DNA of 64,000 nucleotides from Nephrocerus scutellatus (taxonomy: Eukaryota > Arthropoda > Insecta > Diptera > Pipunculidae), in NCBI GenBank assembly GCA_947095585.1, contig OX352763.1, positions 109,037,908 to 109,101,907 on the forward strand, in the 5' to 3' direction. Below are positions 1-64,000 of this stretch, piece by piece; within the stretch, counting starts at the first letter, position 1, and every line of letters begins with the position of its first letter. A program made the position numbers and the translations under genes. The notes beneath the pieces were generated by a model that did not search any database, had not been told where the DNA came from, and saw only the letters and a program-made list of their open reading frames with translations.

Positions 1-1250
1 TGACAGTTGTTTTGACAGCTCAAAGTGGCATTTCTACTCAGTATTGTTTGGCAAATCATTATGAATAGGTTAACTCCAGAACAACGTTTTCAAATCGTGG
101 AAATTTATTTTCAAAATCAGTGTTCAATTAAAAATGTTTATAGAGCACTTCGTGAATTTTATGGTGCACATAATCGTCCGTCAGAGACCACCATAAAGAA
201 CGTAATTACCAAATTTCGGTCTACATTCACTCTTTTGGATGCCAAGCCACCGACAAGAATGAGAAGAGTTCGTACAGAAGAAAATATTGCTGTCGTTGAG
301 GCCAGTGTCGAAGAAAACGACAATTTATCGATTCGTCGTCGTGCTCAGCAAATTGGACTTTGTCCATCGACTTTATGGAAAATTTTACGTAAAGATTTGG
401 GTTTGGTGCCATACAAAATTCAATTGGTGCAAGAATTAAAGCCACACGACCATCGTTTGCGCCGTGAATTCAGTGATTGGTCGTTAAATCAATTGAACGA
501 AGATCCATTTTTTTACCGTAAAATTCTCTTCAGTGGTGAGGCGCATTTTTTGTTAAATGGATACGTCAACAAACAAAATTGTCGCATTTGGAGCAAAGAT
601 AATCCACACGCCGTTCAAGAATTACCAATGCATCCTGATAAATGTACTGTTTGGTGCGGTCTATGGGCTGGTGGGATCATCGGTCTATATTTATTTAAAA
701 ATGAGGAAGGACGACGCGTTACCGTGAATGGAAATCGATACAGAACCATGTTAAATGAGTTTTTGTTGTCAAATCTTGAAGATATGGATATGGATGAAAT
801 GTGGTTTCAACAAGATGGTGCCACTTGCCATACAGCACGTGAAACAATCGACTTATTGAAAGAAACTTTCAACGACAACATTATTTCGAGAAATGGTCCG
901 GTGAATTGGCATCCGCGTTCGTGCGATTTGACGCCACTCGATTACTTTTTGTGGGGATACGTGAAGTCATTGGTTTATGTGGATAAACCTCAATCGATTG
1001 ACGCTTTGGAAACCAATATTCAACGTGTCATTGCTGACATACGCCCTCAAATGCTTGAAAAAGTGCTGGAAAATTGGACCTCCAGAATGACATTTGTGAA
1101 AAATAGTCGTGGTAGCCATATGCCAGAAATTGTGTTTAAATGTTAAATGCCAAAAAATTATCTACCAAATAAAAAAAAATTTTGGTCATCTCATAATTTT
1201 ATATGTGTTTTATTCAAAAAAAAAATCGGCAACCTCTTAAAAAAACACCC
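1..1250 (+). mobile_element. Tc1/mariner-like transposon, 5' end cut off by window edge
   Basis: The transposase frame is followed by about 100 bases of A/T-rich non-coding DNA that end in a run reading TTAAAAAAACACCC near 1250. The related copy at 28702-29309 has the same kind of end (GGGTG followed by a T-run), so I take 1250 as the right terminus. The left terminal repeat should lie a few tens of bases before position 1. Confidence 0.7.
61..1146 (+). CDS. Tc1/mariner-like (IS630 superfamily) transposase, catalytic Asp replaced
   Basis: An intact 361-codon frame. I start it at the Met at 61 because related copies begin with the same MNRLT motif; an earlier in-frame Met at 25 only adds residues that do not look conserved. 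The N-terminal part (about residues 1-110) looks like the helix-turn-helix DNA-binding region of insect IS630/Tc1-mariner transposases. The catalytic core follows: FSGEAHF (residues 157-163), QQDGATCHTA with Asp252, and CDLTPLDYFLWG with Asp294. There are 41 residues between the last two acidic residues, so the spacing is DD41D-like. The first aspartate, usually FSDEAHF in this family, is Gly159, so the enzyme is probably inactive although the frame is open. The protein ends in a SHMPEI..KC motif. It is a selfish-DNA gene unrelated to the host gene nearby. Confidence 0.9.
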   Translation: MNRLTPEQRFQIVEIYFQNQCSIKNVYRALREFYGAHNRPSETTIKNVITKFRSTFTLLDAKPPTRMRRVRTEENIAVVEASVEENDNLSIRRRAQQIGLCPSTLWKILRKDLGLVPYKIQLVQELKPHDHRLRREFSDWSLNQLNEDPFFYRKILFSGEAHFLLNGYVNKQNCRIWSKDNPHAVQELPMHPDKCTVWCGLWAGGIIGLYLFKNEEGRRVTVNGNRYRTMLNEFLLSNLEDMDMDEMWFQQDGATCHTARETIDLLKETFNDNIISRNGPVNWHPRSCDLTPLDYFLWGYVKSLVYVDKPQSIDALETNIQRVIADIRPQMLEKVLENWTSRMTFVKNSRGSHMPEIVFKC

Positions 1251-2816
1251 GTTATTTGATTTTTTTCAAGAAGAAGAAGAGCGTTGTGTCGCAGTAAGCA
1301 ACTGACAGATCGATCGATGAGATGGGAGGTGTGCCATAGCCCATAGGCAAAGCATGTGACGGAAACTACGCAAAAAGTTGACCAACTTTCAACTTTTCTC
1401 TCCGGAAAATGCTTTGACAGTTCTCTCGCACACCAGTTTGAAGTTTATTTTGGCAATTGTTGTTGTTTGCCTGAACGACGACACGTGTTCATTGGGTCAC
1501 CTTTTGCGTCACATACGGCAACGTCAAGGAATACGTCGACGCAACTGACGCAACGGATTCTATGGGCTGGGCTCTTAGACAGTATTCCTGAAGTGCAAAT
1601 TGGGATACGATTTGATAGAGAAAAAAATTAAAGCCAGCGTCGATTTTTTTTTTTAAATTCATCTTTTGTTTTATTTTAATAATTAATTTTTTTAACTTAA
1701 TTTTGTTATTAAATTTACGTTTCTTGTTTGTGTGAATGCGTATTATGCAGTAATAATTTGAAATGAATTGAGTAACAAATTTACACTTAAAATTAACAAA
1801 ATTCATTTTTTCTTTATTTGTTTTGTTTTTCTTATATTTTATTAATTATTTTTTATTTTTTTGCTTAAACTTTAATTTTGCTTCATCACCATCATCATCA
1901 TTTCAGTTCTATTATAATTATAATAATCATAATAGTGATATTATAATAATTGATTTCTTACACATGTAGGTTTACATAATTTATTTATATATAATATTTA
2001 TTAATTTATTTATATATCGACTAAGACGTTCAATAATTTCGTTTTTTCGTTTGGTTTCTGTATTTTTCCCATTTTCGTATAATTAATTTAATTGTTTTTT
2101 TTTAAATTTACAAAGTCAACATCACAAACAACAGTTTTTTTTTAATTTTTAATTTTTCATTTCATACTCCTACAATAAATATTTTTTTTTATTTTTACTT
2201 CATTATTTGTTTTTTTGTTAGATCTTTGTTAATCTTTTAATTGTTAATTGAAATATATAACGCTAATAATTAGGGTAATAATTTTAATAGTTTTTCGCCT
2301 TCTCATCTTGCTCATTTGGTATAATTTTTTTCGTAAATTGTCGAACGTTTGTCTGTCTGTCTCCCTGTTGTGGGTGTAGTTTTTATACTTATATTTAATA
2401 TAAGCGATTAAAAGTACCTCTCATTGTCTAATTTCCATTTTGTTTTTCCCTAATTTTTGTTAAATTTTAAATTTACTTCTATTTGAATAAGTGAAACATA
2501 TTTACATGGCGCAAAGCCCTCTTGCACATTTTTCTTATATTAGAATTTTATTTCTCCATTTCTGTTTTTATTAAATTATTAAATTTTTACATTGATTTTA
2601 TTAAGAAGGTTTCACTAGTTTTTGTTTTTTTTTCTTTGTTGCATAATAGAAAATCTAAGTTTTTTTGTAGTTTTTGTGTCGAGATTGCGATCGAAATTTT
2701 GTGACAATTTTTGTTGTTGCGATGATTTAGGTTTAGGAGTGAATGTGTGGCATGTTAAGTGGACCATAGTTACTGTCTTCTTTTGGGAAAAATTTGCTTC
2801 TCGCACGAGCTTGTTA
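1251..2816. other. AT-rich stretch without recognisable gene
   Basis: Very AT-rich sequence with T and A runs and a short CATCAT run near 1885. The open frames here are short and have no protein-like composition. It lies downstream of the Tweety gene on the minus strand and may hold distal 3' UTR or intron, but I see no conserved exon. Confidence 0.5.
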
Positions 2817-2854
2817 CTACCAGCATATACCCATCCTTAAGCGACGTTGTAGAT

Positions 2855-3520
2855 TTTGAAAGTAGCTACACATAAAATTGACAATATATGGAACAGCGGA
2901 AAATATGTTGATACCGATGTGGATAGCAGAAGTAAATTGAAGCATTTGATTAACCTGACAACTGTCATATTTGTGTTTTTGTATTTGATAGTAGCAAAAA
3001 AACTTAAAACAACTTATAAATAGTAGGTCTGCTTGAGGTAATACCGCAGCATATATAAGTTTATACACCTTTCTCTACAGTTATTTACGAAAATCTGACT
3101 TTTTTGACATTTCTTTTGGGGGGGAAAGTTGCAGAGCGCGCAGCTCCTTTTTGACAATAGATGGAAAACAGCGGAAAATTTGTTGATACTGATATCGATA
3201 ACGGAAGTAAACTGACGCATTTGATTAACCTGACAAGCAAGATAACTTATAGTAGGTCTGTTTGGTGTTATACTGTAGCATGTGTAAGTTGTTACATCTT
3301 TCTCTACAGCTATTTACGAAAAAGTCCCGACTTTTTGACATTTCTTTTGGAGGGGAAGATGCAGAGCACGCTCCTCCTTTTTGACAATAGATGAGAAACA
3401 ACGAAACATTTGTTGATACAGATATGGAAAACGGAAGTAAATTGACGCATTTTATCAACCTGTGAGTTTTTACAGCTTTCTGTGCAGCTATTAACGAAAA
3501 TGTCCCACTTGTCATGAGAT
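2855..3520. repeat. Three diverged direct repeats
   Basis: A block with a ggaaaacagcggaaaatttg-like motif, then GTTGATAC.GATAT, GGAAGTAAA.TGA.GCATTTGATTAACCTG, occurs at about 2888, 3166 and 3398, spaced roughly 275 and 235 bases. Between the blocks a second shared segment contains CTACAG..ATTTACGAAAA and CTTTTTGACATTTCTTTTGG. Small deletions and substitutions differ between units, so the array is old. Confidence 0.75.
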
Positions 3521-5845
3521 GTAAATTAAAGATTTTTATTGTCCATTAACCATTACCATTAACCAATATAACAACAAATAAATGTCGTTGCATTAAGTAA
3601 TACAATGACACAGATAGTCTATCAGAGTTTATTGCTAATTCATTATATTATTTTTGAAACATTTCAATTCTCAATCAAAAAATACTGAATGACGTTTCAT
3701 TCTCTTTTAATTTTCTCCCATTAAAATAGATAGGGCAATATGTGCTAGAGCCGGTTGTTAACACACGCACCAATGACCAGCACCAAACAGGAGAAATATT
3801 TATATACGAACATTATAGGAAACTAGAGCAAGGATCACCTGTTGTTTTCACTTCAAATAACAATAATGCTAAATAAAATAATTTCCTTGTGTGGGCAAAA
3901 TGATGGAGTTATTGATAAAATGCACTTATGGAAAAAAAAAGAAAGAATGAATACAGAACGTATGTAATCATGTAAGAGGAAACACATTTTCTTGATGAGT
4001 CTGTATATAAGGTAATATTTGTTCTAAATATTATATGAGCAAAATTTTCGACTCGACTTCGCTGAGCGAGTGTAGTCGAGTCGAGTCAAGCTCATTTGAA
4101 CTCGACTATATGGTGTTGAAACGTAGTACCAGCTGGCTTCAACCCTTCATATAACTTAGATTCGATCGGATCATACTACGAAAGCTAAGGAATTTTCTAA
4201 TTTTGTGTTTGAAAAAAAAGTTCTACCTCAAAACCTGCCACACATTCTTAGCGTTTATAAGTGAATAAATATGGGTATAGAGTACATAATGTAGATGTAT
4301 TTCTATTTTACAAGAATTTGTGTATCAGTGAAAATTAAAATATAATTAAAATTATTAAAATAATAATATTATTTGCACTTCAAATTCTAGCAAAAATGAT
4401 TTCAAAATAAATTTGAGTTTAAAAATTAATATAAATCCGAGTAAAATTGTAAAGTGTAATGTAAACTTGAAGGTGTATGTATAAAACGTCGATTTCCTTG
4501 AGATTTGAACGAAAATAATGATCTAGAAATGGAAAAAAAAAATATTTTTTCCACCCGAAAAAACATGAAATGTCATTTAGATCAACTGAGATTGCTCCTA
4601 GAGTTGCTTTGTTTACCCCGAAAGAATTCGTCCGTTCTAAGTGTTTTAAATTTTTGACAGTTATGTTTTTTGTGTCTTTTAAGTTTTACTATATAATGTG
4701 TTTCTTTCTATTGGCTTTTAAAAAGACAAATGATCATTTTACAGATCGTTCGACAGTAAAGAATGTTTTGTGTTTTGCTTTTGCCTACGTTATTTTCATT
4801 TTGCTATTTTCCTATTAAAAATTTGTGAATTTGGATATTGACAGTGGATTATTTTCTCTGAAAATGGAATGCGTATTTCCAATTTAATTTTAAATATGTA
4901 TTTATAAATGTTTCAAATTACATAAGTATTCGAAGTAATTGTGAATACTTTGGAAATTGTTTTGTGTTTTAATATTTAACTACCTATATATTTGTGTCTA
5001 TTTATTTAAAATGGTTTTTTCTTTGTTTGTGGTGAATATCATTTGTAATATTTTTTCATGACTATTGTAGTTTGAAGTTGAGCTTAATTTAGGTTTTGTT
5101 TTGTGTGTATATATTTTATGGTTTTTTTTAATTACATAAATTTAATTTAATTTAAATGCAATTCGTTTCGTTTGAATTTTTTTCTTATTTGCATCTGCAC
5201 AGCAGAAATTTATGTGTATTTATGTACGAGTATGCGTTTCATTTGAATTATTTTATTGAGATTTTTGGATTTTTAGCAATAATTATTGTTTATATATTAA
5301 GCTGTCAGATTTGTATGTTGGTTAAATATCAAATAATAAGAGGAAAATCTATAAAATTATTTATACAGAAATTATAAATAATGTTTTACATGTATAACAG
5401 TTTTGATTTAGACTTTAGGAGAGTGGTTTACACAATAGTGTTGCTTTGCCAGTAATAGTAGCAGTAGTACGAACTGTCAAAAGTATAACACACCAAAAAA
5501 AATTTTTGGTTAAGAAATATTTAACCAAATTTTTAGTTATAATTCTCAACCAGAGTCGACTTTTAAAAATTATATATGGATAAGTTGGCAAACATATGAA
5601 ACAAAAAATTTACCAAAATAAGGTTAGTTTTTGCTGTTGCTTTAATCAGCCGTTAACCACAAAAAATACCTAACTCATTTTTTTGAAAGCAATATAGCAT
5701 TAGTTGATGTAAGCGACATGCGAATTGTATGCTGTGAACATAATGTGATTTTTGTCAGTTTCGTCAAATGTTCGTTAACTTACGTGGGAGTGAGGCGGCT
5801 GACAGACCATGGGTAACTTATAAATGTGAAAAATTAGCTAAGCGC
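3521..5845. other. AT-rich non-coding stretch
   Basis: No protein-like frame. Around 4050-4110 the GAGCGAGTGTAGTCGAGTCGAG motif makes a short imperfect palindrome, and at 5500-5535 an A/T-rich inverted repeat built on TTGGTTAA/TTAACCAA is visible. Nothing else stands out. Confidence 0.5.
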
Positions 5846-6148
5846 GCTCTCACAATGAAAAACTTAAGACTTAAGAGTTACAGAAATGTATGGACTTTGG
5901 TTTTGACAAAAAAAAAGTTCTGCTCGTTGATAGTTTACATACTTTTGAAGACATACAAATGAAGTTCGCAACATTTTAAAACGGATGTGAACTATTTTTT
6001 GTTCTTGTTGTTATGTCTTCAATATTATAACAATGGGTTTGTCACTATTTGAAACTTTGCTGCCGCAACAAAAAACTTTATGTATTCATTGTGCTCTTCT
6101 AAGGTTTAAGTTTTAAGTCTAAAGTGCTAAGTTTTTCACTGTGAGAGC
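5846..6148. mobile_element. Candidate MITE with terminal inverted repeats
   Basis: Positions 5846-5866 (GCTCTCACAATGAAAAACTTA) and 6128-6148 are inverted copies with one mismatch in 21 bases. The similarity continues imperfectly inward through AAGACTTAAGAG-like sequence and outward through TTAGCT. The 303-base interior has no coding capacity. Length and terminal repeats fit a non-autonomous DNA transposon; I could not identify a clear target-site duplication. Confidence 0.55.
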
Positions 6149-6235
6149 AGGATTAGCTTTTCGCTCGGTTTTGACATAAGAATAAGCCCACTGCTGCGTA
6201 TTATAGTTAAGCTTTAAGGCCAATATATTGAAAGC

Positions 6236-6397
6236 AAAAAACAGCCTTAAACAAATGGCGCTGCATTTCAACTTTTTACAAACCGAAATCAAGGACATTA
6301 ATAATAATATTCGATCGTGGTCACAGCTAAGGCATATTACTGCAAACCGGGAGCGTTGGAAGGGTCTAGTTGTGGCCCTATACTCCAGGAGGAGTTA
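6236..6397 (+). pseudogene. 3'-terminal fragment of a non-LTR retrotransposon ORF
   Basis: One frame reads RSWSQLRHITANRERWKGL followed by VVALYSRRS and a TAA at 6395. It resembles the C-terminus of RTE-type LINE polyproteins, where W..LK..A.NR.RWR..V.ALCS precedes the stop; the piece at 48041-48230 in this window has the same pattern. Only the last ~50 codons remain. Confidence 0.5.
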
Positions 6398-7515
6398 AAT
6401 TGTACGAACTCAACCCAAGTACAATACGAAAGCAAAACTACCATTATGCATCGAACTCTCAAACTCAAATCAAAACTGTTATAAAGTATTTGACAGAAAT
6501 TTTACAAAAAGATTTTTTTACTGCTAGATTACCTGAACTACGTACTATTGTAAACTGACTCTTTGTTTGTGTGTGTGTTTCTGTGTTTACGTATATGTGT
6601 TTTTCTTTACTTTTCACTTTATTGTTTCTCTATATTTCATTTCGGATACTGTTTCGTTTTCGGTTTTGTAGTTTTTTTTTTGTTTATTGACGTCACAAAA
6701 ATTCAAGTTCGCTTTTTCGATCGGAATTAATAATAATAACAATTTCATTTGTTTTGTTTCTTTGTTGTTGCGCAAAAAACTAACATTTATAAGTATTTAA
6801 CTCTGTGCAACTGTATGGAAATGTTTTATACATATACCACTTTTTTGTTTTGTTAATAAATACATAACATACATACCTACATAACATACATTTATAACAA
6901 TACGGGATTTGGTCATGTTGTTTTTGGTTTTTCGTTTGTCTTTTGTTGTTGAACTGAGCAGAATTATCGAAGTCAATGTAAATAATTAAAGTCACTAATT
7001 AATTTATTTATTCCATAGTAGTTTACAAAATTAATTTTCGTATAGCATGTTTTTTAAACGCCTGAATAGCGAATTAATTAATTATTTCAAAATTGCAAGT
7101 AATTTTCGCAATTGCTTGTGATTTGGCAATTCCGCCATATTCTTAACTAGGGAATATGAAAACCAAACTCGACAATCGATATTCGATAATCGACACAACG
7201 AGTATCGCTGCGATAGACTTCGATAATTTTGCTCTCCGTTTGCCGTTCTCCATGTACTGTTTTTTGTTTTTCGTATGGCTATTGGCTACAATATGTGTGT
7301 TTGTTCGTGGTGTTGCTGATGAAGGAGTTTGATTTTGTTTTCAATTTAATTATTATTATTAATACACGTTGACAATAACTCCTGTAATGTGTTTGTTGAG
7401 CTCTATAGAAAAATGTCTATCCTTGGCCACAAACACTTTTATAGTTGTAATAGTTTATATTTGTCAACGTTTGAAGAGGCGGACATCATTTTTATGACGT
7501 CTCTAAAAATCATAC
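6398..7515. other. Non-coding flank or intron downstream of the Tweety extension
   Basis: AT-rich sequence with no long frame. It follows the minus-strand GT donor at 7515, so it would be intron if the second readthrough extension is spliced. A weak minus-strand acceptor (CAG before 7256) would open a 37-codon frame ending in TAA at 7145-7143 in the right phase, but it has no pyrimidine tract. The 7160-7240 segment is rich in ATCGATA/TATCG words. Confidence 0.4.
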
Positions 7516-8181
7516 CTTGAATGTTTTCTCACGACGATGCCGTTGATTGTTGTGATGTACACCGCCATTTGCTGTAGGAAAAGGTGGTGGTGGTGCATTA
7601 CTGTCAAAGCGATCACCTCCACGATCATATTCAGTAGGGTTGCCACGTTCACGTTGTCTATCACGATCTCGGTCACGATGCTCTCTGCTGTCACGATCCC
7701 GTTCTCGATAATCTCGATCACGTTGCCTATGATGCTCGCCTGAGTTATGTGACTGCTGTTTGTTGGTGGCCGCAATATGCGATCGATGATGTGGCTGATG
7801 CTTCAAACGAACCTCGTAGTCTCGAGCGTCAGCAACATCAAATGTCGCTGACCGCTTCGGATAGTATTCATCGTATTCATGATCATCGGCACATGTTCCA
7901 GTATTGCTACTGGACGATGCATGATATGACAAGGAACGTTTGGCGTACGACTTTTGATGATGTTGCTGATGCTGTGAGACGATCGAGGAGGCGTTCGTTG
8001 CTCTTTCTGTATGTACTGCTGCTGATGCCACTGCTGACGATGATGTTGCTGATGTTGCGATTGTTGCTGGGGCTGTTGCAATCGTTGCGCTTGTTGCTGC
8101 TTTGTGACCAACACCATTCGAAACGATTGCATTTGCGGAACAACGTCGAATATCAACGCCACCACCGCAGCAGGCACACTC
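7516..8181 (-). CDS. Tweety C-terminal readthrough extension 2 (222 codons to a GT donor)
   Basis: After the TAG the same frame runs 222 codons, starting ECACCGGVDIRRCS and passing through an Ala/Thr/Ser-rich part, HQQHHQKSYAKRSLSYHASS, acidic DDHEYDEYYPKR, and an RDRDYRERDRD/REHRDRDRDRQRER repeat to RREKTFK. It meets a splice donor (AAG/GTATGA at 7515) in phase 0; unspliced it ends GTA TGA. A further exon would be needed below 7515. In the first third another frame gives a Gln-rich peptide (7803-8177), so an assembly frameshift instead of a second readthrough is possible. Confidence 0.5.
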
Positions 8182-10044
8182 CTACAATTCCGTCACTGAA
8201 TAGAGATCACTATTTGCGTGTGAGCCGCCGCGCTTAAGTGACCGGTAGTACATGGTCTGTGGATCGTACGCCGCTTGCTGATGTTTGCTGGAATGATGTT
8301 GCTGCTGTTGCTGATGGTGATAGGCCGAGTTGGCAGCACTATTGCTTGTTGCCGATGAATGATGATGTGTCGCCGTCGACACCATATTCGATGGTTGTTG
8401 TCTCTGCTGCTGCTGATACTGTTGTTGATGGGACGAGTTGTAGGCTAATTGCTGATCGTGTTGCTGCTTTGCATTTGTTTTGTATTGTTCCATGTATGAG
8501 ATACCACCAGGAGATTTGTTGTTAAAGCCGCTGCTGCTGCTGTCTAAAGTTTCACTGCGGCGTGGCCGTTCTGAACGCTCAATACGCTCAGAATTCTGAC
8601 GTTCATAGCCGAAAGAGCTGTGAGTTGATGACTGCTGCTGCAGTTGCTGATGCTGGCGCAAGTTCGACGATTTTGAGGGCAAGGTCTGCATGTTGGAGGC
8701 ATGCGAACGAGATGCTCGCGAAGAGGAGGCGTCTTCTTTGTGGCGATTCTTAGGCGGTAAGGACGGTGGTGTTATCTTGTTACTTGGTTGCTGTTCCTGC
8801 TGATAACGTTCTTCGGCTGATCTCCGAGGAGCATTGGCGGCGCTTGCGATCTGCATTTTCTGCGAAGATGGCCGCTGCAACGAACGATACTGGTTGAGAT
8901 TGGCAGCGCATAGAGGTTGCTGAGAGATTTTCGATGACTGAGACTGCGTATGTTGGGGAATATCGGGAAGCGGCTGATTAACAATTGAAGAGCTGGTGGC
9001 TTTTATTTGTCGTTCTCGATCTCGATCTCGATCACGTTCTCTTTCTCTATCTCTGATTCCTCCTTCTCGTGTTCGTATTTCACGAATAGAATTTTGGTGA
9101 TGTTGCTGTTGTTGTAGCTGTTGTTGTTGTTGCTGTTGCAGCTGTTGTGGTTGTTGTTGTAGTTGATGTTGCTGTAGTTGTTGAGGAACAGGTGGTGGCG
9201 GTGGCAGCGGTTGAGCTGGTGGTGTTACATGGTAGCCCGACGTATCGATGCTGTATATTGAAGATGGCGGTATTACATGCGTCGTCGCCGGAGCTGCGGT
9301 GATTTGTTGCGGAGGCGGTGGTGGAGGAGGTTGCGGATATGGCAGCTGCTGTTGCGTTTCATGGTATTGCTGTTGGCGTTGATACTGTTGCTGTTGTTGC
9401 TGTTGCAGTTGCTCCTTGGCAATAGAACTGCCCACACCAGTTGTCCCAGGAATGTCAGTGAATGTATTCGTTGTCTTCTTTGTCACAATTGGTCCGCTAA
9501 TGGCGCTGCCGTTACCGTTACCGCCTGTTGTTACCGCAGTCGTTGTGTATGGTGGAACGCAATCTGGTTGATTGAAATAGTCCTTGGAAACGGTAGCTAT
9601 CGAAGGTGTCTTAGCACTACGCAAATTCGGTGAAGGACTTGCGCCCTTCAGTGAGCCACCATACCGTCCGACATGTCGAAGTGTTGCGCATTTGTTCGCC
9701 GACGCCGCAGCAACAATATTCAAATGATTATTGCCTCTTACCGCTTTTGGCCCGATACTTATATACTTTGGATCGAAACGATTGAAACTGTTATTTGTGA
9801 CATCTCGGGGATCCTTGGAATCGCTGCCGCACAAGTCAATGCCATCAGCAATTGATCCGCCGATGCCACCGCCGCCGCCTACGCTAACGCCTCCAATTGA
9901 CTTGCATATTGTGTGTGCTGTTGCATGAGATGAAATGGCCGATTTAAGTGATGATGCTGATGAACGAGGTAATGTTGCTGACGCGAAGATATTCTTCATT
10001 GACGAACTGCTGCTGCCTGCATTTAAGTTGCAGGCAAGCGATTC
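8182..10044 (-). CDS. Tweety C-terminal readthrough extension 1 (620 codons to TAG)
   Basis: In frame with the canonical exon, 620 codons are open from the TGA to TAG at 8184-8182. The first 15 read ESLACNLNAGSSSSS; the Met at 9999 is simply the first ATG and is not needed as a start. The sequence is low complexity but protein-like: Gly, Pro and Gln runs (QLQQQQQQQYQRQQQ, PPPPPPP), an RDRERERDRDRDRER tract, SH3-ligand-like PPSLPPK, and a tail ending MYYRSLKRGGSHANSDLYSV then TEL. No domain is recognised; it is probably disordered and cytosolic. Alternatives are a separate overlapping gene or a chance-open CAG-rich 3' UTR, but 620 stop-free codons linked in phase to the exon argue for readthrough. 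Confidence 0.7.
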   Translation of the reverse strand, partial: ESLACNLNAGSSSSSMKNIFASATLPRSSASSLKSAISSHATAHTICKSIGGVSVGGGGGIGGSIADGIDLCGSDSKDPRDVTNNSFNRFDPKYISIGPKAVRGNNHLNIVAAASANKCATLRHVGRYGGSLKGASPSPNLRSAKTPSIATVSKDYFNQPDCVPPYTTTAVTTGGNGNGSAISGPIVTKKTTNTFTDIPGTTGVGSSIAKEQLQQQQQQQYQRQQQYHETQQQLPYPQPPPPPPPQQITAAPATTHVIPPSSIYSIDTSGYHVTPPAQPLPPPPPVPQQLQQHQLQQQPQQLQQQQQQQLQQQQHHQNSIREIRTREGGIRDRERERDRDRDRERQIKATSSSIVNQPLPDIPQHTQSQSSKISQQPLCAANLNQYRSLQRPSSQKMQIASAANAPRRSAEERYQQEQQPSNKITPPSLPPKNRHKEDASSSRASRSHASNMQTLPSKSSNLRQHQQLQQQSSTHSSFGYERQNSERIERSERPRRSETLDSSSSGFNNKSPGGISYMEQYKTNAKQQHDQQLAYNSSHQQQYQQQQRQQPSNMVSTATHHHSSATSNSAANSAYHHQQQQQHHSSKHQQAAYDPQTMYYRSLKRGGSHANSDLYSVTEL

Positions 10045-10047
10045 TCA
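10014..10047 (-). promoter_or_regulatory. Readthrough candidate: TGA plus downstream RNA hairpin
   Basis: The minus-strand RNA reads UAC UGA G, then a spacer GAATCGCT (8 nt), then TGCCTGCA-ACTTAAA-TGCAGGCA: a perfect 8-bp stem with a 7-nt loop (10036-10029 paired with 10021-10014). A stable stem about 8 nt after a stop is the known arrangement in cellular and viral stop-codon readthrough signals. The base after the stop is G, less favourable than C. Confidence 0.65.
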
Positions 10048-10177
10048 GTAAAAGTCATTGGATTCGAGCGTTTTACACTGTTTGCTGAGTGTGGCATATT
10101 TGCCGTTGTTGGGACCGGCCAGATATGCCGATTGCTGATGGGAGGGCAGACGTCCAAGGGTATGATGGCCGGAGTTT
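10045..10177 (-). CDS. Tweety last canonical exon, ends in TGA
   Basis: The acceptor GTCTTCACAG ends at 10178. The first base completes Arg, then 43 codons: NSGHHTLGRLPSHQQSAYLA through GPNNGKYATLSKQCKTLE to SNDFY and a TGA at 10047-10045. I judge this conserved-looking, Tyr-containing tail to be the normal C-terminus of the fly Tweety protein, from memory of the family rather than from an alignment. The same frame stays open after the TGA (see next entries). Confidence 0.85.
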
Positions 10178-10560
10178 CTGTGAAGACAGACAAGAAAAAA
10201 CGAAAAGTTTATCAGCAAAAGTTTTGCCTGTTTGGCATAAGAGAAATGAATGAATTAAAGGAGTTTAGTTCGGGAAAGAATTGTCATGGATTACAATCCT
10301 GTGTTGCCTGACAACAATTTGCAAATTTCGAGAAATTCTTTTTGGATCTTTGAAAAAATAAAATAAAAATTGACAAAAAAGTAATAGAACGGATAAAAAT
10401 TAATGTCGCTCAAAATATCTAGAATAAATACAGGCCAACACTCATTGTTGTTTTTTTGAAGTAGAAATCCACAACTAATTTGTGAGTTTCGTATATTGGC
10501 AGCACTGTATCAAACAGCTGTCAATAAGGGTATGTGTCAAACAATTCAACATAAGCTGCA
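10178..10560. other. Intron sequence next to the last Tweety exon
   Basis: Part of the 5-kb GC-AG intron. AT-rich, no protein-like frame. Confidence 0.6.
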
Positions 10561-11010
10561 TTTTATTTTCCAAGGAATAAGGAATTCGAATGTCAAAACC
10601 ATCCAAAACCAGCCAAACAGCAGGTTTTCCAATTCCAAAGAAGGAATTCGACAGTGCAATTGTTGTTGTAATTCCTATTTACGAAATGGATCGCTTAACC
10701 ACCATGGAAAGAGAAGAATTTGCGCAGATTGGGTGTTAGAGCAGCAGGAAGGTTGACGATGATTTTTCAAAGAAAATCTTCTTTTCTGGTGAGGTACATT
10801 TCCACCTCTATGGGTAAATTAATAAGCAGAGTTACCGCATGCTTGCATGAAAAATTCCAAGGTCTCATTATTTCACGCTCTGGTAATGTCGGTTGACCGC
10901 CAAGATAGATCATGCAACTTAACGTCGTTGTACATTTATTTGTGTGGTTAGAAACGACTCCACGTTTCTACGTTTTTTTTTAAAGAAAGTTCGGAAACTT
11001 AAGTTGGATT
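10560..11010 (+). pseudogene. Degenerate Tc1/mariner-like transposase fragment
   Basis: Read with frameshifts, the segment gives RRICADWVLEQQEG, then VDDDFSKKIFFSGEVHFHLY and INKQSYR, and near the end CNLTSLYIYLCG, matching the DWSLNQL, FSGEAHF.LNGYVNKQNCR and CDLTPLDYFLWG blocks of the intact copy at 61-1146. The middle of the core is deleted. It shares the unusual Gly in place of the first catalytic Asp. Confidence 0.65.
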
Positions 11011-11023
11011 ATTTTCAACCTCG

Positions 11024-11095
11024 TACGCTTGTGTCAAAACTGTCAAATTTAAATAATCTTTCTTATGTATATTTGACAGTTTTGACACTAGCGTA
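11024..11095. repeat. Near-perfect 25-bp inverted repeat (hairpin)
   Basis: The arms 11024-11048 and 11071-11095 are complementary with a single mismatch (TACGCT, one mismatch, then GTGTCAAAACTGTCAAAT), with a 22-base spacer. It could be the remains of head-to-head transposon ends (TGTCAAAACTGTCAAA also resembles the sequence at 1-20) or a mini foldback element. Confidence 0.8.
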
Positions 11096-11850
11096 AAGGT
11101 GTGAATGTGCATTTCAGTTAAATGTTAAAGCATGAATTATAATGGACATTTGCCAGCGTAGCACGCATAAGCGAATTTGCGAACACACAGAAAGTGTATC
11201 GTGTGGTTATAATATAGTTCAGCTCCGATTCGTTAAGTTTTCGTTCACTTTCGCGCGCCTAGACGCGATTCAGGTTGTTCTTTACATTCGAAAATTTGAC
11301 ATTTATCTTTTTGATACGAAAGAGTAAAATTTTTGCTGTTGATTGTTACTCAGCAGCCATCTTTTTTTTGTGATTTATAATGTGTGCATGATTTCCGTCA
11401 GCTTGTGGTAAATATTAAACGCGAGCGCAGCTGAAGTCCAAAAATTTGGACATGAATGATGGTTTGACAATTAACCTAAACTTATAATCTAATGCCTTTT
11501 TTAAATGCTCTATATTCAACTCGCGTGCCCTTTTTTTTTGCTGGCTGGCTCAGGCTGGTGTAATCTTGTACTATAGTATATTACATAACGAGCGAGGAAA
11601 GTGGACGTGGACACATCTAACGAGCACGATCAGCACTTTTCAGCGAGTAATGAACGCTATTTTTCACACGACCATAACAATTTCTCTGCTAAACTGCTCA
11701 TGCGCAATGCAAAACTACTGTGGCAATGTGTGTTCGCTGAGAGTGCAATAAATAGCAAGAGTATTTTCTATGTTAACATACAAGTGTGGATAATGCCTAC
11801 TTTCGAGGGTAGGTTATAGCGTTGGAAACAGTCACTTTTGTCTATGGTCG
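11096..11850. other. Intron stretch without recognised feature
   Basis: Short frames only, none protein-like. No repeat recognised. Confidence 0.5.
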
Positions 11851-11940
11851 TGTAAAAAATTTTTAACACACTTCCTAAAGTCCGGTTTTATTTAAACTTT
11901 GCATAGTGCGTATCTCCCATTAGAGAATTTACATGAAGAT
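11851..11940. repeat. Interspersed repeat family A, copy 1
   Basis: It holds TTTTTAACACACTTCC, then GGTTTTATTTAAACTTTGCA, then CTCCCATTAGAGAATTTACA. The first half matches 55580-55640; the second half matches, inverted, 30380-30410 and 46300-46330. Confidence 0.65.
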
Positions 11941-11989
11941 TTTGTAATGACAAAACTTAGGCATCAAATTTCGTCTTACACCCACTTGC

Positions 11990-12450
11990 TCGAAAATTTG
12001 TGCATCAAATTTCGTCGTACACCCACTGTGCGCACAGGAACAAGACAAAACCAGGATAGCAACACTCTAACACTTGACTGCGCCAAGCGAAGTTCGAAGG
12101 TGGCAAAATGTGGAATGGAAGCATTTCATACGTCCAAAGGCGCACAACCGAAGGAGAAACAACAACAACACGAGAGAGCTGAGAGAGCTGCAAAGCTACA
12201 AAGCTGAAATGTCCACCAGGAGGCAAAACTTATAAAAGGAAAGACACAAGAAGAATTGCTCTCTTTCCTGCGACATCTGTTCACTCTGGCAACAAGACAA
12301 CAAGAAACGGTAAGTGAGCGTAAACACCTAAAGGAGAATATCAGCACTACAACCGACATATTCGACACCAAAGCTTCCAACGAAGCCAAAGACGGAGGAA
12401 TTTTTAAGGCGGGATACGAGACAACCAACATTGGTCGGCGCTAGAATCAG
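11990..12450 (+). mobile_element. Possible LTR or promoter-leader remnant of an LTR retrotransposon
   Basis: A TATAAAA box (12231-12237) is followed by a splice-donor-like GGTAAGTG (12308) and a terminal ...AACCAACA at 12430. TTGGTCGGCGCTAGAATCAG comes directly after, the position of a tRNA primer-binding site (TGG...). No second LTR or gag-pol frame was found, so this would be a solo or truncated piece. Confidence 0.25.
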
Positions 12451-12489
12451 GTGAGCCAAATTCCCCAGCGAGTTAGCATTAATATCCCC

Positions 12490-12850
12490 TCTCTTGTCTC
12501 GAGACTCTGGCGGGCCTTATAAGACTCCATCTCGAGACCCTGAAAACCTCGGTAGGGAGAGGTTCCTCTTTGTTAGATGTAGAAATCCTTCGAACTCAGG
12601 ACTCTGGCGGTCCTTGTAGGACTCCATCCTTAGGTTCGATTTCTCGTAGGCCCGAGTTTTCCCCATTTAGTAGAGAGTGAACAGTAAAAGATCTGCTGCT
12701 CTCTACTAAATCTAGTTTCAAATCTCTTTTCTTGGTTTCGAGACTTTGGCGGGCCTTATAGGACTCCATCTCGAGACCCTAAAAACCTCGATAGGGAGAC
12801 CCTTGAGGTCTTTTGATGGTCTTTTGGGGTCTTTGGGAGATCTCTTTGTC
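12490..12850. repeat. Imperfect tandem repeat with 13-bp inverted repeat inside
   Basis: GACTYTGGCGGKCCTTRTARGACTCCATC occurs at about 12503, 12601 and 12744, mostly followed by CTCGAGACCC-like sequence. Between copies 2 and 3, ATTTAGTAGAGAG (12665-12677) is perfectly inverted at 12699-12711. The right end changes into GGTCTTTTGGGGTCTTTGGG minisatellite. Confidence 0.75.
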
Positions 12851-13169
12851 CACAACATCAAAGAATCTTCACTTCAACTACGCGTAAAAGTGGCACGCAC
12901 TATTTTTTATTTGTTTTGTTGCCTGGCGCGTAAGCAAACAACGCTGACAATTGACCATGCAAGAGGCATCAATTTTCAAGTTTAATGCCGCAAAAACTGA
13001 TTTGTTCATTATAACCGCGAATGCAAACCTCATTAGAAACTGCAAGCACTTAAAGTCTAAGAGCGTGGCTACACAGGCATGGGAATGAAAGTCATGCCCA
13101 TGAACGTTGTGGCTACACTTAGCGAAGCATTTGTTGGTGTTTATGTGTATCATAAAAATCAAAAAAAAA

Positions 13170-13450
13170 AATGTAGAATCATAAAAAGACCTCCGAAATA
13201 CCCACAAAGGAATCACAAAAGACCCGCTAAAAAACCCTCAAAAGACCCCGAAAAGATCCCCAAAAGGACCCCCAAACATCCCCAAAATATCCCCCAAAAG
13301 CCCACCAAAAGACCCCCAAAAGATCCCATTAAAGATCCCACAAAAGATTCTGATCCGAAAAAGACCTTCAAAAGATCCTCAAAACACTTCCCAAAAGACC
13401 CCTAGAAGACACCAAAAATACCCTTAAAAAGAGCCCCAAAAGACATTTAA
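13170..13450. repeat. AAAAGACCCCC minisatellite
   Basis: About 25 degenerate 10-12 base units of the type CCCAAAAGACCC/CCAAAAGATCCC. It is the reverse complement of the GGGTCTTTTGG-type unit seen at 12.8, 51-53 and 54.9 kb. Confidence 0.85.
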
Positions 13451-15204
13451 AAGACCACTGAATTGGTATTCATCACAGTTTAAGAACCACTTTGTCCGTG
13501 ATGGAGATAGCCAATAAGTATATAACTATGGATGCGACAATGATATCGGTCATGTCATTTATGTAACCCCCTCATAACATCAGCTTTGGTGGGGCTTGGA
13601 GCGCATGAGATGTCTGAGCAATACAGAAAACTATGAATTCGACATTAATATCTGTCATTTCATATGACAGCCCCTTCCAACGAAAGCATTTAGTGATTCT
13701 GGGGGTGTCTTACCCCCGCAGTATTTGATTCCAGATTGTAAGTCATATGCGTACTAAGCTTAGTTGAAATTGCTCCAGGCGTTTCAGAGTTGTGCTGGTA
13801 CTATATTCCTATACTTACAGGTATATATGTACATATGTATATGTAACTACATTTATGACATATTCTATATCTATATCTTATCTATATTCCACTACAATTC
13901 CATTCAAACGTCCTCCATTCCTCTATTCACTGCACAAATCTTCAACTGGCAATCAGTTGAACTTAAGTAATGACAAAAACTTGTGATGCAGTCAAACTAT
14001 TCCATCAAGAAACTTCCAGGAAAAGTATGTCACTCAGAGTTCAGAGCAAACTGTGAAAGAGGTATACATTGTGTGTTTATTTTAGATAGGGTTGGGGCTT
14101 TGTTTATATTTCCTCTGTGCCAACTAATTGCAATTACGTTACATCACTTACTTCGTTACAGAAGTTCTTACTTGGAAGTCCACTCAAAGGACTTTGTGAA
14201 TCCGTCTGGCCAAAAGGTTTTTTTTTGGAAACTTTGCTCTTTGTATTTTTAGGTAAACTATTGAAGTACATACAAAAGTTGAGAAGCCAAATTGCTGCAG
14301 CAGTTCGAAAACGTATAAGCTCAAATGCTATACGAGTAAGCAACGATCTTAATATTACACAAAATTGTGTTGTGTAGTTTTAATAACAAAATTAGGAAGC
14401 AGAAATCTTTAGCAACGCTGTCGGAAAACACAGCTTACATGACAACACTTCTGGAGACGGACTAAGACTGGTTGACCCATCATAACCTAACCTATGCCCT
14501 ATAGTTATACTCATTAATCTCCAAATATGGTCTAAGAAAGAAACTCCATTATCCACATAAGCACACACACACACAACAAACAAAATTTTGTACGCTTTTG
14601 GCATAAACTAAAAAAATGATAATAATTAAGAAAAATAATATTATAAAAAATAATAATTTTATTCTTCTCAATGTTGAAATTATGTTAATAAAAACCAAAA
14701 TATGTTACAAACACAACGCAAAATTAAAAAATAAAATAAAAAAAGAGGCCTAACAAAAAGGAAAAGAAAAAAAATCAGTAAATGATGTTTTTTTAAAAAT
14801 TAATGCTCTCTTTATTTAAAAAAAAACTTTGTAATATTCAGTATGAGGTGCAAAAAATTAAAATCGAAATGATGACGATGTGTGCCGATGGCTTATCGAG
14901 TGCTTTGTATGCTTTGTTGTTTTGTGGTTGTTGTGGTTGCCGTTGATTATCGTGAGTCAAAAATGCAGCGGTTGTGTGTGGTGTGCATATTTAGTTAATA
15001 GAATAAAAATGATTTTTTTTTATTTAAAGAAAAAAATGACACGAAAATGCCAAAAAGAAACCAATCAGAGGAGAAAAACTAAAGAGAAATTCTACGAAAA
15101 TTATGAAATATGGAAATTTAAAAAAAAAAAAACTAACTAAAATGAATAATACATAAATGAAAATTCATGAATGGCAAAACAAGAAAAAAAATAAAAAAAG
15201 GAAA
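13451..15204. other. Remaining part of the GC-AG intron
   Basis: No recognised gene. It contains A-rich low-complexity sequence from 14600 to 15200 and a minus-strand AATAAA at 14816-14811 that could end the short Tweety transcript. Confidence 0.5.
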
Positions 15205-15220
15205 TTAATAAAAGCCATGC
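15205..15220 (-). CDS. Alternative short C-terminus (unspliced read-on, HGFY stop)
   Basis: Continuing past the GC donor gives codons for His-Gly-Phe-Tyr and a TAA. A minus-strand AATAAA at 14816-14811, about 390 bases on, could serve as poly(A) signal for such a transcript. This is inference; no transcript data are available here. Confidence 0.4.
15219..15220 (-). promoter_or_regulatory. Non-canonical GC splice donor
   Basis: The exon/intron junction reads ACAAG/GCATGG on the minus strand, paired with the CTTCACAG acceptor ending at 10178; intron length 5043 nt. GC-AG introns are a minor class in which weak U1 pairing often goes with alternative use. The call rests on phase (two bases plus one) and on the fit of the resulting protein. 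Confidence 0.65.
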
Positions 15221-15562
15221 CTTGTGCCATGCACCACAACATCATAACCAGGCGGTGGAGATGAGTTTCCATCACCACCACAACTAGCATTAGGAGTAGT
15301 GTTGTATGCCAACCCTGTTCTCATTGCAGCTGTGCCATTGCGGTGAGATCCCATCGGACCGAGAGTGCTGCCTCCTCCTACTACGCCACCACCGCTGCTG
15401 TTGCTGTTGGCAACCAAACTGTGCGCCTGTTGATGGTGCAGAAGTGTTCGATTGATTGTACCCGAAACGATGGGCGGCGCTGTCGATGCAATTGTTGGAT
15501 TCGGTGCCGACGAAACTGGGAAGAGCGGTGTCGTCTCGGATTTGTCGACTTCAATTGGATGT
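15221..15562 (-). CDS. Tweety exon: proximal cytosolic tail, ending at a GC donor
   Basis: The acceptor CATTTCAG ends at 15563. The first base completes a Lys codon, then HPIEVDKSETTPLFPVSSAP and a Ser/Asn/Gly-rich tail ending PPPGYDVVVHGT plus two bases. No GT downstream has the phase (two bases over) needed for the next exon. ACAAG followed by GCATGG does, and yields HGT-R-NSGHHTL. If not spliced here, the frame adds R-HGFY and stops at TAA 15207-15205. Confidence 0.8.
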
Positions 15563-15619
15563 CTGAAATGATAGAGAAAAAAATGTCGTTTGATTATTTT
15601 TGTTCTCAAAGAGAGTTTT

Positions 15620-16600
15620 AATTTTAAGCGTTGGCTGCAATGTCTGAGTGACATTTTTTTGTTTTTTGAGAATTTTTATTTTATTTTAAGATTTTATTGA
15701 TTGTAAATTTTACTTATTAACCTATAAACGTCTAATTTTTAGCAAAAATTACTGAAAATGAGAAAAGTTTTGACATTTATATGTCACACCATCAAAAAAA
15801 GTCTTTATCTGAGAGTAATCCTTTTTTATTTTAAGTGTTGGCAGCAATGTCTGAGTGACAGAAAACTAGCGCTTATGTCAAAATGATAAACAAATAATAC
15901 TTTTGGGAGAGTTTTTTCATTTAAATATTTTACTAAAGAAAAGTTTTGAAATTTAGCTGTCAAACCATCAAATAAAAAAAAGTCGTTTTCTCAAAGAGAG
16001 TATTACTTTATTATTTTAGGTGTTGGCAGCAATCTCTGAGTGACAGAAAACCAGCGCTTATTTCAAAATGAGAAACAAATAATAGTTATTGGAGTTTTTA
16101 GTTTTTTTAATTATTTTATTGAATGTAACTTTTAGAGACTCAGCCTGTAAATGTCTAATTTTAAGCAAAAATTTGTGCAAAGGAGAAAAGTTTTGACATT
16201 TATATGTCACACTATCAAAAACAGTATTTTTATCAGAGAGTATTACTTTATTATTTTAAGTGAATGTCTGAGTGACAGCAAACCAGAGCTTATGTCAAAA
16301 TGGTAAATAAATAATACTTTTGGGAGAGTTTATTTAATTAAAGAAAACTTTTGAATATTATCTATCAAACCATCAAATAAAAAAAGTGTTTTTCTAAAAG
16401 AGAGTATTACTTTTTTATTTTAGGTGTTGGCAGCAATATCTGAGTGACAGAAAACCAGCGTTTATTACAAAATGATAAACAAATAATTGTTTTTGGAGAG
16501 TTTTTTATTTTATTTAAATATTTTATTGATTGTTAATTTTACGAATCAGCCAGTAAATGTCTAATTTTTAGCAAAAAATTTTGCAAAATGAGAATTATAA
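15620..16600. repeat. Five-unit diverged tandem repeat in a Tweety intron
   Basis: The motif TGTTGGCAGCAATGTCTGAG and the following TGACAGAAAAC.AGCGCTTAT recur at about 15625, 15836, 16020, 16262 and 16426, spaced 165-240 bases. Units also share ATAAACAAATAAT.CTTTTGGGAGAG and TTTTGACATTTATATGTCA. Spacing differs through insertions and deletions. Confidence 0.8.
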
Positions 16601-17170
16601 ACGAGTTTGAAACGGCAAACAACAATCTACAGCTAACTTCACGTGTATCAAAAAAAAATGGGGCGTCCTAATTCAAGTCATTTACTTAAAAACTAAATTG
16701 CACTTATTATCTGTATAGTCTTAGTCAATTGTGAGGAATACATTGGTATATTCTAGACCACCTCATTGGAAAAAGATATGGCCAACATACTGAACCCTGA
16801 GGCACATGAAAAGATGATGAAGTTTGTATTTGAGTCTGCTGCCTACTACTGCTGACAGTTTGGAAACACAGCACCGCGATTTTTAAAGTGGTTTTTAACT
16901 CTCAAGACTTTCTGGCTGGATGAATGTTTAGATCCAAGTCGAAATTGTTCATTTAGGGATAATGTTATTACTGTGTGGTGGGTTGGGCCCACAGCCTTTT
17001 AAGGCTTAAGGAAGTAAGGAAGTAGTCATTCTTGTCTTCATGTGTCTGTCAATTATTTAGTTCTTTGGACTAACATTATGGTCTAACATTAAAATGGGTG
17101 TTAGCAAAGGTAGACGCGACAATGGCTGCTTCTTCTTTTCTGGTTTTGGTTACATTAAACAATATTTTTA
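16601..17170. other. Intron stretch without recognised feature
   Basis: No frame with protein-like composition and no clear repeat. Confidence 0.5.
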
Positions 17171-17174
17171 TAAA

Positions 17175-17595
17175 TTTCCAAAAAGGTCTAGTGGACGTTG
17201 ACAAAGTCGACTTTGTTCCATTTATTTCTACCAAAATTACGCAAGGCATTACGTTGAACAATAAATCATCCTAGCGGATAAATTTCATACCAAATATACA
17301 ACTAATATGACGTTTAACAATGAACCCGCCTGGCGGATGAATTGTAAAGCGAACATAAAACCAATTTGATGTTTATGATTGTAAGTTTCCAAAAAAATCG
17401 AGTGGACTTTGACTTTGTTCCATTTATTTCTACCAAAATTACGCATTACGTTTATCAATAAATCCTCCTAGCAGATAAATTTTATACGGAATGTACAACT
17501 AATTTGACGTTTAACAATAAACCCGCCTGGCGGATAAATTTTAAAGTGAAAATGCAACCAATTTGACGTTTGTGACGTGCGTAGTAAATTTCCTC
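17175..17595. repeat. Two-level tandem repeat (about 211 bp with ~62 bp subunits)
   Basis: TTTCCAAAAA...AGTGGACTTTGACTTTGTTCC and the following ATTTATTTCTACCAAAATTA start at 17175 and again at 17386. Inside each copy, a unit with CCTAGCGGATAAATT...CAACTAATTTGACGTTTAACAAT is repeated about every 62 bases (CCTGGCGGAT, CCTAGCAGAT). Confidence 0.8.
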
Positions 17596-17667
17596 TGATG
17601 AGAAAAATCGCAAATGTCATATAGGTATGTAATTTTATGTAACACAGTACCAACTTTTAATACTCAC

Positions 17668-17940
17668 TTCTTTGTTAAATAAATCCACGCATGCGAATCG
17701 GCATACACCAGTATTGTCAGCAAAAAAGAGGTCAACAGACCGGCGACCATCATCAGACTTAGGCCAAGTAGACCACCACCGCAGAGTCCCCTCAAAGCTT
17801 CGGCATAATGTTTATCAATAGCGCGACGATCAAGCGTCGCCGATAGCACTGTCAGATTACGTTTCGTCTCCTCCAGATCCATGTCCATGCGTTCGAGTGT
17901 TGAACGAATATCAATTCGTGGGTATGCCTCTTGGCTCATT
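17668..17940 (-). CDS. Tweety exon: end of loop 2 and TM5
   Basis: The acceptor CCATTCCAG ends at 17941 and the donor GTGAGT begins at 17667. The first base completes an Arg codon; two bases are left over at the end. The product has a helical loop (IDIRSTLERMDMDLEETKRN), the family signature HYAEALRGLCGGGLLGL, and a hydrophobic TM5 (LSLMMVAGLLTSFLLTILVY) followed by the cytosolic AWIYLTKK. Exon order and phases agree with both neighbours. Confidence 0.93.
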
Positions 17941-18006
17941 CTGGAATGGGGAAATAACCAATAATTTGGGAAAAATGTTTGCAAATAAAAAATTTCCAGT
18001 ACAAAC

Positions 18007-18125
18007 CTTGAAACCAAATAAACTGATTCCCGGGCACGTTCCACCAAGTCTCGAGATTCGTTCAGCCGTAGAATAAAACGATTCCTTAGTGTACCACAAT
18101 TTAGGAAATAAACGTATGGGCTTCG
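18007..18125 (-). CDS. Tweety exon: second extracellular loop
   Basis: The acceptor TTTTCACAG ends at 18126; the donor GTTTGT begins at 18006. It starts in phase 0 and leaves two bases of a codon. The product runs RSPYVYFLNCGTLRNRFILR then LNESRDLVERARESVYLVS. The cysteine and the ..F..RL..S...V pattern match the loop between TM4 and TM5 of TTYH proteins. NES is a possible N-glycosylation site. Confidence 0.88.
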
Positions 18126-18129
18126 CTGT

Positions 18130-18710
18130 GAAAAGAAAATAAAAGGAATTGTTATTATTTTTATAGGAATGATGATGGTGATGAGCAACACGGACGGACA
18201 GCCATAACAACTAACTTTTCAAGAAGAAACTAAAGGTTTGTTTGATTGCTCTTATGTGTGTTCCTTTTCCCAAACCAGAGGTTAATAGTTTCCTTGTAGT
18301 TTACCCCACCCTCCATATTATCACTTTCCACTTTGGCTCTGGTTTGTTTGGTAAATATTTGGAAGGATGCATGACTCCACATTGAATGAAAGTACACACC
18401 GATGCACACAAAGGACACTTTGCACATTCTCAACTAAACTTTTTCTCGTGCCAAATACGAATTGCGGTCCGTACTTGTGTATATGTAGGTAACAAAGCAA
18501 TAGCGAGAGATTTTAATGCAAAATACACACACATACGCATATGTAACACTGTAGAAGCGTCTGTGCTGAAGATGAGCACATAGCACTAGGATTTTACACT
18601 CAAGCAATCCTAAGGATTTTCCATTTACGCTGAAATTACTGAATGCGTTCCAATTTGCAATTGGGTCGGGATCAATAACAATTTTAACTAACGATAAGTA
18701 CCAACTATTT
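18130..18710. other. Intron stretch without recognised feature
   Basis: Start of the 11.6-kb Tweety intron as read left to right. No gene seen. Confidence 0.5.
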
Positions 18711-18715
18711 TACTG

Positions 18716-19025
18716 TTAACAGATGCATTCCGCCCATTCTCGAACCCATTCGTAATACCCGTGCCTCAACTCGAGCCCACGGCTCCACCATTAGGCCTGT
18801 CTTCGGACGTGCTAACCAATTCAGAGATTCCTTCTTTAGCCGCACAATAGTTATAAGGAAGGAATTGCCCGATTCTGTGTTTCCGCATGTGTATTATCTG
18901 CAGTCATTTAAGACACACGTGGATAGACATCTCATCTTTTCCTCTCCCTAATTTCCTATCGCCCACGCTGTGCTTAGCATTATAAGGGTGGAAATCCCTT
19001 TAGCGTGTGTACATTATAAAAAAAA
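18716..19025 (+). pseudogene. LINE ORF2 C-terminal remnant
   Basis: One frame gives RASTRAHGSTIRPVFGRANQ, then FRDSFFSRTIVIRKELPDSV and FKTHVDRHLIF: the usual C-terminal block (SFFPRT...WN.LP..VFP......FK...HL) of a non-LTR retrotransposon family. It ends in TTTAGCGTGTGTACATTATA followed by an A-run. The same end occurs, inverted, at 30895-31260 and in part at 45795-45885. Confidence 0.65.
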
Positions 19026-19344
19026 ACATTACAGTTGTTTTCAAAGCTATGACAGCACCATTTTCTCACAAGAAACAGTCAACATTTTTTTAAAGAGTAA
19101 AGTTGAAAAGTGAAATAAGTAAATTGTAATATACAACAAAAACGTATACGTTTTGAAGCCGTTTTTTGTTCGCTTCCATGACATTTTTGAATATTTGTCG
19201 TGGCATTTCTCTCCAAAGAGTTTTTATCTCGTAAACCCTCTTCTTATAACCGAGTCATGGAAATGCTCCGCTTTTCTTTTAATTTTCTACTCGATTTCTG
19301 CTCAGTTATGTTTAGGGGTTAACAGTTTGGTGGTAAGAATATCC

Positions 19345-19510
19345 TGAAAGTCACTTGGGTATCTCCTGATGGAGCCACTCGCAACTGGATAGACCATGTG
19401 CTGATAGACCGCCGTCACAATCCGAACCTGAAGACGGTGCAAATGCTGACACGACTATGTAGATTGACCATGACAAATGTTATAAGCCAAGTAAAGATCT
19501 CAGGATAACT
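19345..19510 (+). pseudogene. Chimeric RTE-like LINE fragment (endonuclease joined to RT)
   Basis: TWVSPDGATRNWIDHVLIDR (C-terminal part of an AP endonuclease domain) is joined within a few codons to LTRLCRLTMTNVISQVKIS, which in the copy at 40.6-42.9 kb is several hundred codons further on. An internal deletion is the simplest explanation. Confidence 0.65.
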
Positions 19511-19528
19511 ATCAACCCCAAACAACAT

Positions 19529-20036
19529 CTATACGGGCTCCAACAAAAGACAACTAGCTTTGGTATAAACATAATTTATATGCCGTTCAAAAGAAAGGCT
19601 CTTGTCAAATATTACTCCAAGATGTTTAAATTGCCCAACTCTTGGAAGCATATAGTTATTTAAAGTATTAACAGCTAAAATAGGAAATTTAATTCTATGA
19701 AAAGTAGTATAAGCAGCCTTAGTAATATTTAAGGTGAGCTCATTTTTATCACACCTATATGAAAACCGATTTAAATCGATCTGAAAGCGTTCGTAATTAT
19801 CGAAATTACTTATACTAGCCAAAGATTTAAGATCATCGATATATTTCAGACATGGATAAAATTCTAAAGTCATCGGTAAATCATTAACCACAAGCAAAAA
19901 GAGAACAGGGCCCAGATGAGATCCTTCAGGTACCCCAGAAGAGATATTTATTTGCCTGGAAAACAAATCTCCGATAAGAAATTTATGTGAACGACCAAAT
20001 AAGTCTTCACTCCTCATACCCACGCTTGATAGAGAT
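19529..20036 (-). pseudogene. Jockey-like LINE reverse transcriptase fragment
   Basis: About 160 open codons with GVPEGSHLGPVLFLLVVNDL (RT fingers/palm), YIDDLK at the catalytic position (normally YADD) and HLGVIFDKSLSFERHI (thumb). The first Asp of the metal pair is present, but the Ala just before it has become Ile. Both ends are truncated. Confidence 0.75.
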
Positions 20037-20159
20037 ATCGCTTACTCATTTCATTGTTTTGTTAGTGTTAATAGATCATTCCATTCTTCACTCCATTTAT
20101 TCTTCTCATTGATGAAGACTTGAAGTCTTTTTTTTTGATGCTTGTGTTACTCTCTAAGT

Positions 20160-20225
20160 TTCGCACCCATAGAAAAGTACTGATTTTACGCTCGAGTGGA
20201 AGATGTTAATTTTGGTGCGTCTTGA
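20160..20225 (-). pseudogene. RTE-like LINE C-terminal scrap
   Basis: KINIFHSSVKSVLFYGCET, the ..KSVLLYGCETW motif of RTE-type LINE ORFs, then broken. Confidence 0.4.
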
Positions 20226-20329
20226 TATTACTCGCCATCGCCATATTTTTTATTCAGTTTGAAATATGCATACGCGGCTGTATTAATGTGTGAAGATATA
20301 CCGGCTTCAGTTCCGGTAAAATCTTCAGT

Positions 20330-22020
20330 CCGGATAAGATAAGGATATTGGGCAGTAGGCTCTTTTAAACTTTTTAAAGCTGTCGGCCGTGATGGGATCT
20401 TTCCAGCGCCTCTACAGTAGACAATCGATCTCATTCTACCGGGTATGATTACTTTATTTAGAGCCAGCTACAACTGGGGGTACATTCCTACTATCTGGAG
20501 ACAGGTAAATGTGATATTTATCCACAAACCAAGCAGTAGGCCTAGCGAGTTGCCTAAATCATACACCGCGTATAACCTCATTTGTCATTAAAACCATGAA
20601 GACATTCATTGAAGTTCATATTATCTTGTAAAGAAGATAGAAGGAACTTTTTATTCCAAGGAAGTGGCCCTGTGTGCCTACCTCGACATTGAGGGCGCTT
20701 TCGATAACACTGGCTACGACTCAGTAGCAAAAGACCAATCATGCTTGAAAGTCGATATATTATTTCATCATCGGGAGCAGTGTCTGTGCCTTTGACTGCA
20801 GTTAAGGAATGTCCCCAAGGAGGAGTGCTTCCTCCCCTTCTATGGTCACTAGTCATCGACAATCTTCTAGTCGATCTTCACAGATCAGGCTACATCGCCA
20901 TTGGTTATGCGGACGATTTGGCGATTTTTATTAGTGGTAAGCACTGCACGACTATCACTATAGTGTCATGCAAGGTGCTTTACTACATGTTTTAGAATGG
21001 TGCAGCAGAGAAGGACTATCCATCAATCCTTGCAAAACCGTTTTAGTGCCTTTCACGAAAAGAAGGCTGGTCGATTTGGCACCTATCATCATCAAAGGCA
21101 CCACATTAGATTATTCCAGCGAAGTTAAATATCTCGGCGTCATCCTTGATAAACTGCTAAAGTGAAATTCTCATATTAAGTCCGCCATCAAACGCGCTAC
21201 TAGGGCCTTGTGGCCCAGTAGACGCCTCTACGGCAGAACTTGGGGTATAAATCCTTAAATGGTACATTGAATGTATACAATGATGGTAAGACATATTATC
21301 ACGTACGCGGCCATCGTGTTTTGCGGTCGAAAGTTCTTGAACGGACAACGGCAACTAAGCTTCAGAAGCTACAAAAAGAACTGCCTGACTAAGTATATCG
21401 GGTGCCATGAGCACCGGCCCTATGACAGCACTAGAAGCTATTGTATGGCTTTCACCACTGCAAATCTTCATTAGGAAGATGTCTCTTATTAAGCTGCAAC
21501 TAGAATAGGGCTACAAACCGGGTGACTATGTGGGTCAGCTAAAAATTCCTGACTTAATTCCTGAAAGATACATTTTCTGCACTATCCTCGATATTATGGT
21601 CAGGGAGCATCAGGGCTATCACAGCACTGATAAAGTGTTGCGATCACAAACTTCGTCTGGCCCACTGGGAAGTAGTCCCGGGGCTTAGGTAATCCAAACA
21701 ATTAATTAGACCCTTTTCCTTCTATATAGAATAATAGGAATTGGGAAGCTGGTGAGCATTCCAATAGTTCATTGATGTGGCCTGTGATATCACCTTAACA
21801 AAACTGGTGTGTGCTCAGGGACAGAATGTAGGTTCCGCTTCGGAGGATGAAAAGTAATCCGAGTACATTCTCTGTGAATGCCCAGCATTACTTTGGTTAA
21901 GGCTTGGGTTGAAAAATTCCGCCACTGAGGATGTACTTTCGTTCATTAGGGAGGTGATAGAATAAACAAGCCCTATGACACAATAGATATTTCAGGTCGC
22001 ATATAGGTTAGGGCAGAAAT
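20330..22020 (+). pseudogene. R1/jockey-group LINE ORF2, frameshifted
   Basis: In three frames one can follow an RT: GRDGIFPAPLQ, CAYLDIEGAFDNT, CPQGGVLPPLLWSLVIDNLL, GYADDLAIFI (YADD at 20906-20917), LEWCSREGLSINPCKTVLVP and EVKYLGVILDKLLKW. The C-terminal domain with MYTMMVRHIITYA follows. Near 21840-21900 SEYILCECPALLWLRLGLKN matches the cysteine/histidine tail of these elements. Stops and frameshifts are frequent, so it is dead. Confidence 0.8.
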
Positions 22021-22039
22021 CCAAAAAAAAGTCCGAATT

Positions 22040-22925
22040 GGCTTTGTAACTTTCATTGAATCTCTTCAATTTTCGAGCTGTGCGCATAGAGTACAATATC
22101 GTTAGCATAAGCAAGGGACGCATCCATGTCAGTAAGTACTTGGGAAATATATATGTTGAACAGGATTGGTGTCGTTACTGTACCTTGTGGCCGACCATTA
22201 GCGATATTGAATGATTTATTCGTCGTATTTTCTCTATCCGTTACGACACATTTCCTTCCATCTATCATTGATTTCATCATTTTGGGAACCCATATCGTAT
22301 CATTTTATAAACCAGTGCCTTTTTCGATGTCCACTACACAGATGGCCGTATTCCTACTATCATTCAGATGCCAGCTGAAATCTAAAATCAATTTGTCACA
22401 GCGTGCACTGTCGAGTGGTTTCGTTTGAACCCAAATTGGCTCCGCGATATTATCTCATTTGTTTCGGACGCAGTCAAAGTTGACTTACTAATATTCACTA
22501 CTTTCCCAATATTAGACATGAGACTAATAGGCCTATAAGTAGTCGGCTCAGAAGGATCTTCCTTTTTTCTTTATTATTGGAAAAACCTTCGATGCTTTCC
22601 AACAGTTTGAGAAATAGTGATTATAAGCCAAGTGGTTAAAAATTTCGCAATATTGCCGTGTAACTTAGACCGGAAGATGTTTCAACACGATATTTGGAAT
22701 GTTATCTAAACCTGTCGAGGGTTTATTGTTGAGTTTCCTGAAAATTACGGTCAGTTTGGTTAATGTTTCGTAGTATTCATAGTATTCATTAGTCTGTCCC
22801 GACTCCATTTGTATGGACAATGTTATTGCCACTTTACATGAGATAATGCCCCGCTTGTGTCTGGAAATCGCCTTATGTGGACAAAATTTAAATTCCTCAC
22901 ATGTTGGCATTAAAAACTCCAATTT
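22040..22925 (-). pseudogene. Jockey-like LINE RT remnant
   Basis: Minus-strand frames give KLNNKPSTGLDNIPNIVLKH (start of RT), then after stops NGRPQGTVTTPILFNIYISQ and ASLAYANDIVLYAHS, where the catalytic box reads YAND (second position changed). A separate element from the plus-strand LINE ending at 22020; the two abut tail to tail. Confidence 0.75.
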
Positions 22926-23955
22926 TGTTCGTCACATGTTGGGATTAAAAACGTTAGTCCATCACATGTTGAGATTAAAACTGCCATCATATCAAAATCC
23001 TCCTGTAGGCGGTGTTCAAAAATGACAGAAATAACAGACAAACAGACGAATGAATTATAAAAAGGAACTCTTCGCAAAATGAAGGACTCTTGGGAATAAT
23101 TGCTGAAACACAAAAACATTCATTGAAACGTTGGCTTGCAATTGCCGACATGAGACTCGAGCCAAAATTAAATCCTTGTTTTTTATTTGGTCGTCTCTGT
23201 TGACGACAAACTGAAGTCATTTGCTGTTTTTCGATAATTCCTGCCAACAGCATACATATATAGATGTATACATACTCAAGTGTAAGTCGAGTAATGTCCT
23301 TTTAAAGGCTCTCACGTCCCAAATTCCCACCTCCACGAAAACATATCAAATTGTTCACAACATTTTTTGATACCATCTCCAACGGAATCGAATTTCTCTC
23401 CGATTGCAGCAAAATGTGCCAATTTATTACAAAACCTAGATACGAACGAGTTGCAACGACACCAACAAAACGGAAGTGCGGCTAAGAAGAAGCCGAGGAA
23501 GAGTTATTCATTGAACCAATATTTGGTTATCATTACCATGGCATGGCATGGCATGGAATGCATTCGGAATTTTACAACGGCGATATCTGGGTTATGAAAC
23601 ATTGTGCCTCTGCATCGTCCTTGGTTTGTTGTAGACTGTTAGACAGAGTTTCATCCTGTCAATATTGCAAGTGGGATGTGTCTGTGTGTCTACTTCCTGT
23701 TCGCTTCATGTGCATTACGTGAAAAGCTCCTTCATTCCAAGTGAATTGGTTGCTTATCGAATTGGGTGCGAGATTATTTGCTAAGAGTTCAGCACACATA
23801 CATAACACATGGAGATTATATGTCATAATCAGAATTCTGGGTTATCTGTGCTTGATATGCCAATTGGGAGCACCAACCAAACGAAGCAGAAGAATTCAAA
23901 ATGACATGAAATGAGGTGATTTTTAGGGAAAAGATCTTTTACCCAAAGAAATCAG
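22926..23955. other. Stretch without recognised gene
   Basis: ATGTTGGGATTAAAAACTCC-like words recur three times at 22900-22980 (TCACATGTTG.GATTAAAA). Otherwise nothing recognised. Confidence 0.4.
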
Positions 23956-23959
23956 ATTT

Positions 23960-24110
23960 GAGTGGAAGAGAAAGATAGAGGAGGAATATAGAGGAGTAGA
24001 ATAGAGTAGGATGCTAGAGGAGGAAGATAGAGGAGCAATAAAGAATAGAGTTGGATGCTAAAGTAGGATGATAGATTAGGACGATAGAGGAGGATGCCAG
24101 AGGAAGAAGT
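23960..24110. repeat. Purine-rich AGAGGAGGATGCTAG minisatellite
   Basis: About ten degenerate units built on ATAGAGGAGGA and GATGCTAGAGGAGG. Confidence 0.75.
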
Positions 24111-25315
24111 TTTTTACCTTAAACTAGGAACGCTCGCTAATCATTTAAGGAAGTTGCCACAAATAATTCTCAAAAAGTCCTTAAGGAGATTAAAAAGTCG
24201 ACTACCGCTGTGCAGCCGAAAGGACTCAAAACTTGGATTTTTTATGTAATTAGCATAGTCGCTTTTTAATTAGCAATTAGGAAAAATTTATCCTTTTTCT
24301 TTATCCTTTGGGTGTGTCTATGGATCTACATAACTTTGCATTGCAGGTGTTGAAAACGAACTTCGTCGTGCTGTGGAAAATCCAAAATGTGGGATAATCA
24401 CAAACTCTCTCATAAACATACTACCTATATAGACATATATTTGCCTCACTTGAGACATCTTCCTATAATCTAACGGTAGATATTCCACACAAACAACCCA
24501 TTTTGTGCACAGCAAATAACCATCCAGAAGCGACATTTTCAGTTATCTATCTTTGCTTGTTCATGTATGTATCTAAAAATGCTGATAAGCTATTCTTATA
24601 CTCGAAGTACATGTATGCGTTGGTTTGTTGGTATTCGCGCGTTCAATTGAACCGAGAGAGAGAGAGGGATTGAATGCTGATGCTGCTGTTGCTTCAACAA
24701 TTTTCCCTTGACATCAATTTTGTGCTCATTAGGCAAAGTGCACCCTGTGGCGTTTTGCACAACAATAGAGACACTATTGACTTGCATAGCAATACGAGTA
24801 ATCACACACGCATACACATACACAGCAAGAGAAGCAATTAATTGAAATTACATTGCAGCAAAGGATTCTGTGATATTACTCCTTTAATTTGGAAGATCTT
24901 GCGTTTAAGTCCTTTGCAATTATTTACTCTGGCGATGGGATTTGGAAGGTTGGTTAGTCGGTCAGTCAGTTGATCCTTCCAAAACACTTAATAAATGACG
25001 CACAATCAAAGAGAAAAGCTGCAATTCTCTGCAGCCATTGTGTGCATTTCATTTCATCATTTTTGATAAATTATTCAGGATATTTTCGGTGGCAGTTTTG
25101 AAGGAACGAAGGATTACTTTAAAACAAAGACGAGAACTTTAATTATTTCAGATAAATCAAAGCTTTCATTTGAATGTATTCATACAGTACAGCCTCGTTA
25201 ATCAAAACATAAAATAACACAAGACTAACGAGGAGTTCGGATTGCAGTTTATGTATACAATGTGTGATCTTCCTTTAAGAAGAATATTGAATATAAAATA
25301 TAAACATAAATTATG
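24111..25315. other. Stretch without recognised gene
   Basis: A short (GA)n near 24654-24668. Otherwise no protein-like frame. Confidence 0.4.
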
Positions 25316-25324
25316 TATACAGGG

Positions 25325-25640
25325 TGTATAAATTTAGGTGGCAAACACACTTCATTGGAAGTATCCTTTGGACAGATGAAGCAACTTTTACGTGGGACAG
25401 AGTGACAAACTAGAACATTATCAAAACCAATGGATTGGTAGAAACGGGTTGGTATTTTGGTCGTCTAGGTCACTGGATCTAACTCTTCTAGAGGTGAAAG
25501 AGCTGGTATATTTCACAAAAATAAAATCTATGGAACAGCTAGGAAGGAGGATTGAACATGCAGCTCAAACGATTGCAATGTACTGCCTTAAACAAAGTTT
25601 AAAAGTTGAAATTCTTTTTACAAACTTTTTATTTTAGCCC
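25325..25640 (+). pseudogene. Degenerate Tc1/mariner-like transposase fragment
   Basis: SILWTDEATFTWDRVTN (first catalytic block, here with Asp retained) is followed in another frame by NQWIGRNGLVFWSSRSLDLT, LLEVKELVY and RRIEHAAQTIAM, corresponding to the third catalytic block and C-terminus. The middle is deleted. It is preceded by ACAGGGTGTATAAATTTAGG, a plausible transposon end. Confidence 0.6.
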
Positions 25641-26139
25641 TGCTTCTGTTGACTAAATGCAAAAACATTACGCCAAGGATTTGTAGGAAATTGAATAGCT
25701 TTAAATACTGCATTAGTCAAAAAGATTTATCGAAGAGCATTTTTCGAGATAATTGAGATTGAAAAAACCATTTAAAAAATTTTTTTTTTGTAGGAATTTC
25801 AAAAAATGTACATTGTTTGATCTTACAGATTTAATTTTCTTTAAAAAAAGATCAACAGTGGAGTTGTATGTAGCTAGAAGTGATGCAGGATCAACAGTAC
25901 GTTCCTTCGCATTAAAACGCTACGCATACCGCAGGGGGTGAAAATAAATCGCTCCCCTGCCATATGACTATTTTCTCATAATTAACCAAAGAATCGCCCT
26001 TTAAGTATTTGACACCTAAACAGGGTGCAGGGTGTATCCTGTATAGGTACACGTTAAATATTAAATGTTTTTAGTTGATATGTTTCTTCGTAAATACTCC
26101 AAAAATTTGCCTGCACTATGGATGGTCTGTCATCCAAAG

Positions 26140-27090
26140 TGTTGCCAATTATAAATGTTTTGGATACGATACCCCAAATACAAAATCCCAAATTGCAAAT
26201 TTAGATTTTGTATATTGTGTTAGTATTTACTGTAATTTGGGATTTTGGTTGGATTTTATAATTTGGCTTAATTTTGTCAAAAGGGATTTCGTAAATTCGG
26301 ATTTGGTAAATGGGGATTTTGTAATTTGGGATTTTGGTGAAATTTTGTAATTTGGTATGTTGCCAATTGGGATTTTGTACTTTGGAATTTTGTAAATAGG
26401 GATATTGTAATTTGAGGTTTTGTAAATGGCGATTTTCTTAATTTGGTATTTTGGTTGGATTTTATAATTTAGGATTTTGTCAATAGCGATTTCGTAAATT
26501 CGGATTTGGTAAATGGGGATTTTATAATGCGGGATTTTGGTTAAATTTTTGTAATTTGGAATTTTGTTAATTGGGATTTTGTACTTTGGGATTTTTTAAA
26601 TAGGGATATTGTAATTTGAAATTTTGTAAATGGCAATTTTGTAATTTGGGATATTGATTGGACTTCGTAAATTGGGATTTTGTAAATGGCAATTTTGTAA
26701 TTTGGGATTTTGGTTGGATTTTTTAATTTATGATTTTGTTAATAGGGATTTCCGTAAATTCGGATTTGACAAATGGGGATTTTGTTTAAAATTTGGGATT
26801 TTGTTAATTGGGATTTTGTAAATTCGGATTTTGTACTTTGGGATTTTATAAATAGGGATATTGTAATTCGAGACTTTGTAAATGGCGATTTTGGAATTTT
26901 GGTTAAATTTTTGTACTTTGGGATTTTATAAATAGGGATATTGTAATTCGAGACTTTGTAAATGGCGATTTTGTAATTTCGGATTTTGGTTGGCTTATGT
27001 AATTTGGGATTTTGTTATTTGCGATTTTGTAAATTGTGATTTTGTAAATGGGGATTTTATAATTTGAGATTTTGGTTCGATTTTGTTATT
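26140..27090. repeat. GGGATTTTGTAAATT minisatellite (about 0.95 kb)
   Basis: More than 50 diverged units of about 13-18 bases built on TTGGGATTTTGTAAAT. A longer-period copy is visible: ATTTTGTACTTTGGGATTTT with GGGATATTGTAATTCGAGAC recurs at 26830 and 26910. Confidence 0.9.
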
Positions 27091-27735
27091 GTTGGGGTAA
27101 TTGTGAAGTACGTTGCAATTCTCGACAAAGGGCTGACTTAAATACACTTCCATATGTTTTTGTTGGTACTTTAGCCTCCCGGATGGACTCTATGGAGCAG
27201 TTCATCAGATTCAGTGGCCTCCAAACTGTGGCGAAAAAGCGGTGTTGAGGTACTGAGCATTTTTAGAATTTCCAGTTATTGATACACTTTCCTGGTTAAA
27301 GGTATACCGCCATGGTCGATAAAAACGATCGGAAGGCGACAGCTTGCAGTTACAGCGTTATCTCAGCCGAAGCCGTTGGCTTATAGATAGAAACACGGTT
27401 GTCCAAACTGTTGCTGGACTTGTCGATCCGTGTTTACGTACCGTGGAACAGTGGAACGTTTATCCCCCAGAAAATACCAAATTTGCGAGATAAACGCTTT
27501 CAGTGTTTTTGATCGTTAAAGACCAAACAGCCTCTTGTGCCGGTGCTGAAACCTGTACTTTTTACATCTTCTAAAGTTTTTCAGTACGCGCCAAGATTTA
27601 AGCCAATTTTGTTGTGCATTGACGTTGATTTCCTTCGAATTCGAGCCTTCATCTTTTACACAATTTTTGGTGAAGTTGCAGTATGACTGCTTCCATAGCG
27701 TTTTTTGATGCTACAAGTATCATTTTAACACTTTT
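27091..27735. other. Stretch without recognised gene
   Basis: Short unrelated frames only; no recognised element. Confidence 0.4.
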
Positions 27736-27739
27736 ATAG

Positions 27740-28500
27740 TTCAATACACAAACTCGCTCGAAAATGCTGGAGGAACATCACAATCGGGGTGCGGTTCTGA
27801 CCTCCCGCAAAAAATATCTTAACCGGTCCGGATTTAAAGCCGTTGTTATTCATTTTTGAATATTCTAAACTCTGAAAAGCCTGGTCTGCTCCATCCTTCC
27901 GGCGTAGGCTGGTACGGCAACGCTTTCGTGTTACATATATCCTGCCGCAAAGAACTTTCCGAGGTAGATCCTGTTCGCTCATGCGAGGAAGGTGTCTTGT
28001 TCACGTAGCTCATTGCTCTCATCAATATAGAGTCTTTGCAATCGACCTTCCTCACATACGGGACCAGCAGTTGTCATTAGGACTTTGCTCTCGAGCTCAG
28101 CTAAGATGTCGGAGTGCTTGTGCCTTACCACCCAAATCTCGCATATGCTATCACAGGCGACTTTAAAGTCTATACATAGTTGGTGTTGTGAATTTTGGAA
28201 CATTTTGGGAGAAAGTCGGATCAACTTTATATTAGGACTTTGGTATCGGCTAGCTGCTGTGCTCTATATACAGTGAGCGTTGCTCTCGAGCTCAGCTAAG
28301 ATGTCGGAGTGCTTGTGCCTTACCACCCAAATCTCGCATATGCTATCACAGGCGACTTTAAAGTCTATACATAGTTGGTGTTGTGAATTTTGGAACATTT
28401 TGGGAGAAAGTCGGATCAACTTTATATTAGGACTTTGGTATCGGCTAGCTGCTGTGCTCTATATACAGTGAGCGTACGTTCCATGAATAAATTGTTAAAT
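27740..28500 (-). pseudogene. RTE-like LINE remnant with internal duplication
   Basis: The minus strand gives QLCIDFKVACDSICE (an RT LCIDFKVAYDSI block), HKHSDILAELESKV and PVCEEGRLQRLYIDES (C-terminal block) and, at 27780-27840, SGPVKIFFAGGQNRTPI, the last codons of the family also seen at 42.8 and 58.2 kb. Large internal parts are missing and frames are broken. Confidence 0.7.
28084..28474. repeat. 195-bp exact-looking tandem duplication
   Basis: The segment from TTGCTCTCGAGCTCAGCTAA to ATATACAGTGAGCG is present twice, at 28084 and 28279, with identical reading in both. It duplicates part of the LINE remnant. Confidence 0.9.
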
Positions 28501-28701
28501 CGTTTAGCAGCTATCATTGCTGTCATCATCGTCGTAGAGAAGGTTTGACAGGTATTTTAAAAACATGTCTCTCACTCATTTAAGTCAGTGAAATTTATGG
28601 GTTCTCTTATTGAGGCGGTGGTTGAAGATCAAGCGAGTACACAATACACAAACATTTTATGATCAAATGACACTACGAGTATTGCCTTAAAATTCGCTTA
28701 T

Positions 28702-29309
28702 GGGTGTTTTTTTTAAGCCCGATAGAACTTGAAATTGTATAAAATAACAAAAAGAATTAATTCTAATCAAATTGCTTTATTCATTCGAAAGATGAATACA
28801 TGGCATTAACATTTGAAAGTGATTTCGTGCATATGGCCACCTCGGACGTCCAATTTCGGGCCATTATTACGAGCACTGCTGGCCGTATGTCACAAACAAC
28901 ACGAGCAATGTTGGCCTCCAAGGCGTCAATTGTTGCTGGCTTATCACCATCAAAATGTGTGTCAAATCACACTACTTTGGAGGCCAATTAAAAGGTCAAT
29001 TTCTTCGGAATGTTGTATTTATTGCGTCATTTAGAGAATTATTATCAAATCCATCCTTAGCTTGACGGATGGCTTGCTCAGATGGACGATTAGATGCGAA
29101 ATAAAAATCTCAAAGTCGTCTATAAGTTGTGCGAATAGACGACTGAAAGTTAATTTGGATCATTTGGTAGCGTTGTTCAAGCGTGAGTCTATTCATAATG
29201 TATTTGCCAAAGTATAGTGATAATAAATGACAAAAAATTAGCGCAATATGATAGCTCGTTTGACAGTTAACCCTTTAGTAAGTTCTATACAAGCAAAAAA
29301 AAACCACCC
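28702..29309 (-). mobile_element. Internally deleted Tc1/mariner-like transposon with inverted termini
   Basis: The termini GGGTGTTTTTTTTAAGCCCG (28702) and, inverted, GGGTGGTTTTTTTTTGCTTG (ending 29309) are both followed by ATAGAACTT. The minus strand keeps the transposase start (MNRLTLEQRYQMIQINFQSS, SNRPSE) and its end (RVVCDIRPAVL, NWTSEVA, GHMHEITFKC), with the catalytic core gone. It is related to the element at 1-1250. Confidence 0.8.
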
Positions 29310-29319
29310 TTTATTTATT

Positions 29320-29700
29320 TAGCTACAACAAGCAAAAAGTTTAATATTTGATTAAGTTTCTGTGGGTTGAAAAAACCGGGTCACACCTTAAATACAATTA
29401 AGCTGGGAATAACAAAAAATTACGAAACGAAGCTGAAGAACCTCTCGTAGTAGTGAAGACCAGAACGAGTGGCAAACAACATCCGTATGAATCCCATTTT
29501 GAATCTTTCCCCTGACATATTCAATCATCTTCTGTGGCCAAAATGAATTTAAGTGAACACCAGGTGTTGCAGAGATTAAAATTTCCTTGGTCATCATGGG
29601 GCGACTAAACCTACTTCCTATGTATGCTTGCTTAACCAACAAAAAGGACAACGACCCATTTTATTGCTCACACTTTAAGGATGGTCACTAGGCAAAGAGA
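29320..29700. other. Unassigned sequence just downstream of Tweety exon TM3-TM4
   Basis: A minus-strand open frame of 87 codons (29651-29388) is present but matches nothing I recognise. Intronic. Confidence 0.35.
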
Positions 29701-29716
29701 AACACACAAAACTTAC

Positions 29717-29968
29717 CATTCCAACTTGACGACACATATACTCATGCGGCCGCATGCAGAAATCCCCAGCCGCAACGGACGAGGCCAAATAAATACCAGC
29801 CAACAGCCAGCAGATGATGATGCAAAACAGTCCAGAAACACTAAAGAATATTAAAGCACACCGTGATCGTCGAGCAACACCAATCACCAATATGGTACAG
29901 AGCAGCAGGAGCAGCGTCAGAAAGCCCAAAGTGGCGGGCCAGCGTATCGATTCGTAGAGTTCACCGAG
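29717..29968 (-). CDS. Tweety exon: TM3 and TM4
   Basis: 84 codons in phase 0, from LGELYESIRWPATLGFL to HEYMCRQVGM. Two strongly hydrophobic stretches (TLGFLTLLLLLCTILVIGVA and CALIFFSVSGLFCIIICWLL) separated by a basic RRSR turn correspond to TM3 and TM4. They are followed by the conserved ASSVAAGDFC motif, whose cysteine begins the second extracellular loop of the family. The donor GTAAGT starts at 29716 and the next exon is 11.6 kb away, across transposon debris. Confidence 0.92.
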
Positions 29969-30034
29969 CTGAAAGGAGTAATCAAAATGATAAATGATAA
30001 TGGGGATCTTCGCAATCGCGGTATATACACTCAC
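29969..30034 (-). other. 66-nt intron, in frame and free of stops
   Basis: GTGAGT...CTCCTTTCAG on the minus strand. The intron is exactly 22 codons long with no stop, so both exons sit in one open frame and retention would insert 22 residues into the loop before TM3. I call it an intron because both splice signals are strong and the joined protein (VLH then LGELYESIRWP) resembles the family better. Confidence 0.8.
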
Positions 30035-30262
30035 ATGCAGGACACCCCTCAGTGATGTGTCATTTTCAGTTCCTTTCGTCTTCATAAAGTACAAAACCAT
30101 ATTGTCGAGACTTGTGACCGCTCGCGAGGTATTGTCACGCACGAGCCGGCACGTTTCTAGGAGTATCGTGACAGCCGTCTGATTGTATTGTGATTTGTCA
30201 ATCATCTCTTCTAGATTATACGATTGGACTTTGCTCTCGAGATCATTCTTTATCGATTCAGT
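30035..30262 (-). CDS. Tweety exon: extracellular helical region before TM3
   Basis: The acceptor TTTTTTCCAG ends at 30263 and the donor GTGAGT begins at 30034. The exon codes for 76 residues in phase 0, starting TESIKNDLESKVQ and ending SLRGVLH. It is amphipathic and helical, with two sequons (NQT, NDT) and a Cys in LETCRL. This matches the long extracellular loop between TM2 and TM3 of Tweety proteins. The upstream exon should end in phase 0 but was not found. Confidence 0.85.
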
Positions 30263-30362
30263 CTGGAAAAAAGGAGGTGAAAAAGGGGTTAGAAATAAAT
30301 TTTTTTTCGAATTTAACGTTTTGCTTCGGTACAAAAAATCCAAAGTACATATTAGAAATACT

Positions 30363-30635
30363 CAGAACAACCCATAAAAAATGTTCATGTAAATTCTCTA
30401 ATCGGAGATACACAGGTGTAGAAAATTTGAAGAAAATCGGCAGGCATTAAGACACCCAAAAGACCCTCAAAAGACCACCAAAAGACGTTCAAGAGACTCT
30501 CAGAAGACCCCACAAAATACCATCAAAATATCCACAAAATGCTCCATAAAATACCCTCAAATGACCGACCATCAAAATACCACCAAAAGAGTCACAAGAG
30601 ACTCCCAAAAGACTCCCTTAAGGACCCTCAAACGA
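30363..30635. repeat. Family A piece plus CAAAAGACCCTC minisatellite
   Basis: CCCATAAAAAATGTTCATGT and AAATTCTCTAATCGGAGA (30370-30410) match 46290-46331 and, inverted, 11910-11935. From 30450 to 30635 follow about 17 units of CCCTCAAAAGACCA type. Confidence 0.75.
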
Positions 30636-30894
30636 TTACACCCCTCTATTGCTATACCATCTGATCCCGACGCTCTGCTAACTTCTACGCTTGGGTGCGG
30701 CAGCATACTGAGCGTCATCGGTCATTTTTGGAGTTCCCTATTTCTAAGTTAGCAGGATATTCAGCAACTCATGGACGTAATTTTCCCATTGCTCCAAAAT
30801 CCTTTCTGAAGGTCGATTTTGGTCGCAAAATGAAAGTACCCTCATGAAGAATCGCAAGTTTTTTAATGTTAGTAGATGTTGTGTGACACATGCA

Positions 30895-31330
30895 CGTAAA
30901 ATTATTATTTTTTTTTGTAATTTGCGCACGCTAAAGGGGTTCGCACCCTTATAATGCTCGGCTATATGCTTGGCATGGCATGGATGTTAAAGAAAAGGAG
31001 GAGAAAAGAGGAGATGTCTATGAGCTTGTGTTTTGAATGCCTGTTGATCATAGTGATGTGGGAAGACAGAGCTTGGCAGAGCATTCCACATACGTGTTGT
31101 ACGGCTGAAGAATGAATCCCTGAACTTAACTTTACTCCGAAGGTGGGCTTGAGGGTAAACTGATGAGCATTTAGAGCGCCATGAGTATTGCGGTTGAATA
31201 CATCGAGAGTTGGCATGCAGCTTAAGCACCGCTGGTGGAAGAAGCGATAAAACAGTGACAAGCAGAAAACCTTTCTGCGGTGTTAAAGTGAATCTATTGA
31301 GTTCGCAATATTTTCATTACCTAATAACTT
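30895..31330 (-). pseudogene. LINE ORF2 C-terminal remnant
   Basis: Minus-strand frames give LSCMPTLDVFNRNTHGALNA, VKFRDSFFSRTTRMWNALPS and FPHHYDQQAFKTQAHRHLLF, the same C-terminal block as at 18716-19025, followed by TTATAAGGGTGCGAACCCCT and TTAGCGTGCGCAAATTAC plus an A-run. This gives the 3' end of the family. Confidence 0.7.
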
Positions 31331-31518
31331 TGGCACTCGCTTTTGTATTCTATCTAGCAGGTGGTCTAAGGCGCACCTGACCAGATATTGCAATATCTAG
31401 AAGTATACAATAAAAATATTTGTAAAAAAATAAGTGTGAAAGGGGATTTCAATAGAAAAATAAAAAGGGCTATTATTCCTAAAGAAAGGTGATAAATCTG
31501 CACCTACTCACTACCTAG

Positions 31519-32990
31519 GTATAACATCGACCGGCTAAAAATACCCTCAGTACGCCAACAACTAAGGGATAATTTATCGCAAGGAGTGGAAGCAATCAGC
31601 AGCTCACTGCCGACAACCATCCAAGAACATTGAAAGGCTGTGAAAAATGTTTTCACATCTGGAGCGGAAAGTATTGTTGGTAGAAGCCAGGCAAGGCAAA
31701 GCACGTGGCCTACCGAAGATACCTGGAGGCGGATTGAAGAACGTAAGCTACATAAAGCTCGTATTTTAGATACCACAGCAGCAGCGAGGATTGAGCTAGA
31801 GTCCATGTATCGAAACAAAATGAGAGAAGTGCCGCGTAGTGTAAGACGTGACAAACGTAATTATATTAACAACCTGGCCTCAGAAGCAGAGGAAGCAGCG
31901 AGCAGGTGCGATAGCAGAACCGTTTACAGAATCACCAGAGCTGACAGTAGGTCACCGCTCTCGCCAACATCCGGTGAAAGGCCTAGATGGTGCCGTACTC
32001 GTTTCAGATGTCAAGCGATGGAAGAAGCATTTTTCGACGGTCCTTAACAGTGTATTCGCCAACGATATGCACCAAAATCAAACGGAGCAGCCGGAAGTAG
32101 CAATTTCCCGAATTCGCACCTCAACTCCCAGTACAGATGAGATCGCTACCGCGATCAACGCACTTAAGAACAACAAGTCGGTAGGACTAGATGGTATATC
32201 CGCGCCGCTCCAACGACATCAGCAGATCTTTTATATCCTCTTGTAGAGAGAGCTTGGGAGGCAGAAAGTTTCCTCGACGAGTGGAAGAAGAGAATGATTG
32301 TCAAGCTCCCTAAAAAAGGTAGTCTTATGGAGTGCGAAAACTGGAGAGGCATTTGCGTTCTTCCTGCAGTTGCAAAGGTAATAGCCAAAGTAGTACTTGA
32401 TTGAATTAAGGAACATCTGGACGATACACTCGATGCCGAACAAGCAGGTTTCCGCACTGGATCCTCCTGTGTAGACCACATAAACACCCTGCGGATCATT
32501 ATTGAACAGCGCGTTGCACTACGGTCACCACTGCACCTGCTGTTTATCGATTGTCTCGATCGAAGGCGGAACCGAAAAGGACATTGTCAACCGAATCGGC
32601 AAAGCAAAATCAGTGTTTGGAATGATGTCCATGATATGGCGAAGCAATGCGATCAGCTAAAACACCAAGCTGCGACTGTTATTGAAATATTGAATCTGTG
32701 CCCTTGTATGGGGATGCAGCACTTGGAAGGTGACCGCTACTATCACAAAAAGATTACAAACGCTCGTAATCAGGTGCCTACGGAACATCTTAAAGGTTTT
32801 CTGGCCTAACCGTATTTCTAACGAACATCTTTACCAAAGAACGGGTCAGGAACCAATTGGAACAACCATCCAACGACGGAAGTGGCAGTGGATTGGTCAT
32901 ACAATCCGAAAAGGCGACAGTTCCATAGCAAACTACGCAATGCAATGGAATCCGTTATCTCAGGATGCTTAATCACATTTCACATTCATG
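31519..32990 (+). pseudogene. RTE-like LINE ORF with RT core deleted
   Basis: In order: YNIDRLKIPSVRQQLRDNLS, TWRRIEERKLHKARIL (domain between endonuclease and RT), DEIATAINALKNNKSVGLDG (RT start), then LDAEQAGFRTGSSCVDH in another frame and LHLLFIDCL. It jumps straight to SIEGGTEKDIVNRIGKAKSV and RISNEHLYQRTGQEPIGTTI, RRKWQWIGHTIRK, NYAMQWNP (C-terminal domain). The catalytic YADD part is missing. Confidence 0.8.
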
Positions 32991-32999
32991 AGGGTACCC

Positions 33000-34800
33000 T
33001 CAATTTGCGAATTAAATCGGTCTTCAGGTTGGCGGATCAGATTACTCTCTTTGGCTCTGTAGTTTCATTTTGTTTGAAAATATCAGACTGTATAAGGGCT
33101 CGACTTCACAAAACCTTTTTACAACAATATGAAACGATAAGGGACAAGCAATAGATATTCTACCAGAACGTTACAGGGTATACATAAAACAGGAAAATTA
33201 ACACAACAAATAATATGAGAGTCTTAAGTTGAGGCCCTCACGTTCGATCGTAAGTGTTTCTTTCTACCTGCAACAAGCTTTTTATATTTTTGCCATCCTC
33301 TACCATCCTCTTGAACAGGATTATGAAAGTCAAGTGAATCATCCATCATTGACTTCCTCTTCGAGTGTGTTATTTATTGTCAACCTTATCTGACACATCC
33401 AACAAATATACTCGTCCCAATTCAAGAGTATCCAAGACATTAAGTTAAGGATCGTCAAAGTTCAACAAAAGTTATCCTAAACATTGCAGTTTACTTTGAA
33501 CATCTGGATTACTAGATCATCTTTATTCCAGATGCTCAGAAAGTTCTTGAAGGAGGTCTTACTTACTCGTACAAGGATGAAGTTAAAATTATATTTGAAT
33601 GCAATGTTTGCACAAATTAGGGAAATCTCATACTGGTTCAAGTTGATACAATCACAAACAATCACACCCTCAAAATAAATAAATAATTTCAGAATGATAA
33701 CAAATGTCGCACTGTTGTCCTCGTCATTGCTCAACAGTTGACAATGCATCTCTGTGACACAACTGTACGACAACTTTTCTTTGCTGTTGTCATCGTCGTT
33801 CGTGTACTCGTTTGAGTGGCGGCGCCATAAAAAGTTGGACTTGGATTAATCCTTTTGCAGTTCCATATTTTCTGTGCACTCTGAGTATAACCTTGCGCAC
33901 GGATATTCAAATGGTTGTTGCAGCCAGCGAAAGGAAGAAGGAACCAAACGAACGACGCCAAAATTGTGCGAGAAGCCGAGAAGAGAACCAACTGATTTGC
34001 GTTGTTTCGTTTTTCTTCCCTTCCAATCTGGGGGAATTTTAATCTGTTGTTGTTTCGTTTTTTAGTTGCACTCAGTTCTACCAGAGACTACACTAATGTT
34101 TTGTGTTCAACATTTGTTTGGTTGCCGTTTTGGCAATGAGATGAATCATCATCCCTTTTTTTCGATTCGAGTGCCAACCCGTTGATCCTGACGAAGCGAA
34201 ACTATTATTCTTCTTCTTCTACAAGAGGAGCAGGCAACAAAGAACGGTAAATAAATCTTTGGTTGTCTGCCTGGTCTGTTGCAACACTTCCTGTGCTGCT
34301 CCAGAAACTCAACTAAGCGGGATGGCTTTGTTGTGTAGTTATGTTATTTATTTCTATCTCTCAGGAAGATGCATTCCACGAGTAAACTTAAAGCACTCTT
34401 GACGTTGAAATCTCCTCTGATGATTCTTTGATTTTATCCCAATAACAATGCATATATTTTTGGATTTTTTTTAAGCTCAAGCTTCAATGTATTGTTCGTT
34501 AATTAATATCTAAAAGTTGTAAATTTCTTAGGAGAACGAACTTCAATTAAACTCGAAATGGAATTGAAATGAATGCGGAAGGGTCTTAGTTGCTAATTAG
34601 TTGCGAGGATAATGGACAATTGTTTACCAATTGACGAGTTGTCTTGAATGATAAACAAACGAAGATGCGAATGCGGAAGGGCCATCCTATGAATGTCTGA
34701 AATCGTATTAAGTGGTTTTCCTCTTCATTGCCAACTTCTGTTCAAGGAAGAGCTGGAAGGTCTCATTCGTATAAGGAGGATAATCGAGTACCACAACCAG
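33000..34800. other. Stretch without recognised gene
   Basis: The segment 33730-34060 is less AT-rich than its surroundings and open on both strands for 60-86 codons, but I recognise no product. It could be 5' UTR-like or unique intron sequence. Confidence 0.35.
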
Positions 34801-34809
34801 GGGACGGGC

Positions 34810-35740
34810 AAATTTGTGTTTAGATTTGGTTTGGTTTTCGCTTGGGCTTGGACCGAAAAATGTTTTGGTTTTGGTTTCTGATTTATGGAATGAATTTGGA
34901 TTTTCTTACTAAAAAAATTGAGTTTTCTGACTTAAAAATTTGGGTCTTAGTTCTTGATTTTTGAATTTTTATGGTTTTGGTTTTTTTTTACTTGTTTTTT
35001 GTTGTGGGTTTGGGTTTTTCTGACTGAACAAATTTTGTTTATCATTTGTAAATTTGGTTTCCGGACTGAACATCTTAATCATAATATTCGGCGCGACAGA
35101 CCATTGCGGTCCAATGTCGAGCTTCTCGCGACCATTTGTGTTGTGCATGTATATTTTTGGACACAAATCTTCAGGGTACTAATAAATTTCGGTTTTGGTT
35201 CCGATTTCTCGTTTTGGATTTTCGTACTAAAAAATTTGGGTTTTGGGTTTCGAATTTATTAATTGGTTTGGGTTTTTTCAATGAAAAATTTGGGTTTCTT
35301 GACAAAAAAAGATATGGATATTCGTTTCTCTGACTAGAAAATTTTAGTTTTAGTTTTCAGACTAAACATTTTTGAGTTCTGCCTTAAAGATTTGTTTTGG
35401 GTTTTCTGACTTCAAACTTTTGGTATTTGTTTCTCCGACAAGAACGTTTCGGTTTTAATTTTCCGACTGATAATTTTTGGATTCTGGTTTATTTTTTGTA
35501 TGGTTTTGGGTTTTTCTGACTAGTTAGTTTTGGTTTTTGATTCTCATTTGTAAAGTTGGGTTTCGGACTGAAAATCTTTAGGGTTTTCGTTTTTTTGACC
35601 AATAAATTTCGGTTTTGGTTTTTTTTACTCTCTTACTTGACTTGAAATTTTGGGTTTTAGTTTCTAATTTATGAATGGGTTTTGGGGTTTTTTAATGAAA
35701 AATTTTGGTTCCTTGTGGAATGCCTTACCATTAACCATCA
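34810..35740. repeat. TTTTGGGTTTTCTGACT low-complexity array
   Basis: T/G-rich sequence made of diverged units such as TTTGGGTTTTTCTGACT and AAAAATTTTGGTTTT, with a loose period of about 50-60 bases. A SINE tail (35065-35145) interrupts it. Confidence 0.8.
35065..35145 (-). mobile_element. SINE tail fragment
   Basis: On the minus strand GGTCGCGAGAAGC, TTGGACCGCAATGGTCTGTC and GCCGAATATTATGATTA match the tail of the tRNA-derived element at 47590-47770 (GGTTGCGAGAAGC...TTGGACCGCAACGGTCTGTC). Confidence 0.6.
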
Positions 35741-36007
35741 GGGAATTTTTTTTCCGGTTCAATCTTTAACAACCAAGTACTTGATCATCTTGAATCTAGT
35801 CATATTGTGCTTTGATCTTGCAAGGCCAAGATCATTATCCAAAATTGGCCACAAGGTGGGCTGAGAGATTTCCAACTCATATGAATGGCGTGGAATCGAC
35901 TGATTAGGCTAAATAGGAACTGAAGCACTTACTTCTTCGATATTTGCTATGCGTTGTCTCACTGCCACAGCTACCTGGCATGATTGCTAAATTTTTTTAT
36001 ATGTTAG

Positions 36008-36145
36008 TCCCCCGACCCCGGGATCCGATCACTACCAAATTTTAACAGAAAGTGTTGTCACCGGAAATACATATGTGTGCAAATTTTCAATAACATCGGG
36101 CTTTGGGAAGAGGATTAAAAATGGGTCGCAAGATTCCACTGCCGA
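36008..36145. repeat. Interspersed repeat family A, inverted copy
   Basis: GATCCGATCACTACCAAATT, AGTGTTGTCACCG.AAATACA and TCGGGCTTTGGGAAG are the reverse complement of 55570-55690. The end GGATTAAAAATGGGTCGCAA resembles 45390-45425 and 52855-52885. Confidence 0.75.
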
Positions 36146-36299
36146 ACGAACGAACAAACTGCAGTACCATGCCAGCACGATGTTAATATAGGTAATTTAA
36201 CAAGTTACTCTTTCATGAACTTCACCATGATAAAAATGTAAACCTTGACCGACGTTTTGATACTGACAGATCATAACTCCGCAGCAGCCGGTCACCAGC

Positions 36300-36920
36300 A
36301 CGTGTTGTAAAAGGAGTGGTAAGCTCGTGGCGGGTTCTAGCTGCATCTTACCTTATATATATGGGAAGAGAGCTGGTTTCTACCACGGGAGATTAATAAG
36401 GGCCGCGGGTACTTAGAGTATGCTCATTTTAGGCAATGTCTTCGTACCTTAGCGACCCTTAAAGAGCTGCACTCATTCTGAACGAACTGAGTCCCTTGAT
36501 GTCAGATCTCACCAAGGTCGCGTTGTTGCTACAGGAGTTGGTTCCGCCTACATATGAGGTTAATCTCCTTAGAGGTTAGCTGAGTCTGTGCCAACTTTTG
36601 GTTGAGGGCCCAGTATCGTTCTGGGCTTGACCTACGTAGTGGCTGGTAGATTAATACCTAAATGGGGGTAGAGCCCTAGCATGGTAACGTCTCGAACAAG
36701 GCCTAGTGTTACATTGGTACATCAGAGCCCAACCTGATGTTACACGTGCGATGATGTGTTCATTGTGGAGTTGCACATCTCAACCGGTCGTCGTGAACCA
36801 ATGATCGGCAAGGATTTAAGATAGGTCCTGCTCTAAACATTGAGTTAATACTGGCTCATCTGTCTAAGATTGACATTGATTGTCGTATAACTAATCCGCG
36901 TCCGAAGAGGACCGTGGATC
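36300..36920 (+). repeat. Interspersed repeat family B, copy 1
   Basis: Words such as AGATCTCACCAAGGTCGCGT, CTCCTTAGAGGTTAGCTGAG and TTTTGGTTGAGGGCCCAGTA are found inverted at 60740-60900. No coding capacity seen. It may be the untranslated or terminal part of an unknown transposon. Confidence 0.6.
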
Positions 36921-37229
36921 ATTATTTTATAAGTTATTTGTATTACCCGCAATTTTTAATCGAACAATTATTAACAAGACCATTGGTCTTAAAAATGTAT
37001 TTGTTTATCAATAAATGAAATTAAAGGAAAGTCATCATCACTCTCTTCTGTTTGTACGTTTAATAGATTAGCAGATTGAATGCTGAAGGTATTTGATAAG
37101 AGATTTTATTGATAGGCGTTTGTTTGTTTGTGTTAAGGAATTTATTTATTAAGGAGAGAAAAGTATATGTATTGAATATTGAACGTCAGCGGATCATACA
37201 GATCATACTTAGCCAATTATGAATTCTTC

Positions 37230-38600
37230 TTCTTCTTATCACTACTCGAGAGGTATAGGGCGCCTACGCGCCATCTTGATCTGTTTACTGCAACGCGTTT
37301 AAGCTGCTTCCAACTCATTCCCAAGGACCCTGATTCATCCTCGACTGTCCTGCGCCACGTTCTCCTAAGGCATCTCGCTGTTCTACCTGCATGGGTGAGC
37401 GGGTTCCACTACATAGCATATTTCGCAATGGAGTTTTCGTCTGAGTTCTGAAAACATTGCTTCTCCAGAATTTTTGATAGCATTCCGAACGCAGCCCTTG
37501 ATTTCCCGATATTGCTGCACACATCCAGTTCGGTGCCACCGCGATCAGCCGAGACCACACTTCCTAGGTATAGAAAGTTGTCAAATTTTTCGACTACCTG
37601 TCCAGCAATGGTGAGCTGAGAGCGGGTGTTAGGGGCTTTTGTTTTGGCAGTGTTTATCTTGAGCCCCACTTTGCTTGCTTCGTTTTTTAGATTTTGTGCC
37701 ATCATATGAAGTTCCATTATCCGTAGTAAGAGCAGGCAAACATCTCGCCAGCGTAGTGCAGGTGTTTAAGGTAATTTGTCATAGTCCAACGAATTCCAAT
37801 GTTCCCTACAGTCAGTGCTGCACGGAGTATATCGCTGTTGACCACCAGGAATAACAGCGGTGATAGTATGCACCCCTGACGTTCTCCACATTGGACTTCA
37901 AATTCCTTGGACACTTTAACGTTGTGTAGGACGTGACATTTACTTCCTTCGTATGTATCTTTGATAATAGCTATAAGCTTTTCTGGGATACTCCTCCTGC
38001 GCAGGTCAATTCAAATAGCATCTCGATTTAAGCTGTCAAAAGCCTTCTCAAAGTCGATGATCAGTAGATGTGGTTAAACGCATTGTTCTATTATGCGCAA
38101 GGTATTTTTTTATTTATTTATTTATTTATTTATCGATCTAAGAGGATGCAGAGCAAAAGCCTGCCTGTTGGACGCTGAGAGTTGAATCTAAATGCTCTTT
38201 AACGGATTCTAATATGATTCTAGCTATTATTTTGGCTACGGCCGGTAAGCCGCATATACCTCTCTAGTTTCCACACTCCATCAGATTTCCGTTTTTTGGA
38301 ACTCTTTTCCACTCTTGGGGAAATTGATCATTTCCCCATGCTCTCCGTATGAGCGGGTGTAGAAGATCAGCCGATGTGCTTGGCGACGCTTGGAATATTT
38401 CGGCAGGGATGCCGTCAATACCGACCGCTTTATTTTTCTTAAGAGGCTTGATTGCTGCTGTTATTTCGGTTTTACTGGGAGGTCCAGTGCGAATTCGGGC
38501 ACTCATCTCTTCGGAACATTCATTAGCACTCGAGATCATATCGCAGGAGGCTCGCCATGTGCCCTCTTCCGTTCTCTATTTCCAGAGAAACTCCCAGATG
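37230..38600 (-). pseudogene. RTE-like LINE ORF remnant
   Basis: Read downward: RIRTGPPSKTEITAAIKPLK, KKNKAVGIDGIPAEIFQ (RT start), SLMECGN.RGICGLPAVAK, FEVQCGERQGCILSPLLFLV (RT palm), YAGE in place of YADD, KNEASKVGLKINTAKTKA, FLYLGSVVSADRGGTELDVC, and the C-terminus TWRRTVEDESGSLGMSWKQL then KRVAVNRSRWRAP. Several frameshifts. A TTTA microsatellite sits inside it at 38104-38135. Confidence 0.8.
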
Positions 38601-40640
38601 GCACCACGAGGAGGCGGAAGTAGGACTTACTAACAGAGCTGCATGTTATTCGGTTGCAGAGGCTCTTTCTCGTTATTTAGCGGACCATCACATATCGGGA
38701 GATGCTGCTCTTACGAGGCCTTTCTTAGTCGTTTATCATCAAGTGGCTTGAACGTCAGGAGATTTTACTTCACTTGGCCAGTTATAACAGACATTGCTAT
38801 CTTGAATTGCTAGGAATTGCGACCACTTTCCAGAACGTCAAGTTATAGATGAGTCCGTTGCCTTTTTTAGAGCCCATTTTAAATGTCCACTACAAATGCT
38901 TAACTTAACTTCATTTTTCATACTTGTTTTTGGCCAAACGATTGTCAGTTTATTTGGCAGATCAAATTGTTTATGAAATTTAAAAACTCTACTCTGGTTA
39001 TGCTATAATAAGTGGCTATAAAGTCTAAATCCAGATGGTGTAATACGTACTGAGCTGAGAGTAAAGGGAATTAAGAAAGTAACTTCAGCATACTAACCAG
39101 CCACTTAGAACGTCAGTTACTTTGCCCACTCCTCCCCGAAAATTGAGATTACTGAACAAGAGATAAAATGCTCCAGTGTCCACTTCAGTTCCAAACTAAA
39201 GCCAAAGCTAAACCTCGACTGCACTTCACCATCAACTTTATTACTTTCCACAGAAGATTCAGTTAATTGAAGTGCACGCAGCTGCAAGCAGGGAGAGAGG
39301 GAATATCGAATGCATAAATAGGCAACGTAGACAATAGCAAATGGTCTACTTAACCACAATTGAACTAAGGCACAGTACCGTGTTGTGCTGGTTGGTGGTT
39401 TAGGGGGAGAAACAGTGGAAAATCGCATGCTTCAGATAACCGCGACGATTCCCCACAATACCCATGTTGTTGTCAGGCAGGCAAACCACTCCCGCGCGAG
39501 AGTAAATTAATTCACCTAATTATTGTGAATGTTCGAGCTACTCCACAGATGGCTGACGGAATGCGCAAGGACTCTTGAACTTTTCCTTCTTCTCCTATTT
39601 ATTTATTGTAGGATGGTGGTTACGGAGGAAAGAAATTCCGCACATAATTCCGAGTTCGTTGCTTTGTTGCAATCGAAACGATGCACAACTGAGCTGATGT
39701 GATGCTATGTGGAATGCTAAGCAGACTGAATGAATCACTAGAAAGTATTTCGAATAAAACAAAAGACTGACTGAGTTCGGGATACGCAGGCAAGAAGACA
39801 GACGACTATTCTTCGTAAATAAGCTCAATTTGGAAAATCTATAAGCAGCCACAAGCACGCACGTACATCTTACAAACTCCTACTCCTTTCTAATTTGGAA
39901 TGGAAGGTTTTTGGTTATGACCATCGCAGACGAGTCAGCGGTATTGTGAATTTACGTGACTGGCATTCGTCAGAACGCTGCAAAGACCAGACCAACCACC
40001 AAGCTGCCATAACGAATACTCCAAGCGCCACATCATCAACTCTTTCATCACGAACAGAAATGACCTTTATCATGTCACTTGCAGTGTGCGACAGAAGAAT
40101 ACGCGGGAGCACAACATTGTTTAGTTTTTATCTCTAATGAATTATGGCAAATAGCCGTCATCCAAGAATGTGCCAAATGCATCCTTCTTCAGATTTTGCT
40201 CACTCGTATATGGTGCCATTAGTCTGGCTGTCCTGCTGTCCTCCTGTCTCAGATGTGGAAAGAATTAAAAGCACAGAGTTTCTTTGTTTTTGTCGCAGTG
40301 ATGGATTCATATACAGGGTGACGGGGAATTAAATTAACAATGAACACTGTACACAATTTAATGCTGTGTTTTAAACAACGACAAGTTTACCCAGCAATTA
40401 AGTCGTCATAAAAACTAACTCGTGCTGCAACTGTAAGAGACTGACTGGCGTGCTTTCTATTCATTATCTCAACCGAGACGCTAATGTAGCCGTGCTACAT
40501 CCTTTAAAAGTTCATCAAAAGTATTAGACTTCAGAGGCTGTACAACTCACTTTAAGCGAGTTTGACTAAATTTTCTTAAGTACCAGCATTTTTTCAATAG
40601 AATATCAACGGGTCGGTGCGAGTACAAGGTTTGCGCGTAA
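38601..40640. other. Stretch without recognised gene
   Basis: No repeat or protein-like frame recognised. Confidence 0.4.
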
Positions 40641-42960
40641 AAATATCCACAAAGCCACCTGGGTATCTCCTGATGGAGCCACTCGCAAGCAGATAGACCC
40701 TGTGTGACAAAGATGGTAATCTGATCGCCGATCTTAAAGCCATCTAAGAGCGATGGGAAGAGCACTTTCATGAGTTGCTAAATGGCCAGTTAACTGAGGA
40801 GTTGGAGGCTCCACCAACGACCGAAGATCATACTATGCTGCCGCCACCAAGCATAGACGAAGTTAGCAGAGCGATAAATCGGCTCGAAAACAATAAGGCC
40901 CCGGTATCTGATGGGATGCCAGCGGAACTGATAAAAATAGGAGGCCCCACATTACACCAAGCAATTCATGAACTAATAGTGCAAGTGTGGGAGGAAGAAG
41001 CAATGGCAGAAGACTGGCGTTGAGGCATCCTGTGCCCCATACATACGAACGGAGATATAACAACCTGCAACAATTATCGTGGTATAACGTTGTTGAGTAC
41101 CGCATATAAGATTTTCTCCTCTATCATTCAAGACAGGATAGCACCACACGCAAAAGTCATCATTGGTGTATACCAGTGTGGCTTCATCCCAGGCAAATCA
41201 ACAACCGATCAAATTTACACCCTAAGGCAGGTGATGGAAAAATGTCTAGAGTTTCAAAACTCACTACACCATCTTTTTAGAGACTTTAAAGCCACCTATG
41301 ATCTTTATAAAGTCATGAGAGAATTCGTCATCCTAAATAAACTGACACGACTATGTAGGTTGACCATGACCAATGTAATAAGTCAAGTAAAAATATCCGG
41401 ATCACTATCAAGCCCATTGAACATCTATAACGGGCTCCGACAAGGGGATGGACTGGCCTGCGTCCTCTTCAATCTGGCGTTGGAGAAAGTGATCCGAGAC
41501 TCTGACGTGACGGCGAGAGGAACAATCCTCTATAAGTCCATTCAGATACTGGCTTACGCAGACGATATTGACATCATGGGTAGAAACCAAAGAGCTGTAC
41601 AGTAAGCTTTCTTCCAGATAGAGCAAGCGGCACGAAATAGTCTGTCAAGACTCACCAAGCATAGACGAAGTTAGCAGAGCGATAAATCGGCTCGAAAACA
41701 ATAAGGCCCCGGTATCTGATGGGATGCCAGCGGAACTGATAAAAATAGGAGGCCCCACATTACACCAAGCAATTCATGAACTAATAGTGCAAGTGTGGGA
41801 GGAAGAAGCAATGGCAGAAGACTGGCGTTGAGGCATCCTGTGCCCCATACATACGAACGGAGATATAACAACCTGCAACAATTATCGTGGTATAACGTTG
41901 TTGAGTACCGCATATAAGATTTTCTCCTCTATCATTCAAGACAGGATAGCACCACACGCAAAAGTCATCATTGGTGTATACCAGTGTGGCTTCATCCCAG
42001 GCAAATCAACAACCGATCAAATTTACACCCTAAGGCAGGTGATGGAAAAATGTCTAGAGTTTCAAAACTCACTACACCATCTTTTTAGAGACTTTAAAGC
42101 CACCTATGATCTTTATAAAGTCATGAGAGAATTCGTCATCCTAAATAAACTGACACGACTATGTAGGTTGACCATGACCAATGTAATAAGTCAAGTAAAA
42201 ATATCCGGATCACTATCAAGCCCATTGAACATCTATAACGGGCTCCGACAAGGGGATGGACTGGCCTGCGTCCTCTTCAATCTGGCGTTGGAGAAAGTGA
42301 TCCGAGACTCTGACGTGACGGCGAGAGGAACAATCCTCTATAAGTCCATTCAGATACTGGCTTACGCAGACGATATTGACATCATGGGTAGAAACCAAAG
42401 AGCTGTACAGTAAGCTTTCTTCCAGATAGAGCAAGCGGCACGAAATAGTCTGTCAAGACTCTTCAAATCCAGGAATTTCACCATAAAAATCCAAACTGCT
42501 GGTATAGAAGACAATGGTCATACCAGTACTTACATATGGGTTCGAGACTTGGGTGCTTAGCAAAACGCATTCTGACCTTTTAGCCGCGTTCGAGAGAAAA
42601 GTCTTACGGAGGATGAAGAATGACGATTCCGGAGACTCTATAATGATGAGATCTACGAGCGTTATCGCGATGTCGACACCGTGAAGGGAATTAAGCACGG
42701 TAGGCTTTGGTGGGTTGGACACCTAGTTCGCATGAGCGAAGATGATGCTGCTTGGAAAGTCCTTTGCAGTAGGATTTATGGAACACGGCAGCGAGGCCGG
42801 CCAAGCCTACCGCTGAAAGGATGACGTGGACGCCCACAGTTTAGGGATGCCAAACTGGATGACATCGGCTCGAAATCGGGACCGGTGTAGCGATTTTTTG
42901 CGGGAGGCCAGGACCGGACACCGGTTATAGAGCCAAATATAATGATGATGATGATGATAA
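40640..42960 (+). mobile_element. RTE-like LINE, degenerate, with 808-bp internal duplication and ATGATG tail
   Basis: Endonuclease end (ATWVSPDGATRKQIDPV), linker, RT start (SIDEVSRAINRLENNKAPVS), CNNYRGITLLSTAYKIFSSI, YQCGFIPGKSTTDQIYTLRQ, LFRDFKATYD, LRQGDGLACVLFNLALEKVI and ILAYADDIDIMGR (YADD at 41555-41566 and again at 42363-42374). The C-terminal RLYNDEIYERYRDVDTVKGI and RLWWVGHLVRMSEDDA follow, and the element ends in a short ATG repeat (42942-42959), the usual RTE-type tail. The endonuclease front and part of the linker are missing, and in-frame stops (e.g. TGA after EDWR) show it is dead. Confidence 0.85.
40846..42461. repeat. 808-bp tandem duplication (two identical-looking copies)
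   Basis: Unit 1 is 40846-41653 and unit 2 is 41654-42461. The translated frames of both copies are the same on both strands, including the TGA that interrupts the RT. The junction has about one base of microhomology (C). Either a very recent duplication or an assembly artefact. Confidence 0.95.
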
Positions 42961-42961
42961 G

Positions 42962-43170
42962 AGACCTATAATTTACATTTTAAAGCAATATCTGGAAGGC
43001 GAATTGAGAAGCTTTCTCATGGCAGTTATTACTCTCGAATGTTTGTCAGACATTCGTGAGAGGTTGAAGGTGGTAAAAAAGCTTTTCAGTGTTTTTTTGG
43101 GATTTGAAATTCGAGCCTCCTGCCTAGTTGTCCAACGCACTAACAAACTGAGCCAACGTTGCGACCTATA
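42962..43170 (-). mobile_element. tRNA-derived SINE
   Basis: On the minus strand an A-box-like TGGCTCAGTTTG (43155-43144) and a B-box-like GGCTCGAATTTC (43117-43106) lie about 30 bases apart, as in a tRNA promoter. A non-tRNA body follows with CTCACGAATGTCTGAC and CATGAGAAAGCTTCTC, similar to the element at 47590-47770. No cloverleaf can be closed, so it is a SINE head, not a tRNA gene. Confidence 0.55.
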
Positions 43171-43261
43171 ACATCATGAAATTAAAAATACGGGCACGGT
43201 TGCTTAAATTCAAGTCAAGTCTAGGCTTATCAAGCTCTGTATAGCCAAGGTGTAAAGTCAA

Positions 43262-43490
43262 TTCGGCTGCCTTTCACAGCGAAGAGATCCAGAAGGCCTA
43301 GCGTTACGCGATATGACTCGCCCTTAATGAATGGTGAATTCACGGCTGCCTTTCACAGCGAAGAGATCCAGAAGGCCAAGAGTTACGCGATATGACTCGC
43401 CCTTAATGAATGGTGAGTACATCTTACCGCTAAGATTGTGGGAAGGCCCAACGTTACGTGATATAACTCGCCTTTAATGAAAGGAGAATA
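43262..43490. repeat. 79-bp tandem repeat, 2.7 units
   Basis: CGGCTGCCTTTCACAGCGAA, then GAGATCCAGAAGGCC and GTTACGCGATATGACTCGCC start at 43264 and 43343, with a diverged third unit (GTTACGTGATATAACTCGCC) up to about 43490. Confidence 0.85.
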
Positions 43491-43554
43491 AATCATGCAG
43501 CTAAGAACATGGACATTGAAGTGGAATTGAATGGAATGAAATTGTTGAGCCGAT

Positions 43555-43650
43555 TATGATGAAACTGGATGACATCAGCTCGAAAAAGGTAGATCAATTT
43601 TTTTGGGGAAGCCAGGATCTGTTGTAAAGCTAAACATAATGACTGACTGC
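43555..43650 (+). mobile_element. RTE-like LINE 3'-end fragment
   Basis: AAACTGGATGACATCAGCTC then GAAGCCAGGATC and AACATAATGA match the last 100 bases of the LINE ending at 42960. Confidence 0.65.
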
Positions 43651-45370
43651 TTATAGAATTCTCTAGAATGTGGCATACTTTTTCAACTCTTCCTGAAATT
43701 GTTTCTCCCCTAATCTGAGCTGTAATTTTTATTAAATATCTACACACAAGTTTCGTTTTTTTTCATTAAAAAGGATGACAGTTTCAAACGATGAAATAAA
43801 CTTTTTTTTAAACGAAAATGAAAAATCCTTCCGGCTATCAGCAATGGAGATGATGCATTGCCCTCGATGCTTGCGCATTAGCGCATGAGATTACTCCCGA
43901 GTCCAGTCAGTCTGCCAGCCAGCCAGTCAGCCAGCTAGACAAACGAAAAGCTGTTAGTTCAGTGAACAACTTGGCAATAAAAAAAAAATTAATTTAGGTC
44001 ATTCGTTGGTTCTTCGTCAACGTCGTCTTCCTACCTGATGACTTGATGGCGAGCGGCAGGATGCTGCAATGGACTATAAGGTGACTGTAATGGTATTCAT
44101 GTCGCTTTGTAATGCAATGCGCTGCCTCTGCGATATACCATTCACTGGGACAATTAATTTCAATCGTCTATCCCAGCGTTTATCCCTTCAGGCAGATGAG
44201 AAAAGTTTTTTCCTCCCCCATCCCAATATGGACGCAAAAACCAAAGAAGAAACTGCAACGAAAGACTATTTACATTTTTGTTCCGGAAGAGTAAAAATCG
44301 GAATACAGCACCGGGAATATTTATGGATTTACTGTGGGGAGAATATAACAACAACAACAACGCTTAACAGTCGTACTATTCGTACCTGTGGTGGTGGTCG
44401 AGCATAATCTGAAAATTTAAAACTATGTGGTGGTTTCGTTTGGACCGCCAGCTATGGACTCTCTACGAAATTGTGTTCTCCCAACGCCAAACGCAAAGTA
44501 ATTATTTTCTCTCGGATAAAATAATTTATCTACAAGTTTATCTACCTATATGTAGTTATAGGTTAATGCAAAAAAAAAAAAAACATTTAACCAAGATTAA
44601 AGGCTAGACAGCGAATGAGTTTGGTTACCTCTTTCGTAAATCCCTTGTGGAATTTTTACAATCCACTTGAGTTTATTGAAAGTTGGTTTTTTTCCTCCTT
44701 TGAATGCGCCAAGGAATTCTGTATTTATATTGTAATTGCAGGATTTTATTTTATATTAAATCGCTATACACATCTATATGTATTACCTAATAATATTGTA
44801 TTAAATACTTGTGGTACATTCTTTAATTTATACCACTGGAATCCAACAGGAAGGACAAAAATATATTATTGATTGTCCCAAAAGAAACCACCTTTGATTA
44901 TTAAAACAAAAGTTATTTTACATGTATGCCTTCTAATAGAAGGAATAATGTATTTTTTTTAAATGGCACGTACGACAATTGTGACAAGTCAATTGCCTGA
45001 AAATGCTCGAGTGTAATTGTTGTCAAATAACTTGAAATTGGATTGGAAACAAACCAGCCAATTAACAAAGCCTATCGCTTGAAGTAATTCTTAAAAGATG
45101 CTGGTCATTCGAGCCAAATTTTAAGGCTTGCGATCCGTTGTTTTGTCTTAAAAACAGGAATCTAACGATAACCGATAGTTATATATGGCGATGGTTGTAC
45201 TTTTACATACACAAGTGTAGATAAACCTTCAGAGAAAATATATTGCAATAGTATTTCTATAACGGCCTTGCATGAGGCAAAACATTTAAGATACACATTA
45301 ATAAGTCAACCGTCGCCTTAGCAAAGTAGGCCTTAGTAGTTCAGGCATTTTATCACAATGATAAAGTTAA
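43651..45370. other. Stretch without recognised gene
   Basis: Several CAGCCAGTCAGCC-type words at 43910-43935. A plus-strand frame of 112 codons (44069-44407) has no recognisable motif. No support for a gene. Confidence 0.4.
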
Positions 45371-45374
45371 TAAA

Positions 45375-45430
45375 ATCGGGCTTAAGGAAGTGGATTAAAA
45401 ATTGATCACAATATTCTACCAGCCACAAAC
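45375..45430. repeat. Interspersed repeat family A, terminal piece
   Basis: GGGCTTAAGGAAGTGGATTA, then AAAATTGATCACAATATTCT and ACCAGCC correspond to 52848-52890 (GGGAAGTGGGTTAAAAATTG, ATCACAAGATCTGACCAGCC). Confidence 0.65.
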
Positions 45431-45479
45431 CAATAAACAAAAACGAATATGTATTGTCGAAAGTAATTTTTCAATCTAT

Positions 45480-45885
45480 CTGAAAATCTTTAGGGGCTTT
45501 TATCTGCTAAAGAATTCCAAATCCTGCCTGCCTTAGATATTATTTTGTATATTTTTCTTGGTGTATCTTGAAATTTGGGCTGCTGTGAAGCAATTTCCCA
45601 TGCTAGTGTGCCATATCGAAGATGCGACCAAAATAATCCAAACTATCAATGTCGCAGAACTTCAGGGGGGTGGTAGATGCTAAGCTAAAATAAATGATTT
45701 TCTGACTGTCTTAGTGTATGTCAAGTCATTCATTTGGTATTTCAATTTAAGTTTGAAATCCAAGATTATTCCAAGTTATGCATGTGTGCAAAGATATCTC
45801 ATCTTTACCTCTTCTTAATTTTCTAATGCCCACGCTGTGCTCAGCACTGTAGGGTTGCAAATCGCTTGAGCGTGTGTTCTTTGAA
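45480..45885. pseudogene. Two LINE scraps in opposite orientation
   Basis: Minus strand 45480-45790: SHLRYGTLAWEIASQQPKFQ and KAGRIWNSLADKS, in the style of the post-RT region of jockey-like elements. Plus strand 45795-45885: AATGCCCACGCTGTGCTCAG and TTGAGCGTGTGTTC, the 3' end of the LINE family at 18716-19025. Confidence 0.45.
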
Positions 45886-46282
45886 CTGGTACTTACTAAA
45901 AAGTACCTGTTGAATACTGAGACCTACTATGTATCCACAAAAAAGAAAAAGCATAAGTATAAACCTAAAATATTAAAATCTTACCTTCTCGGAATGTGTT
46001 CTCTTCCTCTTAAAAGAAACATGAAAAAAAATACAGGACACAAAATAGAACCCAGCGTATTGCCATTTAAAGAGGATAACTAATTTGTAGCGAAGTTAAG
46101 CATATGCGATAAGTAACAATTTCAGTTGCTTAGCTTAAGTTGGTTTCATTTGAGAGTTTTATGGAAGAATTGACTGCAGAGAACTGTAGAAGATTTGAAT
46201 TTCGATGTATTGCAATATCGACTGACATTTTTCGATTCACTTCCGAAGCAATCCTTCCACTCACCCATGAAGAACAAAAAAC

Positions 46283-46760
46283 AACCCATACAAATTCAAA
46301 ATTTTCATGTAAATTCTCTAATCGGAGAGAGAATAAAAGTTTGAATAAAATATTTATTTATTTTCTTAAAAATGCTTTTATTGAACTATTAACTACATTA
46401 ACTATAAACCTAAAAGGTAGAAAATAAAACAGGTCGTAGATCTTTAGCAACCAAAACTGTTATTAAATTAATGAAAACGGCTGGAATGTTGTTCAAGGAA
46501 ATCTGGAATATTTGAGAACCATTAGAAGAAGAAGACAACCAAAAGATCCCCAAAAAACCACCTCTAGACCTCCTCCAGACCCTACAAACCAACGCTCAAG
46601 ACCACCTTAAGATTATCCCAAGACCCTATCAAAGCCGCTCAAGACGACCTTAAGACTCCTCAGAACCCTCTTACGACCCTACCAGGACGCCCTCAAGACC
46701 GCTTCATAACCCCCTCAAGAACTCTTCAAGACCCCACAAGAAAACCTCATGACCGCAGCA
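46283..46760. repeat. Family A piece plus AAGACC minisatellite
   Basis: CCATACAAATTCAAAATTTT and CATGTAAATTCTCTAATCGG (46288-46328) match 30370-30410. At 46530-46760 there are about 20 units of CCCTCAAGACC type. Confidence 0.75.
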
Positions 46761-46888
46761 TCCAAAGTTTTAAGGGCATACAATAGTGTACTAAATGAGA
46801 AATTACGCACACTCAGTATAACATTATAACATGCTCTAAAAATTTCGAATACGCTATACAGTGCTAGGCTGTGCTGAATACGCTGAAT

Positions 46889-47150
46889 ACAAACAAACAA
46901 GCAAACAAACAAACAAACAAACAAATAAACAAACAAACAAACAAACAAACAAACAAACAAACAAACAAACAAACAAACAAACAAACAAACAAACAAACAA
47001 ACAAACAAACAAACAAACAAACAAACAAACAAACAAACAAACAAACAAACAAACAAACAAACGAACAAACAAACAAACAAACAAACAAACAAACAAACAA
47101 ACAAACAAACAAACAAACAAACATACGAACAAACAAACAGAAAAACAAAC
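46889..47150. repeat. (AAAC)n microsatellite, about 260 bp
   Basis: Roughly 60 nearly perfect AAAC tetranucleotides with a few point changes. Because 4 and 3 are coprime all six frames stay open, so the long frames here mean nothing. Confidence 0.98.
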
Positions 47151-47579
47151 AGACAGACGAAAAAAACAATAGGATGCATCACACTGCGGCTGCTGTCCCC
47201 CTTTCACGTCAATGGTTTTGCTGCTAGCATATAGGGCAATCCGAGCTTTCTTTGTCCCTTAATTCTATATTCGACTTCCAGCTGAGTTTCCTGTCTAGGA
47301 TTACGCCGAGATATTTTGCTTTTGAGGTAAACGTGACCATTGAGCTTGGGCAGTGCAAAGTCCGGTATTTTGGAATTAGTGGTGAAAAGTACCATTTCAG
47401 TTTTCCCAGAGTTAACCGCCAGGCCACAACCGGTAGCTCAGGAGCTAACCCTGCCTAGAGCCCTTTTCATGACCTCACTATACACGGAAGGGTATTATCC
47501 TGACACAAGCATCACCATGGCGACTACATACGATACAGCTTTCGTCCCATCCATTTTAAGTGTCCTGAGGACCTTTTTT

Positions 47580-47775
47580 TATTACCAACAGCCATAGTAG
47601 AGGCTTCTGAGCAGGAGGTTCGTGGTTCGAATCTCAGTAAAATCAAAAAAGGGATTATTTACGGTAATTTCTCTCGCGAATGTCGTCGTCGAAAAATCAA
47701 CAATGGTTGCGAGAAGCAAGGCCTTGGACCGCAACGGTCTGTCGGGCCGAATATTGTTATTATTGTAGTAGGGGC
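47580..47775 (+). mobile_element. tRNA-derived SINE inserted in the LINE
   Basis: A B-box GGTTCGAATCT (47621-47631) is followed by a body with TTACGGTAATTTCTCTCGCG and AATGTCG, then GGTTGCGAGAAGC and TTGGACCGCAACGGTCTGTC, ending in a TTATTATTGTAG tail. It splits the minus-strand RT between STSQGGVISPL and VLRTLKMDGTKA. The A-box part is truncated. Confidence 0.6.
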
Positions 47776-47989
47776 GATATCACTCCTCCCTGAGAAGTGC
47801 TTCTGTCGACTGGTTTGGTAATACTGATACTGCCCAGATTGCCATGGATCAGCCTGCTACTTAGCTTAGAGATGATTCACCGTATTTGGAGTTGCTCTAC
47901 CCCTAACTGAGTAAGAGCCTCCTGAATGGCATCAATGCGAATATTGTCAAAGGCGCCTTCTATATCGAGAAAGGTGGCAAGGGTGTATT

Positions 47990-48235
47990 GTATTGTATTG
48001 CTTGAAATGAAGGGAGTACTACCTCTTGGATATTACGAAACTAGCGCTCGACTGGAATCCACAAGGAAACCGCCGTCCTTGCAAGACATGGAAAAGGACA
48101 ATAGAAGAGAAGCAAGATTCCAGGGGACCGAGTGGCGTCACTTGAAACCTCAGGCGATAAATCGAGTTCGTTGGCGGGCGTTTGTAGAAGCCCTATGCTC
48201 CCCCGCGGAGTACAAGAAAGAAAGAAGAAAGAAGA
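47990..48235 (+). pseudogene. RTE-like LINE C-terminal fragment inserted in the LINE
   Basis: Plus-strand frame: RKPPSLQDMEKDNRREARFQ, GTEWRHLKPQAINRVRWRAF, VEALCSPAEYKKERRKK. This has the C-terminal W..LK..A.NR.RWR..VEALCS pattern of RTE-type ORFs. It interrupts the minus-strand LINE. Confidence 0.65.
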
Positions 48236-49280
48236 CCTCTTGGAGGGCTCTCTCTGTGGACCTGCCTTTAAGGTACGCTTGCTGGTATTTTGATACAGCT
48301 GTATTTTCGAAACATAGTCTTATGCTATAGTCCAACGTTTTCAGCAGAAACGACGACAGACTTATTGGTCTAAAATCTTTCGCCGATTCATGACCTCTTC
48401 TGCCTGCTTTGTGAATGAACACCACTTGTACCCTTCTCCAACTACTGTAGGGAACATAGCTAAGTCGTAGGCAACTTCTGAAAATATTCAGTAATCAAGT
48501 GGACGACACACCTAAAGTCTTCTGAAGCATGATAGGTTGAATGCCGTCGAGGCCAGGCGATATAAATGCAGAAAAGTTGCGAATAGCCCAGGAAACTTCT
48601 GTGTTGTTCACTTCGCATGGTGTCAACCTCCTGGGTTTCAGGAGCACTCAGCCAGTGTGCTGCGCCCGAATCATTAAATGCGGGAAAGTGGGTATTTACT
48701 AAAATATCCAAAGATTCAGAAATTACCAACTGCCATCCGATATTTTTATAAGGGTCGAGCCAGAGTTTTTTTTTTTTTAATAGAATCTTACATATTCTGA
48801 CCGATTCCTTTGTGGACACAATGGATTCACAGAACTCCATCCGGGAACGCCGTTTAGCTTTCCTGATGTCTTTCTTATCTGTTTCCTTGTAGGGTTGCCA
48901 GTAAATTATTAGTATAGCAGATATTGAACATGGATCTGAACAGTCTTCTGAGCTTGTCCAGTTTATCACTTTTTCCTTTTTCTTACTGACTGCTGAGGGC
49001 ATGAGACAAATCCATGGAGGGTTCACACAACTAATATTGAAATCCACGTCCACAGTCGTAGCCAGTTTTGTCTGAATAACGTTACTGAATTTCATCCAGT
49101 TCGTTCTTTTAATGTCCGTGTACGGTTTGGGAGTCTTCGACTGGAGAGACAGGTCGAGCATTATATACGAGTTGACACTGGAGACAGTTTAGTTATCAAC
49201 CATGAATTGAAAATTACTAGTAGTCAATGTGACATCTATCCTCCCATCCAATGTACTACTTATCCGATCTCGGAAAGATA

Positions 49281-50685
49281 AAGGTGGGAGTTCTACTAGT
49301 ATTGTGCATCTTAAGATTCTATTTAGTTAATATAGAAAATTTCAAAATTAACTTAACGCTGCCCTGTTCGAGAGAAAAGGTGTATTATTATGTCAGTCAG
49401 GAACTGTCAAAAAATAGCGCCACCTATCATGAACTCATTCACTATGACGATAATGGAAATTCTCCTTTCAAATGTTGCTAATGAGAGTGATTAGAGTTGC
49501 ACCAAAACTGACTGAAAGAAAGGGCGCGTATACAAGACAACCAAGAAAGCTCTATAATCAAAATAGGAAACTTTTCAAAGGTAATTGGATTGAAAAGAAG
49601 TACGTGTAGTTGCACGCATCCCAGCACAAGTTTATTGAACTAAAAGTGCAAGACAGGTGTAGACATACATATGCTAGATACATTGTTAACAAAAGTGCAC
49701 ATCAGTCCAAATCTGTCAATAGAAATAAAAGCGGCTTCTATGTATCCACCCATTAACCCTCAGGTGTAATACAGTAAAACGATGTGTGCAAGTTAGTCTA
49801 CGGGGGTGTGAGTTGGTTTGTTCCCGAGCGAGTAATTGTAAGCGACAGCAAAGGAAAATAACGAATGAACCTTCACCACAAAAGTTCAGTTACACAAAGT
49901 TAATCCAACTGTGTGAGCGTATCCTTTTCCTTCATCTTGTTCTTTTGATTTCTGAGCAAGTGTCTGAGCAACGAGCAACGATTGGCGTTGAACTGTACAC
50001 CACTGACACTAACAATAGTGAAAATGGCTGCCGGCCAGTATCCTTCAATAAGCCAAGTGCCAAGTCTCTCATTCATTGATTGGATTAATTAGCTCTCAAG
50101 TTATTGAAAAAGTTTCTTCCCTGTTCGTTCGTCGGGCATTTATGTGAGGATATGTTTTTTATGTTTAAGAAGGAACGTCTGTTCTTTTTGTTGCCTCCTT
50201 TATCCACTATTTTTTGCTTATCATCTTGTCTCGTCTTCATCTTAATTAGATCAATAAAAGTTGAATCATCCAGCTTTATTCTATGGGGAGGTAAACTTTT
50301 AAGCATCAAAATCAACCAAGAGCTGGTTTTCATCTCGGGATTACTAACAATAAAGTGATAAATAGTTGCGCCAGCAGTTAACTTGTTATAACCACTTATA
50401 TTTTGTTTGCAATGAGAAAAAAAAAATTTATTTTTAAATTGTTGATTGCACTTTTAATTGGGTGTGGAAGGGTGGTAAGCCTTTGAGCTGTCTACTTTGT
50501 TATAATGGCATTTTCCTCTTAAAATAATTCACAAAAAGCGGGAAATTCTGCTTGAGAGGCTAAAATTAGTTGAAGGTTTTTTTTATTATTACTTATTATT
50601 ACTTTCAAGTCATATCTTATTCCAAGAAAATAGATATTCAGAAGAATGTTCCCATATACCTCGCAGTAGCAGTATTGTCTTTTTT
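49281..50685. other. Stretch without recognised gene
   Basis: Short frames without motif. Not recognised as repeat. Confidence 0.4.
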
Positions 50686-50689
50686 AACC

Positions 50690-51130
50690 ACCTTCCATAC
50701 GACTTAGAGAGCTGAGCAGCTAAGTGCTAAGGACAATTTCTAAGATGTCGCGTATGACGCGCTTCACGAGTCGCGTGTGGCGCGTGTGATGCAGCCTTAT
50801 CATTGGAATAGGCCCGACCTGTTCTTTAACCACCTACCTGAGAGTTGAAATTTTGTGAGTAGCTTAACCCCAGTGGGCGTTCATAATATCCCGCGTATGA
50901 CTCGTGTCACAAGACGCGTATGGCGCATGCCATGCGTGGAAAATGGCTTAATCTTTGAAAGAGGCCCGACATGGTAGACTATTTTGGGGTCCTTTTTAAC
51001 CACCTTTAACACAACCAAGAGAACTGAAATTGTGAGCCAGCTCAGTGTCCAGGGACATTTTTAAGATCCCGCGTGTGAGACTTATAGCGAGTCGCTTGTG
51101 ACGCGTGTGATGCGTAGGAAAATGAGTTAA
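50690..51130. repeat. Three-unit CGCGT-rich tandem repeat
   Basis: Units at about 50690, 50830 and 51000 share AACCACC...GAGAGCTGA, GTCCAGGGACATTTTTAAGAT, then GCGTATGACGCG...GAGTCGCGTGTGGCGCGTGTGATGCGT-like sequence, then GGCCCGAC. The CpG density is striking in this AT-rich window. Confidence 0.8.
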
Positions 51131-51229
51131 TCTTATGGGTTAAGTATAGGCCCACTTCAAAAACAGATAATTTGGCGGTTGTAACCGAAGAATACAATGT
51201 AAAAAGAAAAGGATTGTGTGGCGTGTGTC

Positions 51230-52850
51230 GATGTATACATAAAGGTTTTGTGGGGGTTTGAGAAGAGTTTGAGAGAGCCTTGAGTGGGGTCCTGAAGGGG
51301 GTTGTAACGTAGTCTTGAGGGGGTTTTGAAAAGGGTCTTGAGGGTGTTCTGAGTGGATCTTCAGAGGGTATTGAGGGAGTCTTAAGGAGTTATTGAGGAG
51401 GTCTTAACAGGGTCGTGAGTGGAACCTTAAGAGGGTTTTTAGGTGGTTTTGAGACTGTTTTGAGGTGGTCTTAAAGGAACCTTTAAGGGGTTTGAGTTGG
51501 TCTTGAGGGAGTATTGATGGGGGTTGTAACGTGGTCTTAACGGGGTATTAAGGTGATCTTGAAGAGTGTAGTCCTGAGGGAATCTGAAGAAGGTTTTGAG
51601 GGGGTCTTGAGGTGGTCTTGCGGGGATCCTGAGGGGATTTTGGGAGTGTCTTGAGTAGAGTCTTATGAAGGTTTAGTGGTGGTTTAAAAGGGGGCTTGAA
51701 GGGGTTGGAGAGGGTCTTGAGTGGGGTCTTAGGAGGGTATTGAGGGATTCTAAAGTGAATCTTGAGCAGTATCTTGAGGGGGTTTTGAGAGGGGGTTTGA
51801 GGGATTCATAGGTGGTCTTGAGTAGGTTCTTAAGAGTGCTTTGTTGGGGTCTTCAGGGAATCTTGAGTGAGGTCTTAAGGTGTTCTTAGAAGGGGTCGTA
51901 GGGTGGTCTTGTGAGGATCCTTAGTAGGGTTTTAAGAGGGTCTTTAGGTGGTCTTGAGGGGTTCTTGAGGGGATTTTGAGAGGGTTATGAGTGTAGTCAT
52001 GAGGGGATCTTAAGTAGGTTTGGGGGGGGGGGTCTTAAAATTGTCTTGAGGGGATTTTTAGAGAGTCTTGAGATGGTGTTTAGCTGGTCTTGAGTGTTTT
52101 GAGGGGGTCTTAACGGAATCTTAGAGGGGGGGGTTTAAGGAGGTCTTGAGGGAGTATCGATGGGGATAGTAACATGGTCTTAACGTGGTCTTGAGGTGAT
52201 CTTAAGAGATCCTTTAGGTAGTCTTCAGGGGGGCTCCGAGGGGGTTTTGTGAGGGTCGTGAGTAAAGTATTGAGGAAAATTTGTGGGGGTAGTAACGTGG
52301 TCTTGAGGTGATCTTAGGTAGTCTTCAGGGGGGCTCCTAGGGGGTTTTGTGAGGATTTTTTTAGTGGGGTTTTGGGGAGGTCCTTAGGTGGTCTTAAGGG
52401 GTTTTGAGAGGGTCATGAGTGGAGGGGGTATAGGTGGTCCTGAGAGTGTTATGAGTCTTAAGGGAATCTTAAAGGGTGTTTGAGGGAGTTTTGAGGAAGT
52501 ATTATTGGTGGTAGTAACATGGTCTTTAGGTGATATTGAAAGTCTTTAGATAGTCTTCAGGGGGGTCTCGAGAGGGTTTTGTGAGGATTTTTAGTGGGGT
52601 CTTGAGGAGGTCCTTAGGTGGTCTTGAGGAGATCTTGAGGGGATTTTGGGAGGGTCGTGAGTGCAGTTTTGAGGGGGTCTGGTCTTAAGAAGGTTTATAG
52701 GGTGTCTTTGGGTGGTCTTGAGGGAATCTTGAGGAGATTTTGAGAAGGTCGTAAGCGGAGTCCTGAGTGGTTTTTAGGTGTTCTAAAGTGGAGTCTTGAG
52801 AGTGTTTTGAGGGGATCTTAAGGGTTTTATGGTTTTAATAATATTTGGGA
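51230..52850. repeat. GGGGTCTTGAG minisatellite, about 1.6 kb
   Basis: Well over 100 diverged units of about 10-13 bases built on GGGGTCTTGAG and GGGGGTTTTGAG. Higher-order copies exist: GGTAGTCTTCAGGGGGGCTC at about 52215 and 52318. One strand is almost pyrimidine/A free of C, with many G runs. Confidence 0.95.
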
Positions 52851-52915
52851 AGTGGGTTAAAAATTGATCACAAGATCTGACCAGCCAGCCAGCTAGCAAG
52901 TCCGCCAGCCACAGG
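52848..52915. repeat. Interspersed repeat family A, terminal piece
   Basis: GGGAAGTGGGTTAAAAATTG and ATCACAAGATCTGACCAGCC directly follow the minisatellite, as at 45380 and 36110. Confidence 0.65.
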
Positions 52916-54700
52916 CACGCGAAGTTAATATAGAGCATTTAAAAATGTGAGAATCTATATTGGACCGCTGTAGATTTTGCAACGCGACGCCCCCGCCCTT
53001 GAGCTTAAAAGATTTAAAATTCTCAAGGCCAGTACTATACGCCAAGTCGTTTGACTTACTCGATATAGTGGCATTCATCGATGAACTTATTTTTGACTTG
53101 ACGTGTTAGGTTAACAAGGATGCACAATAGATCTAAAGGTTATAGAGCACATGGCTGTAGAATACAAAAAAACCTGTTCGCCACAACAACAATAAAAAAT
53201 CCTTGGCTATTAACCCCCCTTTGAAGTTTGGTGGTATAATTTGCGTCCCATATTTCTAACCAAAATTTTTCTTTTGCATTTTACAGTGCTGATGTGACAG
53301 TGTTGTTGTTGTCAACGATATTAACACTCTTACACACTGGCACATTCTACTCGCATATATATATGAACATTAATCCGTTACCTCCCTCTCTCTTATCTGG
53401 ATCAGCTATTACAATTTTTCCCTCACTCTCCATAAAAAAAAACGTAACGCATTAAAAATGCATTGTAGATGCGGATAAAAAGTCCCCATTTTTTATTGCA
53501 CCTTAATGCGAACTGCCGGGAAATTATTCATTCATATCATTTTCCATTTTCGTCATTTTCATTTCATTTCCCCCCTCCTGAAAGGATAATCTTCTCTAAT
53601 GATGCATGTATACAACGCATTTGGAAATAACAAAAGAGTGTGCTGTTACCTGTACGCCGCTGTACCGCTCCGCACGATGGAAGCAAAATGAGACCATGAA
53701 TTATATTACAACATTCGACACTATAGCTGTGTGTCTATGTATATGTACACTATAGGAGAATAAGTAATTGCATCAACGTTTGCGCGCGGTACATTAGCCC
53801 AAGGAAACAACAATGGGGGCGTCGGCAAAATTGCAATTTGGTGTCGTGGCGCGTGCAGCACAATGCACTGACTGCATCATTGTTGCGAGCAGATTATGTC
53901 GCTCGGCTAGTTTACGCTTAGACTGTAGACTGGCTTTTCTTACTCTGAAAAAAAAAGTCTGTTGTTCTTCTGTAGTGTAACTGTAACTGGAATAGAAAAA
54001 GTGGACGATGGATGTGGACTGCTTGGTTTTCCTTTTTTTTTTTTTTTTTTTTTTAATTCGAAACAAAAACTGGACGGGGATTTTTAATGTTGCTCATAAA
54101 TGAATCTACATGAGGTGAGGCTTTTTTTTTCTATATAAAAACTTATTGCCAAGGGAGAACTACCTGAATGACTTGCGCCACGGCACCACGGCATTAAGGT
54201 TAGCTACGCCCGTTGAAAAATCGAGGGCATGTAATTTAGAATATATGACATCCCTCACGTCTGCAGCCGGTTTCAATTTTCAATTTTCTGATTCATTAAA
54301 AAATAAATACGGAAAACGATCACGAAACTAAAACGACGCGAGTCCAAAGGCTTAAATCAATGGATCATGGTCAGGGAAAACTACAAAACACCTTGACCAA
54401 GAAGATATTACAAATAATTACATAATTGAGCCTTAAAATTTCTTGGAACCTCTTTAGTACAATTCGGTCCTTCTGCAACTTGTCGTCTTTCTTGAAGGCC
54501 AACAACTGGACAGTGAAACGTACCGGATTCGTCTGTAGTACCAGGCCTTACGAACGATAAAGGCACGCACAACTATCGAGCCGAAAGGCTTATCAAAATG
54601 CTACTTCGGAAATCTGCAGGTTGGCCAAGTCCTCATGAGCAAACTTCCAATTCCAATTAACTGATTGTTGCGCTACTAAACTTGAAGTCACATTACTTTC
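52916..54700. other. Stretch without recognised gene
   Basis: A T-run of about 20 at 54034-54053. No recognised coding sequence; the minus-strand frame at 53794-54066 is a lysine-rich shadow of that run. Confidence 0.4.
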
Positions 54701-54709
54701 TTATACTTG

Positions 54710-54825
54710 TGGTTGCGAGTGGCATCATCAGAAGATACCCATGTGGCTTAATGGATATTCGTATGCGTAAACCTTGTGCTCGCAACGCCTTGGCTGCCAT
54801 ATCTCTATGACTCTTTGTTCATTTA
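54710..54825 (-). pseudogene. RTE-like endonuclease fragment
   Basis: Minus-strand frames give ASTRFTHTNIH and ATWVSSDDATRN, the C-terminal motif of the endonuclease (ASTRF.RKNIHKATW.SPDG.TRNQIDHV). Confidence 0.5.
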
Positions 54826-55250
54826 GGAGGGTCTCAAGTGGGGTCTTAAAGCGGTCTTGAGAGCGTCTTGAGAGCTTCTTAAAGGGGTTTTATGGGGTTC
54901 TTTAGGTCGTCTTAAAAGGGGCCTTTTGGGAATCTTTCGGGGGTCTTTTGGTAGGTTATTGGTTGTCTTTTCAGGGTCTTACGGGGGAAGAATTAAGAAT
55001 TCTTTGAATCAATCGAACGGGAACTCCATGCCAGTCCTCAGTTTGTATTCAGTATGACGTAAGGGGGGTTTTATTGGGTTCTTTAAGTCGTCTTAAAAGG
55101 GGCCTTTTGGGAATCTTTCGGGGGTCTTTTGGTAGGTTATTGGTTGTCTTTTCAGGGTCTTACGGGGGAAGAATTAAGAATTCTTTGAATCAGTCGAACA
55201 GGAGCTGCATGCCTGTACTCAGTATGACGTAAAAATCATTATAGGGGAAT
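54826..55250. repeat. 181-bp tandem duplication joining minisatellite and LINE
   Basis: GGGAATCTTTCGGGGGTCTT, TTGGTAGGTTATTGGTTGTC and GAATTAAGAATTCTTTGAAT occur at about 54925-55010 and again about 181 bases later, with some divergence (AATCGAACGGGAA against AGTCGAACAGGAG). Each unit joins GGGTCTT minisatellite to a piece of RTE-like endonuclease. Confidence 0.85.
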
Positions 55251-55545
55251 GTGAATGCCAAAATAGGTAGGGAGCCAGTATTCAAGCAGTACATTGACCC
55301 ATAGCTTACACGAAAACACTAATGACAATGGACAACGTAACATAGAGATGACACAATTTGGTGCAATTTGGTCGTTGCGAGTACAAGATTTGCGCGCAAA
55401 AAGTCGTTAAAACCACATGGGTATCTCCTGATGGAGCCACTCGCCACCAGATAGACCACGTGTTGATAGACCGCCGCCACAACCCAAATCTGATGACGGT
55501 ACGAACGTACCGAGGTTCCAACGTTAAGAGACTTTAGAGACTAAT
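55170..55545 (+). pseudogene. RTE-like endonuclease fragment
   Basis: FFESVEQELHACTQYDVK-like words in broken frames, then GREPVFKQYID, VVASTRFARKK, TTWVSPDGATRHQIDHVLID, RRHNPNLMTVRTYRGSNV. This is the C-terminal half of the AP endonuclease domain, ending abruptly at about 55545. Confidence 0.65.
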
Positions 55546-55569
55546 TTCAGTGCAAAAATGGTGAAATCT

Positions 55570-55700
55570 TACAATCAATTTTTAACCCACTTTCCAAAGC
55601 CCGATTTTATTGAAACTTTGCACACATGTGTATTTTCGGTGACAACACTATTCTATTAAAATTTGGTAGTGATCGGACCGCGGCGTCGGAGGGCTCCCAT
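55570..55700. repeat. Interspersed repeat family A, copy 2
   Basis: Reverse complement of 36008-36145. TTTTTAACCCACTTTCC then GCCCGATTTTATTGAAACTT, ACACTATTCTATTAAAATTT and GGTAGTGATCGGACCGCGGC. Confidence 0.75.
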
Positions 55701-55779
55701 ATGATTCTTCTGTATCATCGCTTGGGGAAACGTCTGTAGGGGCATACACGTTTTTTTTTTTTGATTATTTTTTTTAATT

Positions 55780-56125
55780 TACCTGGAACGCGAAGGGTAC
55801 ATAGCCATTAATTTTTTGTTACTGGCTAAAAGGCCCAACTCCAGCTTATGATGTCTTGCATTACAGCTGTAGTCTGTGTCATATTCTGAGTTATGTAAGA
55901 CACCATACCCAGTCCACCGTATCTCCTGGGTTGCTTTATGTTAGCTTTATTTTTGGACAGGGTATCGGCTAGCTGACCAACTGGATGAGATCTGCTCGAA
56001 ATCGGGATCGGTCGAGAGTTTTTTTTTTGCAGGAGGTCAAGACCGCAGACCGGTTGTAGAGTCAATTATGATGGTTGACTAGGTGATCCTGCAGCTCGAG
56101 CTCTATACAGTGAGCGTACGATCTA
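55780..56125 (-). pseudogene. RTE-like LINE 5' part with a nested 3'-end insertion
   Basis: It matches 59420-59660 (ATGATGTCTTGCATTACAGC, GGGTATCGGCTAGCTG, ACAGTGAGCGTACG). Between GGTATCGGCTAGCT and the rest (CTGCAGCTCGAGCTC) lies a plus-strand 3' end of the same LINE family (55972-56075: CAACTGGATGAGATCTGCTC...GGTTGTAGAGTCAATTATGA). Confidence 0.7.
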
Positions 56126-56129
56126 TTAG

Positions 56130-56480
56130 GCGTTTTCATTGTTCCGAGACTCATTTGTGGTTCCGTAGTATTTTTTTTACGGGCGGGCGATGTCACTGAC
56201 CTCGCTTCAACCTTACTTTAGAACAGACAATCCCGATCATTCAGATTAACCTTAAATGGAGGAAAGTTGCCGACAAATTACCAGCACGACGTGAAAAAGG
56301 ATGCTTTGGAGACAATTCGTTTAACACAAGTCCTGCTTCAATTTACTACTACTACTACTACCACTGGAAATGTCTTCTTCGAGAAAGTGTTAATATGTTT
56401 TGTGGTTTTCCCTGCAGTTACTTGGCGGAGAAGAAGCTGAAACATTCATGAAACTCTCCATTACACCGGCACACACAAGT
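56130..56480. other. Stretch without recognised gene
   Basis: Short (TAC)n near 56348. Otherwise nothing. Confidence 0.4.
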
Positions 56481-56484
56481 CATG

Positions 56485-56660
56485 GTAAATTAATGTGACT
56501 GCCTGTCTGTTTGTTTGTCATGCCATATTTGTTGGACTGCCTGTCTGACTGTTCGGTCCGTCCATCGGCAAAACCAAGTCATGACAAATTCACAGACTGT
56601 CTGTCTGTTCGGTCCGTCCATCGACACACCCAAGTCATGACTAATTTACCTATTTCTACG
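56485..56660. repeat. CTGTCTGTTCGGTCCGTCCATC repeats
   Basis: GACTGYCTGTCTG.TTCGGTCCGTCCATCGRCA.A.CCAAGTCATGAC recurs with a period of about 65 bases, roughly 2.5 units. Confidence 0.8.
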
Positions 56661-58105
56661 ATTCCGAAAATATCATATAAACACTAAAGCATACCTGGCT
56701 CTATTAGAACACCGGAAATGTTCCGGAACAATGGAGTCGAATTGCGAAAATCCAACGAGGACATTCTAAGCAACACCTCATTTGTATCGTTGGCATTGCA
56801 CGTAAGGTTGTTGTCTTATCCAGATTTGTAAAACGGAAGACAAACCCGAAAATGGAACTCAAATGAAGAGGACCAGGAGCCAGGAGAGCCAACTTAAAGG
56901 TGATTTTAATAATTATCTTTTAGCTTTTCCTTACATCCAAAAACAAGGACTCTCGTATATTAATTTAATGATTAGGAAAATTTCAATGCCTGTGTCTGTC
57001 CTACCATAGTCGACTCTTAATTACCGTTTACCATGTCCATGTTGGTCGAGCTTGATGATGCTCGGAGATTACTTACCATTTGTGGTGGTGGTGGTGCTGG
57101 TGGTGGTAGTTTCTAAGGATTCGCTTAGTAGAGAAGGTAATGCTTGAAAGTCATAAACATTTTGCATGCATGTTTGTTCGGTATTCGGTATCCTCCTAAG
57201 CAATATATGTATGTAGTACTCGTATTTTACGGAGCTGAGAGGTATCATTTCATTTTTGGGCACCAACACATCCTTACACATAAACATAGATGCGGGTTAA
57301 TGACGGGGGTAGAAGGTACGTACTTGTACAACATCGTTATATGTTTAATTAGGACTGACAGACGAGTTGTGAATATTTAATTTCATTCGTCCTGCCATTC
57401 ATTCGGGGAAGTCGTTTCACAAACTTCATTAAATTTTATGATGGCATGCAAACATGATGGGAGCGTCAATTCCAATTAGGGAATTCGCGCGGTCTCTTTT
57501 GTCACGTTGAGAGGTGGCAGCAAAACATAATGTTATGTGCAATTCTCAAAGGTTTTTGGCAAAAAAAAAAAAGTGGAAGAAAGAGGAGATCATTAGGAGC
57601 TGGTTTTTGATAGTTACGAAGTTTTGTGAATTAAAAATACCATCAAGCGTTTATTGGCATTCATGCTTGGGTGAGATTTGATAGGGGACTGTTCGTTTTT
57701 GGCAAAAAAAAATCTTAATTTTTTCGTGATTATTCATTTTGGGTACCCGTTCGAGGTAGTCGTCGTCTCCATCCGATATAATTCACTCTAGCAACTAGCA
57801 CTTAGAAGCCCTTCTGGAAAGCAATTTTATATCTTTAAGTTCTCCAAGATTGAGGAGATATAAAAACAGAATCGCTGAGCGAGGATATAAAAACAGAGAC
57901 GCTGACTATTTTTATCTCCTAAATGCTGGCAAAACGTCGTGCTTTTAATTTTTTTTTATCACATCTGAAAAATTGGTAAAATGTCCGGCAAAAGTAGTCA
58001 GACGCTCCGGCATCACAACGTTTTAGTTTTAGGCAAAAAATGCACGAGCAAACAGTGAAATGCATGCAATTGCCATTATTTGTGTCGCTATACGGTGGAT
58101 AACTT
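56661..58105. other. Stretch without recognised gene
   Basis: A GGTGGTGGTGG microsatellite at 57082-57110. At 57840-57905 GAGGATATAAAAACAGA..CGCTGA occurs twice in tandem. No gene recognised. Confidence 0.45.
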
Positions 58106-58111
58106 TCGTTT

Positions 58112-59680
58112 CATCATCATCATCATCGTCATATTTGGCTTTAGAATTGGTGTCCGGACCTAGCCTCCTCCAAAAAATCTCTCCACCGTTCCCGATTTTG
58201 AGCCGATGTCATCCAGTTTGGCATCCCTAAACTCTGGGCGTCCTGGTCTACGCCATCCTTCCAGCGTAGGCTTGGCCGGCCTCGATGTCGTGTTCCACAA
58301 ATCCTACCGCAAAGGACTTTCCGAGAAATATAAGTAACTCAACTAGCCCATCTAAGTCATCTAGCTCATCTACTTACGTACTAACCTGCCTAGGTTGAAG
58401 CTAGAAGATGTTTTGGCAACATATGTCATATTTGACAGTCCTCCTCGCTTATGCGAGCTAGGTGTCCTGCCCACCGGAGCCTACCGAGCTTAATTCTCTT
58501 CACGATGTCGACATCGCGGTAACGCTCGTAGATCTCATCGTTATAGAGTTTCCGGAATCGTCCTTCCTTACATACGGGGCCAATAATTCTCCGTAAAACT
58601 TTTCTCTCGAACGGGGCTAAGAGGTCAGAATGCTTTCTGCTAAGCACCCAAGTCTCCGATCCATATTTAAGTACTGCACTGTATGACCATTGTTTTATAT
58701 AGCAGCAGCTTGGATGTTATGGTTAAGTTCCTGGATTTGAAGAGTATTGACAGACTATATTAGGCTTTGTTGGCAGTTAACCCGAGATATTTAAAGGATT
58801 GCATCTTTTCGACTACTGCCTAAGATGGAGTCATCAGTACTAATTTTTCTTCTACGCCCGGCATCTCAGCCCCAGAACTTACTCTCCCTCCATTTAGGGT
58901 GAGTCTTATCGCTTGACCGTAGTTGTTTCTGGTTTCTTCATTACGAAGAGCAGCCATGTTGACTCGAATCTGATTCTCGGATGCTGTCTTTCTTGATGAT
59001 GCAATACTGGCTTGGAGCACCACAAGTGGTCCAAGTCGACGTTGGCAGCTCGGTACGTTCGTACCGTCATCAGGTTCGAGCTGTGGCCTATCTGGTTGCG
59101 AGTGGCTCTATCAGGATATTCCCAGGTGGCTTTGGGGATATTTTTACGCGCAAACCTTGTACTCGCAACGACCATTGCTTGCTGCTTGCTGACATCTCTA
59201 TAACTCGTTGTCATTAGTCTTCTCGTGTAAGCTATGGGTGCCAGTGTATTGCCTGAATATTGGCTCCCTACCTATTTTTGCCTTCATATCTCTCAGAATG
59301 ATTTTTACATCATACTGAGGACAGGCATGGAGTTCCCGTCCGTCTGATTCAAAGAATTCTTCTTCTTCATCATCTGGAGAATCGTCTGTAGGTGCGTGAA
59401 CGTTTACGTGGCTAATGTTTATAAATCTACCCCGCACGCGAAGGGTGCATAACCGTTCTTTTACTGCTTTAAAGCCGATAACGGTGGTTTCATTCTTTTG
59501 GTGATTAGAAACCCCACCCCGAGCATATGATGTCTTGCATGACAGCTGTAATATATGTCATACCGCATCTCCTGGATTGGTGTTATGTCAGCATTTTATT
59601 TAGACAGGGTATCGGCTAGCTGCTGTGCAGCTCGGGCTCTAAACAGTGAGCGTACGTATCTTAAATCGTTTAGCCGTTTT
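58112..59680 (-). mobile_element. RTE-like LINE, minus strand, internally deleted, with ATGATG tail
   Basis: Read downward from 59680: 5' part with GGTATCGGCTAGCTG (inverted), then ETTVIGFKAVKERLCTLRVR and GRFINISHVNVHAPTDDSPD (AP endonuclease), CPQYDVKIILRDMKAKIGRE, STRFARKNIPKATWEYPDRA and TRNQI. There is a jump to a late part: FKYLGLTANKA, KSRNLTI, then HSDLLAPFERKVLRRIIGPV, RKLYNDEIYERYRDVDIVKR and RLRWAGHLARISEED. It ends in inverted CATCATCATCATC (58112-58127). In the catalytic LRDMKAKIGRE box Gly and Asn are replaced (usually LGDMNA). The RT is deleted. Confidence 0.85.
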
Positions 59681-60360
59681 CGTTGCCGTGGTCGTCGTCG
59701 TTCATAAGTGTATCCGAGGCTGATTTGGGGTTCTGTAATAGGTTTTTTTTTACGTGCGAGGTTATCTTACTTTGAAGGAACTAGCCCGATAATTCAGCCT
59801 TTTCTGTATTGGACGAAAATTAACGGCAGCCACCACATGGAGGTTTGATCGTACTTCCACCACTCCGAGATAGGCACAACCACCTGTAATTCTGTGTTAT
59901 TCCCCCTATTCTACTGATGGCTTACCGCCTAGTAATATACTAAAGCAAAAATTTTTGGTAATGAACGGTGTTTAGCCGGAGCCTACCAAAAAACTTTTCT
60001 ACATACAATGTTCTGTCTGTTCTGTTCTGTTAGGTTCGTCCGATATCGTTGTTTATTTGTATTAACCCGGTGGGAATTTTATTACTTTTCGCGGAAAATA
60101 AAGCAATATTTAACACAGACGTATATTCTCCTCGTAATATTTTCGTTTTGATATTGGACAAAAAAATCCTCCTATAACGTTTTATATATAAAAGGTCGAC
60201 TTAAGATTCGATCTCATTACATGGTAAATTGTTGACATTAATTCTGAGTTTTATCGGGTGTCTATGCGTATGCTATACTTTCTATGCTTATATATCCGGT
60301 TTGTGATGTAATTGATTTAAGAAAACGTTTATTTTCCCAAGTAGTTCTGAGTAAAATTAG
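59681..60360. other. Stretch without recognised gene
   Basis: No repeat or protein-like frame recognised. Confidence 0.4.
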
Positions 60361-60500
60361 TCTTTGACTTGTAGTCTTGTCTTGGTTTTGGTCATGCAAT
60401 ACCAAGACCAAAACCACATATTCTCTTGCAAACCCAAGACCAAGAATAAGTCTGCAAGACCAAGAGCCAGACCATGTCTGCAAGACTGTAAGACTGTTGC
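60361..60500. repeat. CAAGACCAAGA-rich low-complexity block with 11-bp inverted repeat
   Basis: TGGTTTTGGTC (60383-60393) is inverted at 60406-60416. From 60406 to 60490 there are degenerate units of CAAGACCAAGA/TCTGCAAGAC. Confidence 0.7.
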
Positions 60501-60739
60501 AAAAGTCCAACACCCTTTAATCTGCGGCATCTCGAGAACAAAAAATATTTTGGGGAATCTTCAAATTTACCCGTATTGTGTCTTTTTTGTCATATAAATT
60601 GTTCTCTGACAGAAGTTATCGCGAGCAGTGGTCGCTGCATAGTAGAATACATCATCATTCTTTGAGTGGGACGAACCCTGCTTGCCTAGCTTTCGCCATT
60701 AATAATGCTCATGAACGATTTCCATTTAGCGGTCCTCTC

Positions 60740-61010
60740 TTCGAGAGTAAACCGTAAACCACTACGTAGGTCAAGTCCAGAACGAAACTGGGTCCTCAAC
60801 CAAAAGTTGGCCCATACTCAGCTTACCTCCTTGGAGATCAACTTGATCTGTTGGCAGAACCAACGCGACCTTGGTGAGATCTGACATCTGACAAGGTACT
60901 TAGTTCGTTCAGTATAAGTGCCTGGGCGTAGGTACTCTACAGCTATAGCAGCACATCGTCCGGAATCTCGAATCCAATCATTTGTCACTAGGATACCGTG
61001 CTATCCTAGG
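60740..61010 (-). repeat. Interspersed repeat family B, inverted copy
   Basis: CACTACGTAGGTCAAGTCCA, GGTCCTCAACCAAAAGTTGG, CAGCTTACCTCCTTGGAGAT and GCGACCTTGGTGAGATCTGA are the reverse complement of words in 36400-36660, in matching order. Confidence 0.7.
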
Positions 61011-62430
61011 CCGTCCAAGATAGAAACTATCCCAGGTACCTCCAGTCCAATCAATTTGGTTACGACAAGGCTGCTAAATACGAAGAGCTCCACCAAAGAA
61101 ATCACCTCTAAGCCCTTCAGGGTCTAAGGTAGTAGAGATTACAGCAAATATTTGCATTGTATTAACAATAACAGTCAATAGTTACAAAGTTGTTTTGTTC
61201 GACATTTTACAAGTGAAGCTGTAACGATTTTCTATTGAATGTGTAAATATTTTGCCAACAAAATTGAGCGGGCTGCAAGAACTCATAAATGGGGGTTTAA
61301 TAAGGGTAAGTCTGCTATTAGATTATCAGCTCAAAATTGTGCTGACGTCATTAGCAAATACCGTTTCTAGTGCTAAGACGATGATGTCTAAATTTCTATA
61401 TTTCCATCTAATTGATTTTCCAGTTCGAAAAGGGGTGTATACCCTTATACCCCAATTGGATAACAAAAAAGGCAATATGTAAAAACCATCACATTAATTC
61501 TATATCTCCTGAATGAATCGAATATTGTTCACTGGTTTTATTTGGCCCAACTTACTCCGAACCAAGTTGGCTGGTCAAAAATTCGATCGTAGTCACAAGA
61601 AGGTACTTTTTTTTTGTATTTGTCGTCACTCACCATCACCTGATTCTTCTACTGTACTCTATACATAACAGCTATTTAACCCAAATTCTTGATGATCAAT
61701 GCTGAAAGGATACTGCAGAAGTGCAGAGGAGCAGCACACTAACTTATGTCCCCCCAGTCAACAAACACTACTCTCACAGATTACATAATAACATCGCTGT
61801 CGTCGTTACACTGACAAATTTAAAATTCCATCCTCCTTCATGTTGCGAATTTGGAAACTGTTAGCAAACATTGAGCGAACGTGATGTGACAACTAAAGAA
61901 GTGTGTCTATTTAAGGACCAAGCGGCTGGCTGTGGGGCTGTTAGTGGGGAAAAGGAAGTACTGTCCTCGTCTTATTCCATTCAGCAATATTGTGAAAGTT
62001 TTTTCTTAACTTAAACAAACTCGTAACTCGGGTGAACAAAATTCACACCACACCAGATAGTGTTTCGAGTAAGTTTTGTGGTTTGGTTTTAGGGGGTTCC
62101 CATTTCTCTATCTCTCTCTAGGTGCGTTTCTCTTATTTAGATAATGGCAAGTGAAATTGTTTTTGATGGACTCGACTCGTGCGGATGGGTTTAATCGGAT
62201 TATTAATTCAAGCAAAGTAGAAAAGTTTAACAACTATGTTCTCTTAAAGTTCAGGAGGATCATATTCTATAGGGTTTTTTTCAATAAGGGCGACACATTT
62301 TTGTACTACGTATTTATCTGTCCTAAGATTTACTGCGGTTTTGTTTACCAGTGTCAGTGTCTACCATTTAATAATGGAACAATATACGCTTCAACAAGGT
62401 CTACGTCTACTTTATACACAACTAGCTGTT
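61011..62430. other. Stretch without recognised gene
   Basis: No recognised coding sequence or repeat. Confidence 0.4.
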
Positions 62431-62640
62431 AACCACGGTGTTACCTGGGACCCCCCCCACCTATCATATCAATACATCAAGACCTGTCAAAAATTAAAAT
62501 AAGAGGCGTTGCCCGGCTGCACCCCCCCCATACTGACCTTACCAAACTGACCACTACCAAAATTACCACCCCACTGACCCACACCAACCTATCCCTTCCC
62601 CACACTAGCCCACACCACTAAGCCCCCCCTACTCCACTGA
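62410..62640. repeat. C-rich low-complexity block after ACTAGCTGTTAACC
   Basis: AACTAGCTGTTAACCACGGT and GCGTTGCCCGGCTGCACCCC resemble a terminal sequence common in arthropod transposons. It is followed by C-runs and CCACACTGACCCACACC-like sequence with very little G. Confidence 0.5.
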
Positions 62641-63010
62641 CCCAAAACATCCGGAGCAAAAAACCTTGTACAATGGTGAAAACCTGATCAATACGTTATG
62701 GTTTAGAAACAGTAAAAAGTCGCAGCGGGCTAAATCTGGAGAATAAGCTGTATGTGATGGTAACATTTCGTAGCCCAAGTTATTGACTTTTGCCATGGTA
62801 ACTATACACGTGTGGAACCGTGCATTGTCTTGATCGAAAAGCACTTTTTTCTTCACTTCACCAAATGCGATCAAATCAATATATAATCTGTCCAAAAGCT
62901 CTGAATAATATTCGCCGGTGATCGCTTTACCATTTTCAAGAAAATCGATGTGAATGACATCCCAAAAAACTGTGGCCATGACCTTTTGATGGGGTGGATC
63001 ATAATTAACT
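62640..63010 (-). pseudogene. mariner transposase C-terminal half
   Basis: The minus strand opens with VNYDPPHQK, then MATVFWDVIHIDFLENGKAI, TGEYYSELLDRLYIDLI, KKKVLFDQDNARFHTCIVTM, NNLGYEMLP and YSPDLARCDFLLFL. These are the hallmark second and third catalytic blocks of a mariner (usual D34D); here one extra residue gives D35D, and APSD has become ARCD. The first Asp part and the last ~70 residues are missing or shifted. The remnant abuts a LINE at 63015. Confidence 0.85.
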
Positions 63011-63014
63011 TTTA

Positions 63015-63240
63015 AAAAAAGTTAAGTAAGCTTGGTATCCGTGGCAATTTTCAAAAATGGTTATCCTCTTATTTGACAAACAAATTACAAATGGTCCGAA
63101 TTGGCGAAACTTCCTCGAACGTCATGGTGGCTAAGTCAGGAGTTCCACAAGGAAACCATATCGTTCCAATTTTTTTTTTTTTGTAAATTTTGTAAACTTA
63201 TTACAGAAAATTTTAAATATGCAAAATGTCTCTTATAATG
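63015..63240 (+). pseudogene. Jockey-like LINE RT fragment
   Basis: LSKLGIRGNFQKWLSSYLTN, KLQMVRIGETSSNVMVAKSG and VPQGNHIVPIFFF form the RT block before the catalytic YADD. It runs into a T-run and is then lost. Confidence 0.7.
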
Positions 63241-63600
63241 CACATGATTTAAAAATATTTAACGAAGTCACTGATTGTTTTGTGTTTTAAAATGAGACAA
63301 TGGTGTATTCTAAATAAGTTATATATTTTTATTAAATGAAAAGTTTTTACAGCTCACCATAGACTCCAGTGTTATTCCAATAATCATATGATGCTCAAAA
63401 CTTTCAGAACCTTTTTAAATTGTTATTGAGTTGGAAATTATATTCGGTGAAAGGTTTATATTTGGATCACATAAAGATTTTATTGTTGCAAGGGCAAACT
63501 CAATAAATGGATCTTTTAAACGTAGTTGTAAATATTTTTGAGACAGGCCTTACACATTAAAATATTTATTTCTAATGTTAATGAGACCAATTCTAAGGTA
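63241..63600. other. AT-rich stretch between two LINE pieces
   Basis: No motif recognised. Confidence 0.4.
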
Positions 63601-63604
63601 TAAA

Positions 63605-64000
63605 AGATATAAAAGGTATAAGCTTAATATTCTCTGATAGAGCCAAATATTTGGGTCTTATTTTGGACGGGAGGCTGAGCTGGAAACCTATCATACAAGA
63701 GAGAGAGTTCGTAAAGCCACAGTGGCACTCTTCTAAAAAAAAAGCAAGAAAGCCATTGGTAGCCGTTGGGGTCTTCAACTCCATATAACCCATTGGCTAT
63801 ACACAGCGGTAGTAAGACCTATTCTTCTATACGGTGTGACTGTATGGTGGAATGCCTTAAATAAAAAAGTAAACCTTGACATATTAAGCAAAGTCCAAGG
63901 ATCAGCTAGTCTATGCATGAGTGGAGCACTTCGTACAACCCCATCCGCCGCATTGGACATCCTGTTCGACCTTAGACTACTCGACATTTACAGCAAGCAA
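63605..64000 (+). pseudogene. R1/jockey-group LINE, post-RT region, running off the window
   Basis: With two frameshifts: SDRAKYLGLILDGRLSWKP, IGSRWGLQLHITHWLYTAVV, RPILLYGVTVWWNALNKKVN and LCMSGALRTTPSAALDILFD. This is the thumb and following domain of a LINE RT. The element continues beyond 64000. Confidence 0.75.

Follow-up and report, generated by a model that had tools for sequence, protein, structure and literature searches.

A conserved 620-codon open frame behind the stop codon of tweety-2 in the fly Nephrocerus scutellatus, and its probable translation by stop-codon readthrough

Does the tweety-2 gene of the fly Nephrocerus scutellatus end where its reading frame meets the first stop codon, or is the long open frame that follows also part of the protein? 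The window analysed here (the whole stretch of 64,000 nucleotides of contig OX352763.1) carries on its minus strand the 3' half of a tweety gene. An initial annotation, made from the letters alone, described a Tweety-family gene that ends normally in a TGA at 10047-10045 and whose frame then stays open for 620 codons, 10044-8185, up to a TAG at 8184-8182. These coordinates proved exact; a second in-frame segment (8181-7513), a stem-loop at 10044-10004 and the paralogue tty are additions to that description. We examined the gene, the conservation of the open frame in other Diptera and in the paralogue tty, and the routes by which a ribosome might reach it.

The gene, its stop codon and the open frame

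The features at the 3' end of the gene are as follows.

17668..17940, minus strand: tweety coding exon (MSQEAYPRIDI...AWIYLTKK)
15314..15562, minus strand: tweety coding exon (HPIEVDKSETTPLF...AMRTG) with a weak donor, AGG/GTTGGC (slash at the splice site); homologues are joined at the same place
10048..10177, minus strand: last canonical tweety-2 exon, C-terminal end KQCKTLESNDFY
10045..10047, minus strand: stop 1, TGA followed by G, the proposed readthrough codon
8185..10044, minus strand: candidate readthrough extension 1, 620 codons
8182..8184, minus strand: stop 2, TAG followed by G, a possible second readthrough codon
7513..8181, minus strand: possible extension 2, 223 codons (ECACCGGGVD..., HEYDEY, ATFDVADARDYE)
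7510..7512, minus strand: stop 3, TGA

Exons 17940-17668, 15562-15314 and 10177-10045 were spliced in phase, and the product matches the Pfam Tweety family (PF04906) at 7e-40, which bears out the family assignment made initially. The first base of the last exon precedes the codon start by one, and 8182-10177 read from its first base is in the wrong frame. Further tweety exon matches lie beyond the window on the same contig and strand, at C3:109.12 and 109.26 Mb. The canonical C-terminus reads LESNDFY-TGA. Because over roughly its last 41 residues the canonical protein shares 98% identity with Episyrphus balteatus tweety-2-like X1 and 93% with D. melanogaster CG3638 isoform F, and because a separate tty copy is present in the same genome at C3:14.45-14.46 Mb, the gene is, by sequence similarity, the orthologue of tweety-2/CG3638 rather than of tty.

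The stop codon itself is real. We retrieved 77 arthropod proteins containing CKTL (tty and tweety-2 pooled), of which 75 stop exactly at the place of the TGA and two continue with W; an assembly error was thus ruled out. In the case of the exon before the last, the sequence can be read onward (window 15208-15313, minus strand) to ...SPPPGYDVVVHGTRHGFY-TAA. As a similar stretch is coding in proteins of Episyrphus, D. melanogaster, and Glossina, a distal donor (perhaps GC-AG, AAG/GCATGG) or a third C-terminus is likely at this position.

The openness of the frame behind the TGA is specific to that frame, since the other two frames of the same 620 codons hold 17 and 28 stops. These stops, together with the homologues described below, ruled out a chance open frame. 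When extension 1 was searched against its own genome, the one match at E<=0.001 was itself. Between the first and third stops a single AATAAA/ATTAAA occurs, at 9007 within the frame, and after the third stop such signals are found at 7350, 7012 and on; thus a single mRNA can carry all three segments. In the tail, no known domain was found by Pfam (one match, E 0.14, was under its cut-off). PDB profiles gave two matches (E 0.0031 and 0.039), to a chain of Nucleoporin 155 and to a fusion of huntingtin; both were taken as Q-rich composition and set aside. The tail is of low complexity with short conserved islands, consistent with the initial description of protein-like low-complexity sequence that might form a disordered scaffold.

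Elsewhere in the window, a 376-codon open frame on the plus strand (16-1146) resembles, by eye, a Tc1/mariner-type transposase (MNRLTPEQRFQIVEIYF...), and a long LFVCLFVC repeat on the minus strand (46857-47203) is a simple-repeat reading frame.

Conservation of the tail in Diptera and in the paralogue tty

A protein search with the 620 residues, in which the 7966 candidates sharing most words with extension 1 were scored, gave at least 48 homologues at E<=0.001. All counts that follow are among the matches listed. The ten homologues bearing an organism name are all from Diptera (Ceratitis, Musca, Drosophila, Teleopsis, Lutzomyia, Sergentomyia, Pseudolycoriella, Anopheles, Aedes, and Topomyia); the database labels three of them as tweety and seven as other or uncharacterised proteins, three of these 'partial'. 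An alignment of part of the homologues (22 rows) consists of long variable stretches and fixed islands. Judged by these comparisons, extension 1 is a conserved protein segment. It is kept as protein in flies, mosquitoes, and sandflies, where the initial annotation had allowed for frameshifted or unconstrained orthologues. The islands, with their occurrence among the 48 listed homologues, are given below.

9745..9786, minus strand: island FNRFDPKYISIGPK; FNRFDPKY.SIGPK in 38, and seen in the alignment
9676..9693, minus strand: island KCATLR (paralogue KCSTLR); KCATL in 43
8956..8988, minus strand: island SIVNQPLPDIP (paralogue SILNCPLPEIP); [ILV].NQPLP.IP in 45
8869..8919, minus strand: island QPLCAANLNQYRSLQRP (paralogue TLQRP, matched by eye); SLQRP in 40
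8737..8769, minus strand: SH3-ligand-like PPSLPPKNRHK; PP.LPPK in 45
8185..8196, minus strand: C-terminal -VTEL, class I PDZ-ligand-like; Y[SN][VMA]TEL end in 38 (paralogue YAVTEL)

The SH3-ligand-like PPSLPPK had been pointed out at the outset, and its recurrence in nearly all listed homologues agrees with that; no counterpart of PPSLPPKNRHK was found in the first tail exon of tty. Class I PDZ ligands end in [S/T]-x-hydrophobic, and -VTEL conforms to this pattern by sequence. Among the ten listed homologues without the Y[SN][VMA]TEL end, six finish in unlike sequence and may be incomplete, and four break at DLYSV as if entering an intron. In these four (P0034, P0038, P0039, and P0040) the tail runs to DLYS and then to V[SR], as expected of a GTAAGT or GTAAGA donor; some flies may therefore have an intron just before -VTEL. 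In the viral and genome contig sets, which gave 39 and 122 pattern stretches, no fly DNA was confirmed.

The paralogue tty has a comparable arrangement. Its last exon ends LEANDFY-TGA, at the same place as in tweety-2, and is followed by 265 open codons that begin KSSAC. The first tail exon ends in a GTAAGT donor, in phase with a second tail exon that starts TLQRP and ends DESNYAVTEL-TAG, and the tty tail comes to 418 residues in total (L009 732-1525 and 3798-4257; C3:14462731 onward). Neither a genome search with extension 1 at E<=0.001 nor a profile HMM of extension 1 at E<=5 found the tty tail. Because the profile HMM failed to list it, we used short island matrices. On the first tail exon of tty, three of the nine matrices beat all 3000 shuffles, and the others were beaten by 71 to 2346 of the 3000. 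The tty frame holds KCSTLR, FDPKY, and SILNCPLPEIP, each of which was reached in 0 of 3000 shuffles. FDPKY and KC.TLR stand in swapped order in the two paralogues.

Five islands, amounting to 34 codons, are common to both paralogues. Of their residues 27 match, 18 of them by different codons, and the differences fall on the first, second, and third codon positions in the ratio 9/2/25 (binomial p 1e-5), a count that is favoured towards third-position change by the selection of the islands for amino-acid likeness. The codon-level constraint that the initial annotation had proposed to look for was therefore seen in frame, against one paralogue in the same genome. Amino-acid conservation, the common end of nearly all CKTL proteins and this distribution over codon positions describe an in-frame extension under coding constraint after a stop at a conserved position. 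Since tty has a TGA at the same place, several of the islands, and the -AVTEL end, both the stop and the tail were probably present before the duplication that gave tty and tweety-2, as far as the two sequences tell.

Routes past the stop codon

Five sequences extend to the stop and have alike residues immediately behind it: ESLACNLNAGS in the window, ESPACNRSAGS in Topomyia, PACTLNNAGS in Lutzomyia, ESPACSIINAGS in P0008, and DPLACSAG in P0027. In these five, conservation sets in at the stop or at most two codons after it; ES[LP]AC..AGS is found in the window, Topomyia, and P0008, and pieces of it in Lutzomyia and P0027. Upstream of KNIF/KSIF, Ceratitis P0001 and Glossina P0049 carry residues unlike ES.AC, perhaps intron sequence. 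The conserved AC..AG peptide could partly reflect an RNA stem.

Such a stem is predicted directly behind the TGA:

10004..10044, minus strand: predicted stem-loop adjoining the TGA on its 3' side; GCCUGC/GCAGGC forms the core, 10015-10035

The core stem is perfect. The 51-nt fold at stop 1 has a minimum free energy of -21.0 and a z of -4.0, and none of 200 shuffles was as stable. As good a fold was obtained for 9 of the 3331 stop triplets on the same strand (stop 1 itself counted) and for 10 of 5000 synonymous recodings. Longer folds are less extreme (z -2.2 at 100 nt and -0.7 at 150 nt). A spot near 7867 in extension 2 folds equally strongly (-21.5). At stop 2 the 150-nt fold stands out (z -3.15; -1.5 at 51 nt and -0.7 at 100 nt), and behind the TGA of tty a comparable stem-loop is absent (-4.3 kcal/mol). 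Stops 1 and 2 alike are followed by G at +4, where a leakier stop would have C.

We consider stop-codon readthrough the best reading of extension 1, with a probability of about 0.8, because the post-stop peptide is kept, the first island has no conserved start ahead of it, and a strong stem-loop is predicted just behind the TGA. On this reading, most ribosomes would terminate at TGA 10047-10045 and yield the ordinary channel ending -SNDFY, and some, aided by the adjacent 3' stem-loop, would decode the TGA and translate another 620 codons. The cytosolic tail gained in this way would be mostly disordered, with short conserved binding islands and the SH3-ligand-like PPxLPPK, and its C-terminal -VTEL should bind class I PDZ domains. 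The rate of readthrough would then determine what proportion of the channel a scaffold could anchor.

The tail might instead be an alternative C-terminus, reached by splicing from an upstream donor or from the previous exon to an in-frame acceptor so that the TGA is removed, which we regard as unlikely. The initial annotation had held that transcripts bypassing the TGA, or starting inside the frame, would speak against readthrough; the internal start is unlikely on the evidence given below, whereas three database models do bypass the TGA: Glossina P0049 leaves the upstream sequence at ...HGFF, Pseudolycoriella P0011 at PNNG, and Polypedilum P0134 at YATL. These three models, however, make three different joins. 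At PNNG, tty has GTAAAT, a possible donor, but the window gene has GGCAAA there. Four GTs in the last exon were scored with a donor weight matrix: the donor at 10076 is weak (-1.9), although it outscores the used donor at 15313 (-2.9), and the other three lie between -7.1 and -5.3, where two used donors reach 4.1 and 1.4. Donor 10076 is phase-compatible, by hand, with moderate acceptors before 9956 and 9917, but a join at either would remove KNIFASATLPRS, a stretch that Ceratitis P0001 retains. For D. melanogaster, Tty is described with 520 and CG3638 with 205 additional C-terminal residues (PMC8273234, citing Campbell et al. 2000), so that a long Tty tail is reached in that species in some way, splicing being one candidate. 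Against splicing, conservation in the sequences that reach the stop begins with the first codons past it.

Translation from a downstream ATG, as a separate protein with its own mRNA or by an IRES or reinitiation, appears highly improbable. NCBI does list a protein of its own for the segment in Ceratitis, Musca, and Aedes, and the window extension has an in-frame ATG at codon 16, but upstream of that codon the residues are conserved in those sequences that extend so far. A Met before FNRFDPKY is found in none of five proteins (chosen as records that do not start with Met there; four reach the stop region), and the first Met stands at differing places in 13 others, which makes an internal start unlikely at the sequence level. 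A-to-I editing of UGA to UGG (Trp), with the long form made from edited mRNA, is just as improbable. The UGA lies within the predicted duplex, and P0008 and P0027 run across the stop position with W, which may stand for a TGA translated with code 4 or for a TGG, whether true or made by editing. However, an A that has G on its 5' side and is paired with U is a poor ADAR target; P0027 looks genomic, since its sequence seems to run through an intron; and editing would leave the TAG unexplained. The chance that the TGA is a selenocysteine codon is slighter still. The codon is a TGA, in an insect, but the tail lacks a redox-like character, a TAG serves as the second stop, and among five Rfam matches at E<=5 in 4000-10400 there was no SECIS element and none reached its gathering score.

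Under the readthrough reading, the frame may not end at the second stop. Extension 2 matches the tail of Glossina P0049 from its first residue (ECACCGGGVD; BLASTP E 9e-14; one species compared). As the P0049 model passes from MYS directly to ECACC, we infer that VTEL and the stop, 15 nt in the window, were modelled there as a tiny 'intron'. A protein search across the second stop gave nothing at E<=1e-3 in its size range, and P0049 lies outside that range. The match from the first residue makes double readthrough plausible, resting on one species: a smaller fraction of ribosomes may also pass TAG 8184-8182, which would bury -VTEL within a longer tail. Extension 2 ends near a donor-like AAG/GTATGA.

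Comparison with known systems and meaning for tweety channels

Readthrough is well represented in Diptera. FlyBase lists 328 genes with readthrough, including 22 with double readthrough, and the tails range from 4 to more than 1000 amino acids (as reported in PMC4528330), and the A. gambiae set holds 353 candidates (PMC5100048). The tweety-2 case resembles the genes treated in these two papers in its conserved in-frame extension after a TGA, of low complexity with islands, and double readthrough and long tails are also known there (PMC4528330); it differs in that the extension is common to two paralogues. CG3638 and tweety are absent from the main texts of PMC4528330, PMC5100048, PMC3840789, PMC4999894, and PMC13170385, and CG3638 may already be in one of the supplementary gene lists. 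A literature search pairing tweety or CG3638 with readthrough found, among the papers it covered, none joining both.

In the 2026 study of dfr/vvl (PMC13170385, which also cites headcase), stem stability is described as driving readthrough. The dfr/vvl gene has, and the window is predicted to have, a stable stem-loop no more than 60 nt downstream of the stop, and the window hairpin (41 nt, 7-nt loop, bulges of at most 2) fits the criteria stated in that paper as judged by hand. The dfr element, in contrast, lies at +10 to +58 behind a UAG (PMC13170385), whereas the window hairpin, predicted from sequence, begins at +4 behind a UGA, with its strong stem from about +9 (the stop being +1 to +3). 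A functional parallel, for which no homology is claimed, is AQP4ex, a membrane channel whose readthrough tail governs the place of its anchoring (described in PMC6444679 and PMC4132726). The AQP4 tail usually comprises 28 residues and requires UGA-CUAG, and its effect on localisation was shown in knockout mice, whereas for tweety-2 an effect on localisation is proposed from the tail.

The long C-terminus of D. melanogaster Tty is described in PMC8273234 as seemingly limited to that protein, in comparison with amphioxus and tunicate orthologues, and of unknown function. Like it, the tails reported here are long and hydrophilic on a tweety protein; here, homologous tails stand behind a TGA in both paralogues of another fly. 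The sequences thus suggest that the tweety tail is wider and older than the review's text states. In PMC11175612, CG3638 is described as a modulator of embryonic movement that is under repression by a microRNA.

We tentatively propose, at somewhat less than even odds, that readthrough of the tweety TGA predates the tty/tweety-2 duplication, has been kept in both genes and switches a PDZ anchor on an anion channel, and that a second readthrough, of the TAG, hides this anchor in higher flies. From the sequence, one gene probably makes both a plain and an anchored channel. If so, the presumed 3'UTR of CG3638, including ground for miRNA sites, would be largely coding. Tweety proteins are anion channels whose role in flies is unclear, and if the long form is real, fly work on the short protein alone covers part of the product. 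Two paralogues sharing stop and tail would show how long a readthrough signal persists, and would give a testable case of readthrough adding a scaffold-binding end to a channel.
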